Source: Sphingopyxis sp. TUF1
Lineage (GTDB): Bacteria > Pseudomonadota > Alphaproteobacteria > Sphingomonadales > Sphingomonadaceae
NCBI RefSeq assembly: GCF_036687315.1
Contig: NZ_CP144683.1
Span: 2,984,001-3,048,000, forward strand
Reading direction: 5' to 3'
Length of the DNA: 64,000 bases
Position 1 is the first letter of the stretch, and every line of letters starts with the position of its first letter. The position numbers and the translations under genes are program-made. Positions 1 through 64,000 of this stretch are shown in pieces. The notes beneath the pieces were generated by a model. That model worked only from the letters and a program-made list of their open reading frames with translations. It was not told where the DNA came from and searched no databases.

Positions 1-393
1 ACGTTCGATCGCATATTCGTGCCGGTCCTTGGCATAATGGGTGAAATGCGCTTCCTGCCCGAACATCGGCCCGACGCCCGACACCTGGAACATCAGCCAT
101 TGCCAGCAGATCGCGCGCGCTGCCGGATCGGTGGGCAGGAAGCGTCCGGTCTTTTCGGCGAGATAGAGCAAAATCGCGCCGGTCTCCCAAAGCACGAACC
201 GCTCGCCATCCGGTCCTTTGTCGTCGACGATCACGGGCGTCTTGTTGTTTGGGTTGAGCGCGAGAAATTCGGGGGTCAGCTGATCGCCCGCCAGAATGTC
301 GATATATTCGAGGCGCCAGTCGAGCCCCATCTCGAGAAGCGCGATCGCGATCTTGCGCGCATTGGGGGTCGGGCCGCCGTAGAGCGTGATCAT
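1..393 (-). CDS. Glutathione S-transferase, N-terminal part (cut by window edge)
   Basis: The first 131 codons on the minus strand read as a thioredoxin-fold GST N-terminal domain. It opens MITLYGGPTPNARKIAIALL, then shows the cis-Pro stretch NKTPVIVD and the ETGAILLYLAEKTGRFLP segment that binds the glutamyl part of glutathione. The frame is open to base 1, so the C-terminal helical domain lies outside the window. The ATG at 391-393 follows the stop of the upstream CoA-transferase gene by 4 bases, so the two are probably co-transcribed. The substrate cannot be told from the sequence; nucleophilic conjugation or isomerisation with glutathione is the family role. Confidence 0.88.
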   Translation of the reverse strand, partial: MITLYGGPTPNARKIAIALLEMGLDWRLEYIDILAGDQLTPEFLALNPNNKTPVIVDDKGPDGERFVLWETGAILLYLAEKTGRFLPTDPAARAICWQWLMFQVSGVGPMFGQEAHFTHYAKDRHEYAIER

Positions 394-397
394 CGCC

Positions 398-1561
398 TCA
401 ATCCTCCCGTCCGAGCCATCGTTTGATGACGTCGGCGCCGTCCTGTCCGACGCCAAGCGGGGCAGGGCGGCGAACGCTGCCCGGTGTCGCCGACAGTTTT
501 GGAAATACGCCCTGCATCGTGATCTCGCCAAACTCGTCGTCGGCAACTTTCACCAGCGCGTCGCGTGCGGCAAAATGCGGGTCGGCGAGCATGTCTTCCG
601 CGTCGAAGACGCGGCCCGCAGGGACGGCGGCCTCGACCATCTTCGCTTCAAGCTCGGCGATGGTCAGCGTTCTTGTCCATTCGCCAATGAGCGCATCGAG
701 CTCTTCCTGCCTCGCGCCGCGCGCACGGTGCGTCGCATAGCGTTCGTCGCGCGCCAGTTCGGGCCGCCCCATCGCCGCGGCTAGCCGCGCAAAGACGCCA
801 TCCTGATTGGCGCCAATCAGATATTCGCCATCCTTGCACGGATAGACGTTCGACGGCGCGATGCCGGGCAGCGTCGACCCGGTGCGGCGGCGCTTGGTGC
901 CGCTCGCCGAATAGTCGGACACCGTCGATTCCATCACCTGCAACACCGCCTCATAAAGCGCCGAGTCGACGATCTGCCCTTCGCCGGTCTTGCCGCGGTG
1001 ATGGAGCGCCACGAGCGCGCCCATGCACCCGTAGGTCGCAGCGAGCGTATCGCCGATCGATACCCCCATGCGCGCGGGCGGCAGGTCCGGATAGCCGACG
1101 ATGCCGCGCCAGCCGCCCATCGCCTCGCCGATCCCGCCGAACCCGGCGCGCGCGGCATAGGGACCGGTCTGGCCGTAGCCCGAGACGCGCACGACGATCA
1201 GACCGGGGTTGGCCTTGCGAAGCTCGACGGGGTCGAGGTTCCATTTTTCGAGCGTGCCGGGACGGAAGTTTTCGATCAGGATGTCGGCCTTGGCGATCAA
1301 TTCGCGCGCGAGCGCCTGTCCATCTTTGGACCGCAGGTCGCACGCCACCGAAAATTTGTTGCGTGCGATGACGCGCCACCAGCTTGGCTTGTCACCCTGA
1401 CCCCAATGGCGCATCTGGTCGCCCGTCCCCGGTGGTTCGAGCTTAACGATTTCGGCGCCCATGTCGCCGAGCAGTTGGCCGCAGAAGGGGCCGGCGATCA
1501 GCTGCCCCATTTCGACGACCCTGATGCCTTCCAGCGCACCCCCGCTGCCCGTCTCGCCCAT
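398..1561 (-). CDS. CaiB/BaiF-family (class III) CoA-transferase
   Basis: The 387-residue product has the family III CoA-transferase layout: GIRVVEMGQLIAGPFCGQLL near the N-terminus, LEPPGTGD, IENFRPGTLEKW around residue 100, and GDTLAATYG with Asp171 at the place of the catalytic aspartate that forms the acyl anhydride. Length is normal (about 380-410). It would move CoA between carboxylic acids in the cytoplasm. The start ATG has an AAGGA 5 bases upstream. It is divergent from an HMG-CoA lyase gene and precedes a GST, which suggests a small acyl-CoA catabolic unit, but the acid is not identifiable. Confidence 0.9.
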   Translation of the reverse strand: MGETGSGGALEGIRVVEMGQLIAGPFCGQLLGDMGAEIVKLEPPGTGDQMRHWGQGDKPSWWRVIARNKFSVACDLRSKDGQALARELIAKADILIENFRPGTLEKWNLDPVELRKANPGLIVVRVSGYGQTGPYAARAGFGGIGEAMGGWRGIVGYPDLPPARMGVSIGDTLAATYGCMGALVALHHRGKTGEGQIVDSALYEAVLQVMESTVSDYSASGTKRRRTGSTLPGIAPSNVYPCKDGEYLIGANQDGVFARLAAAMGRPELARDERYATHRARGARQEELDALIGEWTRTLTIAELEAKMVEAAVPAGRVFDAEDMLADPHFAARDALVKVADDEFGEITMQGVFPKLSATPGSVRRPAPLGVGQDGADVIKRWLGRED

Positions 1562-1613
1562 ATCATTCCTTTCGCGGCCGACTCCGATAGAGACGACCTG
1601 CCTCGCCCATGGT

Positions 1614-1631
1614 CATTCTATACTTAGAATG
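1614..1631. promoter_or_regulatory. Palindromic candidate operator in the divergent CoA-transferase / HMG-CoA lyase promoter
   Basis: CATTCTA-TACT-TAGAATG is a perfect 7-bp inverted repeat with a 4-bp spacer. It overlaps a TATACT that could be the -10 box of the HMG-CoA lyase gene 50 bp downstream. Symmetry and position suggest a repressor site. No regulator gene sits beside it. Confidence 0.5.
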
Positions 1632-1679
1632 CTATGTAATTTTCAACCTGCAAATGACCCGGAAAATTCAGGACGCAAG

Positions 1680-2582
1680 ATGTTGAAAAATCATGCCGTG
1701 GAAATCGTCGAGGTCGGCCCGCGTGACGGGCTTCAGAATGAGCCGGCGATCGTATCGACCGCCGACAAGCTCGATCTCGTCCGCCGCGCGATCGATTACG
1801 GCGTGCGCCGTATCGAGGTGACGAGTTTCGTCAATCCGAAGAAGGTGCCGCAACTCGCCGACGCCGAAGAGCTGGTCGCCATGCTTCCCGATCGCAATGA
1901 CGTGACCTACATTGGCCTCGTCCTCAACCGCCGCGGCGCCGAGCGCGCGCTGGCGACGGGGTGCATCGACGAGCTTGGCGCCGTGTGCGTCACCAGCGAC
2001 AGCTTCGGCATTCGCAATCAGGGGCAAAGCTCCGACGAATCGCTTGCCGCCGCAATCGAGATTGTCGGGCTAGCAAAAACGGCCGGGCGCAGCGGGCAGA
2101 TGACGATTGCGACGGCCTTCGGTTGTCCGTTCGAGGGCAGGGTAGCGATCGACCGCGTCGTCGAAATGGCGAAGCGCGCGTCCGATGCTATTCCGCGCGA
2201 AATCGCGCTCGCCGACACGATCGGCGTTGGCGTCCCGGCGCAGGTCGCGGAGATGGTCGGGCGGGTCCGCGAGGCAGTCGGCGGACTGCCGATCCGCGTC
2301 CATTTCCACAACACGCGCGGCACGGGCATCGCGAATGTCTGGGCGGCGGTGCAGGAAGGCGCGGCGACGGTCGATGCGTCGCTAGGCGGACTGGGCGGCT
2401 GTCCCTTCGCGCCGGGCGCGGCGGGCAATGTCGCGACCGAGGATGTCGTCTATATGCTCGAGGGCAGTGGCGTTGCGACGGGGCTGGATCTACCAATGCT
2501 CATCGACGCAGCAAAATGGCTGACGGGTGTCATGGAGCGGCCGCTGCCCGCGATGGTCAGCCGGGCGCCCGCCTTTCCTTAA
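1680..2582 (+). CDS. Hydroxymethylglutaryl-CoA lyase
   Basis: The 300-residue product belongs to the HMG-CoA lyase / DRE-TIM metallolyase family, which splits HMG-CoA to acetyl-CoA and acetoacetate in leucine degradation. Seen: GPRDGLQNE near residue 13 (active-site Arg and metal-binding Asp), the VHFHNTRGTG metal-binding His pair, and the signature GGLGGCPFAPGAAGNVATED with the catalytic Cys241. The frame stays open upstream, but MLKNHAVEIVEVGPRDG is the normal family start. The stop overlaps the convergent transporter stop by 4 bp. Related lyases act on other 3-hydroxyacyl-CoAs, so the exact substrate is a family-level call. Confidence 0.93.
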   Translation: MLKNHAVEIVEVGPRDGLQNEPAIVSTADKLDLVRRAIDYGVRRIEVTSFVNPKKVPQLADAEELVAMLPDRNDVTYIGLVLNRRGAERALATGCIDELGAVCVTSDSFGIRNQGQSSDESLAAAIEIVGLAKTAGRSGQMTIATAFGCPFEGRVAIDRVVEMAKRASDAIPREIALADTIGVGVPAQVAEMVGRVREAVGGLPIRVHFHNTRGTGIANVWAAVQEGAATVDASLGGLGGCPFAPGAAGNVATEDVVYMLEGSGVATGLDLPMLIDAAKWLTGVMERPLPAMVSRAPAFP

Positions 2583-3490
2583 AGCGTCGCGATTAGCGCC
2601 ATCACGACGCCGCCGACGACGAGCAGCAGCCCCGCGATTTCGTGCCAGCGCACCGGTTCGCGCAGGTAGAAATGCGCGAAGCCGACGGTGAACACGACCT
2701 CGACCTGTCCGACGACGCGCACCAGCGCCGCAGGCGCGGCGGCAAAACCGATATACCAGCACGCCGAGCCGAGCGCCGACAGCAGCCCGACCTGGCTCGA
2801 ATTGCGCCATGTGCGAAAGGCCGCGGCGAGCGTCGCGCGGTCACGCATCGCGACCCACATCAGATGCAACGTCGTCTGGATCGCCATGACGACGACGAGC
2901 GTGACCAGCGCCGATCCGATCAAATCGACGTCTTCCAGCTCTGCCGTCGCAAGCTTCACGGCGATGGCGGCGAGCGCGAACATCGACCCCGCGCCGAGCC
3001 CGCAGAGCGCCGCCGGCTGGCCGAGTGCGCGCCAGACTTCGGCGGCCGCAATGCCGCGTCCGGCCAAGGCGAGCACCAGCACCCCCGCGACCCCCGCGAC
3101 GATGCCCAGCCAGGCGAGCAGCGGCAGCCGCTCGCCGAGCAAGAGAGCGGTCACCAGCGCCGCCTGCACGGCTTCGGTTTTGGAAAAAGCGGTGCCAACG
3201 ACGAATCCGCGGTGTCCGAACGCCATGATGAGCAGGATCGTCCCGGCCATTTGGGTAACCGCGCCTGCAGCCGCAAAACCGAGGAATCGACCGCCGAGCT
3301 CAGGGACGGTATCGCCCGTCAGGCTGAGCCACGCACCCGCGAGCAAAAGCGCAAAGGGCACACCATATAGATAACGCACCAACCCCGCGCCGCTGATGCT
3401 GAGTTCGGAGCGCAGTCTCTGTTGCAGCGCCGTGCGCCACGCCTGGAACAGCCCGCCGAAAAGTGCAGCGGGAAGCCAGATCGGATTCAC
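2579..3490 (-). CDS. EamA/DMT-superfamily membrane transporter
   Basis: About 303 residues made almost entirely of hydrophobic helices, in two similar halves of five as in drug/metabolite (EamA) exporters. The GTG at 3488-3490 is chosen because AAGGGG lies 8 bases before it and the product then opens directly with a membrane segment (NPIWLPAALFGGLFQAW). An ATG at 3550 would add a charged, arginine-rich 20-residue leader unlike the family. It lies downstream of the D-aminoacylase gene in the same direction but 110 bp away, with its own TATACT-like box near 3572-3577. The substrate is unknown; export of an amino acid or metabolite is plausible. Confidence 0.8.
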   Translation of the reverse strand: MNPIWLPAALFGGLFQAWRTALQQRLRSELSISGAGLVRYLYGVPFALLLAGAWLSLTGDTVPELGGRFLGFAAAGAVTQMAGTILLIMAFGHRGFVVGTAFSKTEAVQAALVTALLLGERLPLLAWLGIVAGVAGVLVLALAGRGIAAAEVWRALGQPAALCGLGAGSMFALAAIAVKLATAELEDVDLIGSALVTLVVVMAIQTTLHLMWVAMRDRATLAAAFRTWRNSSQVGLLSALGSACWYIGFAAAPAALVRVVGQVEVVFTVGFAHFYLREPVRWHEIAGLLLVVGGVVMALIATL

Positions 3491-3599
3491 GCTTCCGCCC
3501 CTTGCAGCGCGATCGCCGCGATTCGCCCCGGATTTTGCATGGCGCCCCATGCAATAGTTTTATTACTAAGTATATCCCGCTTCGCGCGAGCCGGTCGTG

Positions 3600-5297
3600 C
3601 TAGGGACAGCGGTTCCAGCCGCGTCCGCGTACCGCGCGGCCCGGCGTGGCGCCGCTATGCTCGCCATCCTTCAGCACCTGCGTGCCGTTCACGAACACGT
3701 CGCGCACGCCGACTGAATATTGGTGCGGCGCCTCGAAGGTCGAGCGGTCGGCGACCGTCGCGGGGTCGAACACGACGACGTCAGCGTAATAGCCGGGCTT
3801 CAGCGCGCCGCGTGCTTCGATGCCGAGATTGGTCGCGGGCAGGGTGGTGAGCCGGTAGACCGCCTGTTCGAGCGGGATCAGCTTCTCGTCGCGGACATAG
3901 CGGCCGAGCAGCCGCGCGAAATTGCCGTAGGTGCGCGGGTGCGCGCCCGATTTCAGGAACACGCCCTCAGTCGCCTGCGACGCCGCGTCGGACGCGAAGC
4001 TCATCCATGGCAGCTGGATCTGCTTGCGGACATTGTCCTCGGACATCAGGAAATAGACGGTGCCGACGCGCGAGCCATCCTCGATGACAAGGTCCATCGC
4101 GGTCTCTTCGGGCGACTTGCCGCGCATCGCCGCAACCTCGGCGAGCGTCTTGCCGGTGAGCGGTTTGAGGGCTTCGCTTTTGAAGCCCGAAAGGATCATC
4201 TTGTCGGCGCCCGCGCCGAAATAGAGATTTTCCCAGTCACTGCCGGGCTTCTTCATTTCCTCGGCAACGCGCGTCCGGATCGCGGGGTCTTTCAGCCGCT
4301 CGATCCACGCCTCCAGCCCGCCCGCCTGCACCCAAGTCGGCATCGCGGCGTCGAGCCCCGTCGCGCCGGCCGTGTAGGTGTACATGTCGGTCGTAATCTT
4401 CAGCCCGGCGGCACGGGCATCTTCGATTTTCTTCACGATACCATCGAGCTTGCCCCAGTTGCTGCGCCCCGCCATCTTCAGATGATAGATTTCGGCGGGC
4501 GCACCCGAGCGGCGCGAAATCTCGATCAGTTCGTCGACTGCCTCCTCGATCCGGTCGCCTTCGGATCGCATATGGCTGATATACATGCCGCCGCACTTCG
4601 CCGCTTCGCGGGTCAGCGTGACAAGTTCATCGGTTTCGGCGTAGGAGCCGGGCGCATAGATGAGCGAGCTGCCAACGCCCATCGCGCCCTCATTCATCGC
4701 CTGCCGCACCAGCGCGCGCATCCGGTCCAGCTGTTCGGGTGTCGGATCGACATCGCCTTCGCCAAGCTCATGCACGCGCACCGTCGCTGCGCCGACGAAG
4801 CTGGCAATATTGGTGGAAATGCCCCGCTTTTCGAGCCAGCCGAAATAATCGCCGAGGCTCGTCCATTCGATCGGATATTGGATGTCGCCCTGCCGCGCCG
4901 TTTCCTGGGCCTTCATCGCCGCGTTCATCGGACCCATCGACCAGCCTTCGCCCATCACTTCCAGTGTCACGCCCTGCCGGATATCGCTCTGGCTCTTGGG
5001 ATCGGCGATCAGCGATTCGGTCGCCCAGCTCAGCATGTTGATAAAGCCCGGCGCGACCGCCATGCCCTTGGCCTGCACCTCGCGCGTCGCCGTTCCTTCG
5101 ACGGTACCGACCGCGACGATGCGATCGCCCCTGATTCCGACGTCGCCGATGACCGGCGAATTACCCGACCCGTCATAAAGGGTGCCGCCGCGGATGATCA
5201 GGTCATAGGCGGGCGCCTGCGCCGCGACCGGCGCTGCGAGCAACATCGAGCTGCAGAGGAGCCAAAGCGGGGGTGCGAAGCGCCGGGGCGATACCAT
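3600..5297 (-). CDS. D-aminoacylase (N-acyl-D-amino-acid deacylase) family amidohydrolase, secreted
   Basis: A 565-residue amidohydrolase with a signal peptide (hydrophobic 10-27, AQA cleavage region), so it should work outside the cytoplasm. It follows the D-aminoacylase pattern: LIIRGGTLYDGSG, GDRIVAVG, YISHMRSEGD, EIYHLKMAG, then the C-terminal HPRTYGNFARLLGRYV and LKPGYYADVVVFDP. The strand that normally carries the metal-binding HxH (GFIDVHTH in relatives) reads GFINMLSWAT at 84-93, so both histidines are missing. It is 21 bp downstream of the XRE-cupin regulator gene and probably co-transcribed. Family role is hydrolysis of N-acyl-D-amino acids; with the altered site the activity is uncertain. 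Confidence 0.85.
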   Translation of the reverse strand: MVSPRRFAPPLWLLCSSMLLAAPVAAQAPAYDLIIRGGTLYDGSGNSPVIGDVGIRGDRIVAVGTVEGTATREVQAKGMAVAPGFINMLSWATESLIADPKSQSDIRQGVTLEVMGEGWSMGPMNAAMKAQETARQGDIQYPIEWTSLGDYFGWLEKRGISTNIASFVGAATVRVHELGEGDVDPTPEQLDRMRALVRQAMNEGAMGVGSSLIYAPGSYAETDELVTLTREAAKCGGMYISHMRSEGDRIEEAVDELIEISRRSGAPAEIYHLKMAGRSNWGKLDGIVKKIEDARAAGLKITTDMYTYTAGATGLDAAMPTWVQAGGLEAWIERLKDPAIRTRVAEEMKKPGSDWENLYFGAGADKMILSGFKSEALKPLTGKTLAEVAAMRGKSPEETAMDLVIEDGSRVGTVYFLMSEDNVRKQIQLPWMSFASDAASQATEGVFLKSGAHPRTYGNFARLLGRYVRDEKLIPLEQAVYRLTTLPATNLGIEARGALKPGYYADVVVFDPATVADRSTFEAPHQYSVGVRDVFVNGTQVLKDGEHSGATPGRAVRGRGWNRCP

Positions 5298-5318
5298 TTT
5301 CTTTTCCTTTTCGGTTAC

Positions 5319-5942
5319 TTATCCGTGCAGACTCATCAGCGAATCCATCAGCCCGTCGTCGGCGCTCGAACAGACGCCAAGCACCAGCGCCTCTTCACAC
5401 CCGTCAGCGACGACATAGGCGTGACCCATCGACGAATCGATATAGATGCCCTGGCCGACGTCGAGTGTGACGGGGTCGTAAAACTCGCTGTGCACCTCGA
5501 TCCGGCCTTCGAGGACGTAGATGAATTCCTCACCCTGATGATGAACCAGCTCGCCGAACTCGCGCGCGCTGTGCGCACGGATGCGCGTGAGGATCGGGAT
5601 CATCCGTTTTTGCCGGAGGTCGGTGCAGAGATAATGATAATCGTAGTTATCGGTGGTGACGCGCGCCGCCCGGTCGATCGTCGCGATGCTGCGGCGCCCG
5701 GTGACGCGGGGTGCGGCATCCTCCTCGTCCTCGGCGAACAAGTCCGACATGCGAATTTTGAGTCGCTGGCTGAGCTGCTGAAGTTTGTCGTAACTCAGCG
5801 TGAGCCGGTCGTGCTCGACCTTCGACAGCGTCGATACGGGGATGCCCGACTTCGCGCTCATTTCCTTGAGCGTCCAACCGTTTCGCGCCCTTATCCCCTT
5901 CATCACCGCGCCGAGCGTCGGCGGCGTTGCACGGTCGGCCAT
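5319..5942 (-). CDS. XRE-family regulator with C-terminal cupin domain
   Basis: The 207-residue protein has an N-terminal helix-turn-helix (residues about 8-62, with SGIPVSTLSKVEHDRLTLSY as recognition segment) and a C-terminal cupin barrel (GELVHHQGEEFIYVLEGRIE, then GQGIYIDSSMGHAYV). Regulators of this kind sense small metabolites, often amino acids or amines, through the cupin. The ATG at 5942 is preferred to an upstream in-frame TTG that sits against the GAGGA sequence. It is divergent from the S12 hydrolase gene, and the space between holds one of two near-identical operator-like sequences, so it is the best candidate for the regulator of the D-amino-acid locus. Confidence 0.9.
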   Translation of the reverse strand: MADRATPPTLGAVMKGIRARNGWTLKEMSAKSGIPVSTLSKVEHDRLTLSYDKLQQLSQRLKIRMSDLFAEDEEDAAPRVTGRRSIATIDRAARVTTDNYDYHYLCTDLRQKRMIPILTRIRAHSAREFGELVHHQGEEFIYVLEGRIEVHSEFYDPVTLDVGQGIYIDSSMGHAYVVADGCEEALVLGVCSSADDGLMDSLMSLHG

Positions 5943-5961
5943 CAGATTTTCCAATCCTCGT

Positions 5962-5989
5962 TTGACAATTTTCTAATCAGGATCATTAT
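5962..5989. promoter_or_regulatory. Promoter/operator copy 1, shared with the receptor operon
   Basis: TTGACAATTTTCTAAT followed by CAGGATCATTAT. The first 16 bases are identical to a site at 9086. TTGACA (5962-5967) and CATTAT (5984-5989) are spaced 16 bp and fit a -35/-10 pair reading towards the S12 hydrolase gene at 6085. It lies 20 bp upstream of the XRE-cupin start on the other strand, so bound regulator could control both directions. Confidence 0.65.
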
Positions 5990-6084
5990 GTCCCTATCGG
6001 GCTAACAGATGTTCGGCCCTTGGTAAGGGGTCGCGCGACTTGCCGCAAGGTGTGACAGGGCGTGCCAGACAAAAGGGGAAAGCG

Positions 6085-8058
6085 ATGCGTTTCATCCGCA
6101 AGGCGATGATCGGGCTCGCGGCATTGGCCGCGCTGCCATTGGCCGCACAGGGGCCAGTGCCTGCGCCAGCCGTGAAGAAGGCCGAAACGATGGCGCCGAA
6201 GGGTATGGTCTCGGCGCCTGTCGCGCTCGATTCAAAAGATCTCGAGGCGTGGATGGACGGCTATCTGCCATATGCGCTCGAGCGGGGACGCATTCCCGGC
6301 GCGGTTGTGGTTGTGGTTCGCGGCGACGAGGTTTTGCTTCAAAAGGGCTATGGGTTCGCCGACGTCGCGAAGCGAGCGCCGGTGCTTCCCGAAACCACGC
6401 TTTTTCGACCCGGATCGGTGTCGAAGCTGGTCACCTGGACGGCCGTGATGCAGCAGGTGGAGGCCGGCAAGATCGATCTGGACAAGGATGTTAACGCCTA
6501 CCTCGATTTCAAGATTCCTCCCTTTGACGGCAAACCGATCACGATGCGCCAGATCATGACGCATACCGCTGGTTTCGAGGAATCGGTGCGCTACCTCATC
6601 AGCAGCGATCCCAAGGCGGTTAAAACGCTCAAAGAGCTGATGCCGCTTGCGCTGCCCAAACGCGTGTTCGCGCCCGGCACGACGCCCGCCTATTCCAATT
6701 ATGCGACAGCGCTCGCCGGTTACATCGTCGAGCGTGTCAGCGGTCAGAATTTCGACGATTATGTCGAAACCCGGATCTTCAAGCCGCTCGGCATGACGCA
6801 TTCGACCTTCCGCCAGCCGCTGCCCGCGCGTCTCGCACCGTATATGGCAAAGGGCTATTCCGACGTTACGGGCAAGGCGGAGCCCTTCGAAATGGTCATT
6901 CCCGGCCCCGCGGGCAGCCTGTCAGCGAGCGGTGCCGACATGGCGAAGTTTATGATTGCGCACCTGAATGGCGGCGGCGGAATTTTGAAGCCTGAAACCG
7001 TCGCGCAGATGCACAATTTCAAGGCTCCCGGCGTCGGTCCGCTCAACAGCATGGCGCTGGGCTTCTACGAGCAACAGGTCAACGGGCGCCGCGCGATCGC
7101 GCATGGCGGCGATACCGTCTGGTTCCACTCCTATCTGTGGCTGTTTCCCGATAGCGACATCGGCATTTTCCTGTCGATGAACGCGCAGGGCAAGGATGGC
7201 GCCACGGGCGCGGTGCGCAGCGCGCTCTTCCACAAATTCGCCGACCGCTATCTTCCCGGCGAAGAAAAGCCGGGGCAGGTCGATGCCGCGACCGCCCGCG
7301 AACATGCGCAGATGATGGTCGGCAATTATGTCAGCAGCCGCGGTTCCTTCACTAATTTCCTGAGCCTGCTGGGCCTGCTCGGACAAGCGACAATCTCGCT
7401 GACCGAAGACGGCAAGCTCAGCTTTCCCGCGCTCGATGGCCTTGGCGCCGGTGCACGCGACTGGGTCGAGGTCGAACCCTTCGTCTGGCGCGACACGGGC
7501 ACCGGCGAGCGCCTTGCCGCCGAGGTTAAGGATGGCCGCGTCGTGCGCATGAGCGTCGATGCCGGATCCCCGTTCATGGTGTTCGAACCGGCGCCTGCCG
7601 GCGTCAACGCCGCCTGGCTCAATCCCGCATTGATTTTCGCCTTCGGCATCATCCTGCTCGCCGCGCTTGCCTGGCCGGTGCGCGCACTGGTGCGACGCAA
7701 CTTCAAGGCGGATTTCGCGCTCACAAGCAAATCGCTCCGCGCCTATCGCTTGTCGCGTGTCTTCGCGTGGCTCGCACTCGGGGCGCTGGCGGGGTGGATC
7801 GGGCTGATCGCGGCCTTTTCGGCCGACATCGGCAGCATCGGCGGGCCGCTCGACTGGTTGATCCACCTGCTGCGCATCCTCACCCCGCTTGCCGCTTTCG
7901 GCTTGCTCGTGACCGCAGCATGGCACCTGTGGCTTTGCATCAAGGACAAGCGGCGCTGGACGATGAAGCTCGGCGCGGTGCTGCTGATCCTCGCCGCCGC
8001 GGTGCTTGTGTGGGTCACGCTCACCTTCCATCTCTATGGCTTCGGGATGGTCTATTGA
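6085..8058 (+). CDS. Serine hydrolase of the beta-lactamase/D-aminopeptidase (S12) family with four C-terminal membrane helices
   Basis: The 657-residue product starts with a signal peptide (MRFIRKAMIGLAALAALPLAAQ; AAGGGGAA upstream of the ATG). The S12 domain follows with Ser111-Val-Ser-Lys114, Tyr203-Ser-Asn205 and a late HGGD as the third motif. After a linker domain come four hydrophobic helices: about 515-535, 560-585, 600-625 and 630-655. The enzyme is therefore probably held in the inner membrane with its active site in the periplasm. Family activities include D-amino-acid amidase, D-aminopeptidase and D,D-peptidase. Its stop overlaps the start of the epimerase gene (ATGA), so the two are translationally coupled. 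Confidence 0.9.
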   Translation: MRFIRKAMIGLAALAALPLAAQGPVPAPAVKKAETMAPKGMVSAPVALDSKDLEAWMDGYLPYALERGRIPGAVVVVVRGDEVLLQKGYGFADVAKRAPVLPETTLFRPGSVSKLVTWTAVMQQVEAGKIDLDKDVNAYLDFKIPPFDGKPITMRQIMTHTAGFEESVRYLISSDPKAVKTLKELMPLALPKRVFAPGTTPAYSNYATALAGYIVERVSGQNFDDYVETRIFKPLGMTHSTFRQPLPARLAPYMAKGYSDVTGKAEPFEMVIPGPAGSLSASGADMAKFMIAHLNGGGGILKPETVAQMHNFKAPGVGPLNSMALGFYEQQVNGRRAIAHGGDTVWFHSYLWLFPDSDIGIFLSMNAQGKDGATGAVRSALFHKFADRYLPGEEKPGQVDAATAREHAQMMVGNYVSSRGSFTNFLSLLGLLGQATISLTEDGKLSFPALDGLGAGARDWVEVEPFVWRDTGTGERLAAEVKDGRVVRMSVDAGSPFMVFEPAPAGVNAAWLNPALIFAFGIILLAALAWPVRALVRRNFKADFALTSKSLRAYRLSRVFAWLALGALAGWIGLIAAFSADIGSIGGPLDWLIHLLRILTPLAAFGLLVTAAWHLWLCIKDKRRWTMKLGAVLLILAAAVLVWVTLTFHLYGFGMVY

Positions 8059-9065
8059 TGGCGACGCAGCGAACGCAGGGATTGACGCTCGACCTTCGGG
8101 TCGAGCGTTTTCCCTATCACCAGCCGTTCCGCATTTCGGGGCATGTCTTTACCGAAACCGCGCTGCTCGTCGCCGAACTCTCCGATGGCGAGCATGTCGG
8201 GCGCGGCGAGGGGGCGGGGGTCTATTATCTCGGCGACGACATCGACCATATGCTTGGCCAGGCGGCCCGCGTGCAGGGTGCGATCGAGCGCGGCGCGACG
8301 CGCGAGGATTTGCAGCAATTGCTGCCGCCCGGTGGCGCACGCAACGCGCTCGACTGCGCCTTTTGGGATCTAGAAGCCAAGCAGACGGGGCGGCCTGTGT
8401 GGCAGCTTGCCGGACTGGACGCGCCAAAGGCGCTGCGCTCAACGCTGACGCTCGGCGCCGATAAGCCCGAACGGATGGCGGCGGCCGCACAGGCGATTGA
8501 CGCGGAGGCGCCGGTCAAGGTCAAGCTTACCGGCGACCTGGCCGACGATGTCGCGCGCATCGAGGCGATCCGCGCGGCGCGGCCCGGCGCCTGGATCGGC
8601 GTCGACGCCAATCAGGGCTATGATGTCGGAACGCTGCGCGACCTGCTGCCCGTGCTCCTCGCGGCCAGGGTCGCGCAGCTCGAACAGCCGCTGAAACGCG
8701 GGTGCGAGGCCGATCTCGATGAGTTGAAGCGTCCGTTGCCCTTCGTCGCTGACGAAAGCGCGCTGTCGCTCTCCGACACCGCTTCGCTCGTCGGGCGCTT
8801 CGACGTGGTGAATATCAAGCTCGATAAATGCGGTGGGCTGACCGAGGGGCTGGCGATCGCGCGGCAGGCGAAGACGCTGGGCCTCGACGTCATGGTCGGC
8901 AACATGATGGGGACCAGCCTGTCGATGGCGCCATCCTATCTGGTCGGGCAGCTGTGCGACATTGTCGATCTCGACGGACCGACCTTCCTCGCGCGCGATC
9001 GTGTGCCCGGTGTCAAGTATCGCGATGGGATGATCCATTGCCCGGCGGAAATATGGGGGTCATGA
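8058..9065 (+). CDS. dgcA: Enolase-superfamily dipeptide epimerase / N-acetyl-D-glutamate racemase-like (DgcA-like)
   Basis: The 335-residue protein has the muconate-lactonising-enzyme fold signature of the Ala-Glu epimerase branch. Seen are the catalytic K154-V-K156, metal ligands D183 (GVDANQGY), E209 (LEQP) and D232 (VADES), and the second-side lysine in VNIKLDKCGG (K254 or K257). It racemises the alpha-carbon of an amino-acid residue. The same subfamily includes DgcA, which interconverts N-acetyl-D- and L-glutamate in partnership with DgcN, and a DUF1611/DgcN-like gene lies 2.3 kb downstream. L-Ala-D/L-Glu dipeptide epimerisation is the alternative. Cytoplasmic; coupled to the upstream S12 hydrolase by ATGA overlap. 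Confidence 0.82.
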   Translation: MATQRTQGLTLDLRVERFPYHQPFRISGHVFTETALLVAELSDGEHVGRGEGAGVYYLGDDIDHMLGQAARVQGAIERGATREDLQQLLPPGGARNALDCAFWDLEAKQTGRPVWQLAGLDAPKALRSTLTLGADKPERMAAAAQAIDAEAPVKVKLTGDLADDVARIEAIRAARPGAWIGVDANQGYDVGTLRDLLPVLLAARVAQLEQPLKRGCEADLDELKRPLPFVADESALSLSDTASLVGRFDVVNIKLDKCGGLTEGLAIARQAKTLGLDVMVGNMMGTSLSMAPSYLVGQLCDIVDLDGPTFLARDRVPGVKYRDGMIHCPAEIWGS

Positions 9066-9072
9066 CAATTGA

Positions 9073-9113
9073 TGTCCTAAATAGGTTGACAATTTTCTAA
9101 TTAGGACAATAAT
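9073..9113. promoter_or_regulatory. Promoter/operator copy 2, upstream of the TonB receptor operon
   Basis: TTGACAATTTTCTAAT at 9086-9101 matches the copy at 5962 exactly for 16 bases. TTGACA (9086-9091) and AATAAT (9108-9113), spaced 16 bp, form a good -35/-10 pair for the receptor gene at 9192. An 8-bp inverted repeat, TGTCCTAA at 9073-9080 and TTAGGACA at 9101-9108, encloses the -35 box, consistent with a dimeric regulator site. Confidence 0.68.
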
Positions 9114-9191
9114 CGCCAAATTGACGATGTGTGGCGCGCGCTGTGACATTTCCCTTTTGTCGCATCCTCGGCCAAAAATGGGGGACCCATC

Positions 9192-11381
9192 ATGAAGCAA
9201 ACTTTTTTGGTCGCCGGCAGCTTGATCGCTTTAGCCGTCAGCATGCCCGGCTATGCGCAAGAAGGCGACGAACGTGAAATTGTCGTCACGGCGCAAAAGC
9301 GCGAGCAGGCGCTGATCGACGTTCCGCAATCGGTGTCGGTGGTGAGCGGCGCGACGCTGGAAAAGCAGCAGGCCGTCACCTTTCAGGACTTCGCAAAGCT
9401 TATCCCGGGTCTGCAGCTTGAACAAAGCAATCCGGGCGAGGGGCGCCTGGTGCTGCGCGGCGTGAACACAGGCGGGGTTGCCTCGACGGTATCCACCTAT
9501 ATCGACGAGACGCCTTTCGGTTCGTCGAGCGGCCAGAACAATGGTGCGATTCTTGCGGGGGAGTTCGACACCTTTGATGTCGACCGGGTAGAGGTTCTGC
9601 GCGGACCGCAGGGCACGCTGTATGGCGCGAGCTCGCTGGGGGGCGTGCTCAAATTCGTCACCAACCGTCCCGACCCCGAGGCGTTTGAGGCGCGTGTGCG
9701 CGGGACCGCCGAAACCACCGACGGCGGCGACATGTCCTATATGGGGCAGGCGCTGATCAACCTTCCGCTCTCTGACAAGGCGGCTCTGCGCGCGTCGGGT
9801 TTTTACCGTTCCTATGGCGGTTATATCGACTCGGTGGGCACGGCGGGGTCCGACGCCGACAAGAACATCAACGATTCGAAGAGCTATGGCGGCCGCATCT
9901 CCGTATTGTTCGCGCCCACCGAAAATCTGTCGATACGGCTGACGGCGCTGCTTCAGGATTTCGACAGTGATGGCGGCAGCACCGTCGAAGTCGATCCTTC
10001 GACGCTGAAACCGCTCTACGGCGGCCTGACCAAGTCGCAATATGTCCCCGAGTTCACGAAGGTGAGGTATCGTCTTTATAACGGTTCGCTCGACTGGGAT
10101 TTCGGATTTGCCGAACTGCTGTCCTCGACAAGTTATGCTATCCAGGACGTCACCCTGCGCGATGATTTGACCACGCCTTATGGCGCGGCGCTTGGGCTGC
10201 CGAGCGACATTGGTCTGGCGCAAATGACCAACCTGACCAAATGGACCCAGGAAGTGCGTCTCCAGTCGCCGGTTGATGATAGCTTCGAATGGCTTGTCGG
10301 CGGATATTACACGCACGAGAAGGGCGGGATTTTCCAGCGGATCGACCTGTTCGAACCGGGCACGCTTACGATCGACCCGCTGCTGCCCGATATCGCCGAT
10401 ATCTTCACGACATCGACCTATGAGGAATATGCCGCGTTCGGCAACGCGACGGTCCATCTTGGCCCGCGTTTCGACGTCACGCTGGGCGGCCGCTACAGCC
10501 ACAACAAACAGTTCGTCGACCAGGGCGGCACCGGGCTGCTGGCGCCGCCGTCGCTCGAATCCACCTCGTCGGAGGACGTGTTTACCTGGTCAGGATCGGC
10601 AAAATACAAGGTGTCGAGCAATGTGGCGCTCTACGCGCGGGTCGCCAAGGGCTTCCGGCCGGGCGGCCCCAACCTGTTGCCGCCCAATGTGCCGGCCGGC
10701 ACGCCCCAGACATACAGTTCGGATTCGCTGATCAGCTATGAAGCCGGCATCAAGGCCGAAACCGCCGATCGCAGTTTTTCGATCGACGCCGCGGCCTTCC
10801 ATATCGACTGGACCGACATCCAGCTTTTTACAGTGATCAACAATTTCGGCCTCAACGCGAACGGCGGCAAGGCAAAGAGCGACGGGTTTGAATTCACCGC
10901 GACGCTTCGGCCGACGCGCGGGTTCGTCCTCTCGCTGAACGGAGCCTATACCAATGCGCGGCTCAAGACCGACACCGATCCTAATGTGGGCGGCCTTGCT
11001 GGAGACTCGCTGCCGTTCACGCCAAAATATAACCTCAACGCGAACATCGACTATAGCTGGAGCCTTGGCGGCAACAGCGAGGCGTTCGTCGGTGCTTCGC
11101 TGCGGTCGCTTTCGAAGCAACGCGCGAATTTCGACGCCGGCTTCGGGGCGCTCTATGGCCTCGATCGTCCGGTCGTCCCAGCCTATGAGGTAATCGACCT
11201 GCGCGCCGGCGTCGATTTCGGCCGCTACTCGGTCGAATTCTTTGCGAAGAATCTGGGTAACAGCCGCGGCATCACCGATGTGGGGACGGGCGGCGGCTTG
11301 CCGGTCGCACCGAACGGCGCCATCACCACGGGCATCGTTCGGCCGCGTACCTTTGGCGTCACTCTGGGGGCCGGATTCTAG
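9192..11381 (+). CDS. TonB-dependent outer-membrane receptor
   Basis: The 729-residue protein has a signal peptide (cleavage near YAQ-EGD at 22-23), a TonB-box-like start (EIVVTAQK), a plug domain with VPQSVSVVSG, LVLRGVN and RVEVLRGPQGTLYGASSLGG, then a beta-barrel ending PRTFGVTLGAGF with the usual terminal aromatic residue. It would import a ligand across the outer membrane using TonB energy. Sphingomonad receptors of this size are often for organic substrates rather than iron. It is the first gene of an operon with dgcN-like, YkvI-like, S12 and M19 genes (gap to the next start 2 bp), which points to D-amino-acid peptides or amides as ligand. Controlled by the 9073-9113 site. Confidence 0.95.
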   Translation: MKQTFLVAGSLIALAVSMPGYAQEGDEREIVVTAQKREQALIDVPQSVSVVSGATLEKQQAVTFQDFAKLIPGLQLEQSNPGEGRLVLRGVNTGGVASTVSTYIDETPFGSSSGQNNGAILAGEFDTFDVDRVEVLRGPQGTLYGASSLGGVLKFVTNRPDPEAFEARVRGTAETTDGGDMSYMGQALINLPLSDKAALRASGFYRSYGGYIDSVGTAGSDADKNINDSKSYGGRISVLFAPTENLSIRLTALLQDFDSDGGSTVEVDPSTLKPLYGGLTKSQYVPEFTKVRYRLYNGSLDWDFGFAELLSSTSYAIQDVTLRDDLTTPYGAALGLPSDIGLAQMTNLTKWTQEVRLQSPVDDSFEWLVGGYYTHEKGGIFQRIDLFEPGTLTIDPLLPDIADIFTTSTYEEYAAFGNATVHLGPRFDVTLGGRYSHNKQFVDQGGTGLLAPPSLESTSSEDVFTWSGSAKYKVSSNVALYARVAKGFRPGGPNLLPPNVPAGTPQTYSSDSLISYEAGIKAETADRSFSIDAAAFHIDWTDIQLFTVINNFGLNANGGKAKSDGFEFTATLRPTRGFVLSLNGAYTNARLKTDTDPNVGGLAGDSLPFTPKYNLNANIDYSWSLGGNSEAFVGASLRSLSKQRANFDAGFGALYGLDRPVVPAYEVIDLRAGVDFGRYSVEFFAKNLGNSRGITDVGTGGGLPVAPNGAITTGIVRPRTFGVTLGAGF

Positions 11382-11383
11382 GC

Positions 11384-12442
11384 ATGTCCATTCCGAAAAT
11401 CGAACTGCCGATGCCCGCTGCGCCGGGAGATAGCCTGACTCTGCCGCAACCCTATCTGCTCTTCCTCGGCAACACGACGGAGGCGGGCTATGCCAAGACC
11501 GCCTTCGGTCTTGCCGACTGGGCGGCCGACCGCTGCGTCGGCGAGCTGGGGATCGCCGGCTGCACGGTCAGCGCGGGCCTGCCGCAGTTGTCGCCCGCGG
11601 AAGCGCGCGCGGCGGGTGCCCGCTCGCTGGTGATTGGCGTCGCCAACCAGGGCGGCGTTATCAGCGAGAGCTGGGTCGCGGCGCTGGTAGAGGCGATGGA
11701 AGCGGGGCTGGACATCATCAGCGGACTGCACACGCGGCTGACGAGTGTACCCGCGCTGGCTGTGGCGTCGCGGCGCAGCGGGCAGCGGTTGATCGATGTG
11801 CGCACCCCGCCGCCGGCGATCCCGGTCGGCAACGGACGCAAGCGCAGCGGCAAACGATTGCTGACCGTCGGCACCGACTGCGCGCTCGGCAAAAAATATA
11901 CCGCGCTGGCGTTGCACCGGGCATTCGTCGCGCGTGGGATCGACGCCGATTTCCGCGCGACGGGGCAGACGGGGATCATGATCGCGGGCGGGGGCATCCC
12001 GATGGATGCGGTCGTGTCGGACTTCGAAGCCGGCGCGGCGGAGATTTTGAGCCCTGACGCGCCTGCCGATCATTGGGACCTGATTGAGGGGCAGGGGTCG
12101 ATCTTCAACCCCGCCTATGCCGCGGTGTCGCTTGGCCTGCTCCACGGCAGCCAGCCCGACGTCTTCGTCGTTTGCCACGATCCCACGCGCAAGGTCATCC
12201 TCGGCATGGAAAGCTTTGCGCTGCCCAGCATAGAGGAAGTGATCGACCTGACGATCCGGCTGGGCAGTCGGACCAATCCGGCGATCCGCTGCGGCGGGAT
12301 CAGCCTCAATACGTCAAGCATGGGGGTGGGTGAGGCCGAAGCGCTGATCGGCGCCGAGAGCCGACGATTGGGCCTGCCCGTTGCCGATCCGATCCGTGGC
12401 GGCGGGGCCTTCGACGCGCTCGTCGAAAATTGTCTCGCATGA
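11384..12442 (+). CDS. dgcN: DUF1611 protein, D-glutamate N-acetyltransferase-like (DgcN-like)
   Basis: The 352-residue product matches the DUF1611 layout: a Rossmann-like N-terminal part (LLFLGNTTEAGYAKTAFG), then a P-loop-type C-terminal part with VGTDCALGKKYTALAL (Gly163-Lys171), RATGQTGIMIAGGG and LIEGQGSIFNPAYAAVSLGL. DUF1611 enzymes have been described as DgcN, acetylating D-glutamate so that DgcA can racemise it. Both partners occur here, although separated by the receptor gene. It starts 2 bp after the receptor stop, and its end overlaps the permease start. Cytoplasmic. An ATP-dependent role in another pathway cannot be excluded from sequence alone. Confidence 0.82.
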   Translation: MSIPKIELPMPAAPGDSLTLPQPYLLFLGNTTEAGYAKTAFGLADWAADRCVGELGIAGCTVSAGLPQLSPAEARAAGARSLVIGVANQGGVISESWVAALVEAMEAGLDIISGLHTRLTSVPALAVASRRSGQRLIDVRTPPPAIPVGNGRKRSGKRLLTVGTDCALGKKYTALALHRAFVARGIDADFRATGQTGIMIAGGGIPMDAVVSDFEAGAAEILSPDAPADHWDLIEGQGSIFNPAYAAVSLGLLHGSQPDVFVVCHDPTRKVILGMESFALPSIEEVIDLTIRLGSRTNPAIRCGGISLNTSSMGVGEAEALIGAESRRLGLPVADPIRGGGAFDALVENCLA

Positions 12443-13578
12443 GTGAGGGCGAGACTGGTGGCAGGTCGAGCTGGTTCCAGCGCTTCCTGCTGCCCGGTTT
12501 CGCGCTGAAAGCCGTCATCATCGGCGGCGGCTATGCCACCGGGCGCGAACTCGCCGAATATTTCGTGCCCTCGGGGCCATGGGGCGGGCTCGCCGCAATG
12601 CTGCTCGCGACCCTGATATGGAGCGGCGTCGCGGCGTTGACGTTCGCGCTCGCGCGGCGGATGCATGCTTATGATTATCGCAGCTTTTTCGAAGGGCTGC
12701 TAGGCCCGGCGTGGATCGCGTTCGAGATGGCCTATCTGATTTTCGTCGTCCTTATCCTCGCTGTCTTCGGCGCCGCCGCGGGCGCAATCGGCGCCGCGAC
12801 CTTTGGTTGGCCCGAACTCGCGGGATCGGTGCTGCTCGCGGTCAGCATCGTTGCTTTCACCGCTTTCGGCACCGCGATCGTCGAGACATTGTTCAAATAT
12901 GCCTCGATGCTGATCTATGCGGTCTATGCGATCTTCATCGTCTTTGCGCTGGCGAGCTTTGGCGATATGATCGGCAATGGCTTTGCAAACGCGCCGCCAC
13001 CCTCGGGAAATTGGGTGGCGGGCGGCATCACCTATGCCAGCTACAATATCGTCGGCGCTGCGATCATCTTGCCCGTGCTCCGCCATTTGACCAGCCAGCG
13101 TGACGCGGTCGTCGCCGGGCTGATCGCCGGGCCGCTGTCAATGCTCCCCGCGATTCTCTTTTTCGTCGCGATGATGGCCTTTTACCCCGCAATCGGTGCC
13201 GAAACACTGCCATCGGATTTCCTGCTGCGCCAGATGGCGGTGCCGGGCTTTCACATCCTCTTCCAGCTGATGATCTTTGCCGCGCTCCTCGAAAGCGGCG
13301 TTGGCGCGATCCACGCGATCAACGAGCGCGTGTCGGGCGTCGTCGAGGCGCGCGGCCGCCCACCGCTCGGAACCGGCATCCGCGCGGCGATCGGTTCGCT
13401 CATCCTCGTCGGTTGCATGTTTGTCGCCGCTCGCGTCGGGCTCGTCGATCTGATCGCGAGCGGCTACCGCTTTCTCGCCTGGCTGTTCGTGATCGTCTTC
13501 GTCCTGCCGCTTGTCACCATCGGCACCTGGCGCCTGCTGCGTCCCGAACCCGCTCCCCTTATGGAGGCCTTGCCATGA
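12439..13578 (+). CDS. YkvI-type integral membrane protein, candidate amino-acid permease
   Basis: The 379-residue protein has about ten hydrophobic helices. Its first helix carries VIIGGGYATGREL, the counterpart of the GAGFASGQE motif of YkvI-like proteins, a distant branch of the APC/LeuT-type transporter superfamily with an unwound glycine-rich helix 1. The ATG overlaps the stop of the DUF1611 gene (ATGA) and its own stop overlaps the next start, so it is fully embedded in the operon. Context makes it the likely inner-membrane carrier for the released D-amino acid; no substrate has been shown for this family that I can name. Confidence 0.78.
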   Translation: MSEGETGGRSSWFQRFLLPGFALKAVIIGGGYATGRELAEYFVPSGPWGGLAAMLLATLIWSGVAALTFALARRMHAYDYRSFFEGLLGPAWIAFEMAYLIFVVLILAVFGAAAGAIGAATFGWPELAGSVLLAVSIVAFTAFGTAIVETLFKYASMLIYAVYAIFIVFALASFGDMIGNGFANAPPPSGNWVAGGITYASYNIVGAAIILPVLRHLTSQRDAVVAGLIAGPLSMLPAILFFVAMMAFYPAIGAETLPSDFLLRQMAVPGFHILFQLMIFAALLESGVGAIHAINERVSGVVEARGRPPLGTGIRAAIGSLILVGCMFVAARVGLVDLIASGYRFLAWLFVIVFVLPLVTIGTWRLLRPEPAPLMEALP

Positions 13579-15146
13579 AACGCCTGCTCGCCCTTTCGCT
13601 CCTGCTCTCGGTCGCGATGCCGGCATGGGCTGAACCGCCCGCCGACATCGCCGAAAGCGTCGAGGCGCTGCGCCAGAAAATTGGCGCAGCGGGCGTGTCG
13701 ATCGCGATCGTCGAGGATGGTCGGACGACGCTGTCGCGCGGCTGGGGCGTGCGCAAGCTGGGCGAAGCGGCGCCCGTCGATGGCGAGACGATTTTTCAGA
13801 CCGGATCGACCGGCAAAGCGATGACCGCCGCGGCGGTCGCTGTGCTCGTCGATGAAGGCAAGATCGGCTGGGATGATCCGGTCATCCACCATATGCCCTG
13901 GTTCCGCATGTACGACCCGTGGGTCACGCGCGAGATCACGATCCGCGACCTGCTCGTCCACAGGAGCGGGCTGGGGCTGGGGCAGGGCGACCTTATGTTC
14001 GTCCCGCGCACGCATCTGACGCGCAAGCAGACGGTCGAGCGGGTCGCTTACCTCAAACCCAGGACGAGTTTCCGCTCGGCCTATGCGTACGACAATATTC
14101 TCTACGCTGTCGCCGGTCAGCTGATCGAAGAAGTCACCGGGCAGACGTGGGAGGATTTCATCCGCGCGCGCGTGCTGCGCCCCGGCGGGATGAAACATGC
14201 CACAAGCGACAGCGAAGAACGCTTCCGCACCCCCAACCGTAGCTGGCCGCACGCGCGCCTCTCCGGCCCATTGCGCGGCATCGGCCCGCAGCAGGCGCTC
14301 AATGAGCGCGACGAGCTGGGCCGCAACGGCGCGCCCGCGGGTGGGCTCGCGCTCAGCGCCGACGATATGGCGGCATGGCTCCGGATTCAGCTCGCCCACG
14401 GCGCGCTGCCTGATGGCAAGCGGCTGTTCAGCGAAAAGCAGGCTATGGAGATGTGGGCGCCGGTGACGCCGATGCCGATCACGCCTTTGCCTGATACGCT
14501 GAAGCCCGCGCAACCGACACAACAGGCTTACGCGCTCGGCTGGCAGGTCCAGGATTATCGCGGCCACCGCATCATCCAGCACGGCGGCGGCGTATTCGGG
14601 TCGATCACGCGCGTCGTGCTGATCCCCGACAAAAATATCGGTTTCGCGATCATGATGAACAGCGAGGATAGCGGGATGCTGCTCGGCCTCACCTATGATC
14701 TGCTCGACCATTATCTGGATCAACCCGACCATGGCTGGATCGAAAAATGGGAGGACTGGTATCAGGCTCGTCTCGCGGGGGGCGTCGAGTTCCTGAAACA
14801 GTCGAAGGCGTCGCCAGCGCGGAGCGGTCCCTCGCTCGCGCTGGCGCGCTATGCCGGGCGCTATCGCGATCCCTGGTACGGTGATGTCGTGATCGGCGCG
14901 GATAAGAAAGGGCTGACGATCGATTTCACCTCGACGCCGCGGATGGCGGGGCGGCTCGATCACTGGCAATATGACAGCTTCGTCACGCGCTTCGACGATC
15001 CGGCGATTGAACCCGCCTATGTGACCTTTGCGCTCGACGCCGATGGCAAGATAACCGGCGTTACCATGAAGGCGGTGAGCAAGATTGCCGACTTCAGCTG
15101 GGATTATCACGATCTCGACCTGAAGCCCGTGGAGGACAAGAATTGA
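13575..15146 (+). CDS. Secreted S12 serine hydrolase (beta-lactamase / D-aminopeptidase family)
   Basis: The 523-residue protein has a signal peptide (MKRLLALSLLLSVAMPAWA) and an S12 catalytic domain with Ser78-Thr-Gly-Lys81, Tyr172-Asp-Asn174 and QHGGG as the third motif. A C-terminal lipocalin-like beta domain (LARYAGRYRDPWYGDVVIG onward) resembles that of D-aminopeptidase and PBP4*-type enzymes. Unlike the other S12 protein at 6085 it has no membrane helices, so it should be free in the periplasm or exported. It is coupled to its neighbours by ATGA upstream and TTGA downstream. It probably hydrolyses a D-amino-acid amide, ester or peptide taken in by the receptor. Confidence 0.9.
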   Translation: MKRLLALSLLLSVAMPAWAEPPADIAESVEALRQKIGAAGVSIAIVEDGRTTLSRGWGVRKLGEAAPVDGETIFQTGSTGKAMTAAAVAVLVDEGKIGWDDPVIHHMPWFRMYDPWVTREITIRDLLVHRSGLGLGQGDLMFVPRTHLTRKQTVERVAYLKPRTSFRSAYAYDNILYAVAGQLIEEVTGQTWEDFIRARVLRPGGMKHATSDSEERFRTPNRSWPHARLSGPLRGIGPQQALNERDELGRNGAPAGGLALSADDMAAWLRIQLAHGALPDGKRLFSEKQAMEMWAPVTPMPITPLPDTLKPAQPTQQAYALGWQVQDYRGHRIIQHGGGVFGSITRVVLIPDKNIGFAIMMNSEDSGMLLGLTYDLLDHYLDQPDHGWIEKWEDWYQARLAGGVEFLKQSKASPARSGPSLALARYAGRYRDPWYGDVVIGADKKGLTIDFTSTPRMAGRLDHWQYDSFVTRFDDPAIEPAYVTFALDADGKITGVTMKAVSKIADFSWDYHDLDLKPVEDKN

Positions 15147-16321
15147 AGCAACTCGCTATCCTGCTGGTCGCGACCTCGCTCGCGGCCTGTTCGGCCGGCA
15201 GCGACGAGCCGAAGGTTGCCCAAGCCCCGCTGCACAGCCGAATGCTGGTGCTCGACACGCATCTCGACACGCCGCTCCATTTCGAGCGCGCTGGATGGAG
15301 CTTCGCCGACCGCCACACCCTCGCCGATGATATGGTCCAGCTCGACATTCCGCGGATGAAGGACGGCCATCTCGATGGCGGTTTCTTTGTCATTTACACC
15401 GAGCAGGGGCCGCTGACCCCCAAGGGCTATGCCGACGCGCTCGCCTTTGCGCGGAAACGGTCGGACCTGATTGACCGCACGCTCGCCAAATATCCCGACG
15501 CGATCGCCCCCGCGCGCACCGCCGCCGATGCCGGGCGGCTGACGCGTGAGGGCAAGCTGATCGTCTTCAAGTCGATGGAGAACAGCTATCCGCTCGGCGA
15601 AGATCTGACACTGCTCGAGGAATTCTATGCCAAGGGCTTGCGAATGGCAGGGCCGGTGCATTCACGCACCAACCAGTTCGCCGACAGCGCGACGGGCGAG
15701 GCGCGCTGGAAGGGGCTGAGCCCGCTCGGCAAACAATGGGTGGCCGAAATGAACCGGCTCGGCATCGTCATCGACGCCAGCCATTCGTCCGATGCGGCGT
15801 TCGACCAGATGCTCGCGCTGTCGAAATATCCGATCATCCTCTCGCACTCCAGCCTGCGTTCCGCCTACGACCACCCGCGCAACCTCGACGAAGCGCGGCT
15901 GAAGGCGCTCGCGGCGAAGGGCGGGGCAATGTGTATTTCGACGATCTTCATGTCCGAAATGAACATGACCCCCGCGCGCGGCGAACTGTTCGGCCAATAT
16001 GAGCGGATCGGCACGATGCCCCCTGCCGAGCAGGCCGAGCTCAACCGCAAATGGCGCGAACTCGACAAGACCGAAGCCCTATGGGCCGCCGATTTCGAGG
16101 ATTATATGAAGATGGTGCTGCGCGCGATCGAGGTCGCGGGCCCCGATCATATCTGCTTCGGTGCCGACTGGGACGGCGGCGGCGGCCTGAAGGGCATCGA
16201 GGACATCACGGCACTGCCCAACGTCACCGCGCGGCTGAAGGAAGCGGGCTATTCGGATGCCGACATCGAAAAGATGTGGAGCGGCAATGTCCTGCGCATT
16301 CTGAACGCGCAGAACGGCTAG
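15143..16321 (+). CDS. Membrane dipeptidase (peptidase family M19), lipoprotein
   Basis: The 392-residue product starts with a lipoprotein signal (LLVATSLAAC, lipid-bearing Cys16) and then has the M19 zinc sites: His40-x-Asp42 in LVLDTHLDTP, the bridging Glu in KSMENSYPLG, the histidines in VIDASHSS and IILSHSS, and Asp in CFGADWDGGGG. M19 enzymes cut dipeptides whose second residue may be D, the property needed to release D-amino acids from L,D-dipeptides. The start is a TTG overlapping the previous stop (TTGA), with GGAGG 8 bases upstream. It is the last gene of the receptor operon. Confidence 0.93.
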   Translation: MKQLAILLVATSLAACSAGSDEPKVAQAPLHSRMLVLDTHLDTPLHFERAGWSFADRHTLADDMVQLDIPRMKDGHLDGGFFVIYTEQGPLTPKGYADALAFARKRSDLIDRTLAKYPDAIAPARTAADAGRLTREGKLIVFKSMENSYPLGEDLTLLEEFYAKGLRMAGPVHSRTNQFADSATGEARWKGLSPLGKQWVAEMNRLGIVIDASHSSDAAFDQMLALSKYPIILSHSSLRSAYDHPRNLDEARLKALAAKGGAMCISTIFMSEMNMTPARGELFGQYERIGTMPPAEQAELNRKWRELDKTEALWAADFEDYMKMVLRAIEVAGPDHICFGADWDGGGGLKGIEDITALPNVTARLKEAGYSDADIEKMWSGNVLRILNAQNG

Positions 16322-16418
16322 CCCGTGACGGATTGGTCGACGAAACATTTCCCCCGAGAAGGCAGCGGACATAAGATATTTGCCTAGGCTGTATTGGGGC
16401 TGTAATACGGCCCGGTAG

Positions 16419-18479
16419 ATGACCTGGTTCCGTAAACCCGAAGGCACCGACCCGACGCTGGCGATGACGCCCGGGGGACCGTTCGCCGAAGCTCTTCCGC
16501 CGCTGCCGACCGCGCCGGTTGCCGAATCGCGGCGGCACAGGTGGATGCGCCGCATCGCGCGCGGCTTTGCGGTTCTCTGTGTGATCCTTATTCTGCTTAT
16601 CGGGTGGCTCGCGCTGACTGCGCCGCTTTCGAAATCGCTCGAACCGATCGCACCGCCGCAGATAACATTGCTCGCGTCCGACGGCACGCCGATCGCGCGG
16701 TCGGGCGCTATCGTCGATCGGCCCGTCAAGACGCGCGACCTGCCCGAGCATGTCACCGGCGCTTTTCTGGCGATTGAGGACCGGCGCTTCTATTCGCACT
16801 GGGGCATCGATCCGCGCAGCATCGCGCGTGCCGTGTGGAGCAATATAACCGGCGGCCCGACGCAGGGCGGCAGTACGATAACCCAGCAGCTTGCCAAATT
16901 CACCTTCCTGACGCCCAAACGCACGCTGGGCCGCAAGGCGCGCGAGGCGCTGATCGCCTTCTGGCTGGAGGCGTGGCTGACCAAGGACGAGATCCTCGAG
17001 CGCTATCTGTCGAACGCCTATTTCGGCGACAACACCTATGGGCTGCGCGCCGCGGCGCTGCATTATTTCTATCGCCAGCCCGAAAATCTGACCCCGGCGC
17101 AGGCCGCGATGCTCGCGGGGCTGGTGCAGGCGCCATCACGGCTTGCTCCGACGCGCAATCCTGATCTGGCTGAAAAGCGGATGAAGCTGGTGCTGGACGC
17201 GATGGTCGCGACAGGGCAGATGACCGAGCAGCAAGCGCGCGCAATCCGCACGCCGCGCATTGACGTACGCACGCGCAATACATTGCCGACGGGCACCTAT
17301 TTCGCCGACTGGGCCTTGCCCGAAGCGCGCAAATTGAGCGACGTCGGCTATTCGCGGCAGACGATCGCGACGACGCTCGATGCGCGGCTTCAGTCGATCG
17401 CGCGGCGCGTCACGAGCCGGGCGGGGTTGGGCAAGGCGCAGGTCGCGCTCGTTGCGATGCGCCCCAATGGCGAAGTCGTTGCGATGATCGGCGGCAAGGA
17501 TTACGCTGCCTCACCCTTTAACCGCGCGACGCAGGCGCGGCGCCAGCCCGGATCGACCTTCAAGCTGTTCGTCTATCTCGCCGCGCTGCGAGACGGATGG
17601 GAGCCCGACGACATGATCGACAATCGCGCGATCGAAACCGGCTCCTACCGCCCCAAAAATGCGGGCGGCACCTATTCGCGGGAGATCAGCCTGGAAGATG
17701 CGTTCGCGTCATCGAGCAATGTGGCCGCGGTGCGGCTGCTCGGCGAGGTGGGCGATGACAAGGTGATCGGCACGGCGCGCGACCTGGGCGTCACCGCGCC
17801 ACTGGCAAGGGGCGACCCCAGCCTCGCGCTCGGCACGTCGAGCATGACCTTGCTGGAGCTTACCGCCGCTTATGCCGCCGTCGCGGCGAACAGCTATCCG
17901 GTCAAAGCCCATGCGTTCAAGGCGGAGGAAAAGGGTTGGATCGAGAATCTCGTCTGGGGACCATCGCGTTTCCGATCGCGCGTGCATGAGGATATGGAAA
18001 AAATGCTGCGTGCCGCGGTCAACCGCGGAACCGGCCGCGCCGCACGGCTGCCGCAGCCCAATTTCGGCAAGACAGGCACCAGCCAGGACAATCGCGACGC
18101 GTTGTTTGTCGGCTATGCCAACGGCCTAGTCGTCGGCATCTGGATCGGCAACGACGACAACAGCCCGCTTCAGGGGATTTCGGGCGGCGGCCTGCCCGCG
18201 CGCATGTGGCGCGATTTCATGACGCAGGCGTCGGGCCAGAAAGCCGCGCCGCGGCCGCGCCCCGTCGATCCGACCGGTCCCGTCGAGCCGCAGGATACGC
18301 CGGTCATTCCTGACGTCGGCAATATCCCCATTGGCGATCGGACACGCGTCGGCATCGAAGACGGCGATGCTGTGATCTCGACCGAGGTGGGCGGCAGCCG
18401 GATCGACCTGCGCCTGCCGATTGATCAGCGTCCGCCCGAACCCGCCGTGCCCGACGCGGCGCCGCCGCCCGGAAATTAG
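16419..18479 (+). CDS. Class A penicillin-binding protein (transglycosylase and transpeptidase)
   Basis: The 686-residue protein has a cytoplasmic tail, a membrane anchor at about 48-68, a GT51 glycosyltransferase domain (catalytic Glu120 in EDRRFYSHWG, QGGSTITQQ at 149-157) and a transpeptidase domain (Ser379-Thr-Phe-Lys382, Ser432-Ser-Asn434, Lys551-Thr-Gly-Thr-Ser). It polymerises and cross-links peptidoglycan at the outer face of the inner membrane. The tail is proline-rich and low-complexity. It follows the D-peptide operon by 97 bp and may have its own promoter. The stop overlaps that of the convergent AlkC-like gene. PBP1A-like by motifs; which paralogue cannot be told. Confidence 0.95.
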   Translation: MTWFRKPEGTDPTLAMTPGGPFAEALPPLPTAPVAESRRHRWMRRIARGFAVLCVILILLIGWLALTAPLSKSLEPIAPPQITLLASDGTPIARSGAIVDRPVKTRDLPEHVTGAFLAIEDRRFYSHWGIDPRSIARAVWSNITGGPTQGGSTITQQLAKFTFLTPKRTLGRKAREALIAFWLEAWLTKDEILERYLSNAYFGDNTYGLRAAALHYFYRQPENLTPAQAAMLAGLVQAPSRLAPTRNPDLAEKRMKLVLDAMVATGQMTEQQARAIRTPRIDVRTRNTLPTGTYFADWALPEARKLSDVGYSRQTIATTLDARLQSIARRVTSRAGLGKAQVALVAMRPNGEVVAMIGGKDYAASPFNRATQARRQPGSTFKLFVYLAALRDGWEPDDMIDNRAIETGSYRPKNAGGTYSREISLEDAFASSSNVAAVRLLGEVGDDKVIGTARDLGVTAPLARGDPSLALGTSSMTLLELTAAYAAVAANSYPVKAHAFKAEEKGWIENLVWGPSRFRSRVHEDMEKMLRAAVNRGTGRAARLPQPNFGKTGTSQDNRDALFVGYANGLVVGIWIGNDDNSPLQGISGGGLPARMWRDFMTQASGQKAAPRPRPVDPTGPVEPQDTPVIPDVGNIPIGDRTRVGIEDGDAVISTEVGGSRIDLRLPIDQRPPEPAVPDAAPPPGN

Positions 18480-19582
18480 CCGGCTTTGTCGGGCAGGATG
18501 TCGAAAGCGGTCTCCGCCATCATATGACCGTTGACGACCAGTTCGACCCGGTGCTGCCCGGGATGATGACGGCGCGTGGTGAAGTCGCAGATCGTCTGTG
18601 AAATCGCCAAGTCGGCGGTGTCATGTCCCGCCAGCGTAAAGCTCTTGAACTTGAATACTTTGGGCGCACTCTTGCCGCTTGGACGCGTGTAATGGATGCG
18701 GTAATCGACCACCAACGGCTGATCGTCCGGTGACTCCGACACCAGTTCGGCGGTGATCACAATCCGTTCGCCCAGGTGGATGGTGGCCGGTTCGACGGCA
18801 AAGCGGCCCACCGTCACCGCGGCCCCGTGACCGACGCCGATCAGTGCGAGCGCGGCCGGGTCGCCCTGTTTGATCAGCGTGCGCAGCGCGTGGCGGATGA
18901 TCCACGCGGTGCGTTCGTCCTCTTGCGGCCAACCGGCAAGCCTGTCGAGCAGCCAGTCGGGCCGGTCCTTGGCAATGTCGTTGAGATGGTTCGCGACCGA
19001 CTTGCGCACATAGAGGGCGGGATCGGCCTTCAGAGCCTCAAGGATCGGCGCCGCGCGGGTCGGGTCGACCTTCAGTGCTGGCACTCGCGCGGCCCACGGC
19101 AGGCGCGGCCGCGCGCCTTCGCTTGCAAGGCGGCGGACATGTTCGTCGTCGTTCGTGGTCCATCCTTCCATGATGCCGAGCGCGCGGTCAGCGTCGGCAG
19201 CCAGGAACGGACGGATCGCAAACTCGGCCGAACCGAAGCGGGTCAGATCGGCAAGCGCGGCCATCGAGTGGTCGAAATCGTCGAGACCATGGCGTGCAAC
19301 CACTTCGGTGATCGCAATCGCCTGAAAGCCGTGCGTCAGTCGCGGTGCCATCGCGCGCAGCGTATCGAGCGTAGCGCCATAGTCATCGGGCAGTGTGCTG
19401 TGCAGCGCATCGGCGATATGGCGAACGCGCTCCATGATCGACAGCGCATCGAGCCCGTCCGACGCCGCCTGCACGAACGTCGGCCGGTCGAAGCGGGGCG
19501 ATGCGGTGGCCGCGGCGTCCGCGATCGTCGCGATCGCTTGCGGGCCGAGCAGGTTTTTGAGCAGCAGCGTTTCGCCGCTCAT
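18476..19582 (-). CDS. AlkC-like DNA alkylation-repair protein (HEAT-like repeats plus Ig-like domain)
   Basis: The 368-residue protein is alpha-helical with HEAT-like repeats (RFGSAEFAIRPFL, HVRRLASEGARPRLPW, YVRKSVANHLNDIAKDRPDW), the pattern of AlkD/AlkC DNA glycosylases, which remove N3- or N7-alkylated bases. The last about 100 residues form a beta-rich domain (AVEPATIHLGERIVITAEL onward) like the Ig-like extension known in some AlkC proteins. Its start overlaps the stop of the efflux outer-membrane gene (ATGA), so it may be read from the efflux operon, an odd pairing that could reflect a joint response to toxic alkylating compounds. Confidence 0.82.
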   Translation of the reverse strand: MSGETLLLKNLLGPQAIATIADAAATASPRFDRPTFVQAASDGLDALSIMERVRHIADALHSTLPDDYGATLDTLRAMAPRLTHGFQAIAITEVVARHGLDDFDHSMAALADLTRFGSAEFAIRPFLAADADRALGIMEGWTTNDDEHVRRLASEGARPRLPWAARVPALKVDPTRAAPILEALKADPALYVRKSVANHLNDIAKDRPDWLLDRLAGWPQEDERTAWIIRHALRTLIKQGDPAALALIGVGHGAAVTVGRFAVEPATIHLGERIVITAELVSESPDDQPLVVDYRIHYTRPSGKSAPKVFKFKSFTLAGHDTADLAISQTICDFTTRRHHPGQHRVELVVNGHMMAETAFDILPDKAG

Positions 19583-20994
19583 CGCGGCTGGCCTCCCGCG
19601 CGTTCGACGAGGCCGCCGCCCAGCGCGACATAGAGCGTGACCAGATTGTCGACCTGCGCACGGCGGAGTTCGATCAGCGTCTGTTCGGATGCGAACAGAT
19701 TGCGTTCGGCATCGAGCACTTCGAGATAGGTCGAAACGCCCTCGCGATACCGCTTGCGCGCAAGATCGGCGATCTGCCGTGTCGCAAGCGTGCCGCGTTC
19801 CTGCGCCTCGACTTGTTCGGCCAGGTAGCGACGGCCGGCGAGCGCGTCGGCAACCTCGCGGAACGCGCCCTGCACCGTGCGCTCATAGGTGGCGACCGCG
19901 ATGTCCTCGCGGGCCTCCGCAACGGTCAGATTGCCCTTGTTGCGCCCGAAATCGAAGATTGGCAGGCTGATCGACGGGCCAAAGCTCCATGTCATGGCAT
20001 CGTCGCTGAACAGATTGTCGAGCGCGCCCGACGCAAAGCCGAAGCTGCCGGTGAGCGAGATCGACGGGAAAAAGGCAGCGCGCGCCGCGCCGATGTTGGC
20101 GCGTGCGGCGCGCAGCCGTTCTTCGGCCGCAACGATGTCGGGGCGTGCGACGAGCAGGTCGGAAGGCAATCCTGCGGTGAGCGTCGGCGACCCGGCCTGC
20201 GCGACGAGCGGGAGCGGTGCAGGCAGGGGATCGACCACGGGGCCGCCGGTGAGCACGGCGAGGAAATTATCGGCCTGTGCCTTGCCCAGTTTCAGACTCG
20301 CAAGCTGCGTCTCCGCCTGCGTCAGCAGCGTTTCGGACTGGCGATAGTCGAGCGCGGACGTGACGCCGGCATCAAGGCGGCGCTTGGCGATGCGCAGCCC
20401 TTCCTTGCGGCTCGTAACCGTGGCCTCGGCGAGCTCAATCTGCTCCTCGGCGCCGCGCGAGGCGAAATAGGTCGAGGCAACGTCGCGTACGAGCGCGAGG
20501 CGAAAGGCGCGCTCGGCGGCTTCGGTCGCGAGATACTGGCTGCGCGCCGCTTCGGAGAGATTCTTGACGCGCCCCCAGAAATCGAGCTCGAAGGAGGTGA
20601 CGCCGACGCCGACCGAATAACGGTTCGTCGTGTCGGTCCCCACGCCGGTCAGCGCCGGGCCGCGCGTCCGCGTTGCATCGGCGCTGGCGCCGACGGTCGG
20701 CAGGCGGTCAGCGGCCTGGATCCGATAAAGCCCGCGCGCTTCCTCGATCTGCGCGACCGCGACGGCAAGGTCGCGATTACGCGCAACAGCCTGTGCGATC
20801 AGCGCCTCCAGCCGCGGATCGGCAAAGAAATCGCGCCATGCAATGTCGGTCGCGCGCTGCCCCGGCATCGTCTCTCCTGCGAACTCGGCCGGATAGTCGT
20901 CGGCGGTGGCAAGTGGCGGCCGCTCATGCGGAGGCGCCATATTGACGCATCCCGCGAGGGTGGTCGCCGCAAGCAGCGCGATCAACTTACGCAT
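19579..20994 (-). CDS. Outer-membrane efflux lipoprotein (OprM/NodT family)
   Basis: The 471-residue lipoprotein (MRKLIALLAATTLAGC, lipid Cys16) is a TolC-type channel subunit. It has two repeats of the outer-membrane factor family with long coiled helices (VAVAQIEEARGLYRIQAADR; SEAARSQYLATEAAERAF) and VARPDIVAAEERLRAARANI. The start at 20994 is preferred because GAGGA lies 8 bases upstream; an ATG at 21009 adds only five residues. It overlaps the RND pump gene by 8 bp. With the pump and the adaptor it forms a complete tripartite exporter. Confidence 0.94.
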   Translation of the reverse strand: MRKLIALLAATTLAGCVNMAPPHERPPLATADDYPAEFAGETMPGQRATDIAWRDFFADPRLEALIAQAVARNRDLAVAVAQIEEARGLYRIQAADRLPTVGASADATRTRGPALTGVGTDTTNRYSVGVGVTSFELDFWGRVKNLSEAARSQYLATEAAERAFRLALVRDVASTYFASRGAEEQIELAEATVTSRKEGLRIAKRRLDAGVTSALDYRQSETLLTQAETQLASLKLGKAQADNFLAVLTGGPVVDPLPAPLPLVAQAGSPTLTAGLPSDLLVARPDIVAAEERLRAARANIGAARAAFFPSISLTGSFGFASGALDNLFSDDAMTWSFGPSISLPIFDFGRNKGNLTVAEAREDIAVATYERTVQGAFREVADALAGRRYLAEQVEAQERGTLATRQIADLARKRYREGVSTYLEVLDAERNLFASEQTLIELRRAQVDNLVTLYVALGGGLVERAGGQPR

Positions 20995-23900
20995 GGCCGG
21001 GTTCCTCATGATGACCCTTTTCGGCGGGTGCAGGGGGCCGCTTGCGGCTGAGCCACTTGCGCACCGACAGGTAAAAGAGCGGGATGAAGAAGATGCCCAG
21101 CAATGTGGCTGCGATCATCCCGCCCATCACCCCCGATCCGACCGCAATGCGGCTCGCCGCGCCCGCACCGGTCGCGATGACCAGCGGCACCATGCCGAGA
21201 ATGAAGGCGAGGCTGGTCATGATGATCGGCCTGAGGCGCAGCTTCACCGCCTCCATCACCGCGTCGAGCGTCGATTTGCCCTCGGCCTCCTGCTCGATCG
21301 CAAATTCGACGATCAGGATCGCATTTTTGGCGGCAAGGCCGATGATCGTAATCAAGCCGACGTTAAAATAAATGTCCGCCGATAGTCCGCGAAACATCGA
21401 AAAAAGCACCGCGCCGAGTACGCCGAGCGGCACGACGAGCAGCACCGCGACCGGCACCGACCAGCTTTCGTAAAGCGCTGCGAGCAGCAGAAAGACGACC
21501 ACCAGCGACAGACCCAGCAACATACCGATCTGCCCCGCCGATTGCTTTTCCTCGTAGGAAATGCCGGTCCATTCGAAGGAGAATCCGGACGGCAATTGCT
21601 CTGCAAGCCGTTCCATTTCGGCCATCGCTTCGCCGGTCGATTGGCCCGGCGCGGGTTCGCCCGAAATCGTCATCGCGGGATAGCCGTTGTATCGCTGGAG
21701 CTGCGGCGGTTCGGCCGACCATTCGGCCTTGCTGAACGATCCGAAGGGCACCATGTCGCCCGTCGCGCTGCGGACGCGCAGGTCAAGCACGTCCTGCGGC
21801 GTCATGCGGTTCGCGGCGTCGGCCTGCAGCAGCACACGCAGCACGCGGCCCTCGCGCGTAAAGTCGTTGGCATAAGCGCTGCCGAAACTGATCGCGAGCG
21901 TTGCATTGACCTCGCCGATCGACAAGCCTAGCGCGCGCGCCTGAATCCGGTCGATGTCGAGCTTCAGCACCGGCGCGTCCTCTTGTCCTTCGGGGCGGAC
22001 GTTGGCGAGCAGCTTGCTCTGCATCGCGCCGCCGAGCATCTGGTTGCGCGCCGCGACCAGCGCCTCGCGCCCGTTCGCGCCGCGATCCTGAAGCTTGAAA
22101 GTGAAGCCGCTCGACGTGCCGAGCTCGGGGATCGAGGGTGGGCTCAGCGAAAAGGCAAACGCTTCCTTGATCCCCATCAGCGTGCCCATTGCCTTGCCGG
22201 CGATCGCGTCGGCGCTGTCGCCCTCGCCCGTGCGCTCGTCCCAGGGTTTGAGCGGGGTGAACATGATCGCGTTGGCTTGGCCTTGGCCGAAAAAGCTGAA
22301 ACCGTTGACGAGCACGATATTTGCCACCTGCGGCTGTTCATCGAAGAAGGCTTTGACCTGCTTCGTCGCCTCGGTGGTGCGCTGCGCTGTGGCGCCGGGC
22401 GGCGCCTGGATCACGGTGATCAGATAGCCCTGATCCTCTTGCGGCAGGAAGGATCCGGGCAGGCGCGAGAAAAGGAGCGCGGTTATCGCGACCATCGCGA
22501 CGAATACGCCGAGCCAGCGCAGCGGCGCGGCGAGCATCCTGCCCACGCCGCCCTGATAACGATCGGTCGTGCGCCCGAACCAGCCGTTGAAGCGCTCGAA
22601 GAATCGGTCGAAAAAGACGCCGACCGGTCCCGTGCGTTTTGTTTGGTCGTGCGGCTTCAACAGGGTCGCGCACAGCGCGGGCGTCAGCGTGAGCGCGAGC
22701 AGGGCCGAGAAAGCGATCGAAATCGCCAGCGTCATCGAGAACTGGCGATAGATCCCACCGGTTGAGCCGGGGAAAAAAGCCATGGGAATGAACACCGCGA
22801 TCAGCACCAGCGTGATGCCGATGATTGCGCTGGTGATCTGTCCCATCGCTTTCACCGTCGCTTCATAGGGCGGCAGATGCTCTTCGTTCATGATGCGCTC
22901 GACATTCTCGATCACGACGATCGCATCGTCGACGAGGATGCCGATCGCCAGCACCATGCCGAACAAGGTCAGCACGTTGATCGAGAATCCGAACAGCCAG
23001 AGGCCAAGGCACGCACCCGCGAGGGCGATGGGAACGACGATCGTGGGGATAACGGTCGCGCGCCAGTTCTGGAGGAACAGGAACATGACGAGGAAGACGA
23101 GGATCATTGCCTCGACCAGCGTCTTCACCACCTCTTCGATCGACAGTTCGACAAAGGGCGTCGTGTCATAGGGGATCGACCAGGTGACGTCGGGTGGGAA
23201 ACCCTTGGCCAGCTCGTCCATCTGCGCCCGCACGCCCGCCGCGGTCGACAGCGCATTGGCGCCGGGGGTTAGCTGGACGGCGAGACCCGCCATCGGCTTG
23301 CCGTTGAGTTCGGATGAGAAAAGATAGCTTGCGGCGCCCAGCTCGACGCGGCCGACGTCGGCCAAGGTCACTGCCGACCCGTCGGGGTTAGCGCGCAGAA
23401 TGATACTCTCGAACTGTTCGGGCTTGGTGAAGCGCCCCTGCGTCGTGATGACGGCATTGAGCTCGGCGCCCTTGGCGATCGGCTGATCGCCGAGCTGGCC
23501 GCCCGGGGTCTGGCTGTTCTGTTCCTGCACCGCGCCCAAAGCCTCGGCGGCGGAGAGATTGTAGGAAGCGAGCTTTTGCGGATCGAGCCAGATGCGCATC
23601 GCATATTCGGGGGCGAAGGCCTGCACGTTGCCGACGCCGTTCACGCGGCGCAGTTCGTCGAGCACGCGCGTGTTGGCGAAATTGTTGACCTCCATCGGGT
23701 CGGTGTTGCCGCTTTTCGAGGTGATCGCGACGATCAGCAAGAAGCCCGAATTGGCTTCGGTTACCGAAATGCCCTGACGTCGCACATCTTCGGGCAGGCG
23801 TTGTTCGACGCGGCGCAGGCGGTTCTGGACCTCCATCTGCGCGTTATCGATGTCGGTCCCGGCTTCGAAAGTCAGCGTGATCGATGCAATGCCGTTCGAT

Positions 23901-24151
23901 TCGCTGGTCGAGGCCATGTAGAGGAAACCCTCGACCCCGTTCAGTTCCTGCTCAATGACCTGCGTGACATTTTGTTCAAGCGTGCTCGCGTCGGCACCGG
24001 GATAGGTAACGCCGATCGTCAGCGACGGCGGGGCGACCGACGGATATTGCTCCACGGGCAGCCCGCGCAGTGCGATAATCCCGGCGAGCAGGATACCGAT
24101 GGCGATGACCCAGGAGAAGATGGGCCGGTCGATGAAAAAACGGGGGGTCAT
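20987..24151 (-). CDS. RND efflux pump, HAE1 family (AcrB/MexB-like)
   Basis: The 1054-residue inner-membrane pump has normal HAE1 length and duplicated topology. Seen are the N-terminal FIDRPIFSWVIAIGILLAG, the periplasmic GVTYPGADASTLEQNV, the proton-relay aspartate pair in GILVDDAIVVIENVER, and the second-half GLAAKNAILIVEFA with its conserved lysine. It exports hydrophobic drugs or solvents using the proton gradient. It is the middle gene of an adaptor-pump-channel operon with a divergent TetR-type regulator. Substrate range cannot be read from sequence. Confidence 0.96.
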   Translation of the reverse strand: MTPRFFIDRPIFSWVIAIGILLAGIIALRGLPVEQYPSVAPPSLTIGVTYPGADASTLEQNVTQVIEQELNGVEGFLYMASTSESNGIASITLTFEAGTDIDNAQMEVQNRLRRVEQRLPEDVRRQGISVTEANSGFLLIVAITSKSGNTDPMEVNNFANTRVLDELRRVNGVGNVQAFAPEYAMRIWLDPQKLASYNLSAAEALGAVQEQNSQTPGGQLGDQPIAKGAELNAVITTQGRFTKPEQFESIILRANPDGSAVTLADVGRVELGAASYLFSSELNGKPMAGLAVQLTPGANALSTAAGVRAQMDELAKGFPPDVTWSIPYDTTPFVELSIEEVVKTLVEAMILVFLVMFLFLQNWRATVIPTIVVPIALAGACLGLWLFGFSINVLTLFGMVLAIGILVDDAIVVIENVERIMNEEHLPPYEATVKAMGQITSAIIGITLVLIAVFIPMAFFPGSTGGIYRQFSMTLAISIAFSALLALTLTPALCATLLKPHDQTKRTGPVGVFFDRFFERFNGWFGRTTDRYQGGVGRMLAAPLRWLGVFVAMVAITALLFSRLPGSFLPQEDQGYLITVIQAPPGATAQRTTEATKQVKAFFDEQPQVANIVLVNGFSFFGQGQANAIMFTPLKPWDERTGEGDSADAIAGKAMGTLMGIKEAFAFSLSPPSIPELGTSSGFTFKLQDRGANGREALVAARNQMLGGAMQSKLLANVRPEGQEDAPVLKLDIDRIQARALGLSIGEVNATLAISFGSAYANDFTREGRVLRVLLQADAANRMTPQDVLDLRVRSATGDMVPFGSFSKAEWSAEPPQLQRYNGYPAMTISGEPAPGQSTGEAMAEMERLAEQLPSGFSFEWTGISYEEKQSAGQIGMLLGLSLVVVFLLLAALYESWSVPVAVLLVVPLGVLGAVLFSMFRGLSADIYFNVGLITIIGLAAKNAILIVEFAIEQEAEGKSTLDAVMEAVKLRLRPIIMTSLAFILGMVPLVIATGAGAASRIAVGSGVMGGMIAATLLGIFFIPLFYLSVRKWLSRKRPPAPAEKGHHEEPGHA

Positions 24152-24157
24152 GCCGGA

Positions 24158-25312
24158 TCAGTGCTTCGCAGGCGGCGTCGAAGCCGTTCCCTTGGGCGGC
24201 GCGACGCGCACCGGCTGGCCCGGCTGGACCTTTTGCAGCCCGTCGACGATCACCCGGTCGCCCGGCTTCAATCCGTCGAGCACTGCCCATTGGCCCGCGA
24301 CCATCGCGCCGAGCTTGATCGGCCGCGGGGTGGCGACATTCTTGGCATCGAGCACCATCACGCTGGCATCGTCGCCGCTCAGCTTGACCGCGCGCTGCGG
24401 GATGAGCATCCCGTCGGCGCGATTGCCGGCAAAAATGCGCGCGCGCACGAACTGGCCGGGGAGCAGTGCGGCGTTGGGGTTGGGGAATTCGGCGCGCAGC
24501 GCGGCGGTTCCGGTGGCTTCATCGATCGACAGGTCGAGGAAATCGAGGTGGCCGACGACCGGATAGGCGCTGCCATCCTCGAGAATCAACTGCACTTCGA
24601 CGCGCTCGAGCTGCTGTGCGCTGATACGGCCCGACCCCATGTCGCGGCGCGTCGCAAGCAGGTCCGAACTCGACTGGCCGAAATTGACATAAACGCGGTC
24701 GATCTGTTCGATCGTCGTCAGCAGCGTGCCCTGCGCCGCGCTGACGAGCGCGCCTTCGGTCACCTCGGCGCGGCGCGCGCGGCCCGAAATCGGCGCCGTC
24801 ACCGACGCATAACCGAGATTGAGCCGCGCCGATTCGAGATTGGCCTGCGCCGCTTGCACATCGGCCTCGGCGGTGCGCTGCGCGGCAACGGCGGCGTCAT
24901 ATTCCTGCTTGCCGATCGCCTGGTCGGCGAGCAGCGGCTGGTAACGTGCAACGACCTGCCGCGCGTTCGCCGCGGTCGCCTGCGCGCGCGCGAGCTGCGC
25001 GCGGGCGGCATTGGCATTTGCAGTCAGCTGACGCGGATCGATGCGGAAAAGCGCGGTGCCGGCGCGCACAAAACTGCCCTCGTTGAACAAGCGGCGTTCG
25101 ACGATGCCATCGACGCGCGCGCGCACCTCCGACGTCCGATACGCCTGAACCCGGCCCGGCAGTTCGATGACGTTGGGTACGGCCTGCGACCGGACAGTCA
25201 CGATATTCACCTCGGGCGGCGGCGGCGCAGGTGGTGCTTCGGACGAACAGGCGGCCAGCAACAGGGCCAATGCGGCGCCGACGGCGCAGCCGGGAGGAGA
25301 GACGCGACTCAT
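24158..25312 (-). CDS. RND efflux periplasmic adaptor (AcrA/MexA-like), lipoprotein
   Basis: The 384-residue adaptor has a lipobox (LLLAAC, Cys22), a split lipoyl domain (YRTSEVRARVDGIVERR and LGYASVTAPISGRARR), a long alpha-hairpin rich in Ala/Arg/Gln between them, and beta-barrel and membrane-proximal domains. It joins the RND pump to the outer-membrane channel. It is the first gene of the operon, ends 6 bp before the pump start, and lies divergent to the TetR gene with a palindromic candidate operator between. Confidence 0.95.
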   Translation of the reverse strand: MSRVSPPGCAVGAALALLLAACSSEAPPAPPPPEVNIVTVRSQAVPNVIELPGRVQAYRTSEVRARVDGIVERRLFNEGSFVRAGTALFRIDPRQLTANANAARAQLARAQATAANARQVVARYQPLLADQAIGKQEYDAAVAAQRTAEADVQAAQANLESARLNLGYASVTAPISGRARRAEVTEGALVSAAQGTLLTTIEQIDRVYVNFGQSSSDLLATRRDMGSGRISAQQLERVEVQLILEDGSAYPVVGHLDFLDLSIDEATGTAALRAEFPNPNAALLPGQFVRARIFAGNRADGMLIPQRAVKLSGDDASVMVLDAKNVATPRPIKLGAMVAGQWAVLDGLKPGDRVIVDGLQKVQPGQPVRVAPPKGTASTPPAKH

Positions 25313-25379
25313 ATGGACCCCTGAAAAATCGCTGTTGTGCGGGACTTTCTTATAGGCGAAAGCTTGCGCGGGTGCGCCG

Positions 25380-25395
25380 TGTAATTTAGGTTACA
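25380..25395. promoter_or_regulatory. Candidate TetR operator between efflux operon and regulator
   Basis: TGTAATTTAGGTTACA is an inverted repeat with perfect TGTAA/TTACA arms and a 6-bp spacer. It is 67 bp upstream of the adaptor start on one side and 29 bp before the TetR-type start on the other. Position and symmetry fit a local repressor site controlling both directions. Confidence 0.55.
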
Positions 25396-25424
25396 AAAAA
25401 GCGCAAGGGAAGGGGAATCAAAAA

Positions 25425-26072
25425 TTGACCGGGTCGGAAACGACTTTATCTCAGATAGATACAGCATCGCCACGCGAACGGCGACACGGCGCGATTCTCG
25501 ATGCGGCAGAAGCGCTGTTTATCGAGCAGGGTTATGACCGCACAAGTCTTGCCGACATTGTCCGGCGATCGGGGGGATCGCTTGCGACGCTTTATGATCT
25601 TTTTGGCAACAAGCAGGGGCTGCTTCGCGCCATGGCGACGCGATGGTCAGGCGAAACGGCATTTCGCCCGCTGGACCCCGCGGCGACGTCAGCGATGTCC
25701 AACGTCGATATCCTCAAATGCTACGCCTACCGGCAAAGCGACGCGATGCAGTCGCCGCGCGCGATCGCGCTGATGCGGATGCTGGTGTCCGAAAGCGTGC
25801 GCGATCGCGAGTTTGCTGTCCGCATCTATCGTGACCTGCATTTGCCCGCGATCGACGAGCTCGTCGAGCTGTTCAGCGACTGGGTCGCCAAAGGCGAGGC
25901 CAAGATCGACGATCCAGAAGCCGCGGCGAAGTTGTTCCTGAACATCGTCTTCGGCGATTCGATGCTCAACGCGCTTGCCGGTATCGAGGAAGACTGGCTC
26001 GGCAGGGACCAAATCGACTGGCGGCTTCAGCCCTTCATTTCGCATTTTCGCATCGCGGCGGACCCGGTCTGA
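25425..26072 (+). CDS. TetR/AcrR-family transcriptional regulator of the efflux operon
   Basis: The 215-residue protein has an N-terminal TetR helix-turn-helix (HGAILDAAEALFIEQGYDRT, ADIVRRSGGSLATLYDLFGN) and a helical C-terminal ligand-binding domain. The start is a TTG preceded by the AAGGGAAGGGG purine stretch. Being divergent from an RND operon, it is most likely that operon's repressor, released by a pump substrate. The FGNKQGLLRAM stretch replaces the more usual F-x-S/N-K-E-x-L pattern only slightly. Confidence 0.9.
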   Translation: MTGSETTLSQIDTASPRERRHGAILDAAEALFIEQGYDRTSLADIVRRSGGSLATLYDLFGNKQGLLRAMATRWSGETAFRPLDPAATSAMSNVDILKCYAYRQSDAMQSPRAIALMRMLVSESVRDREFAVRIYRDLHLPAIDELVELFSDWVAKGEAKIDDPEAAAKLFLNIVFGDSMLNALAGIEEDWLGRDQIDWRLQPFISHFRIAADPV

Positions 26073-26100
26073 TCAGATCGGCCCCGATCGTTCCTGCCGA

Positions 26101-26595
26101 CTATGCCGCCGGATCAATGCCAAGCAGTTCGACGGTAAACAGCAGGGTCGCGCCGCCGGGGATCGGCCCCTTGCCTTCGGCGCCATAGCCAAGCTGCCAG
26201 GGTATCGCGAGCTCGACCTTATCGCCGACACCCATCAGCGCGACACCTTCCTGCCATCCCTTGATGACACGGTTGAGCGGAAAGCTGGTCGGCTCGCCGC
26301 GACGGATGGAGCTGTCGAACTCGCGCCCGTCGGCAAAGGTGCCGACGTAATGGACGGTGACACGATCGGTTGGCCCGGGACGTGCGCCCGTGCCGTCGCC
26401 AGCGACGCGGCGCCAGCGCAGTCCGCTCGGCGTCACCCGCCAACCATCGGCGCTTTGACGTTCGGCAAGCGCTGCCATTTGCTTGTTGAGCCACGCTGTT
26501 CCGTGAATGAGCGACGTGTCGGCGGGCTGCGCTGACGCCGCGGTAGCTATACCGAGCGCAATTGCCGCGGCGAACAGGTAGTCGGCTTTTGACAT
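26101..26595 (-). CDS. FKBP-type peptidyl-prolyl cis-trans isomerase, exported
   Basis: The 164-residue product has a signal peptide (MSKADYLFAAAIALGIATAASA) and a single FKBP domain: VTVHYVGTFADGREFDSS, FPLNRVIKGWQEGVALMGVGDKVEL and IPWQLGYGAEGKGPIPGGATL, with the usual Tyr, Asp, Trp and Tyr of the proline pocket. It assists folding of periplasmic proteins. The ATG at 26595 has GGGAGA upstream; the longer open frame above it has no signal peptide and is rejected. It converges on the TetR gene. Confidence 0.92.
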   Translation of the reverse strand: MSKADYLFAAAIALGIATAASAQPADTSLIHGTAWLNKQMAALAERQSADGWRVTPSGLRWRRVAGDGTGARPGPTDRVTVHYVGTFADGREFDSSIRRGEPTSFPLNRVIKGWQEGVALMGVGDKVELAIPWQLGYGAEGKGPIPGGATLLFTVELLGIDPAA

Positions 26596-26779
26596 GTGAT
26601 ACGTCTCCCTCGATCGACGTCGCATAAACTCATCGGGTGCCGGATGCGCAACGCGTTTTGCGTCACCAAAATCCGGGGCGAGTCGTCCTGCATGTGCGAT
26701 GAGCGGCTTTTGAGCAGGCATCGAATGGCGCTTGTGTCAGTTTGTCAAAGATTAGCCCGTCCACCCAAGGGAGATTTTT

Positions 26780-27007
26780 ATGAGCATGTTCAAAAAGGCG
26801 GCGATTTCGCTGGCGGCGCTTTCAGTAATTGCGGCTCCCGTGGCTGCTTCGGCAGCGAGCGGCGTTCGCGCCGAATCGGCGACGTCCGGCGCTAGCGAGC
26901 TCGAAGGTAATTCAAGCTGGATTATCGGTCTGCTCGGTCTGCTCGCAGGTATCACTGCGATGGTTCTTATCGCCGATGACGATGATGATGCGCCGGTAAG
27001 CCCGTAA
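26780..27007 (+). CDS. Small exported protein with one membrane helix and acidic tail
   Basis: The 75-residue product starts with MSMFKKAAISLAALSVIAA, a signal peptide ending near AASA, followed by a short Ser/Glu-rich stretch, one hydrophobic helix (about 48-65, WIIGLLGLLAGITAMVLIA) and a DDDDDA tail. The ribosome site AGGGAG is 6 bases upstream. Function is unknown to me. The layout (signal, single helix, acidic end) suggests an inner-membrane or envelope peptide. It stands alone between divergent and unrelated genes. Confidence 0.7.
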   Translation: MSMFKKAAISLAALSVIAAPVAASAASGVRAESATSGASELEGNSSWIIGLLGLLAGITAMVLIADDDDDAPVSP

Positions 27008-27214
27008 CCGATCGTCGCCATCCCATATTCGAAGGCCGATCGCGATGTCGTGGTCGGCCGTTTCGCTTTCGCCGGAGTGAACAGCCGCTCCTTCTTGCGA
27101 CGTTTTGCGACAATTTTCTGATCGTCCGGCACGCGGATGGGACAAATGGGGCTTAAAACTACCTTCATCGAACGCGGGGCACTCCCCGCCGCTTCGCTCG
27201 AAGGAGTTTGACAC

Positions 27215-27814
27215 GTGAATAAAAAAATCAGTCTTTTAACGCTGGGCGCCGCGCTGCTTGCCGTGCCCGTTCTCGCCGCCCCCGGCGATCCGCGGGGCGA
27301 TGCCGATGGCAATGGCACGCTGACGCGCGCCGAGGCCCAGGCCCATGCGACGCAGATGTTCGCGCGAATGGACGCGAACCAGGACGGTAAGCTCGATGCT
27401 GCAGACCGTACCGCCAAGCGCGCCGAGATGCAGGCCAAGATGTTCGAGCGCTTCGACGCCGACAAAGACGGCAATATCAGTCGCGCCGAATGGGATCAGC
27501 ATAGCGCAGATCGCGCCGCGAAGCGTGCTGAGCGCGGCGAAAAGCGCGCTGAGTCCGGCGAGGGCCGTCAAGGCAAGCGCCATGCGATGCGCGGTCAATA
27601 CGGCAAGCGCGGCGGCCATCACGCGATGATGGGCAAGGCCGACACCGACGGCGACAAGGCGATCAGCCAGGCCGAGTTCCAGACCGCTGCGCTGGCGCGC
27701 TTCGACGCCGCCGACGCGAACAAGGACGGGCAGGTGACGGCCGACGAGCGCGCAGCGCAGCGCAACGCCTGGCGCGCCAAGCGCGCGGCCCCTGCGGCTT
27801 CCGCCGGCGAATAA
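27215..27814 (+). CDS. Secreted EF-hand calcium-binding protein
   Basis: The 199-residue product starts with GTG (AAGGAG 8 bases upstream), has a signal peptide (to about residue 22), and shows five EF-hand-like loops: residues 29-40, 53-64, 81-92, 143-154 and 167-178, each with Asp/Asn at alternating ligand positions. Between loops three and four lies a Lys/Arg/Gly/His-rich stretch (about 98-140). It should bind calcium in the periplasm or outside the cell; partner and purpose are unknown. A hairpin at 27898-27925 may end its transcript before the response-regulator gene. Confidence 0.85.
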   Translation: MNKKISLLTLGAALLAVPVLAAPGDPRGDADGNGTLTRAEAQAHATQMFARMDANQDGKLDAADRTAKRAEMQAKMFERFDADKDGNISRAEWDQHSADRAAKRAERGEKRAESGEGRQGKRHAMRGQYGKRGGHHAMMGKADTDGDKAISQAEFQTAALARFDAADANKDGQVTADERAAQRNAWRAKRAAPAASAGE

Positions 27815-27897
27815 ACCATTTGGCAGCGTCGGGCGGCGGCGCAGTGTTTTCTTCCCCCTCCCGGCATTGCCTTTGCCGCCACGCCCTGCCAGCTATC

Positions 27898-27925
27898 GCC
27901 CACCGGTCCTTCGCGGCCGGTGGGC
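27898..27925 (+). terminator. Hairpin between EF-hand gene and two-component operon
   Basis: GCCCACCGG and CCGGTGGGC form a perfect 9-bp stem around a 10-base loop. A TTTT follows only 7 bases later, so it is a weak intrinsic terminator or an attenuator ahead of the response-regulator start. Confidence 0.4.
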
Positions 27926-27956
27926 GAACCAGTTTTCGACGGACGGATGACAAGTG

Positions 27957-28691
27957 ATGACCGATAGCGACCTGCCGCGGATCCTGCTGATCGACGACGA
28001 ACCGTCGATCCGCGAGCCGCTCAGCGAATATCTGACCGCGCAGGGGTTTTCGGTTACCGATGTCGCGAGCGCCGCCGAGGCGCGATCGGTGCTGCGCGCC
28101 AAATCGGTCGATCTGGTCGTCAGCGACATCATGATGCCCGGCGAGGACGGCCTTTCGCTTACGCGTCACCTGCGCGAGACGAGCAGTATCCCCGTGATCC
28201 TGCTGACGGCGCGCGCCGAAGATACCGAACGCATCATCGGGCTGGAGATCGGCGCCGACGATTATGTCGTCAAACCGTTTAATCCACGCGAACTGGTCGC
28301 GCGCATCCGCACCGTGCTGCGCCGTACGCAGCAGGGCGGGCGCGCACTCGACACCGGCGGCACCTGTTATGCCTTCGGCGACTGGGTTCTGCGCGAGGTC
28401 GAGCGCGTTCTGGTCGACAGCGACGGGACCGAAGTCGCGCTGTCGTCGGGCGAATATCACCTGCTCCACGCACTGCTCCGCCACCCGCGACAGGTGATGA
28501 GCCGCGACCGGCTGCTCGACCTGGTGCGCGGGCGCGAAGCCGACATCTTTGACCGCGCGATCGACAATCTGGTTAGCCGCCTGCGCAAGAAGATCGAGGT
28601 CGATCCGGCGCATCCGCAAATCGTCAAGACGGTGTGGGGGGGTGGCTATACGCTCGCATGCGAAGTCAAACGCCTGGACCCCTCGACATGA
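27957..28691 (+). CDS. OmpR-family response regulator
   Basis: The 244-residue protein has a receiver domain with the acidic pair in LLIDDEPS, phosphoacceptor Asp57 (LVVSDIMMPG), the Thr in VILLTARAED and the Lys in DYVVKPFNP. It is followed by an OmpR-type winged-helix DNA-binding domain (VALSSGEYHLLHALLRHP, FDRAIDNLVSRLRKKIE, VKTVWGGGYTL). The ATG at 27957 overlaps a possible GTG one codon upstream; the product differs by one residue. It is coupled to the kinase gene by an ATGA overlap. Target genes are not evident; OmpR-type systems often control envelope or porin functions. Confidence 0.94.
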   Translation: MTDSDLPRILLIDDEPSIREPLSEYLTAQGFSVTDVASAAEARSVLRAKSVDLVVSDIMMPGEDGLSLTRHLRETSSIPVILLTARAEDTERIIGLEIGADDYVVKPFNPRELVARIRTVLRRTQQGGRALDTGGTCYAFGDWVLREVERVLVDSDGTEVALSSGEYHLLHALLRHPRQVMSRDRLLDLVRGREADIFDRAIDNLVSRLRKKIEVDPAHPQIVKTVWGGGYTLACEVKRLDPST

Positions 28692-30034
28692 AGCTCCGCC
28701 TCTGGCCCCGCAGCCTTATCGGGCAATTGGTATTCGCGGTCGCGGTGATGCTGTTCGTTGCGCAGGCCGTCAATTTCGCTCTGCTCGCGCGCGGGCAGAA
28801 ACAGCAGGCGCTGGCGCATGGCGGCGGCATGGCGGTCGCGCGGATCATCGACGCGATCGACCGCCAGGGGCGCGGACGTAGCGAGACATTATCCGACCGC
28901 GCCGACGATCCGCGCCGCGGTCGCATCCCGAAGCTATGGGTCGGAGACACCGTGCCGCCCGTTCCCGAACGGGCGGTTGCGATGCCGGAACTGGCGGACT
29001 ATGTGCAAAGCCTGCTTGTCGAAGCGGAGATTCGAACACAGGGCGTGACGGCCTGGGCCCTGCCGCAACGACCCCGCCTGGGCCGCACGCGGCTGCCCGG
29101 ACGCACGGTGCTGGTCGTCGCCGAAGTCGATGGACGCTTTTACGGGGTGCGGAGCCGGGTCGCATCGAGCGGCGGCCGGTTGCAGGGTTTTCTGGTCTGG
29201 CAGACGCTCTCGCTCTATCTGTTGCTGCTCATCCCGATCATGGTGATCGCGTGGCGCGTCGCGGCGCCGCTCCGCGACCTGACGCGCGCGGCGCGCGCCA
29301 ACCCGGCGCAGCGAGAAACCGTGCCGCTTGAAGCGGCCGGGCCGTCGGACGTGCGCGACCTGATCGCCGCCTTTAACGCCTATCGTGAGCGGATCACGGC
29401 GATGCTGTCGGACAAGGACCGGATGCTCGGCGCGGTGGGCCATGACCTTCGCACCCCGCTTGCCAGCCTGCGCGTGCGCGTCGAGCAGGTCGACGATGAC
29501 CGGTTGCGCGAAAAGATGATCGCCAGCATCGACGAGATGACTGCGATGCTGACCGACATATTGGCGCTGGCGCGGTCGGGCGCCGGAACCGAAGCGGCCG
29601 AGGCGGTTTCGCTACGCCAGCTGGTGGGCGAACTGGCTGCCGATTATCGCGAGAGCGGCAAGGATGTCGCGGCGGGACCGCTTGTCGAGGCGGTGGTGCG
29701 GGCGAGACCGATGCTGCTGAAACGCGCGATCCGCAACCTCGTCGACAATGCCGTGTCCTATGGAACGCGCGCGCGGCTGTCGGTGGCGGTCGAGGGCGGT
29801 GAGGCGCGGATCATCGTGTCGGACGATGGTCCCGGCCTGACCGACGAGCAGATCCGCACACTGGTGGAACCCTTTGCGCGCGGCGAGCAGTCGCGCAACC
29901 GCGCGACCGGCGGTGCGGGGCTGGGCCTGTCGATCGCACGCGAGATCGCCGAGGGCGAGGGCGGCACGCTGACGCTTGCCAATCGCGCGGGCGGCGGGCT
30001 CGATGCGGTGATCGCGTTGCCGGTTCGAGTATAG
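28688..30034 (+). CDS. Membrane sensor histidine kinase, EnvZ-like
   Basis: The 448-residue kinase has two membrane helices (about 10-33 and 170-190) around a periplasmic domain of about 135 residues, a HAMP domain (RVAAPLRDLTRAARAN), the H-box with His252 (GHDLRTPLASL), and ATPase boxes RNLVDNAVSYG (N), DDGPGL (G1) and GGAGLGLSIARE (G2). The periplasmic part is rich in Arg/Pro and has no recognised sensor fold. It forms a pair with the upstream response regulator (ATGA overlap). Signal unknown. Confidence 0.94.
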   Translation: MKLRLWPRSLIGQLVFAVAVMLFVAQAVNFALLARGQKQQALAHGGGMAVARIIDAIDRQGRGRSETLSDRADDPRRGRIPKLWVGDTVPPVPERAVAMPELADYVQSLLVEAEIRTQGVTAWALPQRPRLGRTRLPGRTVLVVAEVDGRFYGVRSRVASSGGRLQGFLVWQTLSLYLLLLIPIMVIAWRVAAPLRDLTRAARANPAQRETVPLEAAGPSDVRDLIAAFNAYRERITAMLSDKDRMLGAVGHDLRTPLASLRVRVEQVDDDRLREKMIASIDEMTAMLTDILALARSGAGTEAAEAVSLRQLVGELAADYRESGKDVAAGPLVEAVVRARPMLLKRAIRNLVDNAVSYGTRARLSVAVEGGEARIIVSDDGPGLTDEQIRTLVEPFARGEQSRNRATGGAGLGLSIAREIAEGEGGTLTLANRAGGGLDAVIALPVRV

Positions 30035-30473
30035 CAGTCTTCGGTCATGCCGGCCGTTCCAAAGTTCAGGAAAAGTCAGCCTTACGCGGCGGCCAGTTTG
30101 GCGCAGAGGCCGCGAAATCGCTTCAACGGTCAGTAAAGGTCAGCCTTACGCGGCCGCCGATTTGCGCCCTGGTGCCTCCACACATCCCCAACCCTGGCAG
30201 CGACATTTTTGTCTATTTATTGAAAGAGCCGAGATGGAGGCTGGCACAGCCGGGCCATGTAGGACAGCATTTTTTGCAGCGGATTTCTGGCTTACGGTGG
30301 AAAGCGGACACTAGGCTCAGCAGTCGCCTCCGGCATCGACGACCGTTCCGTTGATATGCCTTCCCGCACCTCGTCTATACGTCACCATTAACCATTTTTG
30401 CTTAGCCGAGAAACAATGAACTAGTAATGAAAACGGGCTTCTCTACGAGGGCGGTCTTTCATAGGGATTGTGC
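30035..30473. other. Gene-poor 440-bp stretch with a direct repeat, border of an AT-richer islet
   Basis: No convincing gene. The first part holds two copies of a 16-bp sequence (30075 and 30139); the rest grows AT-richer towards the glycosyltransferase start. A 60-codon frame at 30172 has no ribosome site and no family features. The stretch looks like a junction left by gain or loss of DNA. Confidence 0.5.
30075..30154. repeat. 64-bp-spaced direct repeat
   Basis: GTCAGCCTTACGCGGC occurs at 30075-30090 and 30139-30154 within partly similar flanks. Read on the minus strand, the copies resemble two C-terminal ends, AKLAAA-stop and RKSAAA-stop, as if the 3' ends of two lost or moved genes remain. 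Confidence 0.6.
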
Positions 30474-31574
30474 ATGCATATAGTTTTCACGATTGCCGGA
30501 CTTGGCGCCGGCGGGGCCGAACGTGTCCTACAGTTGATTACGGCGGACTGGGTACTTGATCGTCAAATCACGATAGTGTCTTTCGATGCACCAACTGATC
30601 CAATTTTTCATCCCTTTGATTCGAGTGTAAATTTTGTCCGACTAAATATCCCGGCGGCTAAGGCAGGATTGCTCAGCCAGGTTTTCACAACACTTCGACG
30701 TATCATAGCACTTCGTCGAACGGTCAAAAAACTAGATCCAGATGTGGTGATTTCTTTTCTGACTAAAATAAATGTCATATCTCTTATTGCGTGTCTTGGT
30801 ACCAAATATCGCGTGATAATTTCGGAACGAAATAATCCGAAAATGCAGAAGGCTCATGGAAGTTGGAATTTTCTTCTCTCGTGTCTTCAATGGCGCGCCT
30901 CAGCGATAGTGATGCAAACCCGACGTAGTTTGGAAGTTCTTTCGGGCAAGACGCGTGAACGTGCGTGCGTCATCGGAAATCCGGTTGAGCGGCTGGCAAG
31001 GCCTCTCGCGAAGCGCGGCCCGCCGGTTCTAGTCGCTGTAGGCAGGCTCACGCCGCAGAAAGGTTTTGACCTATTGATTGAAGCCTTTGCGGCGATCGCG
31101 CCCTTGCATCCCGATTGGACATTGCGCATTTGGGGCGAGGGCGAGTTGCGGCAGCAGCTACAGCTTCAAATTCAACGCCTTGGTCTTTCGGACAGAATTG
31201 AATTGCCGGGGAAGAGTAAAGACCCGGCAGCATGGATTGCGGGCGCCGATGCGTTCGTGTTCCCTTCACGTTACGAAGGTTTCGGGAACGCCCTTGCCGA
31301 AGCTGCAGGGGCTGGCCTTGCCGTCGTGTCGTTTGATTGTCCGTTCGGGCCTTCTGATATTATCGACCATGACCGAACGGGTCTTCTCGTTCCGGCTGGG
31401 AATGTGGAGGCGTTATCATCGGCGCTCGACCGCGTGATGGCGGATGAAGACTTGCGCAGAAATCTGGGTGCAGCCGCGCGCGCCGACATTCAGCGGTTTG
31501 CGCCCGATAAAATTATTGCGAAATGGGACGCCTTGTTGGACCGAGTGCTCGAGGACTCTTCTGGCGCTAGGTGA
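30474..31574 (+). CDS. Glycosyltransferase family 4 (exopolysaccharide or lipopolysaccharide type)
   Basis: The 366-residue GT-B enzyme starts MHIVFTIAGLGAGGAERVL, the glycine-rich acceptor-side start of GT4 proteins. Its C-terminal half has VAVGRLTPQKGFDLLIEAF, FVFPSRYEGFGNALAEAAGAG (the EX7E-type sugar-nucleotide site) and IIDHDRTGLLVP. The ATG at 30474 is 7 bases after AGGG. Codon use is clearly more A/T-rich than in the neighbours (runs such as AAAATTTTC-type codons in the first half), and it stands alone between a kinase and a thioesterase gene. It is probably acquired and likely adds one sugar to a surface glycan. Confidence 0.9.
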   Translation: MHIVFTIAGLGAGGAERVLQLITADWVLDRQITIVSFDAPTDPIFHPFDSSVNFVRLNIPAAKAGLLSQVFTTLRRIIALRRTVKKLDPDVVISFLTKINVISLIACLGTKYRVIISERNNPKMQKAHGSWNFLLSCLQWRASAIVMQTRRSLEVLSGKTRERACVIGNPVERLARPLAKRGPPVLVAVGRLTPQKGFDLLIEAFAAIAPLHPDWTLRIWGEGELRQQLQLQIQRLGLSDRIELPGKSKDPAAWIAGADAFVFPSRYEGFGNALAEAAGAGLAVVSFDCPFGPSDIIDHDRTGLLVPAGNVEALSSALDRVMADEDLRRNLGAAARADIQRFAPDKIIAKWDALLDRVLEDSSGAR

Positions 31575-31719
31575 ACCGCACTTGGGAAAAAAGACACCCG
31601 GTTTCAGCGAAATATGATGCAGTGCAATTGAGGTGACCTGAAACCATGACCGCGTCCGAGACGTTTTACTGAAAGCGTCGCGCCGCCTCCACCAATCGCT
31701 ACATTCGCAAACGTTCCAA

Positions 31720-32526
31720 TCAGACGTAGATTGCAATCGCCTGGCTCCCGCTCAGAATCGGCTCGCCCGCGCGGTTCCACAGCATCATGTCCTGCACCGA
31801 CAGGCCGTGGCGCGCATAGCCGGTCCTTGCCGAGAGCAGCCACCAGCCGTCGTCGGTTGTCGGCGCGGCGGTCAGCATGTTGACCGTCCAGTTCATCGAG
31901 CTGATCGGTCCGAACTCGCTGAACAGCGCCATCGCGGCAGGGGGCAGCGCGTCGCCCATCGCCAGCAGTGCGACCGCGGGATGGCATACGGGTTCTTCGA
32001 CGAAGCGCACCCAGGTCAGATATTCGCCGATCTCCTTTTTCCACGCAAAACGCGGCCCCGTTGTCGGGCGCATGTCGAAATGGCGCGTGAAGGCCGGGCG
32101 CGCGCGATGTTCGGGCACGGGCGCCAGCGTTTCGGGGTCGGGCGCGGCGGGCATCGCCAGCCGATCATGGTCGACATGGCTCGATCGGTCGGGCGAGAAG
32201 GCAAAGACTGCGGCGGTGCCGAATCCCATGTCGCTCGATACGCCGGCGTCGATAAACAGCGAGGATTTCGACTGGCGCAGCACGCGCGTTTCGACCGTGC
32301 AGTCGCCGCCCACGGGGCCGACGAAACTGATCTGCGCATAGCGGAGCGGCACGTCGGTCGGGTGGAGCGTCATCGTGCCCGCGAGCGCGACCGCCGAGCT
32401 GATTCCGCCATAGGCGGTGCGGCCCTGCATCCAGCCGTCGTCGATATGCGCCTTGGCCGCGCCGTCTTCGGTGCGCAGCGTCGAAAGCAGCGCGTCGAGC
32501 GCGCTGGGAGAGGTTTCAGCGGTCAT
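31720..32526 (-). CDS. Acyl-CoA thioesterase, TesB-like double hot-dog family
   Basis: The 268-residue protein reads as a two-hot-dog acyl-CoA thioesterase (TesB/YciA superfamily): WMQGRTAYGGISSAVALAGT in the first fold, LRYAQISFVGPVGGDCTVETRVLRQ, and a second fold with SSMNWTVNMLTAAP and WWLLSARTGYARHGLSVQDMMLWNRAG. It would hydrolyse an acyl-CoA to acid and CoA in the cytoplasm. The gene is downstream of the saccharopine dehydrogenase-like gene on the same strand, with a palindromic repeat between them. The exact acyl chain is unknown. Confidence 0.85.
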   Translation of the reverse strand: MTAETSPSALDALLSTLRTEDGAAKAHIDDGWMQGRTAYGGISSAVALAGTMTLHPTDVPLRYAQISFVGPVGGDCTVETRVLRQSKSSLFIDAGVSSDMGFGTAAVFAFSPDRSSHVDHDRLAMPAAPDPETLAPVPEHRARPAFTRHFDMRPTTGPRFAWKKEIGEYLTWVRFVEEPVCHPAVALLAMGDALPPAAMALFSEFGPISSMNWTVNMLTAAPTTDDGWWLLSARTGYARHGLSVQDMMLWNRAGEPILSGSQAIAIYV

Positions 32527-32560
32527 TGGGCTCTGTTCTCTTCATTCGATCCAGCAAATC

Positions 32561-32648
32561 CGCTCGCCCTGAGCTTGTCGAAGGGCCGTCCTCTTTTCTT
32601 CCGGCCCCGTGACGAAGAACGGTGCTTCGACAGGCTCAGCACAAACGG
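32561..32648. repeat. Interspersed palindromic repeat, type A, copy 1
   Basis: CGCTCGCCCTGAGCTTGTCG on the left and an inverted arm CTTCGACAGGCTCAGCACAA on the right can pair over about 14 bp (TGAGC.TGTCGAAG). Two further copies occur at 48314 and 54977. This kind of element is common between genes in sphingomonads. Confidence 0.85.
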
Positions 32649-32656
32649 ACGAGGGG

Positions 32657-33826
32657 TTAGCTTTCGATCTGAAAGGTCAGGCCGGCATTGGCGGTCAGCC
32701 GGCCGATCAGCGCCTGACCAAGTAGCGCGCCCGGCGTCCACACGCCGCCTGCGCCCTTGTTTTCGAGCAACGCCATGCCCGTTTCGGCGAGCATCTTCGA
32801 CGTCGAGCCGTAGCCGGGGTCGCGGTCGCCCTGAATGCTCGCGCGCACCGTCGTCCCGTCCGGATATTCGCCGATGAAGAGGATGTCGTAGAAGCCGTTT
32901 TCGCGCTCCTCCTTGCTAGGGCCCTCACCGGGCTGCAACTTGGAATCGCCGAACGGGTTGGCCTTGGCCATGGCTTCGGCCATCGCCTTGCCGGCATCGC
33001 CGATCGTCGTCATCACCATCTCGTCATAGACGAGGTCGGCGCCCCATTGGTGGCCGAGCAGGAAATTGGTGCGATGGACGTTCTTGGTGTTGATCGGCGC
33101 CATGATGAAGGGGGCGGTCCAGGTGCCGGTGGCGCCGTCATATTCGGGGATCAGCCCGGTTGGTTGCGAGGGCCCCTCGAAGCCGGGGGTCAGCGCGAAG
33201 GAGGATTGGAGCAGCATCGCGAGCGAGGGCTTTTTGGCGACGGCTTTCAGCGTTTCGGTGAGGCTTGCGATCGTGCCGCCCGACGCACCGCCCGCCATCT
33301 TGCGCACGCGACCCTTGACGCGCGGCGCGGGCTTGCCGTGGCGGCGCACCGCTTCCGCCTGCAAAAACAGCACGCCAAGGTCGAACGGAATCGAATCGAA
33401 ACCGCACGAAAAAGTGATCCGCGCGCCCGACATCTTTGCGGCGGCTTCGTGCGTGTCGATCATCTCGCGCATCCAGCCGGGCTCGCCGCACAGGTCGGCA
33501 TAGGCGGTGCCGGCGCGGACGCAGGCGGCGACGAGGTCGCTGCCGTAAAGCTGATAGGGGCCGACGGTGGTGAGGATGACCGTGGCGCGCGCCGCCATCG
33601 CGTCGAGGCTCGCGGGATCGCTCGCGTCGGCGACGACCAGCGGCGTGTCGGCATCGGCGCCGATCAGGTCGCGCACCTCGGCGAGCTTGGCAAGGCTACG
33701 CCCCGCCATCGCCCATTTGGGGGCATCGGCGCGGCCGCGATAATGCTGCGCCAGATATTCGGCGACGAGGCGCCCGGTGAAACCCGTTGCGCCATAGACG
33801 ATGATGTCGAACTCGCGGCTGGCCAT
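32657..33826 (-). CDS. Saccharopine dehydrogenase-like / trans-acting enoyl reductase family oxidoreductase
   Basis: The 389-residue protein starts with a Rossmann dinucleotide site (IIVYGATGFTGRLVAEYL) followed by WAMAGRSLAKL and TTVGPYQLYG, then GFDSIPFDLGVLF. This is the pattern of the short saccharopine dehydrogenase-like family that includes the trans-acting enoyl reductases of mycobacterial lipid synthesis. GGGAGG lies 5 bases before the ATG. Upstream is a TTACGT-AA-ACGTAA palindrome. With the thioesterase it could act in lipid or acyl-CoA metabolism; the true substrate is unknown. Confidence 0.82.
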   Translation of the reverse strand: MASREFDIIVYGATGFTGRLVAEYLAQHYRGRADAPKWAMAGRSLAKLAEVRDLIGADADTPLVVADASDPASLDAMAARATVILTTVGPYQLYGSDLVAACVRAGTAYADLCGEPGWMREMIDTHEAAAKMSGARITFSCGFDSIPFDLGVLFLQAEAVRRHGKPAPRVKGRVRKMAGGASGGTIASLTETLKAVAKKPSLAMLLQSSFALTPGFEGPSQPTGLIPEYDGATGTWTAPFIMAPINTKNVHRTNFLLGHQWGADLVYDEMVMTTIGDAGKAMAEAMAKANPFGDSKLQPGEGPSKEERENGFYDILFIGEYPDGTTVRASIQGDRDPGYGSTSKMLAETGMALLENKGAGGVWTPGALLGQALIGRLTANAGLTFQIES

Positions 33827-33837
33827 GCTAGCCTCCC

Positions 33838-33853
33838 TTTACGTAAACGTAAG
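33838..33853. promoter_or_regulatory. TTACGT-ACGTAA palindrome upstream of the oxidoreductase gene
   Basis: TTTACGTAAACGTAAG contains perfect TTACGT/ACGTAA arms with a 2-bp spacer, 12 bp upstream of the start codon. It resembles the 16-bp sites described for MerR-family regulators of branched-chain amino-acid and fatty-acid degradation (LiuR type). This is a likeness, not proof. Confidence 0.5.
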
Positions 33854-33895
33854 GAGAGGCTAGCGCAGCCTGCGCGCGATGCCAAGCGCCAAGCG

Positions 33896-34411
33896 TCAGC
33901 GGCGCCAGAAGGGCCGCTTCTTGACTACGACCGGCTCGCCGACAACGGCTTCGGCACGTCCTTCGGCTCGCGCAGCACGCACTTCAGCCGCGGTAGCGCG
34001 CAGCTGCGCGTCGCGGGCGGCGAGTTCGTCGCGGCGGCGCTGGCGCAGCGCATCATAGCTCCAGCGCGTGTGACCATATCCGAACAGGCAGAGGAGGCCA
34101 CCGGCAATCGCCAGGTTCTTCATCGCCGCCATGGCCTGTACCGGGTCGGTGAATTCGCGGTGAAAGAACAGAATCGTTGCAAGCACGAAGCCCGCGAGCA
34201 GGACCGACCACAGCCGCACCGCGATGCCGAGTGCGATGCACACGCCGGCGATCAGTTCGAACAGGCCGGTCGGAATGGCCAGACCGGAAGGAAGGCCGGT
34301 GGCGGTGATCATCGCATCGGTATTATTGACGTGGATCAGCTTGTTGATCCCCGAAACGATAAAAATCAGCGAGATGAAAAGGCGCCCGATAAAGACCGCG
34401 ATCATCGACAT
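33896..34411 (-). CDS. DoxX-family membrane protein
   Basis: The 171-residue protein has four hydrophobic helices with the DoxX pattern: FIGRLFISLIFIVSGINKL, GLFELIAGVCIALG, LLAGFVLATILFFH and NLAIAGGLLCLFGYG. A basic, arginine/alanine-rich cytoplasmic tail of about 55 residues ends in KKRPFWRR and probably forms a helix. GGAGG stands 7 bases before the ATG at 34411; the longer upstream frame is not membrane-like and is rejected. DoxX proteins are linked to redox or thiosulfate-related processes but have no single known function. Confidence 0.88.
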   Translation of the reverse strand: MSMIAVFIGRLFISLIFIVSGINKLIHVNNTDAMITATGLPSGLAIPTGLFELIAGVCIALGIAVRLWSVLLAGFVLATILFFHREFTDPVQAMAAMKNLAIAGGLLCLFGYGHTRWSYDALRQRRRDELAARDAQLRATAAEVRAARAEGRAEAVVGEPVVVKKRPFWRR

Positions 34412-34499
34412 GCGTCGTCCTCCAAACGATGCCCCCGCCGCTTGTGCAAAGAGGACGCTTGGGAGGACGACTGGTTCCTGACGGTGCCCCGACGACCGG

Positions 34500-35054
34500 T
34501 TACAGCTTGGGCAGCGTAACGCCCTTTTGCCCCATATATTTGCCCGCGCGGTCGGCGTAGCTCGTCTCGCAGGGCTCATTGCCTTGCAGGAACAGGAACT
34601 GGCACGCGCCTTCGTTGGCGTAAATCTTGGCGGGCAGGGGGGTGGTGTTGGAAAACTCCAGCGTCACATGGCCCTCCCAGCCCGGTTCGAGCGGGGTGAC
34701 GTTCACGATGATACCGCAGCGTGCATACGTCGATTTGCCGAGGCAGATCACGAGCACGTCGCGCGGGATGCGGAAATATTCGACGGTTCGGGCGAGCGCA
34801 AAGCTGTTCGGGGGGATGATGCAGACGTCCGTTTCGCGGTCCACGAAATTCTTCGGATCGAAATCCTTGGGATCGACGATCGTGCTGTCGACATTGGTGA
34901 AAATCTTGAACTCCGGCGCGACACGCGCGTCATAGCCATAGGATGACAGGCCATAGCTGATGCAGCCGTCGCGCCGCTGCGCCTCGACGAAAGGCTCGAT
35001 CATACCCTGCGTTTGGGCGGCTTCGCGAATCCAGCGGTCGGAAAGAATGGCCAT
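34500..35054 (-). CDS. dcd: dCTP deaminase
   Basis: The 184-residue product is a trimeric dUTPase-fold dCTP deaminase, turning dCTP to dUTP for dTTP synthesis. Seen are [20 protein letters not shown], the [12 protein letters not shown] loop with the conserved Ser-Thr-Tyr-Ala-Arg, the [20 protein letters not shown] stretch with the catalytic Glu, and the C-terminal [12 protein letters not shown] that closes over the nucleotide. Length is typical. It lies 39 bp downstream of the cytidine deaminase gene, so two pyrimidine-deaminating enzymes are grouped. Confidence 0.97.
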
Positions 35055-35093
35055 GCTTGTCTCTTGTCGGGATGGCGGGCGTTGCGCAAGCGG

Positions 35094-35549
35094 TCAGTCT
35101 GGAATGAGGCCGAGGTCCTTGGGACCAAAGGCGGCGGGCAGCAACTGGCTGAGCCGGTAGGTTCTGACCGTCTCTCCGTCGCCCGAAGCGCAATGGACCA
35201 GGATATCGACCTTCGACCGCTCGGCGGCTTCGTTCAATATCTGGCGGCAGCGTCCGCACGGATTGACGGGGGCGGCGCCCAGCAATTCGTCGCCATGGGG
35301 ACGCCCGCCGACGATCGCGACCTCGGCCAGTTCGCCGATCCAACCTTCGTTCGCGATCTTCGCCACCGCGGCGGTTTCGGCGCAGAGCGTCAGGCCGTAG
35401 CTTGCATTTTCGACATTGGCGCCGGTCACGACGTCGCCGTTCTTGAGCAGCAGCGCGGCGCCGACGTGAAAACCCGAATAAGGGGCGTAAGCGCGGCTCG
35501 CGGCGTCGCGCGCCGCGTCGATCAGCGCGTCGCGGGTCGGTTCGGTCAT
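35094..35549 (-). CDS. cdd: Cytidine deaminase
   Basis: The 151-residue zinc enzyme converts cytidine and deoxycytidine to uridines. It has YAPYSGFHVGAALL, the NVENASYGLTLCAETAAV segment with the first zinc Cys and catalytic Glu, and PVNPCGRCRQIL with the other two zinc cysteines. The ATG at 35549 overlaps the stop of the GH25 gene (ATGA); a longer frame upstream lies within that gene and is rejected. Short homotetrameric type. Confidence 0.95.
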   Translation of the reverse strand: MTEPTRDALIDAARDAASRAYAPYSGFHVGAALLLKNGDVVTGANVENASYGLTLCAETAAVAKIANEGWIGELAEVAIVGGRPHGDELLGAAPVNPCGRCRQILNEAAERSKVDILVHCASGDGETVRTYRLSQLLPAAFGPKDLGLIPD

Positions 35550-36301
35550 CGCATCTCTCCTCGTGCGCGCAGCGCATTCCAGCCGACGGTGCCTTCGGCG
35601 CCCGACAGGCGGACATAATCGTTCGCTTGCCACATCGCCCACGGGTGCGCGCCGTAATCGGGCTCAAAGAAATCGCGCCGCAGCCAGGTCGTGCGCGCGA
35701 TGCCGCGTGTCACCTGATAATCAGCCTCGAAGGCAGGGCCCGGCGCGATCACGCTTCGCTTGCCCATATGCGCCTCGATCTGCGCGAGGAAAGTCGCGAG
35801 TTCGGACAAGAGCAGCGCGCGCGTCGGCCGGTCGGGGCAGTGGTCGTCATAGTCGAGCCAGACGACCGCCGGCAGCAAATCGGCGCGGCGCGGGACGTGG
35901 CGGATAAAATTCGCGGCCTGATCGGTCGCGAGGCGGCAAAGGCTGTAGCGGTGGACAGCGCCCGCCTGCACCCCGGCGTCGCGCGCGCCCATGAGATTGC
36001 GTGCAAATTTCGCGTCGATGCCCGCCGCGCCATTGGTCGCGGCAATATAGGCGAAATCGGCGCCCGCAGCCTTGATCGATCCCCAATGGACATCGCCATT
36101 GCCCGCGTCGATCGTCACACCCTGCACCGGATAGATGGCGCGGTCGGGCGTCCAGCGCGCGGCCCACCACAGCGCGATACCCGCGGCAAGGAGCAGCAGC
36201 ACGACGCTGGCACCGATGCGGCGCAGGAAGCGCGCGATCGCACCGCGCCAGTCGCCGCCGCTCCTTGTTCCATGTCCACCCCTGATTGCCCCCGCCTTCA
36301 T
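35546..36301 (-). CDS. Glycoside hydrolase family 25 (lysozyme-like) protein, membrane-anchored
   Basis: The 251-residue protein has a basic N-terminus, one membrane helix (about 30-47, SVVLLLLAAGIALWWA) and a GH25 barrel. The barrel runs from VQGVTIDAGNGDVHWGSIKAAG, with the conserved Asp of strand 1, through AVVWLDYDDH, with the acidic pair of the active site, to WAMWQANDYVRLSG. GH25 enzymes cut the N-acetylmuramic-acid linkage of peptidoglycan. It faces the periplasm. It begins 2 bp after UPF0262 and overlaps cdd, so UPF0262-GH25-cdd-dcd is one transcription unit. Confidence 0.85.
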   Translation of the reverse strand: MKAGAIRGGHGTRSGGDWRGAIARFLRRIGASVVLLLLAAGIALWWAARWTPDRAIYPVQGVTIDAGNGDVHWGSIKAAGADFAYIAATNGAAGIDAKFARNLMGARDAGVQAGAVHRYSLCRLATDQAANFIRHVPRRADLLPAVVWLDYDDHCPDRPTRALLLSELATFLAQIEAHMGKRSVIAPGPAFEADYQVTRGIARTTWLRRDFFEPDYGAHPWAMWQANDYVRLSGAEGTVGWNALRARGEMR

Positions 36302-36303
36302 CG

Positions 36304-36801
36304 TCAGCCCTTGATATGCAGCACGCAGATCAGCGTGAACAGCCGCCGTGCGGTGTCGAAATCGACCGCAATCTTGCCGTCGAGCCGATCCATCAACATC
36401 TCGGCTGCTTCGTTATGCAGCGCGCGGCGCGCCATATCGACGGTCTCGATCTGCTGCGCGGTCGAGGTCTTGATCGCCTGATAATAAGAGTCGCAGATCG
36501 CAAAATAGTCGCGGATCGGGCGACGGAAGCGGCCGAGGCCGAGGATGATTGCCTCGAGCGGAGAGCCATCTTCGCGTGATATTTCAAAGATCAGGCGGCC
36601 GTCCTCGACACGCAGTTTCAACCGGTACGGCCCGGCGTAGCTGTCGGCATGGCCGCGCTGCGGGACGAACTTGTTGTCTTCAATAAGGTCGAAGATCGCG
36701 ACGCGCCGCTCCTGCTCGACATCCGGATTGCGCCAGACGATCGAGCCTTCGTCGAGCTCGACTGAAATGATGCGCTGCTTGGAAGGATCGGCGTCGGACA
36801 T
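36304..36801 (-). CDS. UPF0262 family protein
   Basis: The 165-residue cytoplasmic protein matches UPF0262, a family almost confined to alphaproteobacteria: IISVELDEGSIVWRNPDVEQ, AIFDLIEDNKFVP, YRLKLRVEDGRLIFEIS, LGRFRRPIRDYFAICDSYYQ and IETVDMARRALHNEAAEML. Its function is unknown. It is the first gene of the operon with GH25, cdd and dcd and is divergent from dnaB. Confidence 0.93.
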   Translation of the reverse strand: MSDADPSKQRIISVELDEGSIVWRNPDVEQERRVAIFDLIEDNKFVPQRGHADSYAGPYRLKLRVEDGRLIFEISREDGSPLEAIILGLGRFRRPIRDYFAICDSYYQAIKTSTAQQIETVDMARRALHNEAAEMLMDRLDGKIAVDFDTARRLFTLICVLHIKG

Positions 36802-36848
36802 GTGACCGTGCTTCTACCTGCCGTGCGGCGAAGGGCAAGGGGGGCGAC

Positions 36849-36867
36849 TTATTCACAGCATTCCACA
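36849..36867 (+). promoter_or_regulatory. DnaA-box-like pair in the UPF0262/dnaB intergenic region
   Basis: TTATTCACA (36849-36857) differs from the DnaA box TTATCCACA at one base, and CATTCCACA follows directly (36859-36867). The pair is about 65 bp upstream of the dnaB start and could link dnaB expression to DnaA. Confidence 0.35.
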
Positions 36868-36931
36868 GTTATGATATGCCTGCCGACATCGCCGGTTGCG
36901 CCGCCACCGCCACCGGCCCATGAAGGCCGTC

Positions 36932-38443
36932 ATGCCCGAATTAGCCCTTATCCCCACCCCGGCAAGCACCGGGGATGAGCGTCAATTGCCCCGCAATATC
37001 GAGGCGGAGGCCGCGTTTTTGGGCGCGATCCTGATCGACAATCGAGTCGTCGAGGACCTTCCCGTTGCGCTGACCCCCGACCATTTCTTCGAGCCGCTGC
37101 ACGGCCGCATCTTTCAGCAGACGATGGCGCTGATCGAGCGCAACAGCATCGCCACCCCGGTGACGCTGAAACCCTATTTCGAGGCCGACGAGGCGATGAA
37201 GGCGGTCGGCGGCGTCGGTTATCTGGCGCAGCTCACGGGCAGCGGTGCGGGCCTGATCGGCGCGCGCGACTTTGCGCGGCAGATTTTCGACCTCGCGCTG
37301 CTGCGCGAACTTGCCGGGGTAGGGCGGTCGCTCGTCGAGAACGCGCTTGATACCAGCGAACGCGTCGATCCGCAGGCTCAGATCGAGGAAGCCGAAACCG
37401 CGCTGTATCGCGTTGCGGGGGGCGAAGCCGAGATGGGGTCGGTCAAAAGCTTCAGCCAGGCGAGCCTCACCGCGCTGCAAGCGGCCGAGCGCGCCTTGAA
37501 CTCGGGCGGCCATCTGTCGGGCATCACCACCGGCATCGCGAGCATGAATGCCAAGATCGGCGGGATGCATAACAGTGACTTGATGATCCTCGCGGGACGT
37601 CCCGGCATGGGCAAGACCTCGCTCGCCACCAACATCGCCTATAACGCCGCCGAACGCTGGCGCCGCGACGAAGAGGACGGAATCCCGCCCGAAAAGAATA
37701 TGGGCGCCAAGGTCGCTTTCTTCAGCCTCGAAATGTCGGCCGACCAGCTGGCGACGCGCGTGCTTGCCGAACAGTCGGGGGTGTCGGGCGAGGCGCTGCG
37801 CATGGGCAAGATCAGCAAGGAGCAGTTCCAGCAGCTCTCACGCGCCGCGCAGACGCTCCAGACGCTGCCGCTCTATATCGACGATACGCCTGGGCTGACG
37901 ATCGCCGGGCTGCGCACGCGCGCGCGGCGGCTGCAGCGACGCCACGGGATCGGTTTCATCATCGTCGACTATCTTCAGCTCTTGCAGGGTTCGTCGAAAA
38001 GCGGCGACAACCGCGTGCAGGAAATTTCGGAAATATCGCGCGGTTTGAAGACGTTGGCGAAGGAACTTAACGTTCCGGTGATGGCGCTGTCGCAGCTCAG
38101 CCGCCAGGTCGAAAGCCGCGAGGACAAGCGGCCGCAGCTCTCCGACCTGCGCGAATCGGGCTCGATCGAACAGGATGCCGACATGGTGCTGTTCGTGTTC
38201 CGTGAGGATTATTATGTCGCCGCTCGCGAACCCAAGCGCCCGATCGAGGGCGATGACGTCAAGATCCACGCGCAGCACGAGGAATGGGCGGCTGAAATGG
38301 AGCGCGTTTTCGGCCTTGCCGAAGTCATCGTCGCCAAATCGCGCCATGGCTCGACCGGCAAGATCCGCCTGCACTTCGAGGCGAAGACAACGAAATTTAG
38401 CGACTTAGCCGACGATAGTCAGGCGTATGAGGATTATGAGTAG
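36932..38443 (+). CDS. dnaB: Replicative DNA helicase DnaB
   Basis: The 503-residue helicase has the N-terminal helical domain (LPRNIEAEAAFLGAILIDN) and the RecA-like C-terminal domain with Walker A GRPGMGKTSLATN (about residues 221-233), Walker B FIIVDYLQLLQG, and the C-terminal LSDLRESGSIEQDADMVLFVF. It unwinds DNA at the replication fork as a hexamer. The ATG at 36932 is chosen because AGG lies 5 bases upstream; an in-frame ATG at 36920 has no clear ribosome site. Single gene unit, followed by palindromic repeats. Confidence 0.96.
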   Translation: MPELALIPTPASTGDERQLPRNIEAEAAFLGAILIDNRVVEDLPVALTPDHFFEPLHGRIFQQTMALIERNSIATPVTLKPYFEADEAMKAVGGVGYLAQLTGSGAGLIGARDFARQIFDLALLRELAGVGRSLVENALDTSERVDPQAQIEEAETALYRVAGGEAEMGSVKSFSQASLTALQAAERALNSGGHLSGITTGIASMNAKIGGMHNSDLMILAGRPGMGKTSLATNIAYNAAERWRRDEEDGIPPEKNMGAKVAFFSLEMSADQLATRVLAEQSGVSGEALRMGKISKEQFQQLSRAAQTLQTLPLYIDDTPGLTIAGLRTRARRLQRRHGIGFIIVDYLQLLQGSSKSGDNRVQEISEISRGLKTLAKELNVPVMALSQLSRQVESREDKRPQLSDLRESGSIEQDADMVLFVFREDYYVAAREPKRPIEGDDVKIHAQHEEWAAEMERVFGLAEVIVAKSRHGSTGKIRLHFEAKTTKFSDLADDSQAYEDYE

Positions 38444-38461
38444 GCTGGCAGAATAATCGTC

Positions 38462-38528
38462 ATCCCAGCGAAAGCTGGGATTGTTAGCGGCGGTTTTGTA
38501 ACCGTAGCGGCCCCAGCTTTCGCTGGGG
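38462..38528. repeat. Pair of inverted palindromic hairpins (type C repeat)
   Basis: ATCCCAGC-GAAA-GCTGGGAT at 38462-38481 is a perfect 8-bp stem with a GAAA tetraloop. CCCCAGC-TTTC-GCTGGGG at 38511-38528 is the same element in reverse orientation. Together they make a bipartite structure just after dnaB; a third copy is at 38861. Confidence 0.85.
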
Positions 38529-38540
38529 CGACGGGTTTGG

Positions 38541-38831
38541 CTAGATTGACGTGTCGGCCAGATCGCTCCAATCTGGATTGCTTGCTTCGATCAACTCGAT
38601 TTTCCATTGTCGTTTCCAAGCCTTCATCGCTTTCTCGCGTGCGATTGCTTCTTCGATCGTCGGATATTCCTCGGCGAGGACAAGCATGGTTAGTCCGTAT
38701 TTTCGGCAGAAGGCCGATCCTCGTCCCGTTCTGTGTTGAAAAATGCGTGCTGCAATGTCGGCCGTGACTCCAATGTAGAGTACGCCGCCGCGCTTGTTGG
38801 TCATGATATAGACATATCCGCCCCGGCCCAT
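38541..38831 (-). CDS. GIY-YIG nuclease-domain protein (single domain)
   Basis: The 96-residue protein is a stand-alone GIY-YIG domain of the YhbQ/UPF0213 type. It shows YVYIMTNKRGGVLYIGVTAD with the GIY- and YIG-like motifs, the conserved Arg in IAARIFQHRTG, and a Glu-bearing helix TIEEAIAREKAMKAWKRQWK. Members probably nick or cut DNA or RNA, but their role is not settled. The gene is boxed in by palindromic repeats on both sides (38511-38528 and 38861-38880). Confidence 0.9.
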   Translation of the reverse strand: MGRGGYVYIMTNKRGGVLYIGVTADIAARIFQHRTGRGSAFCRKYGLTMLVLAEEYPTIEEAIAREKAMKAWKRQWKIELIEASNPDWSDLADTSI

Positions 38832-38860
38832 GCCAACAGCCTAGCGCAAGGTGGCCAGCG

Positions 38861-38880
38861 ATCCCAGCTTTCGCTGGGAT
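38861..38880. repeat. Palindromic hairpin (type C repeat), third copy
   Basis: ATCCCAGC-TTTC-GCTGGGAT is a perfect 8-bp stem and the exact reverse complement of the copy at 38462-38481. It closes the GIY-YIG gene on its upstream side and lies 9 bp after the cysH stop. Confidence 0.85.
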
Positions 38881-38889
38881 GACGATTGA

Positions 38890-39771
38890 TTAGAACGCCG
38901 GGTCGTTCGCTGGGTCATCGTCGATCGGCGTCACCACCACCTCGTGGATCCCGCATTCGGTCTTGTCCCACCCGCGCCAGCGGCCCGAGCGCGGGTCTTC
39001 GCCGGGCTTGACCTTCGACGTGCAGGGCGAGCAGCCGATCGACGGATAACCTTGCGCTTCCAGCGGATGCCGCGGCAAGTCGTGCTCGGCAAAATAGTCG
39101 TCGAGCATCGCGCGCGTCCAGTTGGCGAGCGGGTTGAATTTGAGGCGGCCGGTGGTGCCGTCGAGCTCGAAGCGCGGCAGGCCCTGCCGCGTCGCCGACT
39201 GAAAACCCTTGCGGCCGGTGATCGAGGTGTCGAAACTCGCCAGCGCCTTTTCGAGCGGCTTCACCTTGCGGATTTCGCAGCAGCCGTCGGGATCGTACGA
39301 CCAACGCAGCTCGGTCGCGTCCTTTTTCGCCAGATCGTCGGGATCGGGAGTCAGATTGACGATGTTGAGCTTCAACCGCGTCGCCAGTTCGTCGCGATAG
39401 GCGAGCGTTTCGGGAAAATGCTTGCCTGTGTCGAGAAACAGCACCGGCATGTCGGGCGCAACTTGGGCGACGAGATGGAGCAGGACGGCGCTTTCGGCAC
39501 CGAAGCTCGACACGATCGCGGTTTCGCCGAGCAGGCCCGCGCCGATCACGCTCGCGACGACCTCGGCGGCGTCCTGGCCGCGGAAAAGGTTGTTGAGGCG
39601 GATGACGTCGGCGTCGGTGAAACGCGGCGCGACGTCGATGCGGTCGCGCTTTCTATCATTTGCCTCTCCGTTCGTGCCGAGCGAAGTCGAGACACCGTGA
39701 AGGCGCGGGTCGTCGATGGGCATCTCGACGTCGCTCGATGCGAACGGAAATTTGGGATCATGGTCAGCCAT
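38890..39771 (-). CDS. cysH: Phosphoadenylyl/adenylyl-sulfate reductase (CysH), with repeat-derived N-terminal segment
   Basis: The 293-residue enzyme reduces activated sulfate (PAPS or APS) to sulfite. It has SSFGAESAVLLHLVAQV (P-loop-like), LFLDTGKHFPETLAYRD, a CC pair (DGCCEIRKVKPL) and a later ECGIH with the SIGCSPCTSKVKPGEDPRSG stretch. The Cys pairs CC and CxxC suggest a [4Fe-4S] APS-reductase type. Residues about 9-36 (PFASSDVEMPIDDPRLHG and on) are encoded by an 80-bp interspersed repeat inserted in frame near the start; no start codon is available downstream of it. It overlaps the DUF934 gene by 8 bp. Confidence 0.94.
   Translation of the reverse strand: MADHDPKFPFASSDVEMPIDDPRLHGVSTSLGTNGEANDRKRDRIDVAPRFTDADVIRLNNLFRGQDAAEVVASVIGAGLLGETAIVSSFGAESAVLLHLVAQVAPDMPVLFLDTGKHFPETLAYRDELATRLKLNIVNLTPDPDDLAKKDATELRWSYDPDGCCEIRKVKPLEKALASFDTSITGRKGFQSATRQGLPRFELDGTTGRLKFNPLANWTRAMLDDYFAEHDLPRHPLEAQGYPSIGCSPCTSKVKPGEDPRSGRWRGWDKTECGIHEVVVTPIDDDPANDPAF
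39668..39747. repeat. 80-bp interspersed repeat, type B, copy 1 (inside cysH)
   Basis: It starts CCGTTCGTGCCGAGCGAAGT and ends ATGCGAACGG; the outer bases CCGTTCG/CGAACGG and the inner CGAGCGAAGTCGAGA / TCTCGACGTCGCTCG are inverted. It is nearly identical to 40187-40266 and the same length, but lies within the cysH coding frame. Confidence 0.9.
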
Positions 39772-40177
39772 GACGTAATTTCCATATCGGCACCGCGCCG
39801 TCGGCCGCGGTCTGATAATGTTCGGGCCAGCGCGACAGCGCGGCCTCGACATCGGCGGGATTGAGCGATTTTTCGGGCGCAAAGCTGTCGAAACCGCAGC
39901 GCTTCATATAGGCGATCTGGTCAACGAGGACGTCGCCCTGCGCGCGCAGTTCGCCCGTGAAACCGGCCTCGCGAAGAATACGCGCCGACGAATAGCCGCG
40001 ACCATCGCGGAACTTCGGGAAAGCGACCTCGATCAGCTTGAGCCGGTCGAGAAAAGGGATGAGCGCGCGCGCGTCCTCATCGGATTCGAGCCGCACAGCG
40101 GTCGCGTTCGACTGTTCGAGGAAGGCGTCGAGCGTGACGCAGGGTTCTTCGCCGTCCGAGTGAATATGTTCGACCAT
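39764..40177 (-). CDS. DUF934 family protein of the sulfite-reduction cluster
   Basis: The 137-residue cytoplasmic protein matches DUF934, which nearly always sits between sulfite reductase and CysH genes in proteobacteria. Seen are the family blocks AFPKFRDGRGYSSARILRE, GELRAQGDVLVDQIAYMKRCGFDSF and ALSRWPEHYQ. Function is unproven; its constant place suggests a helper in electron delivery or assembly for sulfate reduction. The stop overlaps the cysH start, and it is separated from cysI by a type B repeat. Confidence 0.92.
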   Translation of the reverse strand: MVEHIHSDGEEPCVTLDAFLEQSNATAVRLESDEDARALIPFLDRLKLIEVAFPKFRDGRGYSSARILREAGFTGELRAQGDVLVDQIAYMKRCGFDSFAPEKSLNPADVEAALSRWPEHYQTAADGAVPIWKLRHG

Positions 40178-40186
40178 CTCTATTCT

Positions 40187-40266
40187 CCGTTCGTGTCGAG
40201 CGAAGTCGAGACACCGTGAAGGCGCGCACGACCGATGGGCATCTCGACTTCGCTCGATGCGAACGG
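40187..40266. repeat. 80-bp interspersed repeat, type B, copy 2
   Basis: It sits between the cysI stop and the DUF934 start. It has the same length and ends (CCGTTCGTGTCGAGCGAAGT ... ATGCGAACGG) as the copy in cysH, with only a few mismatches, and can fold into a long hairpin that might partly separate expression of the two halves of the operon. Confidence 0.9.
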
Positions 40267-40282
40267 AATTTTTGACGAGCAG

Positions 40283-41914
40283 TTACCCATAAATCGCTTC
40301 CTTGAACGGAGCCATGCCGACGCGGCGATAGGTGTCGACGAAGCGTTCGCCGTCGGTGCGCGTCGCAAGATATTTGTCGGTGACGCGCTCGATCGCATCG
40401 ACGATGCCGTCCTCGTCAAAGCCGGGGCCGGTGATCGTGCCGAGGCTGACGTCCTCCGCGCCCGATCCGCCGAGCAAAAGCTGGTAATTTTCAGTGCCTT
40501 TGCGATCGACGCCAAGGATGCCAATATGGCCGGCGTGGTGGTGACCGCAGGCGTTGATGCAACCCGAAATCTTGAGCTTGAGTTCGCCCAGTTCCTTCTG
40601 ACGGCCGAGATCCGAGAAGCGCCTCGCGATCTTTTGCGCGACCGGTATCGAGCGCGCATTGGCGAGGCTGCAATAATCGAGCCCCGGACAGGCGATGATG
40701 TCGCTGATCAGGTCGAGGTTCGGTGTCGCAAGCCCCGCGGCGTCGAGTGCCTGCCACACCGCGTAAAGATCGGCCTTGCGGACGTGCGGCAAGACGATGT
40801 TCTGCGCGTGCGTAACGCGCAGTTCGTCATGGCTATATTGCTCGGCAAGGTCGGCCATCAGGTCGATCTGCGCCGAGCTGGCGTCGCCGGGGATGCCGCC
40901 GACGGGTTTCAGGCTGATGTTGACGATCGCATGGCCCGGCACCTTGTGCGCGGCGACATTCTGGTCGAGCCAGACCGCGAAATCGGGATCGCTGCGGTCG
41001 ATGTCGTCGGGCACCGACCCGTCGAGCGGCGGAGGCGCGAACTGCGCGGCGATGCGGTCGAACTCGGCCTTCGGCGGGTCGATGCCGAGCGACTTCACAT
41101 GCGCAAACTCTTCCTCGACCTGGCGGCGATATTCGTCGGCGCCAAGCTCGTGGATCAGGATCTTGATCCGCGCCTTGTAAATATTGTCGCGGCGGCCGTA
41201 GCGATTGTACACGCGCAGGCACGCCTCGGCGTAGCTCAAGAGATCGTCGAGCGGCACGAAATCCTTGATCAGCGGCGCGATCATCGGCGTGCGACCCATG
41301 CCGCCGCCCACGTAAAAGGCGGCGCCGTGCTGTCCATCCTTTTCAACGATCTGGATGCCGATGTCGTGGAGGCGCATCGCGGCGCGATCCTCGTCGGCGG
41401 CAATCACGGCGATTTTAAATTTGCGCGGCAAATAGCTGAATTCGGGGTGAAAGCTCGACCATTGGCGCAGCAGTTCGGCCCACGGCCGCGGATCGGTGAT
41501 CTCGTCGGCGGCGGCGCCCGCCCATTGGTCCGAGCTGATGTTGCGGATGCAATTGCCGCTTGTCTGGATCGCGTGCATTTCGACCGAAGCCAGATCCTCG
41601 AGGATGGCTGGTGCATCTTCCAGCTTGATCCAGTTATACTGGATATTCTGACGCGTCGTGAAATGGCCGTAGTCGCGGTCATATTTGCGCGCGATATGCG
41701 CGAGCATCCGCATCTGACGGCTGTCGAGCGTGCCGTAGGGCACCGCGACGCGCAGCATATAGGCGTGAAGCTGAAGATAGAGGCCGTTCATAAGGCGCAG
41801 CGGCTTGAACTGGTCCTCGGTGATTTCGCCCGCGAGGCGGCGGCGCACCTGATCCGAAAATTCGGCGACGCGCGCCGCGACCATCGCATGGTCATATTCG
41901 TCATATTTATACAT
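40283..41914 (-). CDS. cysI: Sulfite reductase hemoprotein (nitrite/sulfite reductase family, CysI)
   Basis: The 543-residue siroheme/[4Fe-4S] enzyme reduces sulfite to sulfide. It shows the repeated ferredoxin-like/siroheme domains, with HFTTRQNIQYNWIKLED and TSGNCIRN in the first half and the cluster-binding cysteines ACPGLDYC (C-x5-C) and GCINACGHHH (C-x3-C) in the second. Length suits the single-gene, ferredoxin-dependent type common in alphaproteobacteria; no flavoprotein subunit is nearby. The start is one base past the DUF2849 stop, and cobA upstream supplies siroheme. Confidence 0.93.
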   Translation of the reverse strand: MYKYDEYDHAMVAARVAEFSDQVRRRLAGEITEDQFKPLRLMNGLYLQLHAYMLRVAVPYGTLDSRQMRMLAHIARKYDRDYGHFTTRQNIQYNWIKLEDAPAILEDLASVEMHAIQTSGNCIRNISSDQWAGAAADEITDPRPWAELLRQWSSFHPEFSYLPRKFKIAVIAADEDRAAMRLHDIGIQIVEKDGQHGAAFYVGGGMGRTPMIAPLIKDFVPLDDLLSYAEACLRVYNRYGRRDNIYKARIKILIHELGADEYRRQVEEEFAHVKSLGIDPPKAEFDRIAAQFAPPPLDGSVPDDIDRSDPDFAVWLDQNVAAHKVPGHAIVNISLKPVGGIPGDASSAQIDLMADLAEQYSHDELRVTHAQNIVLPHVRKADLYAVWQALDAAGLATPNLDLISDIIACPGLDYCSLANARSIPVAQKIARRFSDLGRQKELGELKLKISGCINACGHHHAGHIGILGVDRKGTENYQLLLGGSGAEDVSLGTITGPGFDEDGIVDAIERVTDKYLATRTDGERFVDTYRRVGMAPFKEAIYG

Positions 41915-41915
41915 G

Positions 41916-42212
41916 TCAGATCACCCAGTCGCCGGCCGCGGGATCGGCGGGTTTCAAAGTCAGGTCGGGGCGCACGGTGGGGCCGAGCGCGCGGATACGA
42001 TCCTTGATATGCGCGGGGCGCGGGCCGTCGGGCGTCATCTCGCCCGCGATGATATAGGGGGCGTTAACCCGGCGCGCGCCCTCCTCGGCGGCAAGGATCG
42101 CCTCGCCATGCTCGCCGACATCGGCGGCGTCCTCGATATGCAGTGACCAGTCGCTGCCGGTCCACCAGGTGACAAATCCTGTTTTCAGGTCGTTACCCGT
42201 GAGCAGTTTCAT
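41916..42212 (-). CDS. DUF2849 family protein
   Basis: The 98-residue protein (MKLLTGNDLKTGFVTWWTGS; then HIEDAADVGEHGEAILAAEE and a C-terminal proline-rich part) matches DUF2849, found between cobA/cysG and cysI in alphaproteobacterial sulfur clusters. No enzymatic motif is visible and its function is unknown. Its start overlaps the cobA stop (ATGA) and its stop abuts cysI, so it is translated with both. Confidence 0.9.
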   Translation of the reverse strand: MKLLTGNDLKTGFVTWWTGSDWSLHIEDAADVGEHGEAILAAEEGARRVNAPYIIAGEMTPDGPRPAHIKDRIRALGPTVRPDLTLKPADPAAGDWVI

Positions 42213-42997
42213 GCAAAATTCCCCAATTTTTCGGCGACGCCAGGTGCGCCGAGGCAGTCGAGCGCATCGGCGCGCGCCGCGACCTTGCCGACGATGATCA
42301 GCGCCGGGCTTTGCACCTTTTCGCGCGCGACGAGGTCGCCGAGGTCGGCGAGCAGGGTGCGCAGGATGCGGGCATCCTTGGTTGTGCCGCGCTCGACCAC
42401 CGCGGCGGGCAGATCGGGCGAAACGCCGTCGGCGATCAGCTTGTCGGCGATCGCGCTGGCGGTCGCGAGGCCCATATAGATAACGAGCGTGCGGCCATGG
42501 CCTGCAAGCCCCGACCAGTCCTGATCGGAAAGATCCTTGCACTGGCCCGCAACGAAGCTGACCGCGCTCGCGTCATCGCGGTGAGTGAGGGGGAGGCCCG
42601 CCTGCGCGGCGCAGCCCGCGGCCGCGGTGATGCCGGGGACGACCTCGACCGCAACGCCCGCGTCGCGCGCCGCATCGAGTTCCTCGCCGCCGCGGCCGAA
42701 GATGAAGGGGTCGCCGCCTTTCAGGCGCACGACCTGCTTTCCGGCCAGCGTTTCCTTGACGAGCAGCGCGTTGATCAGTTCCTGCTTCATCGTGTGACGG
42801 CTGCGCTGCTTGGCAACGCTGATCCGCTCAACATGCGGCGGGATCAGCGCAAGCACAGCTTCGCCGACGAGGCCGTCATGGACGACGAGATCGGCGCTTT
42901 GCAGCAGCCGTGCGGCGCGCAATGTCAGCAGGTCGGGATCACCGGGACCGGCGCCGACCAGCCAAAGCTTGCCCGCAGGAGGGAGAGTCTTTTCCAT
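42209..42997 (-). CDS. cobA: Uroporphyrinogen-III C-methyltransferase
   Basis: The 262-residue methylase makes precorrin-2, the precursor of siroheme. It has the SUMT signatures LVGAGPGDPDLLTLRAARLL, VRLKGGDPFIFGRGGEE and VVPGITAAAGCAAQAGLPLT, and ends ALIIVGKV. Only the methylase domain is present (no CysG dehydrogenase/chelatase part), so precorrin-2 oxidation and iron insertion must be coded elsewhere. The ATG at 42997 is preferred to a TTG nine codons upstream. It is the first gene of the sulfite-reduction operon. Confidence 0.94.
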   Translation of the reverse strand: MEKTLPPAGKLWLVGAGPGDPDLLTLRAARLLQSADLVVHDGLVGEAVLALIPPHVERISVAKQRSRHTMKQELINALLVKETLAGKQVVRLKGGDPFIFGRGGEELDAARDAGVAVEVVPGITAAAGCAAQAGLPLTHRDDASAVSFVAGQCKDLSDQDWSGLAGHGRTLVIYMGLATASAIADKLIADGVSPDLPAAVVERGTTKDARILRTLLADLGDLVAREKVQSPALIIVGKVAARADALDCLGAPGVAEKLGNFA

Positions 42998-43097
42998 GCT
43001 GGAAACATGGTTTGCCCGCCTCAAAAGCGCAAAGCAGGCTTTGTTGGCGGGGGTGTAGGTAAAATTGCGCCGCCGTGTTCCACCGCAATGACGGGCC

Positions 43098-44543
43098 TTA
43101 GAGGTACTTCTTCGTCACCAGCTGTGATCCTTCGGGATCGCGCAACCCCACGCCGATCGAGGCCCGCATCGCGTCGCTTTCGGCGCTCGCGACCGGATAG
43201 GCGCAATAATCGGCGGCGTAAAAGGCGCTCGGGCGATGATTGCCCGACAGGCCGATGCCGCCAAAGGGGGCGGCCGACGAGGCGCCGTTGGTCGGGCGGT
43301 TCCAGTTGATTACCCCGGCGCGCGCATTGGCCCAGAACTGGTCGTAAAGTTGCGGCGTGCCGCCGACCAGCGCCGCCGACAGGCCGAATGCAGTATTGTT
43401 CGCCTCGGCAATCGCCGCCTCGAACGTCTCGACGCGGATCACCTGCATCAGCGGGCCGAACAGTTCGACGTCGGGGCGCTCCGTCATCGCGGTGACGTCG
43501 ATGATGCCGGGGGTCAGGAATGGGCGATCAGCAACCGGGCGCGTCATGTGGCGGATAACCTGCCCGCCGTTCGACATCAGGATCAGAAAGCTTTCGGTGA
43601 GCGCGTCGGCCGCGTCATTGTCGATCACCGGGCCCATATAGGGCGCGGGGTCGGCGTGCGGATGATCGACGATTAGCCGGTTCGCAAGGTCGCGCACTTC
43701 GTCGATCAGTGCATCGGCGAGGCTGTCCCTGACGATCAGCCGCCGCGCGTTGCTGCATCGCTGCCCGGCGCTGAGGAACGCCGACTGGACGATGATGATC
43801 GCCGCAGTGCGAATGTCGGCGGTGTCCCACGCAACGATCGGGTTGTTGCCGCCCATTTCGAGCGCGAGCATCTTGCCCGGCTGCCCCGCGAACTGGCGGC
43901 TCAGGGCCAGCCCGGTGCGCGCCGATCCGGTGAAGAGCAGCCCGTCGATGCCGGGATGGCCGGCAAGCGCTTTGCCTGTATCCGGGCCGCCGATGACAAG
44001 GCGCAGCACTTCGGCCGGCACGCCCGCGCTGTGGAACAGTTCGACGAGCTTGGCGCCGACCGCCGGAGTTTTCTCGGACGGTTTGAAGACGACCGAATTG
44101 CCCGCGATCAGCGCGGGGACGATATGGCCGTTCGGCAAATGCGCCGGGAAATTATAGGGGCCGAGCACCGCGAGCGCGCCGTGCGGTTTGTGACGCACGG
44201 CGCTCCGCAGACCCATCGCGCCTTCGATGCGGCGATTGGGGGTGCGTTCGGCGTAAGCCTTGACCGAAATATCGACCTTGTTCGCGACCGATTCGACCTC
44301 GGTGCGCGCTTCCCAGAGCGGCTTGCCGGTCTCGCGCGCAATCAGGTCAGCGAGCGCGTCGCCCTCGGCTTTCACCCGATCGGCGAAACGGCGCAGCGTC
44401 TCGGTGCGAAAAGTGACGGGTTTTGCCGCCCATTCGGGCCAGGCGCGCCGCGCAATCTCGACCTCGGCGTCGACGTCGCTCACCGTGCCGCGCCAAAGCT
44501 GTTCGCCGGTGGCGGGTTCGAAGGAAAGCAGCTCTTCGCTCAT
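43098..44543 (-). CDS. astD: N-succinylglutamate 5-semialdehyde dehydrogenase (AstD-like)
   Basis: The 481-residue aldehyde dehydrogenase follows AstD closely: GPYNFPAHLPNGHIVPALIA, the cofactor site FTGSARTGLALSRQF, the base Glu in LALEMGGNNPIV and the nucleophile in SAGQRCSNARRL. AstD oxidises N-succinyl-glutamate semialdehyde in the arginine succinyltransferase pathway. No other ast genes are adjacent; the divergent neighbour is an alpha/beta hydrolase. The start at 44543 gives the usual MSEELLSFEPATGE opening; 13 further codons upstream lack support. Confidence 0.9.
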   Translation of the reverse strand: MSEELLSFEPATGEQLWRGTVSDVDAEVEIARRAWPEWAAKPVTFRTETLRRFADRVKAEGDALADLIARETGKPLWEARTEVESVANKVDISVKAYAERTPNRRIEGAMGLRSAVRHKPHGALAVLGPYNFPAHLPNGHIVPALIAGNSVVFKPSEKTPAVGAKLVELFHSAGVPAEVLRLVIGGPDTGKALAGHPGIDGLLFTGSARTGLALSRQFAGQPGKMLALEMGGNNPIVAWDTADIRTAAIIIVQSAFLSAGQRCSNARRLIVRDSLADALIDEVRDLANRLIVDHPHADPAPYMGPVIDNDAADALTESFLILMSNGGQVIRHMTRPVADRPFLTPGIIDVTAMTERPDVELFGPLMQVIRVETFEAAIAEANNTAFGLSAALVGGTPQLYDQFWANARAGVINWNRPTNGASSAAPFGGIGLSGNHRPSAFYAADYCAYPVASAESDAMRASIGVGLRDPEGSQLVTKKYL

Positions 44544-44700
44544 GGTCGACCCGCTCTTATCGGCGAAAGCCGGCGGCGGCAACCGCGACGGGCGCTTTCG
44601 CGACGGATTGCTTGCACCTTGGGGCCGGGTTGGCGATAGACTTGCCGCGAATCCTGCGCGTCGTGGCGAGCGGGGCGAATATCCAAGGGGACGATCGATT

Positions 44701-45594
44701 CTGGCCAGACAGGACAGCCGCCGCGAATGGGCCGACCATTTTTGGTGGTCGCATGACGGCGTCCGGCTGCACGCACGCGTCTATGCCGGACCCGACGGAA
44801 GCGAGGACGCGCCGCCGATCCTGTGTATGCCCGGCCTTGCGCGCAACGCCCGCGATTTCGAGGAACTGGCCCCGCATCTGGCAAAGTGGCGGAAGATCAT
44901 CGTGATCGAGTTTCGCGGCCGCGGCGAAAGCGCCTACGCCAAGGATGCGATGACCTACGTCCCGCTTACCTATGTGCAGGACGTCGTGGCCTTGCTCGAC
45001 GATCTCGGCATCACGCGCTTTGCGACGATCGGCACCTCGCTCGGCGGGCTTGTGTCGATGCTGATGGCGGCGAGCCTGCCGGGGCGGATCGTCGGCGCGG
45101 TGCTCAACGACGTCGGGCCCGAGCTTCAGGCGGCGGGGCTCGAGCGCATCCGCGACTATATCGGCGCGGGGGGCAGCCAGCCGACGTGGATTCACGCCGC
45201 GCGCGCCTTTGCCGACCTAAACGGCGCCATTTATCCCGATTATGGGATTCACGACTGGCTGCGGCTGACCAAGCGCACGCACAAGCTGACCCCAGAAGGG
45301 CGGATCGTCACCGATTACGACAAGCAGATCGCGGCGCCGCTGCGCGTTCCCAACGGCGGCGACGCGGGCATCGACCTGTGGCCCGCCTATCGCGCGCTCG
45401 CGGATATGCCGCTGCTGATCCTGCGCGGCGCGCTGTCGGACATATTGGCGCGCAGTGCGGCGGAAAAAATGGCCGCCGAATTGCCCGGCGCGCGCTTCGT
45501 CGAAGTGCCGGGGGTCGGCCACGCGCCGACGATGGACGAACCCGAAGCGCGCGCGGCGATCGACGCGTGGGCGGCGGAACTACCGCAAGCGTGA
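44701..45594 (+). CDS. Alpha/beta hydrolase
   Basis: The about 297-residue protein shows WWSHDGVRLHARVYAGP, the oxyanion region LCMPGLARNARDFEELAPHL, the nucleophile elbow GTSLGG and the late GVGHAPTMDEPEA with the catalytic His. The acid is probably the Asp in LRGALSDILA. No ATG or GTG lies in frame near the beginning: AAGGGG at 44685-44690 points to an ATT at 44698 or CTG at 44701, and CTG is used here. The stop overlaps the GTG of the following glycosyltransferase. Substrate unknown; esterase or lactonase-type activity likely. Confidence 0.85.
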   Translation: MARQDSRREWADHFWWSHDGVRLHARVYAGPDGSEDAPPILCMPGLARNARDFEELAPHLAKWRKIIVIEFRGRGESAYAKDAMTYVPLTYVQDVVALLDDLGITRFATIGTSLGGLVSMLMAASLPGRIVGAVLNDVGPELQAAGLERIRDYIGAGGSQPTWIHAARAFADLNGAIYPDYGIHDWLRLTKRTHKLTPEGRIVTDYDKQIAAPLRVPNGGDAGIDLWPAYRALADMPLLILRGALSDILARSAAEKMAAELPGARFVEVPGVGHAPTMDEPEARAAIDAWAAELPQA

Positions 45595-46760
45595 GCGCCC
45601 GCGAGTCCCAGGCGCGCTGGCCGGTCCGCATCCTGCACCTCCATTCGAGCTTTTCGCTCGGCGGCAAGGAAGCGCGGGCGGTGCGGCTGATGAACCTGAT
45701 GGGGGGTCGCGCGCGTCACACCATCCTGTCGGCCGTGCCGGAGGCACTTGGTGCCCGTGAGGCGATTGATCCCGCCATTGGTGTGGATTTTCCGCAGGAT
45801 GCGCCGCCGCTGCACGGAAAACCATCGCTCGACCGCTATCGGATGCTGGCGCGATACATGGGCGGCTTCGACCTCGTGCTCAGCTATAATTGGGGGGCGA
45901 TGGACGGGGTGATGGCGCACCGCATATTCTCACGCCGCAATCGTCTGCCGCCGCTGATCCATCATGAGGACGGCTTCAACGAGGATGAAAGCGTCCGTCG
46001 CAACTGGAAACGCAACATGTTCCGGCGCCTTGCGCTGCCAACCGCCCAGGCGCTGGTGGTGCCGTCAACGCTGCTCGAACGGATCGCGGCGGATGAATGG
46101 CGCGCGGGCGAACGGGCGGTGATCCGCAACGGGATCGACACCGCCTCCTATCAGGCCCCGCCATCGGTTGCGATTCCGGGGCTGCAGCGGCGGCCGGGCG
46201 AGGTGGTGATCGGTACCGTCGCCGGGCTGCGCAAGGTCAAGGATCTGCCCCGGCTGGTGCGCGCGGTGGCGACGCTGCCCTCCAATGTCCGGCTGGCGAT
46301 CGTCGGCGAGGGGCCGGAGCGTGATGCCATTAAGGCCCAAGCCGCGGCGTGCGGCCTGGCCGATCGCCTCGTCATGCCTGGCTTCATGGCCAAACCCGCG
46401 CGCTGGATCGGGCATTTCGACCTGCTGGCGCTTTCGTCGCTCAGCGAGCAGGCGCCGATTGCGGTGATCGAGGCGATGGCCGCAGGCTTGCCGGTGGTCA
46501 GCCCCGACGTCGGCGACGTCGCCGCGATGGTTTCGGAGGCGAACCGGCCATACGTCGCCGCCGACGAGGCAGGTTTCCGCGCAGCGCTTACGCAACTGTG
46601 CGAACAAGCGTCGCTGCGCGCGGATGTGGGCGCGGCCAACCGGCGCGCCGCGGCGGCGCGGTTCGACGAATCCGATATGGTCGGCGCTTACGAAAAGCTC
46701 TATGCTCGCGCCCTTCAAGGTTATGGGCCGTTCAGCGGCGGATGGGTCGGCGTCGATTGA
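45591..46760 (+). CDS. Glycosyltransferase family 4
   Basis: The 389-residue GT-B enzyme starts at a GTG that overlaps the hydrolase stop (GTGA). It has ILHLHSSFSLGGKEARAVRLM, VIRNGIDTASY, VIGTVAGLRKVKDLPRLV, LAIVGEGPERDAIKAQAA and the nucleotide-sugar site region SSLSEQAPIAVIEAMAAGLP with its conserved Glu. It transfers a sugar to a lipid or glycan acceptor. Codon use is as GC-rich as its neighbours, unlike the glycosyltransferase at 30474, so it looks native. Pathway not evident. Confidence 0.9.
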   Translation: MSARESQARWPVRILHLHSSFSLGGKEARAVRLMNLMGGRARHTILSAVPEALGAREAIDPAIGVDFPQDAPPLHGKPSLDRYRMLARYMGGFDLVLSYNWGAMDGVMAHRIFSRRNRLPPLIHHEDGFNEDESVRRNWKRNMFRRLALPTAQALVVPSTLLERIAADEWRAGERAVIRNGIDTASYQAPPSVAIPGLQRRPGEVVIGTVAGLRKVKDLPRLVRAVATLPSNVRLAIVGEGPERDAIKAQAAACGLADRLVMPGFMAKPARWIGHFDLLALSSLSEQAPIAVIEAMAAGLPVVSPDVGDVAAMVSEANRPYVAADEAGFRAALTQLCEQASLRADVGAANRRAAAARFDESDMVGAYEKLYARALQGYGPFSGGWVGVD

Positions 46761-46845
46761 CAAGCGGGCCGAATTTCCGCTTACGCAAGCGGTAACGGGG
46801 AGCCGGTTCGCGATCGCGCATCGGCGGAAAGAGAGAAGGTTTAGC

Positions 46846-48249
46846 GTGTTCAAAGGTTTGAAGCCCATTCTTTACGGCGGGCGTGAAGTGTGGCCGCTCG
46901 TCGAAGGCGGCAAGGGCGTGTCGGCGACGAACCATATGTCGAGCGGTGCCTGGGCGGCGGCGGGCGGTATCGGTACCGTGTCGGCGGTCAATGCCGACAG
47001 CTATGACGCCGAGGGCAAGATCATTCCGCAAATCTATCGTGCGCTGACGCGCCGCGAACGGCATGAAGAATTGATCCAATATGGCATTGAGGGTGCGGTA
47101 GCACAGGTCAAGCGCGCCTATGACGTGTCGGGCGGCAAGGGCGCGATCAACATCAACGTCCTGTGGGAAATGGGCGGCGCGCAGCAGATTTTGGAAGGCG
47201 TGCTGGAACGCACCAAGGGTCTGGTCGCGGGCGTCACCTGCGGCGCGGGAATGCCGTACAAGCTCAGCGAAATCGCGGCGCGGCACAATGTTCTGTACCT
47301 GCCGATCATCAGCTCGGCGCGCGCCTTTCGCGCGCTGTGGAAGCGCGCTTACAGCAAGGTGCCGCATCTGCTGGGCGCGGTAGTGTATGAAGACCCATGG
47401 CTCGCGGGCGGACATAATGGCCTGTCGAACGCCGAAGACCCGCTGGTGCCGCAGGATCCCTATCCGCGCGTCGCGGCGGTGCGCGAGACGATGCGTGCCG
47501 AGGGGATCGCCGACGACGTGCCGATCGTGATGGCGGGCGGCGTCTGGTATCTGCGCGACTGGGAGGATTGGATCGACAATCCCGAGCTCGGCCAGATCGT
47601 CTTCCAGTACGGCACGCGCCCGCTGCTGACCGAGGAAAGCCCGATCCCGCAACAGTGGAAGGACCGGCTGCGCACGCTCGACGAGGGCGATGTGCTGCTC
47701 CATCGTTTTTCACCGACCGGATTTTATTCGAGCGCGGTGCGGAACCCCTTTCTGCGCGACCTTGAGGCGCGCTCGGAACGCCAGATTCCCTATTCGAAAC
47801 AGGAAGCGGGCGATCATGTCGTCCAGCTCGATGTCGGGGTAAAGGGCAAGAATTTCTGGGTCACCCCGCACGACCGGGACCGCGCCCGCGACTGGTATGC
47901 CGAAGGCTATACCGAGGCGCTGAAGACCCCTGACAATACGGTCGTGTTCGTGACCGACGCCGACAAGGCGATGATCCGCAAGGACCAGACCGACTGCATG
48001 GGTTGCCTGTCGCATTGCGGTTTTTCGTCGTGGAAGGACCATGACGATTACACCACCGGCTATCTCGCCGATCCGCGCAGTTTCTGTATCCAGAAGACGC
48101 TGCAGGACATCGCGCACGGCGGCGACGTCGAACAGAATCTGATGTTCGCGGGCCACGCCGCATTCAATTTCAAGACCGATCCCTTTTATTCGAACAACTT
48201 CACGCCGACGGTGAAGCAGCTGGTCGATCGGATTTTGACCGGGGATTGA
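46846..48249 (+). CDS. Nitronate monooxygenase / flavin-dependent oxidoreductase family
   Basis: The 467-residue protein starts at a GTG with GAGAGAAGG upstream. It is a TIM-barrel FMN protein of the 2-nitropropane dioxygenase family: GVTCGAGMPYKLSEIAA, YLPIISSARAFRALWKRA, EDPWLAGGHNGLSN and PIVMAGGVWYLRDW with QYGTRPLLTEES. Beyond the barrel is an added region with Cys384-x2-Cys387-x3-Cys391 (DCMGCLSHCGFSSW) and another Cys in SFCIQKT, which could bind zinc or an iron-sulfur cluster. Family activity is oxidation of nitronates or reduction of enoyl substrates; the actual substrate is unclear. Confidence 0.85.
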   Translation: MFKGLKPILYGGREVWPLVEGGKGVSATNHMSSGAWAAAGGIGTVSAVNADSYDAEGKIIPQIYRALTRRERHEELIQYGIEGAVAQVKRAYDVSGGKGAININVLWEMGGAQQILEGVLERTKGLVAGVTCGAGMPYKLSEIAARHNVLYLPIISSARAFRALWKRAYSKVPHLLGAVVYEDPWLAGGHNGLSNAEDPLVPQDPYPRVAAVRETMRAEGIADDVPIVMAGGVWYLRDWEDWIDNPELGQIVFQYGTRPLLTEESPIPQQWKDRLRTLDEGDVLLHRFSPTGFYSSAVRNPFLRDLEARSERQIPYSKQEAGDHVVQLDVGVKGKNFWVTPHDRDRARDWYAEGYTEALKTPDNTVVFVTDADKAMIRKDQTDCMGCLSHCGFSSWKDHDDYTTGYLADPRSFCIQKTLQDIAHGGDVEQNLMFAGHAAFNFKTDPFYSNNFTPTVKQLVDRILTGD

Positions 48250-48313
48250 GCGGCGCACTTGGTTGGTTTTGAAACTCGCACAAAGCGATGAAGGCACCAA
48301 GAGGTTCTAAACT

Positions 48314-48397
48314 CCGTTCGCCCTGAGCTCGTCGAAGGGTCGTCCTGTCCTTAAACGTCGAAGAAGTACGGTGCTTCGACAAGCTCAGCACGAACGG
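48314..48397. repeat. Interspersed palindromic repeat, type A, copy 2
   Basis: CCGTTCGCCCTGAGCTCGTC opens the element and CAAGCTCAGCACGAACGG closes it; the arms pair over the same TGAGC.NGTCGAAG core as the copies at 32561 and 54977. It lies between the convergent nitronate monooxygenase and hydroxyacid dehydrogenase genes and could act as a transcript end. Confidence 0.88.
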
Positions 48398-48455
48398 AAT
48401 AGAGGGATTTCTTTATGGCTTCGTGGCTTTGTGCGAGCCCAACCAGCGGCAAGCC

Positions 48456-49454
48456 TCAGACCCATCCCTCCAGCACTTGATCGGGCGGGCGGTGTCCGTC
48501 GCACCAGGCGCGGATATTGGCGATAACCTTTTCGCCCGATGCTTCGCGGCCTTCGATCGTCGCCGAACCGAGGTGCGGGAGCAGCACGACATTTTGGAGC
48601 GCGAGCAGCGTGGGGTCGACCGCAGGCTCGTGTGTATAGACGTCGAGCCCGGCCCCAGCGATGCGGCCGCTCTGGAGCGCCGCGATCAGCGCCTTTTCGT
48701 CGACGATCTCGCCGCGCGCGGTGTTGATGAGATAGGCGGTCGGCTTCATCGCGCCGATGCGCGCGGCGTTGACCATTTCGTGCGTTTCGGCAGTGTGCGG
48801 ACAATGGATCGTCACGACGTCGCTGATGCGCAGCAGCGTGTCGACGCTGGCATGATAGCTCGCGCCCAATTCTTCCTCGATCGTCTCGGGCAGTCGCCGG
48901 CGGTTGTGGTAATGGATCGACAGACCGAACGCGCGCGCGCGGCGCGCGACCGCGAGGCCGATGCGTCCCATGCCGATGATGCCGAGCAGCTTGCCGCCGA
49001 CGCGGTGCCCGAGCATCGCGCTCGGCGCCCAGCCGGCCCATTTGCCCGATCGCATCAGCTTCTCGCCCTCGGCCAATCGCCGCGGGACGCTGAGGATCAG
49101 CGCCATCGTCATGTCGGCGGTGTCCTCGGTAAAGACCCCCGGCGTGTTCGACACCATGATGCCCTTCGCGCGCGCGGCGGCGAGGTCGATATGATCGACC
49201 CCGGCGCCGAAATTGGCGATCAGTTTAAGCCGTTCGCCCGCCGCTGCGATCACCTCAGCGTCGATCGTGTCGGTCACGGTCGGGACGAAAACGTCGCAAT
49301 CGGCGACGGCAGCTTTCAGCTCGTCCTTCGTAAAGGCTTGGTCGTGCGCTGACAGCGCCACGTCGAACAATTCGGCCATGCGCGCTTCGACATGCGGCAT
49401 CAGCTGGCGGGTGACGATGACGCGCGGGCGTTTCGGACGGGATGAATCGGGCAT
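48456..49454 (-). CDS. D-isomer-specific 2-hydroxyacid dehydrogenase (glyoxylate/hydroxypyruvate reductase-like)
   Basis: The 332-residue NAD(P)-dependent enzyme has IANFGAGVDHIDLAAARAKGI, the cofactor site GKLLGIIGMGRIGLAVARRA, the conserved Arg/Glu/His triad in LINTARGEIVDE, AGAGLDVYTHEP and LPHLGSATIEGREA. It reduces 2-oxoacids such as glyoxylate or hydroxypyruvate. The start MPDSSRPKRPRVIVTRQL is used; the frame remains open far upstream, but that part runs antisense through the SH3 gene. It converges on the previous gene. Confidence 0.93.
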   Translation of the reverse strand: MPDSSRPKRPRVIVTRQLMPHVEARMAELFDVALSAHDQAFTKDELKAAVADCDVFVPTVTDTIDAEVIAAAGERLKLIANFGAGVDHIDLAAARAKGIMVSNTPGVFTEDTADMTMALILSVPRRLAEGEKLMRSGKWAGWAPSAMLGHRVGGKLLGIIGMGRIGLAVARRARAFGLSIHYHNRRRLPETIEEELGASYHASVDTLLRISDVVTIHCPHTAETHEMVNAARIGAMKPTAYLINTARGEIVDEKALIAALQSGRIAGAGLDVYTHEPAVDPTLLALQNVVLLPHLGSATIEGREASGEKVIANIRAWCDGHRPPDQVLEGWV

Positions 49455-49580
49455 GGCCGCCGATAGAGCGCGCTCGCGCGGAGGGGTCAAGGGGGCAGGC
49501 GGGGTTAGGACTGTGGATGACCGCGCCTTTGCCCGATACGGCCGGTTGATAAAGGTGCGTGAGTTTGACAAGGGAAGGGG

Positions 49581-50039
49581 ATGACCAGCCGCAAATTTGC
49601 CCTGATTTTGCTCAGCCTCGCCGTCGTGGGACCGGCTTCTGCGCAATCGGACCCCGAACTCCCCTATTGGGCGTCGATCAGCGTCGACGAGGCGCGGATG
49701 CGCAAAGGGCCGTCGCCCGACGTGCCGGTATTGTGGGAATATCGGCGCAAGGATTTGCCGGTAAAAGTGATCGCGCGTCACGAAAACTGGCGCCGCATCG
49801 AAGACCCCGATGGCACGCGAGGCTGGATGGCGGCACGGCTCTTGAGCCGAACACGCACCGCGATCGTTACCGGCGGGGTGCGTCCGCTGCGCGCGGAGCC
49901 CAGCCCATCCGCGGCAATTGCCTATCGTGCCGAGCCCGGCGTCGTCGGACGGATTACCGAGTGCAAGGATGGCTGGTGCCGCTTTGACGTCAAGGGCCGC
50001 AAGGGGTGGATCGAAACGGATCATATCTGGGGCGATTAA
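49581..50039 (+). CDS. Exported bacterial SH3-domain protein
   Basis: The 152-residue product has a signal peptide (to about residue 21, PASAQ) and two SH3-like repeats: SVDEARMRKGPSPDVPVLWEY...GTRGWMAARLL and RPLRAEPSPSAAIAYRAEPG...KGRKGWIETDHIWG. Such SH3b domains bind peptidoglycan or peptides in the periplasm. The ribosome site AAGGGAAGGGG is strong. No partner gene is adjacent on the same strand. Function unknown beyond envelope location. Confidence 0.88.
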   Translation: MTSRKFALILLSLAVVGPASAQSDPELPYWASISVDEARMRKGPSPDVPVLWEYRRKDLPVKVIARHENWRRIEDPDGTRGWMAARLLSRTRTAIVTGGVRPLRAEPSPSAAIAYRAEPGVVGRITECKDGWCRFDVKGRKGWIETDHIWGD

Positions 50040-50092
50040 GGGCGGCGCGGGAGCGGCGGGTTCCGACTGAAAGCGGACATAAGGAAACCCAA

Positions 50093-50114
50093 CCCCTCCC
50101 CTAAAGGGGAGGGG
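50093..50114. repeat. Perfect 9-bp GC-rich hairpin
   Basis: CCCCTCCCC-TAAA-GGGGAGGGG is a perfect inverted repeat with a 4-base loop, between the SH3 and RcnB-like genes. It could end transcription from the SH3 gene, though no T-run follows. Such polypurine/polypyrimidine palindromes are frequent in sphingomonad spacers. Confidence 0.7.
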
Positions 50115-50171
50115 CTTCCGTCGCGTCGAACTTCAGCTCACCACCTTAAAGCCGTCATCCAATCCGCCAAC

Positions 50172-50202
50172 AAAAAGAAAGCCGGACGGTCGCCCGCCCG
50201 GC
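50172..50202 (-). terminator. Intrinsic terminator of the RcnB-like gene
   Basis: On the minus strand GCCGGGCGG and CCGTCCGGC form a 9-bp stem (one G-T pair) followed by TTTCTTTTT. It lies 22 bp after the RcnB-like stop. Confidence 0.8.
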
Positions 50203-50223
50203 CCTCTTCGTCATCCGCGAGGC

Positions 50224-50691
50224 TTAACGCCAGCGGAAATGGTTGCGATAGACGCGGACCACCTTGCCGCTGCGTACATTGACCAGCAAAAGGTCATTGT
50301 AATGGCGCACATAGGCCAGGTTACGGCCCGGCCTCGGCACGCCCCAACGGCTGTCCCACGCCGGGCGATAGGCCGGCGCATAATAGGTCGGGCGCAGCGT
50401 CACGCCGACGCCGAACGACTGATAGCGGAAGGGCGCGCGATAGTTCTGATAACGCTTGTCGCGGCGCCAATCCTGCTTGCTGTCGCGAAGGTCGCGGCGG
50501 GCGTCGTTATATTCGCGACGTTCCTCGCGCACGTCGTCGCGGTCGCCATAGCGGACGGCATCCTTATATTCGCGGCGCTCCTCGCGGACATCGCGCCGGT
50601 CTTCACGGATCTCGCGCGTCTGCGCCTGCGCGGCCGCCGGGACGATCATCGCGGCGATCAGACCGGCGGTGAGAAATTTCATCTTCTTCAT
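50224..50691 (-). CDS. RcnB-family periplasmic protein
   Basis: The 155-residue product has a signal peptide (MKKMKFLTAGLIAAMIVPAAAQA), then a highly charged Arg/Asp/Glu region with repeated REERREYKDA-type units (about 28-80, likely helical), and a C-terminal RcnB-like block PRPGRNLAYVRHYNDLLLVN, SGKVVRVYRNHFRW. RcnB is linked to nickel/cobalt homeostasis in enterobacteria; many alphaproteobacterial relatives have no known role. AAGGA precedes the ATG. It has its own terminator. Confidence 0.85.
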   Translation of the reverse strand: MKKMKFLTAGLIAAMIVPAAAQAQTREIREDRRDVREERREYKDAVRYGDRDDVREERREYNDARRDLRDSKQDWRRDKRYQNYRAPFRYQSFGVGVTLRPTYYAPAYRPAWDSRWGVPRPGRNLAYVRHYNDLLLVNVRSGKVVRVYRNHFRWR

Positions 50692-50925
50692 GTGCCATTC
50701 CTTTCAAATCCGTCAGGGGGAGGGGAGATCTGCCCGACGACAGGAAGAGCATTAGGCGCGTCCGTTTGAACGGTGCCGGAATGGAGCGTTTATGTTCAGG
50801 TCATTAGTGTCGCAATTTGTCGCGGAGTTTCGATGGGGTGGCGCGATCTTGCGATGAGTGCCAGGAACTTTCAATCGTGGCGCGAACCGGCTTTCGCCGG
50901 GTTCGCAACCACCGGGATTTTGTCG

Positions 50926-52113
50926 TCAGATCAGCTCGATCGCCACCGCGGTCGCTTCGCCGCCACCGATGCACAGGCTCGCGATGCCGCGCTTTTTTCC
51001 GTGGCGTTGCAACGCCGCGATCAGCGTGGTGATGATGCGCGTGCCGCTAGCGCCGATGGGGTGACCGAGCGCGGTCGCGCCGCCGTGGACGTTGATCTTG
51101 TCGTGCGGAATGCCGAGGTCGTGCATCGCGAACATCGCGACGCAGGCGAAGGCTTCGTTGACCTCGAACAGATCGACGTCGCTAATGCTCCAGCCGGTCT
51201 TGGCGAGCAATTTGTTGATCGCGCCGACGGGGGCGACGGTGAAATCCTTGGGCTCCTGCGCATGGGCGGCGTGTGCGACAAGGCGAGCGACGGACTTCGC
51301 ACCCTTGGCATCGGCAACCGACTGGCGGGTGAGGACAACCGCGGCGGCGCCGTCCGAGATCGACGAGCTGGTCGCCGCGGTGATCGTGCCGTCCTTGGCA
51401 AAGGCGGGCTTCAGCGTCGGAATCTTGTCGGGCATCGCCTTGCCGGGGGCCTCGTCCGTATCGACAATCACGTCGCCCTTGCGACCTGCAATCGTGACCG
51501 GCGCGATTTCTGCGGCGAATGCGCCGCCGGCGATCGCGGCCTTGGCGCGGCTTAGCGACTCAAGCGTATAATCGTCCTGCTCCTGGCGGCTCAGCTGATA
51601 GGCGTCGGCGGTGTCCTGAGCGAAGGTGCCCATCGCGCGGCCCGCCTCATAGGCGTCTTCCAGCCCGTCGAGGAACATATGGTCATAGGCGGTATCGTGA
51701 CCGATGCGCGCGCCCGAGCGATGCTTCTTGAGCAAATAGGGCGCGTTAGTCATCGATTCCATGCCGCCCGCGACGATCAGGTCGACGCTGCCTGCGGCGA
51801 GGGCTTCGGCGCCCATGATGACGGTCTGCATCCCGGAGCCACACACTTTGTTGACGGTGGTTGCTTGCACCGACTTCGGCAGGCCCGCCTTGATCGCGGC
51901 CTGGCGCGCCGGCGCCTGGCCGAGCCCGGCGGGCAGGACGCATCCCATATAGATACGCTCGATGTCGTCACCCGAAACGCCGGCGCGTTCGACCGCTGCC
52001 TTGACCGCGGTCGCGCCGAGATCGGTCGCGCTCGCGTCCGACAGGCTGCCCTGCATACTGCCCATCGGGGTGCGGGCATAGGACAGGAAAACGACGGGAT
52101 CAGTGGCGGTCAT
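50926..52113 (-). CDS. Acetyl-CoA acetyltransferase (thiolase)
   Basis: The 395-residue thiolase has VNKVCGSGMQTVIMGAEAL with the acyl-bearing Cys, GGMESMTNAPY, the NEAFACVAMFAM motif, NVHGGATALGHPIGASGTRI with the catalytic His, and SLCIGGGEATAVAIE with the second Cys. Biosynthetic-type: joins two acetyl-CoA or splits acetoacetyl-CoA. The start MTATDPVVFLSYARTPMG is the usual family beginning; 27 codons upstream in frame are not supported. It could use acetoacetate-derived units from the HMG-CoA lyase, but the genes are 48 kb apart. Confidence 0.95.
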   Translation of the reverse strand: MTATDPVVFLSYARTPMGSMQGSLSDASATDLGATAVKAAVERAGVSGDDIERIYMGCVLPAGLGQAPARQAAIKAGLPKSVQATTVNKVCGSGMQTVIMGAEALAAGSVDLIVAGGMESMTNAPYLLKKHRSGARIGHDTAYDHMFLDGLEDAYEAGRAMGTFAQDTADAYQLSRQEQDDYTLESLSRAKAAIAGGAFAAEIAPVTIAGRKGDVIVDTDEAPGKAMPDKIPTLKPAFAKDGTITAATSSSISDGAAAVVLTRQSVADAKGAKSVARLVAHAAHAQEPKDFTVAPVGAINKLLAKTGWSISDVDLFEVNEAFACVAMFAMHDLGIPHDKINVHGGATALGHPIGASGTRIITTLIAALQRHGKKRGIASLCIGGGEATAVAIELI

Positions 52114-52418
52114 ATCGAGAGACTCCGTAGGGGAAAGATACGTCGGCGGGTCGCTTAGCCGAAATGCTGCACATGCGAAAGGGGCAGGAGGCACGATCGG
52201 CCCGGCTCGCGTTTTGCGGGGCGAAGGGCGGCTGAAACTGACGCCATGAGGGCAAAGTTCAGTGAAGTTCAGCCCAATGGCGAATCCGTTAGGCGTGCGG
52301 CCCGCGACGATCGACGGTGCAGTGGCGGGCGGGAGCGGGAAGGGCGCCGATCACCTTGAAGCATAGCGAACCATAGTAGGAAAGCGGTTTTTCAGGGGGC
52401 GAGGACAAGGCGAGTTTC
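52114..52418. other. Intergenic stretch without recognised features
   Basis: About 300 bp between thiolase and rlmJ, both on the minus strand. A short tandem AAGTTCAG repeat near 52255-52272 is the only pattern noticed. It should hold the thiolase promoter, but no clear boxes stand out. Confidence 0.4.
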
Positions 52419-53249
52419 CTAATCATCCAGCCATTCGCAGATGATTTTTCCCCGATGGCCATCGGGCGCCAGCGCGGCGCGCGTGGCTTCCAGCAACGGC
52501 GGCAGCGCCTGCGTGAAGGCGTAGGGCGGGTTTATGATGAACAGGCCCGCTCCGTTGTAGATGCCGGGCTGTTCGCGGTCGTACAGCCAATGTTCGACCA
52601 CCAGAAATTTCGGGATGCCGAGCTTGCGCAGCTGCTGTTTCCACCGCCAATGCGTCTCGCGGTCTTTCAGCGGATACCAGATCACCGTCACGCCATGCGC
52701 CCATTTGCGATGCGCAGCGGCGAGCGTGGACGCGATGCGGGCGCGTTCATCGGTCTGTTCATAGGGCGGATCGACGACCACCACGCCGCGCGGGGTGCGC
52801 GTCGGCAGCATAGCCAGCCACAGTTCATAAGCGTCGCGCTGGTGCACGGCGGCGGGTGTACCGCGCATGGAGCCGCGCAAGGCATAGGCGTCATCGGGAT
52901 GTTTTTCGTTGAGGATCAGGAAGTCCTGAGGGCGCAGCAACTGGGCCAGAACCTGCGGCGAACCGGGGTAGAGACGCGGTTCGGCCCCGGCATTTACCGC
53001 GCGTACGGCGGCGCGGTAATCGTCCAGCAACGGGTTGGCGTCGGCAAAGGCTCGCAATACGCCGGCTGTCGCCTCACCCGTGCGCCTCGCCTCGTCGCTG
53101 CCAAGGTCGTACAGCCCGCAGCCGGCATGGGTGTCGATAAGGGTCAGCGCGCCCGGTTTTTGCTGTAAGGCGCGCACGAGCGCGATCAGCAGGCCATGCT
53201 TGACGACATCGGCGCTGTTGCCGGCATGAAAGCTGTGGCGATAATTCAT
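52419..53249 (-). CDS. rlmJ: 23S rRNA (adenine-2030-N6)-methyltransferase RlmJ
   Basis: The 276-residue enzyme starts MNYRHSFHAGNSADVVKHGL, the RlmJ signature, and has the SAM-binding IDTHAGCGLYDL and the amino-methyltransferase motif VVDPPYE, followed by WYPLKDRE and INPPYAFTQALPPLL. It methylates A2030 of 23S rRNA during ribosome assembly. Length is typical. No operon partner. Confidence 0.95.
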   Translation of the reverse strand: MNYRHSFHAGNSADVVKHGLLIALVRALQQKPGALTLIDTHAGCGLYDLGSDEARRTGEATAGVLRAFADANPLLDDYRAAVRAVNAGAEPRLYPGSPQVLAQLLRPQDFLILNEKHPDDAYALRGSMRGTPAAVHQRDAYELWLAMLPTRTPRGVVVVDPPYEQTDERARIASTLAAAHRKWAHGVTVIWYPLKDRETHWRWKQQLRKLGIPKFLVVEHWLYDREQPGIYNGAGLFIINPPYAFTQALPPLLEATRAALAPDGHRGKIICEWLDD

Positions 53250-53500
53250 CGTAATTCAAAATCCTGGCGTTCTGCCTCCGCACGGGCGGTACGGCGCGGG
53301 AGCCGGGCGCGAGCGGTGGAAACATCGGGTCGGGTGCCCGTATAGGGTTCGACGGAAAGCTTCAAAACATTCTGCGTGCGGCCCGAACTCCGGCGTCGCG
53401 ATCGACGGCCGAGGCGGGTCCATCGCGTACGCAGGTTTCAACTTGCAACTAGCCGTGCGTCATGGTGAAGTCGTGCAAGTCCAAAACAGGGAGACGGGTC

Positions 53501-54955
53501 ATGGCGAGCGCGATCAAGCAGGATATTGCCGGTGAAACGGCGCGGATGCACGCGGTGCTGGCGGCGCAGAAAGCGAGCTTTACCGCGGCGATGCCCGAAA
53601 GTCTGGCAGTGCGTACCGACCGCATCGACCGCGCGATCGCGATGCTCGTCGATCATGCCGAGGATTTCGCGAAGGCGGTGAGCGAGGATTTCGGGCATCG
53701 CAGCCGCGAACAGACGCTGATGACCGACATCATGCCGTCGGTGAGCGCGCTGAAACACGCAAAAAGACATATGGCGAGCTGGGCGAAGGGCGAGAAGCGC
53801 AAGCCCACCTTTCCGCTGGGCCTGCTAGGCGCGAAGGCCGAGGTCGTCTATCAGCCGAAGGGCGTCGTCGGCGTCGTCGCGCCGTGGAATTTCCCCGTCG
53901 GCATGGTGTTCGTGCCGATGGCGGGTATCCTCGCGGCGGGCAATCGCGCGATGGTGAAGCCGAGCGAGTTTACCGAACATGTCTCGGCATTGATGGCGCG
54001 GCTGGTGCCTGAATATTTCGACGCGAGCGAAATGGCGGTGTTCACCGGCGACGCGGAGGTCGGAATCGCCTTTTCGAAGCTCGCTTTCGACCATATGATC
54101 TTTACCGGCGCGACGAGCGTCGGGCGGCACATCATGCGCGCCGCCGCAGATAATCTGGTTCCGGTGACGCTGGAGCTTGGTGGCAAGTCGCCGACCTTTA
54201 TCGGGCGCAGTGCGAACAAGGATCTGGTCGGCCAGCGCGTTGCGCTCGGCAAGATGATGAATGCCGGGCAGATCTGCCTTGCCCCCGACTATCTGCTCGT
54301 CGCCGACGATCAGGAACTTGAGGTAATCGACAGCGTGACCAAGGGCGCCGCCGCGCTCTATCCGACGTTGCTGTCGAACGACGATTATACGTCGGTGGTG
54401 AACACGCGCAATTACGACCGCCTGCAATCTTACCTCACCGACGCGCGCGACAAGGGCGCCGAGGTGATCGAGGTCAATCCGAGCGGAGAAGATTTCGCGA
54501 GCGCCAACGGCCACAAGATGCCGCTCCATATCGTCCGCAACCCGACCGACGACATGAAAGTGATGCAGGAGGAAATTTTCGGCCCGATCCTGCCGGTCAA
54601 GACCTACAAGACGATCGACGACGCCATCGACTATGTAAACGCCCACGACCGCCCCCTCGGCCTCTATTATTTCGGGCACGACAAGAGCGAGGAGGACCGC
54701 GTACTGACGCGGACGATCTCGGGCGGGGTGACGGTCAACGATGTGCTGTTCCACAACGCGATGGAGGATCTGCCCTTTGGCGGCGTCGGACCGTCGGGAA
54801 TGGGCAATTATCACGGGGTCGACGGCTTTCGCACGTTCAGCCACGCCCGCGCGGTGTACCGCCAGCCCAAACTCGATGTCGCAGGGCTGGCTGGATTCAA
54901 ACCGCCCTATGGCAAGGCGACGGCGAAGACGCTGGCGAAGGAACTGAAGAAGTAG
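53501..54955 (+). CDS. Coniferyl-aldehyde dehydrogenase-like aldehyde dehydrogenase
   Basis: The 484-residue NAD(P) aldehyde dehydrogenase shows GVVGVVAPWNFPVGMVFVPM, FTGATSVGRHIMRAAADN, the Glu in VTLELGGKSPTF, the nucleophile in NAGQICLAPDYLL and EEIFGPILPVKTY. It matches the short coniferyl-aldehyde dehydrogenase branch, which also oxidises fatty or aromatic aldehydes. The ATG at 53501 has GGGAG upstream; 13 codons earlier in frame are less likely. Stand-alone gene. Confidence 0.9.
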   Translation: MASAIKQDIAGETARMHAVLAAQKASFTAAMPESLAVRTDRIDRAIAMLVDHAEDFAKAVSEDFGHRSREQTLMTDIMPSVSALKHAKRHMASWAKGEKRKPTFPLGLLGAKAEVVYQPKGVVGVVAPWNFPVGMVFVPMAGILAAGNRAMVKPSEFTEHVSALMARLVPEYFDASEMAVFTGDAEVGIAFSKLAFDHMIFTGATSVGRHIMRAAADNLVPVTLELGGKSPTFIGRSANKDLVGQRVALGKMMNAGQICLAPDYLLVADDQELEVIDSVTKGAAALYPTLLSNDDYTSVVNTRNYDRLQSYLTDARDKGAEVIEVNPSGEDFASANGHKMPLHIVRNPTDDMKVMQEEIFGPILPVKTYKTIDDAIDYVNAHDRPLGLYYFGHDKSEEDRVLTRTISGGVTVNDVLFHNAMEDLPFGGVGPSGMGNYHGVDGFRTFSHARAVYRQPKLDVAGLAGFKPPYGKATAKTLAKELKK

Positions 54956-54976
54956 GGGAAGAAGCAAGCCCCTATT

Positions 54977-55065
54977 CCGTTTGCCCTGAGCTTGTCGAAG
55001 GGCCGTTCCTTCTCTTTGATGCTACAAAAAGAAGGACGGTGCTTCGACAAGCTCAGCACGAACGG
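54977..55065. repeat. Interspersed palindromic repeat, type A, copy 3
   Basis: CCGTTTGCCCTGAGCTTGTC opens it and CAAGCTCAGCACGAACGG closes it. Inner CCGTTCCTTCT / AGAAGGACGG also pair, so the whole element can fold as one long hairpin. It lies between convergent genes and may serve as a terminator. Confidence 0.88.
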
Positions 55066-55080
55066 ATTTTCGTCACAGCC

Positions 55081-56163
55081 TCAATCCGCCCCAGCGATCT
55101 TGACGTCCTTGCCCAGCAAGGTTTTTACATACACCCGCTGAATCAGCACAAAGATCACCACCGTCAACGGCGCCGCGAGCAGCACGCCCAGGAACCCGAA
55201 CAACAGCCCGGCCGCGACGACCGCGAACAGCAGCACCGCGGGCGGCACGTCGACCGCTTGCTTCTGAATCATCGGTTGCAGGAAATTGCCCTGAAGCTGC
55301 TGAATGACCAGAAACAGGACCAGCGTCCACAGCGCGGTCATCGGCGACACTGTGAAGGCGAGCAGGACGGCGGGGATGCCGGCAATGATCGGCCCGATCA
55401 TTGGAATGACGTCGAGCAGGCCGGCAATCAGGCCGAGCCCGCCCGCCGCGGGCACGCCGAGCAATGCAAGCCCCGCCCAGGTGAGCGCCGCGACGACGAG
55501 CGAGGATACGGCCTGTCCCACCATCCAGCCCTTCAGTCCGCGCGCCGCATCGTCGAGCGCGAGCGCCGCCGTCGGCTCGGCGCGCGCAGGCATCAACATG
55601 AGCAGCCCGCGACGATAGGTGGCGGGATCGCTGGCGAGGAAGATTGCCGCAACGAGCACAAGCACGAAATCGGCGACCCCGCTGCCCGCGGCGAGCGCAT
55701 AGCCTCCGGCTTGCGAGACGAGCTGCGAAAAATCCTGGCTCCCCACCTCGGCGAGTTCGCGCACGCGCGCGCCAAGGCCATAGCGATCAAGGAACGCCTC
55801 GACTCCGCGCAGGGCCTGCGGCAGTTGCTGCTGAATCGTATCGATCTCGCGCGCGAGCTGCGATCCGAAGAGAATGAAGGCGCCGGCAAAGACGGCCACG
55901 ATCCCGGCAACCGACAGCGCGAGCGCAATGCCACGCCCGACGCGCACGCGGCGCACGAGCGCACTTGCGATCGCATCGAACACCGCGCCGAGCACGACGG
56001 CCGCAAAAACCAGCATGAAAAAGCGCGTCAGGCTGACAGCGAGCCATGCGACGCCGACGATAGCGATCACGATGGCCGCTGCCATCGCGATCCGTCCGGG
56101 GCCGAAAGCGGGCGCGAGAGGCGCCTCGGTGGGGGCGGGGCATGCCTTGTTCTGCTCAATCAT
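55081..56163 (-). CDS. AI-2E family transporter (PerM-like)
   Basis: The about 360-residue protein has eight hydrophobic helices in the AI-2E/PerM layout: paired N-terminal helices, a soluble amphipathic region (QLAREIDTIQQQLPQALRGVEAFLD), then GYALAAGSGVADFVLVLVAAIFLA and the conserved IAGLLDVIPMIGPIIAGIPA block, ending FLGVLLAAPLTVVIFVLI. Family members export small molecules or drive Na+/H+ exchange; a signal-export role is not proved here. The start may be any of three ATG/GTG codons between 56163 and 56181. Confidence 0.9.
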   Translation of the reverse strand: MIEQNKACPAPTEAPLAPAFGPGRIAMAAAIVIAIVGVAWLAVSLTRFFMLVFAAVVLGAVFDAIASALVRRVRVGRGIALALSVAGIVAVFAGAFILFGSQLAREIDTIQQQLPQALRGVEAFLDRYGLGARVRELAEVGSQDFSQLVSQAGGYALAAGSGVADFVLVLVAAIFLASDPATYRRGLLMLMPARAEPTAALALDDAARGLKGWMVGQAVSSLVVAALTWAGLALLGVPAAGGLGLIAGLLDVIPMIGPIIAGIPAVLLAFTVSPMTALWTLVLFLVIQQLQGNFLQPMIQKQAVDVPPAVLLFAVVAAGLLFGFLGVLLAAPLTVVIFVLIQRVYVKTLLGKDVKIAGAD

Positions 56164-56282
56164 ATGCCTCATCTTATGCACGAAGCCGCTTATCCACTAG
56201 ACGGAAAGTATCTTTTTGTGGCAACGGCTGCCCCGCATCGGCGAGCGCGGGGAGTCGAAGTCCGCGCCGTCGCCGTCCACGG

Positions 56283-56367
56283 GCCCCTGTGGTGAAATTG
56301 GTAGACGCGCTCGACTCAAAATCGAGTTCCGCAAGGAGTGCTGGTTCGAGTCCGGCCAGGGGCACCA
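56283..56367 (+). tRNA. tRNA-Leu (anticodon CAA)
   Basis: The 85-base cloverleaf has acceptor arms GCCCCTG and CAGGGGC, a D-arm with TGGTAGA, anticodon stem CTCGA/TCGAG around the loop CTCAAAA (anticodon CAA), a long variable arm as in class II tRNAs, the T-loop GGTTCGAGTCC, discriminator A and an encoded CCA. It reads UUG. Confidence 0.97.
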
Positions 56368-56482
56368 AAGCTGTCGAGGTCGACGGCACAGAGTTTCTGG
56401 TTATCGCAACATATGTGCTCGTCGATAGGCGCTGGTCGTTAAAGCTCGGGCAGGTTACCGGCGATGGGCAACAATCAGGATT

Positions 56483-56521
56483 AAAAAAGGGCGCTGAAGT
56501 AATGCATCAGCGCCCTTTTTT
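56483..56521. terminator. Bidirectional intrinsic terminator
   Basis: GGGCGCTGA and TCAGCGCCC make a 9-bp stem flanked by AAAAAA on the left and TTTTTT on the right. It serves the tRNA-Leu transcript on the plus strand and the repeat-protein gene on the minus strand. Confidence 0.9.
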
Positions 56522-56540
56522 CTCAGAATCTCTGAAATGC

Positions 56541-57338
56541 TCAGTTGGCTGGCCGACCGCCAGTGGCCTGCGTGACCGCCTCCGCGAATTGCTCTGCGGT
56601 ATATGCCGCTGCGAGTCCGGATGGTGACATCAGAAAGGCGTCGCGCGGCAGGCTAACATCTTCGCCGGCGGGTGTAGTGACCACCACAGCTTCGGCGCTT
56701 GCGGATTTCACCTTGCCGAGCACTGCTGCGCCTTTGAGGCTGCGAACTTCGGCACCGGTGACGAGTGCGGCGGCAACCGCGGCATCATCGGCAGCGGCGG
56801 CGGTATTTACTTCCTTCATTGCGGCTGCGAACTGCTCGGCGGTAAAGCTGGTTTGAAGACCAGCCTGGCCCATGAAAAATGCGTTACGCGGCAGTTTGAC
56901 TTCGCCGCTCGGCGTCGTCAGCACGACCCCCTCGGCATCCGCAAGCTTCACCTTGCCAAGCACCGCGGTGCCGTTCGCGCTGCGCACGTCGGCACCAGGT
57001 TGCAGCGCTGCGGTCAGCTGCGCTTCGCCTGCGGCTGCGGCCTGATCGACGGCCGCCATAACCTGCGCCTTGGTCGCGCCGATGGTCGGGCCTTTTTCAA
57101 GCATACCAAAGGATGCGCTGGGGAGGGTGACCTGCTTGCCGTAGCCCAGATCAACGATGACATTCGCGCCTTGTACGGTCGTAACGGAGCCGAGCTCGAC
57201 GCCTTCGGAATCAAAGACCTTGGTTCCGACCGAGAGATTCACCGCCGCCGAGGCGGCATCCTGCGCAACCGCCGGCGCCGCGGCAACAGCTGCCATGGTA
57301 AGAGAAAGAGTTGCGACAAAGCCTGCGAATTTCCGCAT
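56541..57338 (-). CDS. Secreted protein with three tandem beta-repeat units (unknown function)
   Basis: The 265-residue product has a signal peptide (to about residue 26, AVAQ) and three homologous units of about 80 residues starting at Gly38, Gly115 and Gly195. Each unit follows the pattern G-x-x-V-x-(S/N)-x-x-G-x-x-(L/V)-G-x-V, then V-x-L-P-(R/S) and an Ala-rich helix; units two and three share AVLGKVK, VVLTTPSGE-type strands and FTAEQFAAAMKEV-type helices. The strands recall PRC-barrel or similar small beta folds, but I do not recognise the family. It ends at the bidirectional terminator. Alanine-rich, likely periplasmic or exported. Confidence 0.75.
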   Translation of the reverse strand: MRKFAGFVATLSLTMAAVAAAPAVAQDAASAAVNLSVGTKVFDSEGVELGSVTTVQGANVIVDLGYGKQVTLPSASFGMLEKGPTIGATKAQVMAAVDQAAAAGEAQLTAALQPGADVRSANGTAVLGKVKLADAEGVVLTTPSGEVKLPRNAFFMGQAGLQTSFTAEQFAAAMKEVNTAAAADDAAVAAALVTGAEVRSLKGAAVLGKVKSASAEAVVVTTPAGEDVSLPRDAFLMSPSGLAAAYTAEQFAEAVTQATGGRPAN

Positions 57339-57751
57339 TGCTTACGATCTCCTTGAGATAATGGGGATTGGAACGATGAATCTTGAACGCGTATGAAGCG
57401 TCAGGAGCTACGCCAAGACTGATGAACCGTGCGTATGACAAGACGAAGCGACGTTATCTTGCCGAATGGTTCGAGCTGACGCAGCTGTAGGTCATAGGAA
57501 ACCGGGATTTTTGCGCTGTGGGTCTCGCAACTGCATCTTCGCGCGCAATGACGGGGGGACTTGCAAGCCGCACGGGCTCCACCTAAATAGCGATTGTGCG
57601 GGCCGGGCCCCTCTGGCGTCGGCGGGATATTTCCCGCTGCGTGATGTCGGACCGCATCGGGTGACACCGATGCTCTGGCCCTTCCTCCCCCTGTTCGAGG
57701 GTTCGGCATCGGCGTCACCTGCTTGATTTATCAATCAGGAGGCCCTTTTCG
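57339..57751 (+). other. 413-bp spacer with a structured leader before the small ORF and terC
   Basis: No gene is supported here. On the plus strand GCGGGA-TAT-TTCCCGC (near 57622-57637) and GCATCGG-GTGACA-CCGATGC (57654-57673) form two adjacent hairpins, followed by AGGAGG just before the small gene at 57752. The arrangement suggests a regulated 5' leader; no known riboswitch consensus was found. Confidence 0.45.
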
Positions 57752-57955
57752 ATGATCTTTCATCCTAATTTCTATCGTCTGGCTCTGCTCCATCGCCAGC
57801 TTGCCGAAGCCGAACGGCGCGAAGCACGGCGTCAAAGCGCCAGCCCGTTTCGGCTGCTCCGGCTAAAGACGCTGAAGCTTGCAGTTAAAGAGCGGTTGGC
57901 CGCGCTGACCTTGCGGTCCCTAAACCCGTCGGCCCGCGCAGCGCTCGCCCTGTAG
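57752..57955 (+). CDS. Small basic protein upstream of terC (DUF465-like)
   Basis: The 67-residue product MIFHPNFYRLALLHRQLAEA, then basic helices (ERREARRQ, RLLRLKTLKLAVKERLAAL), resembles small DUF465/YdcH-like helical proteins. AGGAGG 10 bases upstream is a strong ribosome site, and codon use fits a gene. It lies 66 bp before terC in the same direction. Function unknown; it may be a leader gene whose translation helps control terC. Confidence 0.65.
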   Translation: MIFHPNFYRLALLHRQLAEAERREARRQSASPFRLLRLKTLKLAVKERLAALTLRSLNPSARAALAL

Positions 57956-58021
57956 ACTTCAGATCACGCGCCGCGCGCGCTGTCGAACGGCGGCCCGCGC
58001 GGCATATCCAGGGAAAAGACC

Positions 58022-59008
58022 ATGGAATTTCTGTTTGCTGACTGGCTGGGCACCCCGGCCTGGTTTTGGCTGGCCTTTATCGCGATCGTTATCGCGCTGA
58101 CGGCTTTCGACCTTGGCATCCTGAACAAGGAAAACAAGGAAATGGGAATCGGCGAAAGCTTGAAGCTCTCGGCGCTCTACATTGGAATCGCACTCGCGTT
58201 CGGTGCGTGGGTCTGGGCCGCGAAAGGGGGCGAGGCGGGGCTGCAATATTACACCGGCTTCTTCATCGAGAAGGCGCTGTCGATCGACAATATCTTCGTC
58301 ATCTCGCTGATCTTCACGACCTTCGCGATTCCGCCGCGCTATCAATATCGCGCGCTGCTCTGGGGTATCGTCGCGGTGATCGTGCTGCGCGGGATCATGA
58401 TTGCGGGAGGCGCGGCGCTCGTCACCGAATATGGCTGGCTGCTCTATGTGTTCGCGGCCTTCCTTGTGTTCACGGGGATCAAGATGCTGTTCGCGGGCGA
58501 AAAGCCGATGGACGTGGCGGGGAACCCGGTGGTCAAGTGGCTGTCTCGGCATATCCCGATCACCAACGAGTTGCACGGCGAGAAGTTCTTCGTCCGCGTG
58601 CCCGACGGGAAGACGGGCAAGCTGATCCTCGCAGCAACACCGCTGTTCCTCGCGCTCGTTGTCATCAATCTGGCCGACCTGGTGTTTGCGGTCGACAGCG
58701 TGCCGGCAATCTTTGCGATCACGACCGACACGTTCATCGTCTACACGTCGAACATCATGGCGATCCTGGGGCTGCGCGCGCTGTATTTCGCTTTGTCGGC
58801 GATGGTTCACCGCTTCCATTACCTTAAATATGCGCTTGCGCTGGTGCTGGTATTCATCGGGTCGAAGATATTTGTCGCCGACTTTATACTAGGTGGCGAC
58901 AAGTTCCCGCCGCTTGTCAGTCTGGGCGTGACCGTGGCGTTGATCGCGGGCGGTATCATCTGGTCGCTGATCAAGACGCGCGACGAGGAAGTGCCCTTGC
59001 CTCAATAA
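58022..59008 (+). CDS. TerC-family membrane protein (Alx-like)
   Basis: The 328-residue protein has about nine hydrophobic helices with TerC landmarks: FDLGILNKENKEMGIGESLK, GFFIEKALSIDNIFVISLIF with its acidic residues in the membrane, and VVINLADLVFAVDSVPAIFA with the second acidic pair. Alx/TerC proteins are linked to manganese export, metallation of exported enzymes and tellurite or pH response. GGGAAAAG precedes the ATG. The transcript ends at a strong hairpin at 59014. Confidence 0.93.
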   Translation: MEFLFADWLGTPAWFWLAFIAIVIALTAFDLGILNKENKEMGIGESLKLSALYIGIALAFGAWVWAAKGGEAGLQYYTGFFIEKALSIDNIFVISLIFTTFAIPPRYQYRALLWGIVAVIVLRGIMIAGGAALVTEYGWLLYVFAAFLVFTGIKMLFAGEKPMDVAGNPVVKWLSRHIPITNELHGEKFFVRVPDGKTGKLILAATPLFLALVVINLADLVFAVDSVPAIFAITTDTFIVYTSNIMAILGLRALYFALSAMVHRFHYLKYALALVLVFIGSKIFVADFILGGDKFPPLVSLGVTVALIAGGIIWSLIKTRDEEVPLPQ

Positions 59009-59013
59009 AATGC

Positions 59014-59041
59014 CCGCCGGAAGCTTTGCGGCTTCCGGCGG
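59014..59041 (+). terminator. Hairpin 1 after terC
   Basis: CCGCCGGAAGC-TTTGCG-GCTTCCGGCGG is a perfect 11-bp stem starting 6 bp after the terC stop. No long T-run follows, so it is a terminator candidate of the GC-rich type. Confidence 0.7.
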
Positions 59042-59071
59042 ACAGGCTTTCCTCCCCAGGAAAGCTCGGGA

Positions 59072-59104
59072 GGCGCGGGACGAGTTTGCAAAGGCGTCCC
59101 GCGC
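59072..59104. repeat. Hairpin 2 between terC and aceA
   Basis: GGCGCGGGACG and CGTCCCGCGCC form a perfect 11-bp stem around an 11-base loop containing TTTGCA. It is the second of three consecutive hairpins with equal stem length. Confidence 0.75.
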
Positions 59105-59114
59105 CAAGAGGGTT

Positions 59115-59146
59115 GGCGCGAGGGGTTGCAACGGGCCCCTCGCGCC
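59115..59146 (-). terminator. Hairpin 3, end of aceA transcript
   Basis: GGCGCGAGGGG and CCCCTCGCGCC form a perfect 11-bp stem around a 10-base loop starting TTGCAA. It lies 9 bp beyond the aceA stop on the minus strand and probably ends that transcript. Confidence 0.7.
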
Positions 59147-59154
59147 GAACTCGC

Positions 59155-60747
59155 TTAAGCGGCGAACTGGTTCATCGTGTTGTCCTTGCCAGCAGCCTTC
59201 AGGGCTGCTTCGCCAGCGAAATATTCCTTGTGGTCGTCGCCGATGTCGCTGCCCGACATATTCTGGTGCTTCACGCAGGCGATGCCCTGACGGATTTCGG
59301 CGCGCTGGACGCCCTTGACGTAGCCCAGCATCGCTTCGTCGCCGAAATATTCCTTGGCCAGATTGTCGGTCGACAGCGCCGCGGTGTGATAGGTCGGCAG
59401 GGTGATGAGGTGGTGGAAGATGCCCGCCCGCTTTGCTGCGTCGCGCTGGAAGGTGCGGATGCGGTTGTCGGCTTCTTCGCCGAGCTCGGTGCCGTCATAA
59501 TCGACGCTCATCAGCTTGGCGCGATCATAGGCACTGACGTCTTTGCCCTCGGCCTGCCAGCTGTCGAACACCTGCTGGCGGAAGTTCAGCGTCCAGTTGA
59601 AGCTCGGTGAATTATTGTACGCAAGCTTCGCATTCGGGAAGACTTCGCGGATGCGATCGACCATGCCCGCGATCTGTTCGATGTGCGGCTTTTCGGTCTC
59701 GATCCACAAGAGGTCGGCGCCGTTCTCGAGACTGGCGATGCAATCCATCACGCAGCGGTCCTCGCCGGTTCCGGGGCGGAACTGATAGAGGTTCGAGGGC
59801 AGGCGCTTCGGACGCATCAGCTTGCCGTCGCGGTTGATCAGCACGTCGCCGGGGTTGCCCGCGCCGTCGACTTCTTCGCAATCGAGGAAGCTGTTGTAGC
59901 GGTCGCCGAGGTCGCCGGGTTCCTTCGAGAAGGCGATCTGCTTGGTCAGGCCGGCGCCGAGGCTGTCGGTGCGCGTCACGATGATGCCGTCCTCGACACC
60001 GAGTTCCATGAAGGCGTAGCGGCAGGCGCGGATTTTCGCGATGAAATCCTCGTGCGGGACGGTGACCTTGCCGTCCTGGTGACCGCACTGCTTTTCGTCC
60101 GAGACCTGATTTTCGATCTGCAGCGCGCAGGCGCCGGCCTCGATCATCTTCTTGGCGAGGAGGTATGTCGCCTCGGCATTGCCGAAGCCCGCGTCGATGT
60201 CGGCGATGATCGGCACGACGTGCGTTTCGTGATTGTCGATCGCGGCCTGAACCTGTTTCGCCTTGAGCTCGTCGCCCTCGGCGCGCGCGGCGTCGAGATC
60301 GCGGAACAGCATGCCGAGCTCGCGGGCGTCGGCCTGGCGGAGGAAGGTGTAGATTTCCTCGATCAGCGCGGGAACGCTGGTCTTTTCGTGCATCGACTGG
60401 TCGGGCAGCGGACCGAATTCGCTGCGCAGCGCCGCGATCATCCAGCCCGACAGATAGATGTAGCGACCCTTGACGGTGCCGAAATGCTTCTTGATCGAAA
60501 TCATCTTTTGCTGGGCGATGAAGCCGTGCCAGCAGCCGAGCGACTGGGTGTAGTTCGCGGGATCGGCGTCATAGGCGGCCATGTCGGCGCGCATGATGCG
60601 CGCGGTGTAGCGGGCGATGTCGAGGCCGGTGCGGAACTTGTTCTGGGCGCGCATCCGGGCGACGCTTTCGCCGCTGATGCCGTCCCAGGTGCCGTCATAG
60701 TCGCGGATGAGGCGGCCGGCCTGTGCCATGTCTTCCTGATAACCCAT
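59155..60747 (-). CDS. aceA: Isocitrate lyase
   Basis: The 530-residue enzyme splits isocitrate to glyoxylate and succinate in the glyoxylate shunt. It is of the longer ICL class: active-site Lys219-Gln-Cys221-Gly-His223 (KQCGH where many ICLs have KKCGH), PIIADIDAGFGNAEATYLLA, QIENQVSDEK, IIVTRTDSLGAGLT, and the C-terminal YNNSPSFNWTLNFRQQ. AAGGA is 7-8 bases before the ATG at 60747; 24 codons upstream are not used. It is divergent from a DUF2083 regulator, the usual controller of acetate/short-chain acid use. Confidence 0.96.
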   Translation of the reverse strand: MGYQEDMAQAGRLIRDYDGTWDGISGESVARMRAQNKFRTGLDIARYTARIMRADMAAYDADPANYTQSLGCWHGFIAQQKMISIKKHFGTVKGRYIYLSGWMIAALRSEFGPLPDQSMHEKTSVPALIEEIYTFLRQADARELGMLFRDLDAARAEGDELKAKQVQAAIDNHETHVVPIIADIDAGFGNAEATYLLAKKMIEAGACALQIENQVSDEKQCGHQDGKVTVPHEDFIAKIRACRYAFMELGVEDGIIVTRTDSLGAGLTKQIAFSKEPGDLGDRYNSFLDCEEVDGAGNPGDVLINRDGKLMRPKRLPSNLYQFRPGTGEDRCVMDCIASLENGADLLWIETEKPHIEQIAGMVDRIREVFPNAKLAYNNSPSFNWTLNFRQQVFDSWQAEGKDVSAYDRAKLMSVDYDGTELGEEADNRIRTFQRDAAKRAGIFHHLITLPTYHTAALSTDNLAKEYFGDEAMLGYVKGVQRAEIRQGIACVKHQNMSGSDIGDDHKEYFAGEAALKAAGKDNTMNQFAA

Positions 60748-60865
60748 CGTCGTATCCTTGTGCGGAGGTGATGGGTGGAAGTTGGCGAAGGTGTCGCGAA
60801 AAGGGAAAAGATTTGTCAATAATATTTGTGAAATATGGCCAATAGGTGTAAAGCGACATGTAATA

Positions 60866-60883
60866 TTGTAAAGAAAGTTACAA
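60866..60883. promoter_or_regulatory. Palindromic candidate operator before the aceA regulator gene
   Basis: TTGTAA-AGAAAG-TTACAA has perfect 6-bp arms and ends 1 bp before the ATG of the regulator gene. The aceA/regulator spacer is AT-rich and also holds ATTTGT half-sites near 60811 and 60824. It suits self-control and control of aceA. Confidence 0.5.
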
Positions 60884-60884
60884 A

Positions 60885-62273
60885 ATGAGCGAGCGGCGGG
60901 TGTTTGCGGGGCCGGCGGTGCGGCGGGTGCGGCGCGAGGCGGGGATGACCCAAGCCGCCATGGCCGACGCGCTCGACATTTCGCCGAGTTACCTCAACCT
61001 GATCGAGAATGGTCAGCGGCCGCTGTCGGCCACAGTGCTGGTAAAGCTGGCCGAACGCTTTGCGTTCGATGCCGCGACCCTGGGCGGCGAGGAGGTGCCG
61101 GGGGGCGCGGCTGGGCTCAAGCGCCGGCTCGCCGACCCGCGCTTCGCCGACCTGGGGATCGGCGCCGAGGAGGTCGAGGAATGGCTTCAGACCGCGCCCG
61201 CGACCGCCGCGGCGTTCGCGCGGCTGTTCGACGCGGCGCCCGAAGCGGCAAGCGAAAGTGACGGCGACGCGCCCGAAGTTGCCGCGGTGCGCCGCGCGAT
61301 CGAGAAATGGCGCAACCATTTCCCCGATCTGGACGCGCGGGCTGAGGAGCTGGCCGACGAGCTGCGGCTGGCGGGCGGCGACCTTTATGGCACGATTTCA
61401 GAGCGTTTGCGCACGCGCCACCAGCTCGGCATCCGCATTTTGCCCGCCGACGTGATGCCCGATCGGCTGCGCTGGCTCGACTGGCACGCGCGGCAACTTA
61501 TGCTGAGCGAACTGCTGCGCCCCGCGTCGCGGACCTTTCAGGCGGCGGCGACGCTCGCGCAGATCGAGGCGAAGGGCGAGATCGACGCGCTGGTCGCGGG
61601 CGCCGAATTTGCCGAGAGCGCGGCGGCGCGGCTGTTCGAGCGGCACCTGATCCACTATTTCGCCGCGGCGCTGATGATGCCGTACAGCCGTTTTTTGCGG
61701 GCATGCGACGCGACGGGATATGATTTGCTGCTGCTCCAGCGGCGCTTTGGCGCGGGGTTCGAGCAGGTTGCGCACCGGCTGACGACGCTCCAGCGCGTCG
61801 GCGCGCGCGGGCTGCCCTTTTTCATGCTGCGCATCGACCGCGCGGGGCAGGGGAGCAAGCGGTACGCCGGGGCGAGCCAGTCGCCGCTGACCGACGGCGA
61901 CGCGCGCTGTCCGCTGTGGGGCATCCACGAAGCCTTTGCGCGGCCGGGCGAAGTGATCGCCGATCTGGTCGAGCTGGAGGATGGATCGCGCTGGTTCACG
62001 CAAAGCCGCAATGTCGCGGCGCCGGGCGCGACGGGCAGCGGCACGCCCGCGCGCTTTGCCGTGTGCGTCGGGGTCGATGCCAAGGTCGCGGCGCCGCTGA
62101 TCGCCGCGCGCGGGATCGACCTGATGCGCAGCCCCGCGACGCCGATCGGCCTCGGGTGCCGCCGCTGCACGCGCACGGGATGCGTGCAACGGTCGATGCC
62201 GCCGCTGGGAAGACCACTGCGGTTCAGGGATGGCGAGCGCGGGGCGAGCGCGTTCGATTTTGCGGGGGACTGA
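60885..62273 (+). CDS. Short-chain fatty-acyl transcriptional regulator (XRE HTH + DUF2083, ScfR/RamB-like)
   Basis: The 462-residue protein has an XRE helix-turn-helix (about 10-65, MTQAAMADALDISPSYLNLI), a long middle domain resembling an IrrE-like region without a clear HExxH, and a C-terminal DUF2083 domain with cysteines in GLGCRRCTRTGCVQRSMPP. Relatives (ScfR, RamB) regulate isocitrate lyase and acetate or propionate genes in response to acyl-CoA status. Divergence from aceA supports this. The palindrome directly before its ATG leaves no normal ribosome site, so translation may be leaderless or weak. Confidence 0.92.
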   Translation: MSERRVFAGPAVRRVRREAGMTQAAMADALDISPSYLNLIENGQRPLSATVLVKLAERFAFDAATLGGEEVPGGAAGLKRRLADPRFADLGIGAEEVEEWLQTAPATAAAFARLFDAAPEAASESDGDAPEVAAVRRAIEKWRNHFPDLDARAEELADELRLAGGDLYGTISERLRTRHQLGIRILPADVMPDRLRWLDWHARQLMLSELLRPASRTFQAAATLAQIEAKGEIDALVAGAEFAESAAARLFERHLIHYFAAALMMPYSRFLRACDATGYDLLLLQRRFGAGFEQVAHRLTTLQRVGARGLPFFMLRIDRAGQGSKRYAGASQSPLTDGDARCPLWGIHEAFARPGEVIADLVELEDGSRWFTQSRNVAAPGATGSGTPARFAVCVGVDAKVAAPLIAARGIDLMRSPATPIGLGCRRCTRTGCVQRSMPPLGRPLRFRDGERGASAFDFAGD

Positions 62274-62315
62274 ATCGCGCTAGCCAGTTTTGCGATAGCC
62301 GATTAACACCACGCC

Positions 62316-64000
62316 ATGGGCGTTGGGGACATCAGCATCGAACGGCTGGAGAAACTGGTCGCGGAGGTAAAGCCTTCGGGCGGTTCGGAAATGTCGAACT
62401 ATCAACTGTTCGTCGAGCGGCTGACCGGCGCGCTTGGCCTGCCGCAGCCCGAGTTTGCGCGCGAGGAAACGCGGTTCAACGATTATGTGTTCGAACGCAA
62501 TGTGACGTTCCGCCACCCGAACGGCACCAGTTCGACGGGCCGGATCGACTGTTACAAGCGCGGATGCTTTGTGCTGGAAGCGAAACAGTCGGCGAAGCGG
62601 CAACAGGCGATCGAGAGCGAGCAGCTGGCGCTGGCGGGGATCGAGACCGCGCAGAAACTGGGTCACGCCAAACGCGGGACCAAAAGCTGGGACAAGGTGA
62701 TGATCGCGGCGCGGCGGCAGGCGGAGGATTACGCCCGCGCGCTGCCGGTCGATCATGGATACCCGCCCTTCCTGCTGATCGTCGATGTCGGCAATGTGAT
62801 CGAGGTTTACGCCGATTTTTCGGGGCTGGGGAAGAATTACGACCATTTCCCCGACCGGCAGAACTACCGCCTGTCGATGGACGACCTGCTGCTGCCCGAG
62901 GTGCAGGAACGGCTGGCGGCGATCTGGACCGCGCCGCAGACGCTGAACCCGACGCTGCGCGCGGCAGAGGTGACGCGCGACATCGCCGAACGGCTGGCAA
63001 AGATCGCCAAACGGCTGGAAAAGAAATATGCGCCGGTCGACATCGCGCAGTTCCTGATGCGGTGCCTGTTCACGATGTTCGCCGAGGATGTCGGGCCGGA
63101 GGATGAGGCGCAGCGCCTGATCCCCAATCGCGGGTTCGAGCGGCTGTTGCACCAGATGATCGACACGCCCGAACATTTCGCGCCCGCGCTGGAAAGCCTG
63201 TGGCGGGTGATGGACAGCGGCGGTTATGCGCCGCACCTGAATGCATCGATCAAGCGGTTCAACGGCGCGCTGTTCAAGGACAGCCGCGCGCTGAAGCTCG
63301 ACCAGGACGACATATTGGAGCTGCACAATGCCGCCAGGCGGCGCTGGGGCGATGTCGAACCGGCGATTTTCGGCACGTTGCTGGAAAGCGCGCTCGACCC
63401 CACCGAGCGGTCGCAGCTGGGCGCGCATTATACGCCGCGCCCCTATGTCGAGCGGCTGGTGATCCCGACGATCATGGAGCCGCTGCGCGCCGATTGGGAA
63501 GAGGTCAAGGCGGCGGTCGAGGATCTGCGGCAACGCGGCGCGCATGACGCGGCGTTGCAGGCGGTGCGCGATTTCCACCACCGGCTCTGTACCCTACGCG
63601 TACTGGACCCGGCGTGCGGCACGGGCAATTTCCTGTATGTCAGCCTGGAACTGATGAAGCGGCTGGAGGGCGAGGTGCTCGACGCGCTCGACGCGCTGGG
63701 CGAAAGCGAATCGAAGCTGTTGCTGGACGGCGAAACGGTCAGCCCGCGGCAGTTTTTCGGGCTGGAGCTGAACCCGCGCGCGGTGCCGATCGCCGATCTG
63801 GTGCTGTGGATCGGTTTTCTGAAATGGCAGCTGAAGACGGTCGATGTGAAGGACATCCCCGAGCCGATCCTGAACGCCTATGGCACGATCCGGCATCAGG
63901 ATGCGCTGATCGCCTATGACGCCAGGGAACTGGCGCGCGACGGACAAGGGAACCTCATCACCATCTGGGACGGGGTGACCAGGAAATTGCACCCGATCAC
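62316..64000 (+). CDS. MmeI-like restriction-modification / DNA methyltransferase protein (N-terminal part, cut by window end)
   Basis: 561 codons are visible and the frame is open at base 64000. The N-terminus carries a PD-(D/E)xK-like nuclease motif (RIDCYKRGCFVLEAKQ, Asp78, Glu88, Lys90), then a helical spacer, a conserved ALDPTERSQLGAHYTPRPYVERLV block, and SAM-binding motif I DPACGTGNF (431-439) with FFGLELNPRAVPIADLVLWI. This is the layout of type IIL/IIG enzymes (MmeI) that fuse nuclease, methylase and specificity, and also of the DISARM class 1 methylase. The NPPY motif and target-recognition domain would lie beyond the window. Which system it belongs to cannot be decided here. Confidence 0.88.
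   Translation, partial: MGVGDISIERLEKLVAEVKPSGGSEMSNYQLFVERLTGALGLPQPEFAREETRFNDYVFERNVTFRHPNGTSSTGRIDCYKRGCFVLEAKQSAKRQQAIESEQLALAGIETAQKLGHAKRGTKSWDKVMIAARRQAEDYARALPVDHGYPPFLLIVDVGNVIEVYADFSGLGKNYDHFPDRQNYRLSMDDLLLPEVQERLAAIWTAPQTLNPTLRAAEVTRDIAERLAKIAKRLEKKYAPVDIAQFLMRCLFTMFAEDVGPEDEAQRLIPNRGFERLLHQMIDTPEHFAPALESLWRVMDSGGYAPHLNASIKRFNGALFKDSRALKLDQDDILELHNAARRRWGDVEPAIFGTLLESALDPTERSQLGAHYTPRPYVERLVIPTIMEPLRADWEEVKAAVEDLRQRGAHDAALQAVRDFHHRLCTLRVLDPACGTGNFLYVSLELMKRLEGEVLDALDALGESESKLLLDGETVSPRQFFGLELNPRAVPIADLVLWIGFLKWQLKTVDVKDIPEPILNAYGTIRHQDALIAYDARELARDGQGNLITIWDGVTRKLHPI

Follow-up and report, generated by a model that had tools for sequence, protein, structure and literature searches.

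A gene cluster with two operons

The window, by which we mean the whole stretch of 64,000 nucleotides that was analysed, carries between 3600 and 16321 a cluster which the sequence-only reading took to be ten contiguous genes. We find nine; every gene that was named is present with an open reading frame, and together with two operator-promoter sites they are arranged as follows.

3600-5297, minus strand: Amidohydro_3 protein, an amidohydrolase of the D-aminoacylase superfamily (profile match; signal-like N-terminus by eye)
5319-5942, minus strand: XRE-cupin transcription regulator (HTH_3 and Cupin_2 architecture), divergent from S12a
5962-5996, plus strand: operator-promoter 1, TTGACA-16-CATTAT as part of the conserved motif TTGACAATTTTCYAATCAGGATCATTATGTCC, between the XRE-cupin and S12a genes; serves S12a-DgcA2
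6085-8058, plus strand: S12a, S12 serine hydrolase (SxxK at 111, YxN at 203)
8058-9065, plus strand: DgcA2, DgcA/YcjG-type racemase/epimerase of the enolase superfamily (catalytic residues intact; G28/F31/Y57 replacing R/[KR]/R)
9086-9120, plus strand: operator-promoter 2, TTGACA-16-AATAAT; serves the TBDR-DgcN2-Perm-S12b-M19 operon
9192-11381, plus strand: TBDR, TonB-dependent receptor (profile match)
11384-12442, plus strand: DgcN2, DUF1611/DgcN-like, sister of the D-Glu N-acetyltransferase DgcN
12439-13578, plus strand: Perm, YkvI-type permease (family from source names; predicted LeuT/APC-type fold)
13575-15146, plus strand: S12b, S12 serine hydrolase with DUF3471 (SxxK at 78, YxN at 172; signal-like N-terminus by eye)
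15143-16321, plus strand: M19 dipeptidase (PF01244; lipobox-like N-terminus by eye)

DgcA2 thus lies in operon 1 (S12a-DgcA2), where the two genes share a TGATG overlap, and DgcN2 in operon 2 (TBDR-DgcN2-Perm-S12b-M19). The tight coupling described earlier for the latter is as stated: a 2-bp gap separates TBDR from DgcN2, ATGA overlaps join DgcN2 to Perm and Perm to S12b, and a TTGA overlap joins S12b to M19.

Both S12a and S12b match PF00144, carry the SxxK and YxN motifs and belong to the S12 serine hydrolases, and neither reaches the cut-off of any NCBIfam model listed for it. S12a has one N-terminal and four C-terminal hydrophobic segments. Its structure matches include, with moderate similarity (E 3e-30 to 2e-14), the alkaline D-peptidase 4y7p, 2qmi (which we take to be Pab87) and ClbP 3o3v, and also class C beta-lactamases. 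The M19 protein was expected to be a lipoprotein dipeptidase, and it reaches 303.9 bits with PF01244 (gathering score 26), has 2rag as its closest solved relative (E 3.7e-124) and shows the lipobox-like N-terminus. The proposal of a D-aminoacylase-like amidohydrolase holds in part: the protein aligns to D-aminoacylase 1m7j (E 1.2e-76) and to 3gip (E 1.7e-68), but SHTH of 1m7j is aligned to MLSW and GNCG to GE-G, so that the ligand stretches of 1m7j have diverged; we take the HTH (HxH) and GNCG (Cys) stretches to be the metal-ligand sites. Searches against Pfam and NCBIfam at the thresholds used give nothing for the permease (the sole match, with E 4.6, is meaningless), and its sequence gives no match to solved structures. 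Its predicted model (pLDDT 89.8) matches amino-acid/APC transporters in a fold comparison, which suggests a fold of the transporter type.

The nine genes include no deacetylase which could remove an acetyl group. A profile scan found no AmpG- or NagZ-type gene (muropeptide importer or hydrolase) among them, and no POT symporter gene at the window's own locus.

The operator and the conservation of the locus

A genome-wide pattern scan with the operator motif gave two exact matches, one at each promoter of the locus. The remaining five matches in the genome carry 3 mismatches, and a control with the reversed pattern yields 2 such matches. A genome-wide regulon for this operator was considered and rejected, the exact matches being confined to the two locus sites. 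At operator 2 the inverted arms are GTCCTAA at 9074-9080 and TTAGGAC at 9101-9107. The two best sigma70-like matches in the region are the two operator-promoter sites, and the region as a whole has 4 promoter-like sites, which is no excess over shuffled sequence (2.9, sd 1.9). The earlier proposal of one regulated locus agrees with these data, as two operons share an operator-promoter motif that the genome nowhere else repeats exactly. The XRE-cupin regulator resembles PuuR in architecture only, since it scores 45.6 bits with the PuuR model NF007408 (cut-off 211).

Of 19 intergenic stretches, the 12 that fitted the search expression (7 did not) served to train a matrix for the operator. Among the best 80 of 588 relatives, which represent 79 loci, it matches 43 of the 57 locus-type loci and 1 of the 22 other loci; it should be noted that some of the scanned loci come from genomes identical or almost identical to those of training loci (e.g., L117 and L054, with identical DgcA2). 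The matrix matches none of 10 canonical loci and is found twice in 4.56 million shuffled positions. A common operator means that the regulon can be defined by computer and tested in a single promoter experiment.

The gene counts were made on the 44 locus-type loci, out of the 57, that are full-length (at least 20 kb); they stem from the same best 80 of 588 relatives and therefore describe a best-hit sample. The complete core (XRE-cupin, S12a, DgcA-like, permease and S12b) is present in 26/44. Such complete loci occur in Alpha- and Gammaproteobacteria, including, among the matches listed, Rudaea, Povalibacter, one Xanthomonas and two Pseudoxanthomonas; the Duganella locus has no permease match, and Betaproteobacteria are therefore not among the complete cores. 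The XRE-cupin gene is found in 31/44 loci, the amidohydrolase at an identity of at least 55% in 13/44, and M19, which is not universal, in 14/44. DgcA2 is present in 35/44, and the remaining 9 have DgcN2 with no DgcA2 above threshold in the stretch. Relatives keeping the operon without any D-amino-acid enzyme, which had been named beforehand as evidence against the sequence-only reading, were thus not encountered among these loci.

The family sample gives a similar picture. A DgcN-like protein with at least 62% identity is found in 20 of 149 genomes, the own genome included, and 19 of the 23 stretches around such matches contain XRE-cupin, S12a, DgcA2 (in one case cut by the end of the stretch) and Perm; the 40 stretches of the sample cover 41 of the 55 match places outside the own genome, the 14 left out being of lower identity. 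In complete loci the TonB receptor varies most among the seven proteins that were compared, with a median identity of 47% (23 loci), followed by S12a (54%), DgcA2 (60%), S12b (62%), Perm (64%), and DgcN2 and XRE-cupin (both 71%). Genes found in addition near representative loci of relatives code for the POT symporter, more M19 proteins, other TonB receptors, S9/S15 peptidases, more beta-lactamase-fold proteins and one AsnC-type regulator; no gene naming the substrate was seen among those of the representatives scanned. The recurrence of the arrangement in many genomes and the conservation of the operator led us to reject a chance cluster. That a single locus joins a receptor, exported-looking S12/M19 hydrolases, a permease and a DgcN/DgcA-family pair, as was noticed at the outset, is a feature which recurs across genomes.

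Residue changes in DgcN2 and DgcA2

The assignment of the pair as DgcN-like and DgcA-like stands at the level of families, but both proteins miss the NCBIfam equivalog cut-offs: DgcN2 scores 446.7 bits with NF041892 (cut-off 480) and DgcA2 367.1 bits with NF042940 (cut-off 400). The model of the YcjG-type L-Ala-D/L-Glu epimerase, NF011708, gives DgcA2 230.8 bits (cut-off 343). The same genome contains elsewhere a separate LysR-DgcN1-DgcA1 set in which both enzymes pass, with 523.4 bits for DgcN1 and 413.9 bits for DgcA1; the DgcA copies from loci L075 and L079 have 436.5 and 422.1 bits. The neighbourhood of the genome's own second set holds AmpG-like (324.5 bits, cut-off 350), S13 and L,D-transpeptidase genes. 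A lower-identity DgcN was not seen in 10 of 20 sampled genomes which have the locus-type DgcN, and a division of labour between paralogues is thus not universal.

In Glu-type DgcN proteins R47 is present in 19/20 and R273 in 20/20. Both are mostly lost in DgcN2-type relatives, and the window's DgcN2 has A and L at these positions; residue 36 is Y or F in 65 of 67. Position 171 was dropped as a discriminating residue, having K in 10/20 of the wider Glu-type group.

The DgcA-type catalytic set (K154, K156, D183, E209, D232, K254/K257, D304, D306), which we take to represent the catalytic KxK, the metal ligands D/E/D, the second-side K and the DxD, is intact in 93/93 rows. This residue check, like the comparison by column, uses groups defined by the same code that is compared, and the grouping by context and the tree are fairer. 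When relatives are grouped by their neighbouring regulator, rows with neither regulator in range being omitted, positions 28, 31 and 57 are basic in all of the 7 that make up the LysR group and in 0/51 with XRE-cupin context. Position 31 aligns with R24 of YcjG, presumably a contact to the side chain of the substrate Glu, and R is also found here in 3iji and 4gfi. Residues 57-58 are YL in 3iji too, which we take to be an epimerase active on Glu-dipeptides, and position 31 therefore bears most of the weight in the argument about specificity. Twelve columns separate the code groups fully, several of them outside the two loops, so that plain divergence explains part of the difference. When the five code columns are removed before tree building, a single clade (SH-aLRT 99) gathers 61 rows, each of which has the neutral code; four neutral-code rows fall outside it.

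Possible function and comparison with known systems

We consider it about an even chance that this is a dedicated locus for scavenging D-peptides in which DgcN2 and DgcA2, a sister of the D-Glu pair, have shifted in specificity to a D-amino acid without charge, probably one that is hydrophobic or aromatic. We infer the order of the steps, the export of the hydrolases, the action of the regulator and the identity of the amino acid as follows. The TonB receptor would let peptides with D-residues pass the outer membrane, and in the periplasm the exported S12 hydrolases, with M19 as a lipoprotein dipeptidase, would cleave them down to dipeptides or amino acids. The YkvI-type permease, together with a POT peptide:proton symporter in many relatives, would bring the products into the cytosol, where DgcN2 would N-acetylate the free D-amino acid and DgcA2 would give the L form by racemising the N-acetylated (or dipeptide) substrate. 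The XRE-cupin protein may sense a product of the locus and control both operons through one operator overlapping each promoter.

The nearest alternative to this scavenging of uncharged D-amino acids is that D-Glu is harvested from peptidoglycan stem peptides, DgcN2 and DgcA2 being simply a second D-Glu pair. M19 and S12 enzymes are suited to L,D- and D-peptides, the two proteins do belong to the DgcN and DgcA families, and DgcN is described as active on D-acidic amino acids in PMC12363236. It is nevertheless unlikely. The Glu-associated basic residues are lost at 28, 31 and 57 in DgcA2 and at R47/R273 in DgcN2, both scores are below the equivalog cut-offs, the pair that passes them is found at the other locus, next to AmpG-like, S13 and L,D-transpeptidase genes, and the nine genes include no AmpG- or NagZ-type gene. 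D-glutamate, which the sequence-only reading gave as substrate, is thus disfavoured for the window's pair as far as sequence comparison goes.

DgcA2 could also be mainly a dipeptide epimerase, converting imported L-X-D-Y to L,L forms to be cut by ordinary peptidases, with DgcN2 separately handling free D-amino acids. The separation of the two genes in different operons would fit this, and so would the source names of the close relatives of DgcA2 (dipeptide epimerase or L-Ala-D/L-Glu epimerase) and the presence of the L-Ala-D/L-Glu epimerase 1jpd among the solved relatives; the DgcA model, however, fits DgcA2 better than the YcjG model does. The DxD pair 304/306, presumably binding the dipeptide ammonium, is retained, but so it is in canonical DgcA. 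Where a locus has both DgcA2 and a POT symporter gene, the latter comes immediately after the former in 14 of 17 cases, but the window's locus has no POT gene, and we find this model rather improbable. Very improbable is a mainly protective locus, in which the exported S12 enzymes of beta-lactamase fold and M19 inactivate antibiotics that contain D-residues, the other proteins removing the products. It would fit the presence of a pair of S12 hydrolases bearing SxxK and YxN motifs, and the S12a matches to 4y7p, ClbP 3o3v and class C beta-lactamases; the scores of S12a (80.5) and S12b (56.1) are below the class C cut-off of 415, the receptor, permease and racemase indicate uptake and use, and M19 is in only 14/44 loci. 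Microcystin degradation came into consideration as another conceivable role, in view of S12 enzymes in Sphingopyxis.

More tentatively than the scavenging model itself, one might suppose that Proteobacteria possess exchangeable D-peptide utilisation loci, with an operator-controlled core (XRE-cupin, S12, DgcA2, DgcN2 and permease) and varying TonB receptors and importers, which act on peptides of hydrophobic D-amino acids, for example nonribosomal ones, and convert the D-residues to their L forms through an acetylation and a racemisation step. In that case DgcN-DgcA would not be a D-Glu pathway but a general D-to-L module serving several classes of substrate. If the reading of the pocket is true, the pair would likewise be a conversion module for several D-amino acids, and the labels dipeptide epimerase and L-Ala-D/L-Glu epimerase on relatives would name the wrong amino acid. 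D-residue peptides are a recalcitrant part of organic nitrogen, and the locus would offer a genetic explanation, open to testing, of how Sphingomonadaceae and some Gammaproteobacteria feed on them. A literature search by titles and abstract starts, outside which fell the primary DgcN-DgcA paper and two dipeptide-epimerase papers, found no published account of such a locus.

The DgcN-DgcA catabolic pathway for D-glutamate (Yu et al., 2023, as cited in PMC12363236) is the closest known system. It shares with the window the two enzyme families (NF041892, NF042940) and the intact catalytic residues of DgcA; the window differs in having XRE-cupin instead of LysR, scores below the cut-offs and loss of the Glu-type basic residues, and in tying the pair to a TonB receptor, S12/M19 enzymes and a YkvI permease. 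YcjG of E. coli (1jpd) has the fold family, KxK, metal-ligand residues and DxD pair in common with DgcA2, but its code RRPRY is GFGYL in DgcA2 and its ycjG-mpaA neighbourhood is different. The peptidases 4y7p, 2qmi and ClbP 3o3v are like S12a in family and motifs, and ClbP, whose topology places hydrophobic segments after the catalytic domain, shares this trait with S12a as well. The D-aminoacylase and N-acyl-D-Glu deacylase (1m7j, 3gip) are similar in sequence to the window's amidohydrolase, in which the HTH/GNCG stretches are replaced. A peptidoglycan-recycling locus would differ by the muropeptide importer or NagZ-type hydrolase missing from the nine genes. Polysaccharide-utilisation-type loci combine a variable TonB receptor with a steadier degradative core and a local regulator; the window's nine genes code for peptide and D-amino-acid enzymes and include no glycan genes, but by analogy the variable outer-membrane receptor, steadier degradative core and single local regulator may follow the same plan.

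Gene content and conservation of the locus

The genome is a single contig of 3.47 Mb, in which the window occupies positions 2984001-3048000. The locus comprises nine genes:

3600-16321: nine-gene locus
3600-5297, minus strand: amidohydrolase
within 3600-16321, minus strand: XRE-cupin regulator
plus strand, divergent from the XRE-cupin and amidohydrolase genes: S12a (an S12 serine hydrolase) and DgcA2 (DgcA/YcjG-like)
plus strand, second operon, in this order: TonB receptor, DgcN2 (DUF1611/DgcN-like), permease, S12b (the other S12 hydrolase), M19 dipeptidase

The gene overlaps claimed in the sequence-only reading are present in the sequence. Exported-looking N-termini are found in the amidohydrolase, S12b, M19 (lipobox-like) and the TonB receptor (by eye); a hydropathy scan flagged the N-terminus of S12a and no N-terminal segment in DgcA2 or DgcN2.

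The locus is a conserved system. With our own genome included, a DgcN-like protein is found in 35 of 149 family genomes at an E value of 1e-30 or better and in 20 at an identity of at least 62%. Around the latter matches, our own aside, XRE-cupin, S12a, DgcA2 and permease genes occur together in 19 of 23 stretches, counting L058 although the stretch end cuts its DgcA2; the four exceptions are L051, L052, L055 and the 3.6-kb contig L060.

A scan of one genome per species (84,980 species) was followed up for the best 80 of 588 relatives, giving 79 loci, 57 of which were locus-type (DgcN2 identity at least 60%). Genes were counted in the 44 locus-type loci of at least 20 kb from these best 80: DgcA2 is present in 35, the permease in 33, XRE-cupin and S12a in 31 each, the TonB receptor and S12b in 30 each, a POT peptide:proton symporter in 17, a second M19 in 15, M19 in 14 and the amidohydrolase in 13. 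The complete core of XRE-cupin, S12a, DgcA2, permease and S12b is found in 26 of the 44, mostly in sphingomonads, with Rudaea, Povalibacter, one Xanthomonas and two Pseudoxanthomonas also among the hosts. Within these 26 loci the median identity is 71% for DgcN2 and XRE-cupin, 64% for the permease, 62% for S12b, 60% for DgcA2 and 54% for S12a, versus 47% for the TonB receptor (23 loci), which thus varies on a steadier core. The ten closest DgcN2 relatives among the best 80 are 80-89% identical, eight being labelled Sphingopyxis, and the best named relative of DgcA2 is from Sphingopyxis alaskensis (92%). A Duganella locus has most of the gene set, without a permease match.

One sampled sphingomonad genome (G085) carries seven DUF1611 copies with 50-73% identity to DgcN2 of the window, hinting at several substrate variants. 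In four stretches from other Proteobacteria (L151, L152, L159, L171) distant permease relatives (38%) adjoin DgcN, three also having a DgcA-like gene and none an XRE-cupin match; the association of the permease with DgcN may predate the locus.

A shared putative operator-promoter motif

The motif TTGACAATTTTCYAATCAGGAT..ATTATGTCC is common to the XRE-cupin/S12a intergenic regions of the relatives, and some copies are clear inverted repeats, e.g., AATCAGGAT-AAACAT-ATCCTGATT in L063. Our genome contains exactly two zero-mismatch matches, upstream of S12a and of the TonB receptor; the remaining five have three mismatches each, and the reversed-motif control gives two such matches. A matrix built from 12 sites matches 43 of 57 locus-type and one of 22 other loci (from the best 80 of 588 relatives) and none of ten canonical loci, the one positive among the 22 being an AT-rich Bacteroidales MAG with scores up to 18.9. 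At 25 bits the counts from the same sets are 37, none and none. A shuffled control gave two matches above 14 bits in 4.56 million positions, the higher at 18.2. Sites in relatives are mostly upstream of S12a and of the second operon. The two window sites are also the best promoter matches of the region (10 and 11 of 12 positions), the total of four promoter-like matches not being above shuffles (2.9, sd 1.9). Since one motif precedes both operons and is kept in relatives, both are very probably controlled by the XRE-cupin protein, which we infer binds at the motif.

Satellite cassettes were seen in L108, L114, L115 and L118. They carry a second M19 gene together with DgcN2 and S12 genes, and operator-like sites scoring 14 to 31 bits lie upstream of the M19 gene. 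The fetched stretches gave no DgcA2 match; these cassettes may draw on a racemase located elsewhere.

Putative pocket residues and the second DgcN-DgcA pair

The putative DgcA pocket was coded by positions 28, 31, 54, 57 and 58 in 93 aligned rows, all with intact catalytic residues. The code R[KR]PRY is found in 21 rows, E. coli YcjG included, and by alignment in 4gfi; 65 rows have a neutral code (G/D, F/I/W/Y, G/P, Y/F, any) and seven have others. Among these others, L149 (RQGYK), L159 (RHGYA), L162 (RAGYD), L170 (RIGYE), L068 (RHGYA) and L074 (RFPHY) possibly represent further substrate classes.

Because groups defined by the code are set by the code itself, the comparison was redone with groups defined by the neighbouring regulator. 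With an XRE-cupin gene within 12 kb, none of 51 DgcA is basic at 28, 31 or 57, position 31 being F in 49 and I in two; with a LysR gene within 4 kb, all three positions are basic in seven of seven. Position 31 aligns with YcjG R24, and its functional meaning is assumed from structural work on these epimerases. A tree made without the five code columns has one clade of 61 rows (SH-aLRT 99), all neutral; four more neutral rows lie outside it.

Each DgcN row was assigned to a type from the code of a DgcA lying no more than 8 kb away. Among the 20 Glu-type partners, R47 occurs in 19 and R273 in all; among the 67 neutral-type partners, A47 occurs in 58 (R in four), L273 in 55 and Y or F at position 36 in 65. 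Branch support for Glu-type DgcN on one side is only 72. Judged by these residue counts, DgcA and DgcN, which are unrelated families, have jointly lost basic residues and gained aromatic ones. In the opposite direction DgcA gained two basic positions (175, 214) and DgcN none, and twelve DgcA columns completely separate the code groups, so general divergence contributes.

The genome has another pair, DgcN1-DgcA1:

375048-378028 (genome): LysR-DgcN1-DgcA1
L012:4881-15735, genome C1:366000-385000: its neighbourhood

Both proteins pass the NCBIfam cut-offs (DgcN1 523.4 vs 480, DgcA1 413.9 vs 400). Next to the pair are genes for S12 and S13 (carboxypeptidase) proteins, an L,D-transpeptidase, an amidohydrolase that bears HxH, and an AmpG-like transporter that scores 324.5 against a cut-off of 350; in this genome the locus has the look of one that recycles D-Glu from the cell wall. 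The AmpG-like link is claimed for this genome alone: among the 79 loci from the best 80 of 588 relatives, the query had no match exceeding 30% identity. A third DgcA/YcjG-like gene (L013:9669-10661; 390.5 bits vs cut-off 400, code RTPYL) has no DgcN match near it in its 19-kb stretch.

The sequence-only reading proposed peptides of D-glutamate, or of another D-amino acid, as substrate of the window locus. A plain D-glutamate assignment is disfavoured: DgcN2 (446.7) and DgcA2 (367.1) are under the same cut-offs and the basic residues of the putative pocket are lost. A substrate other than Glu is somewhat favoured.

Proposed function and known relatives

We consider it probable that the locus serves D-peptide use. 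In the most likely mechanism, the TonB receptor would take in peptides with D-residues, the S12 and M19 hydrolases would cleave them in the periplasm, and the permease would then carry out uptake; DgcN2 would acetylate and DgcA2 subsequently racemise, a deacetylase located outside the locus acting last. That this whole mechanism operates, for D-peptide use and on a non-Glu substrate, we hold to be an even chance. DgcA2 could instead be mainly a dipeptide epimerase, converting imported L-X-D-Y dipeptides to L,L with DgcN2 acting separately. We regard this as unlikely, and it stays alive because POT directly follows DgcA2 in 14 of the 17 loci with both (from the best 80 of 588 relatives).

For the permease of the proposed D-peptide route, named YkvI by the sources, comparison with Pfam and NCBIfam gave nothing of note. 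Its model (pLDDT 89.8) resembles the APC-type transporters AdiC (TM 0.58), BasC (0.69) and SLC7A10 (0.67), as well as metal transporters and others that share this fold. The amidohydrolase is similar to D-aminoacylase but has other residues in place of the HxH and Cys stretches, which we take to hold metal ligands; as six loci labelled Sphingopyxis retain it at 84-91% identity, it probably functions in another way. In a literature search which did not include the primary DgcN-DgcA paper, no report was found of the specificity-shifted pair, the operator or the union with a TonB receptor. M19 is near 2rag, and the closest solved relatives of S12a are 2qmi and the alkaline D-peptidase 4y7p; the enzyme families and the DgcN-DgcA pairing are already known.
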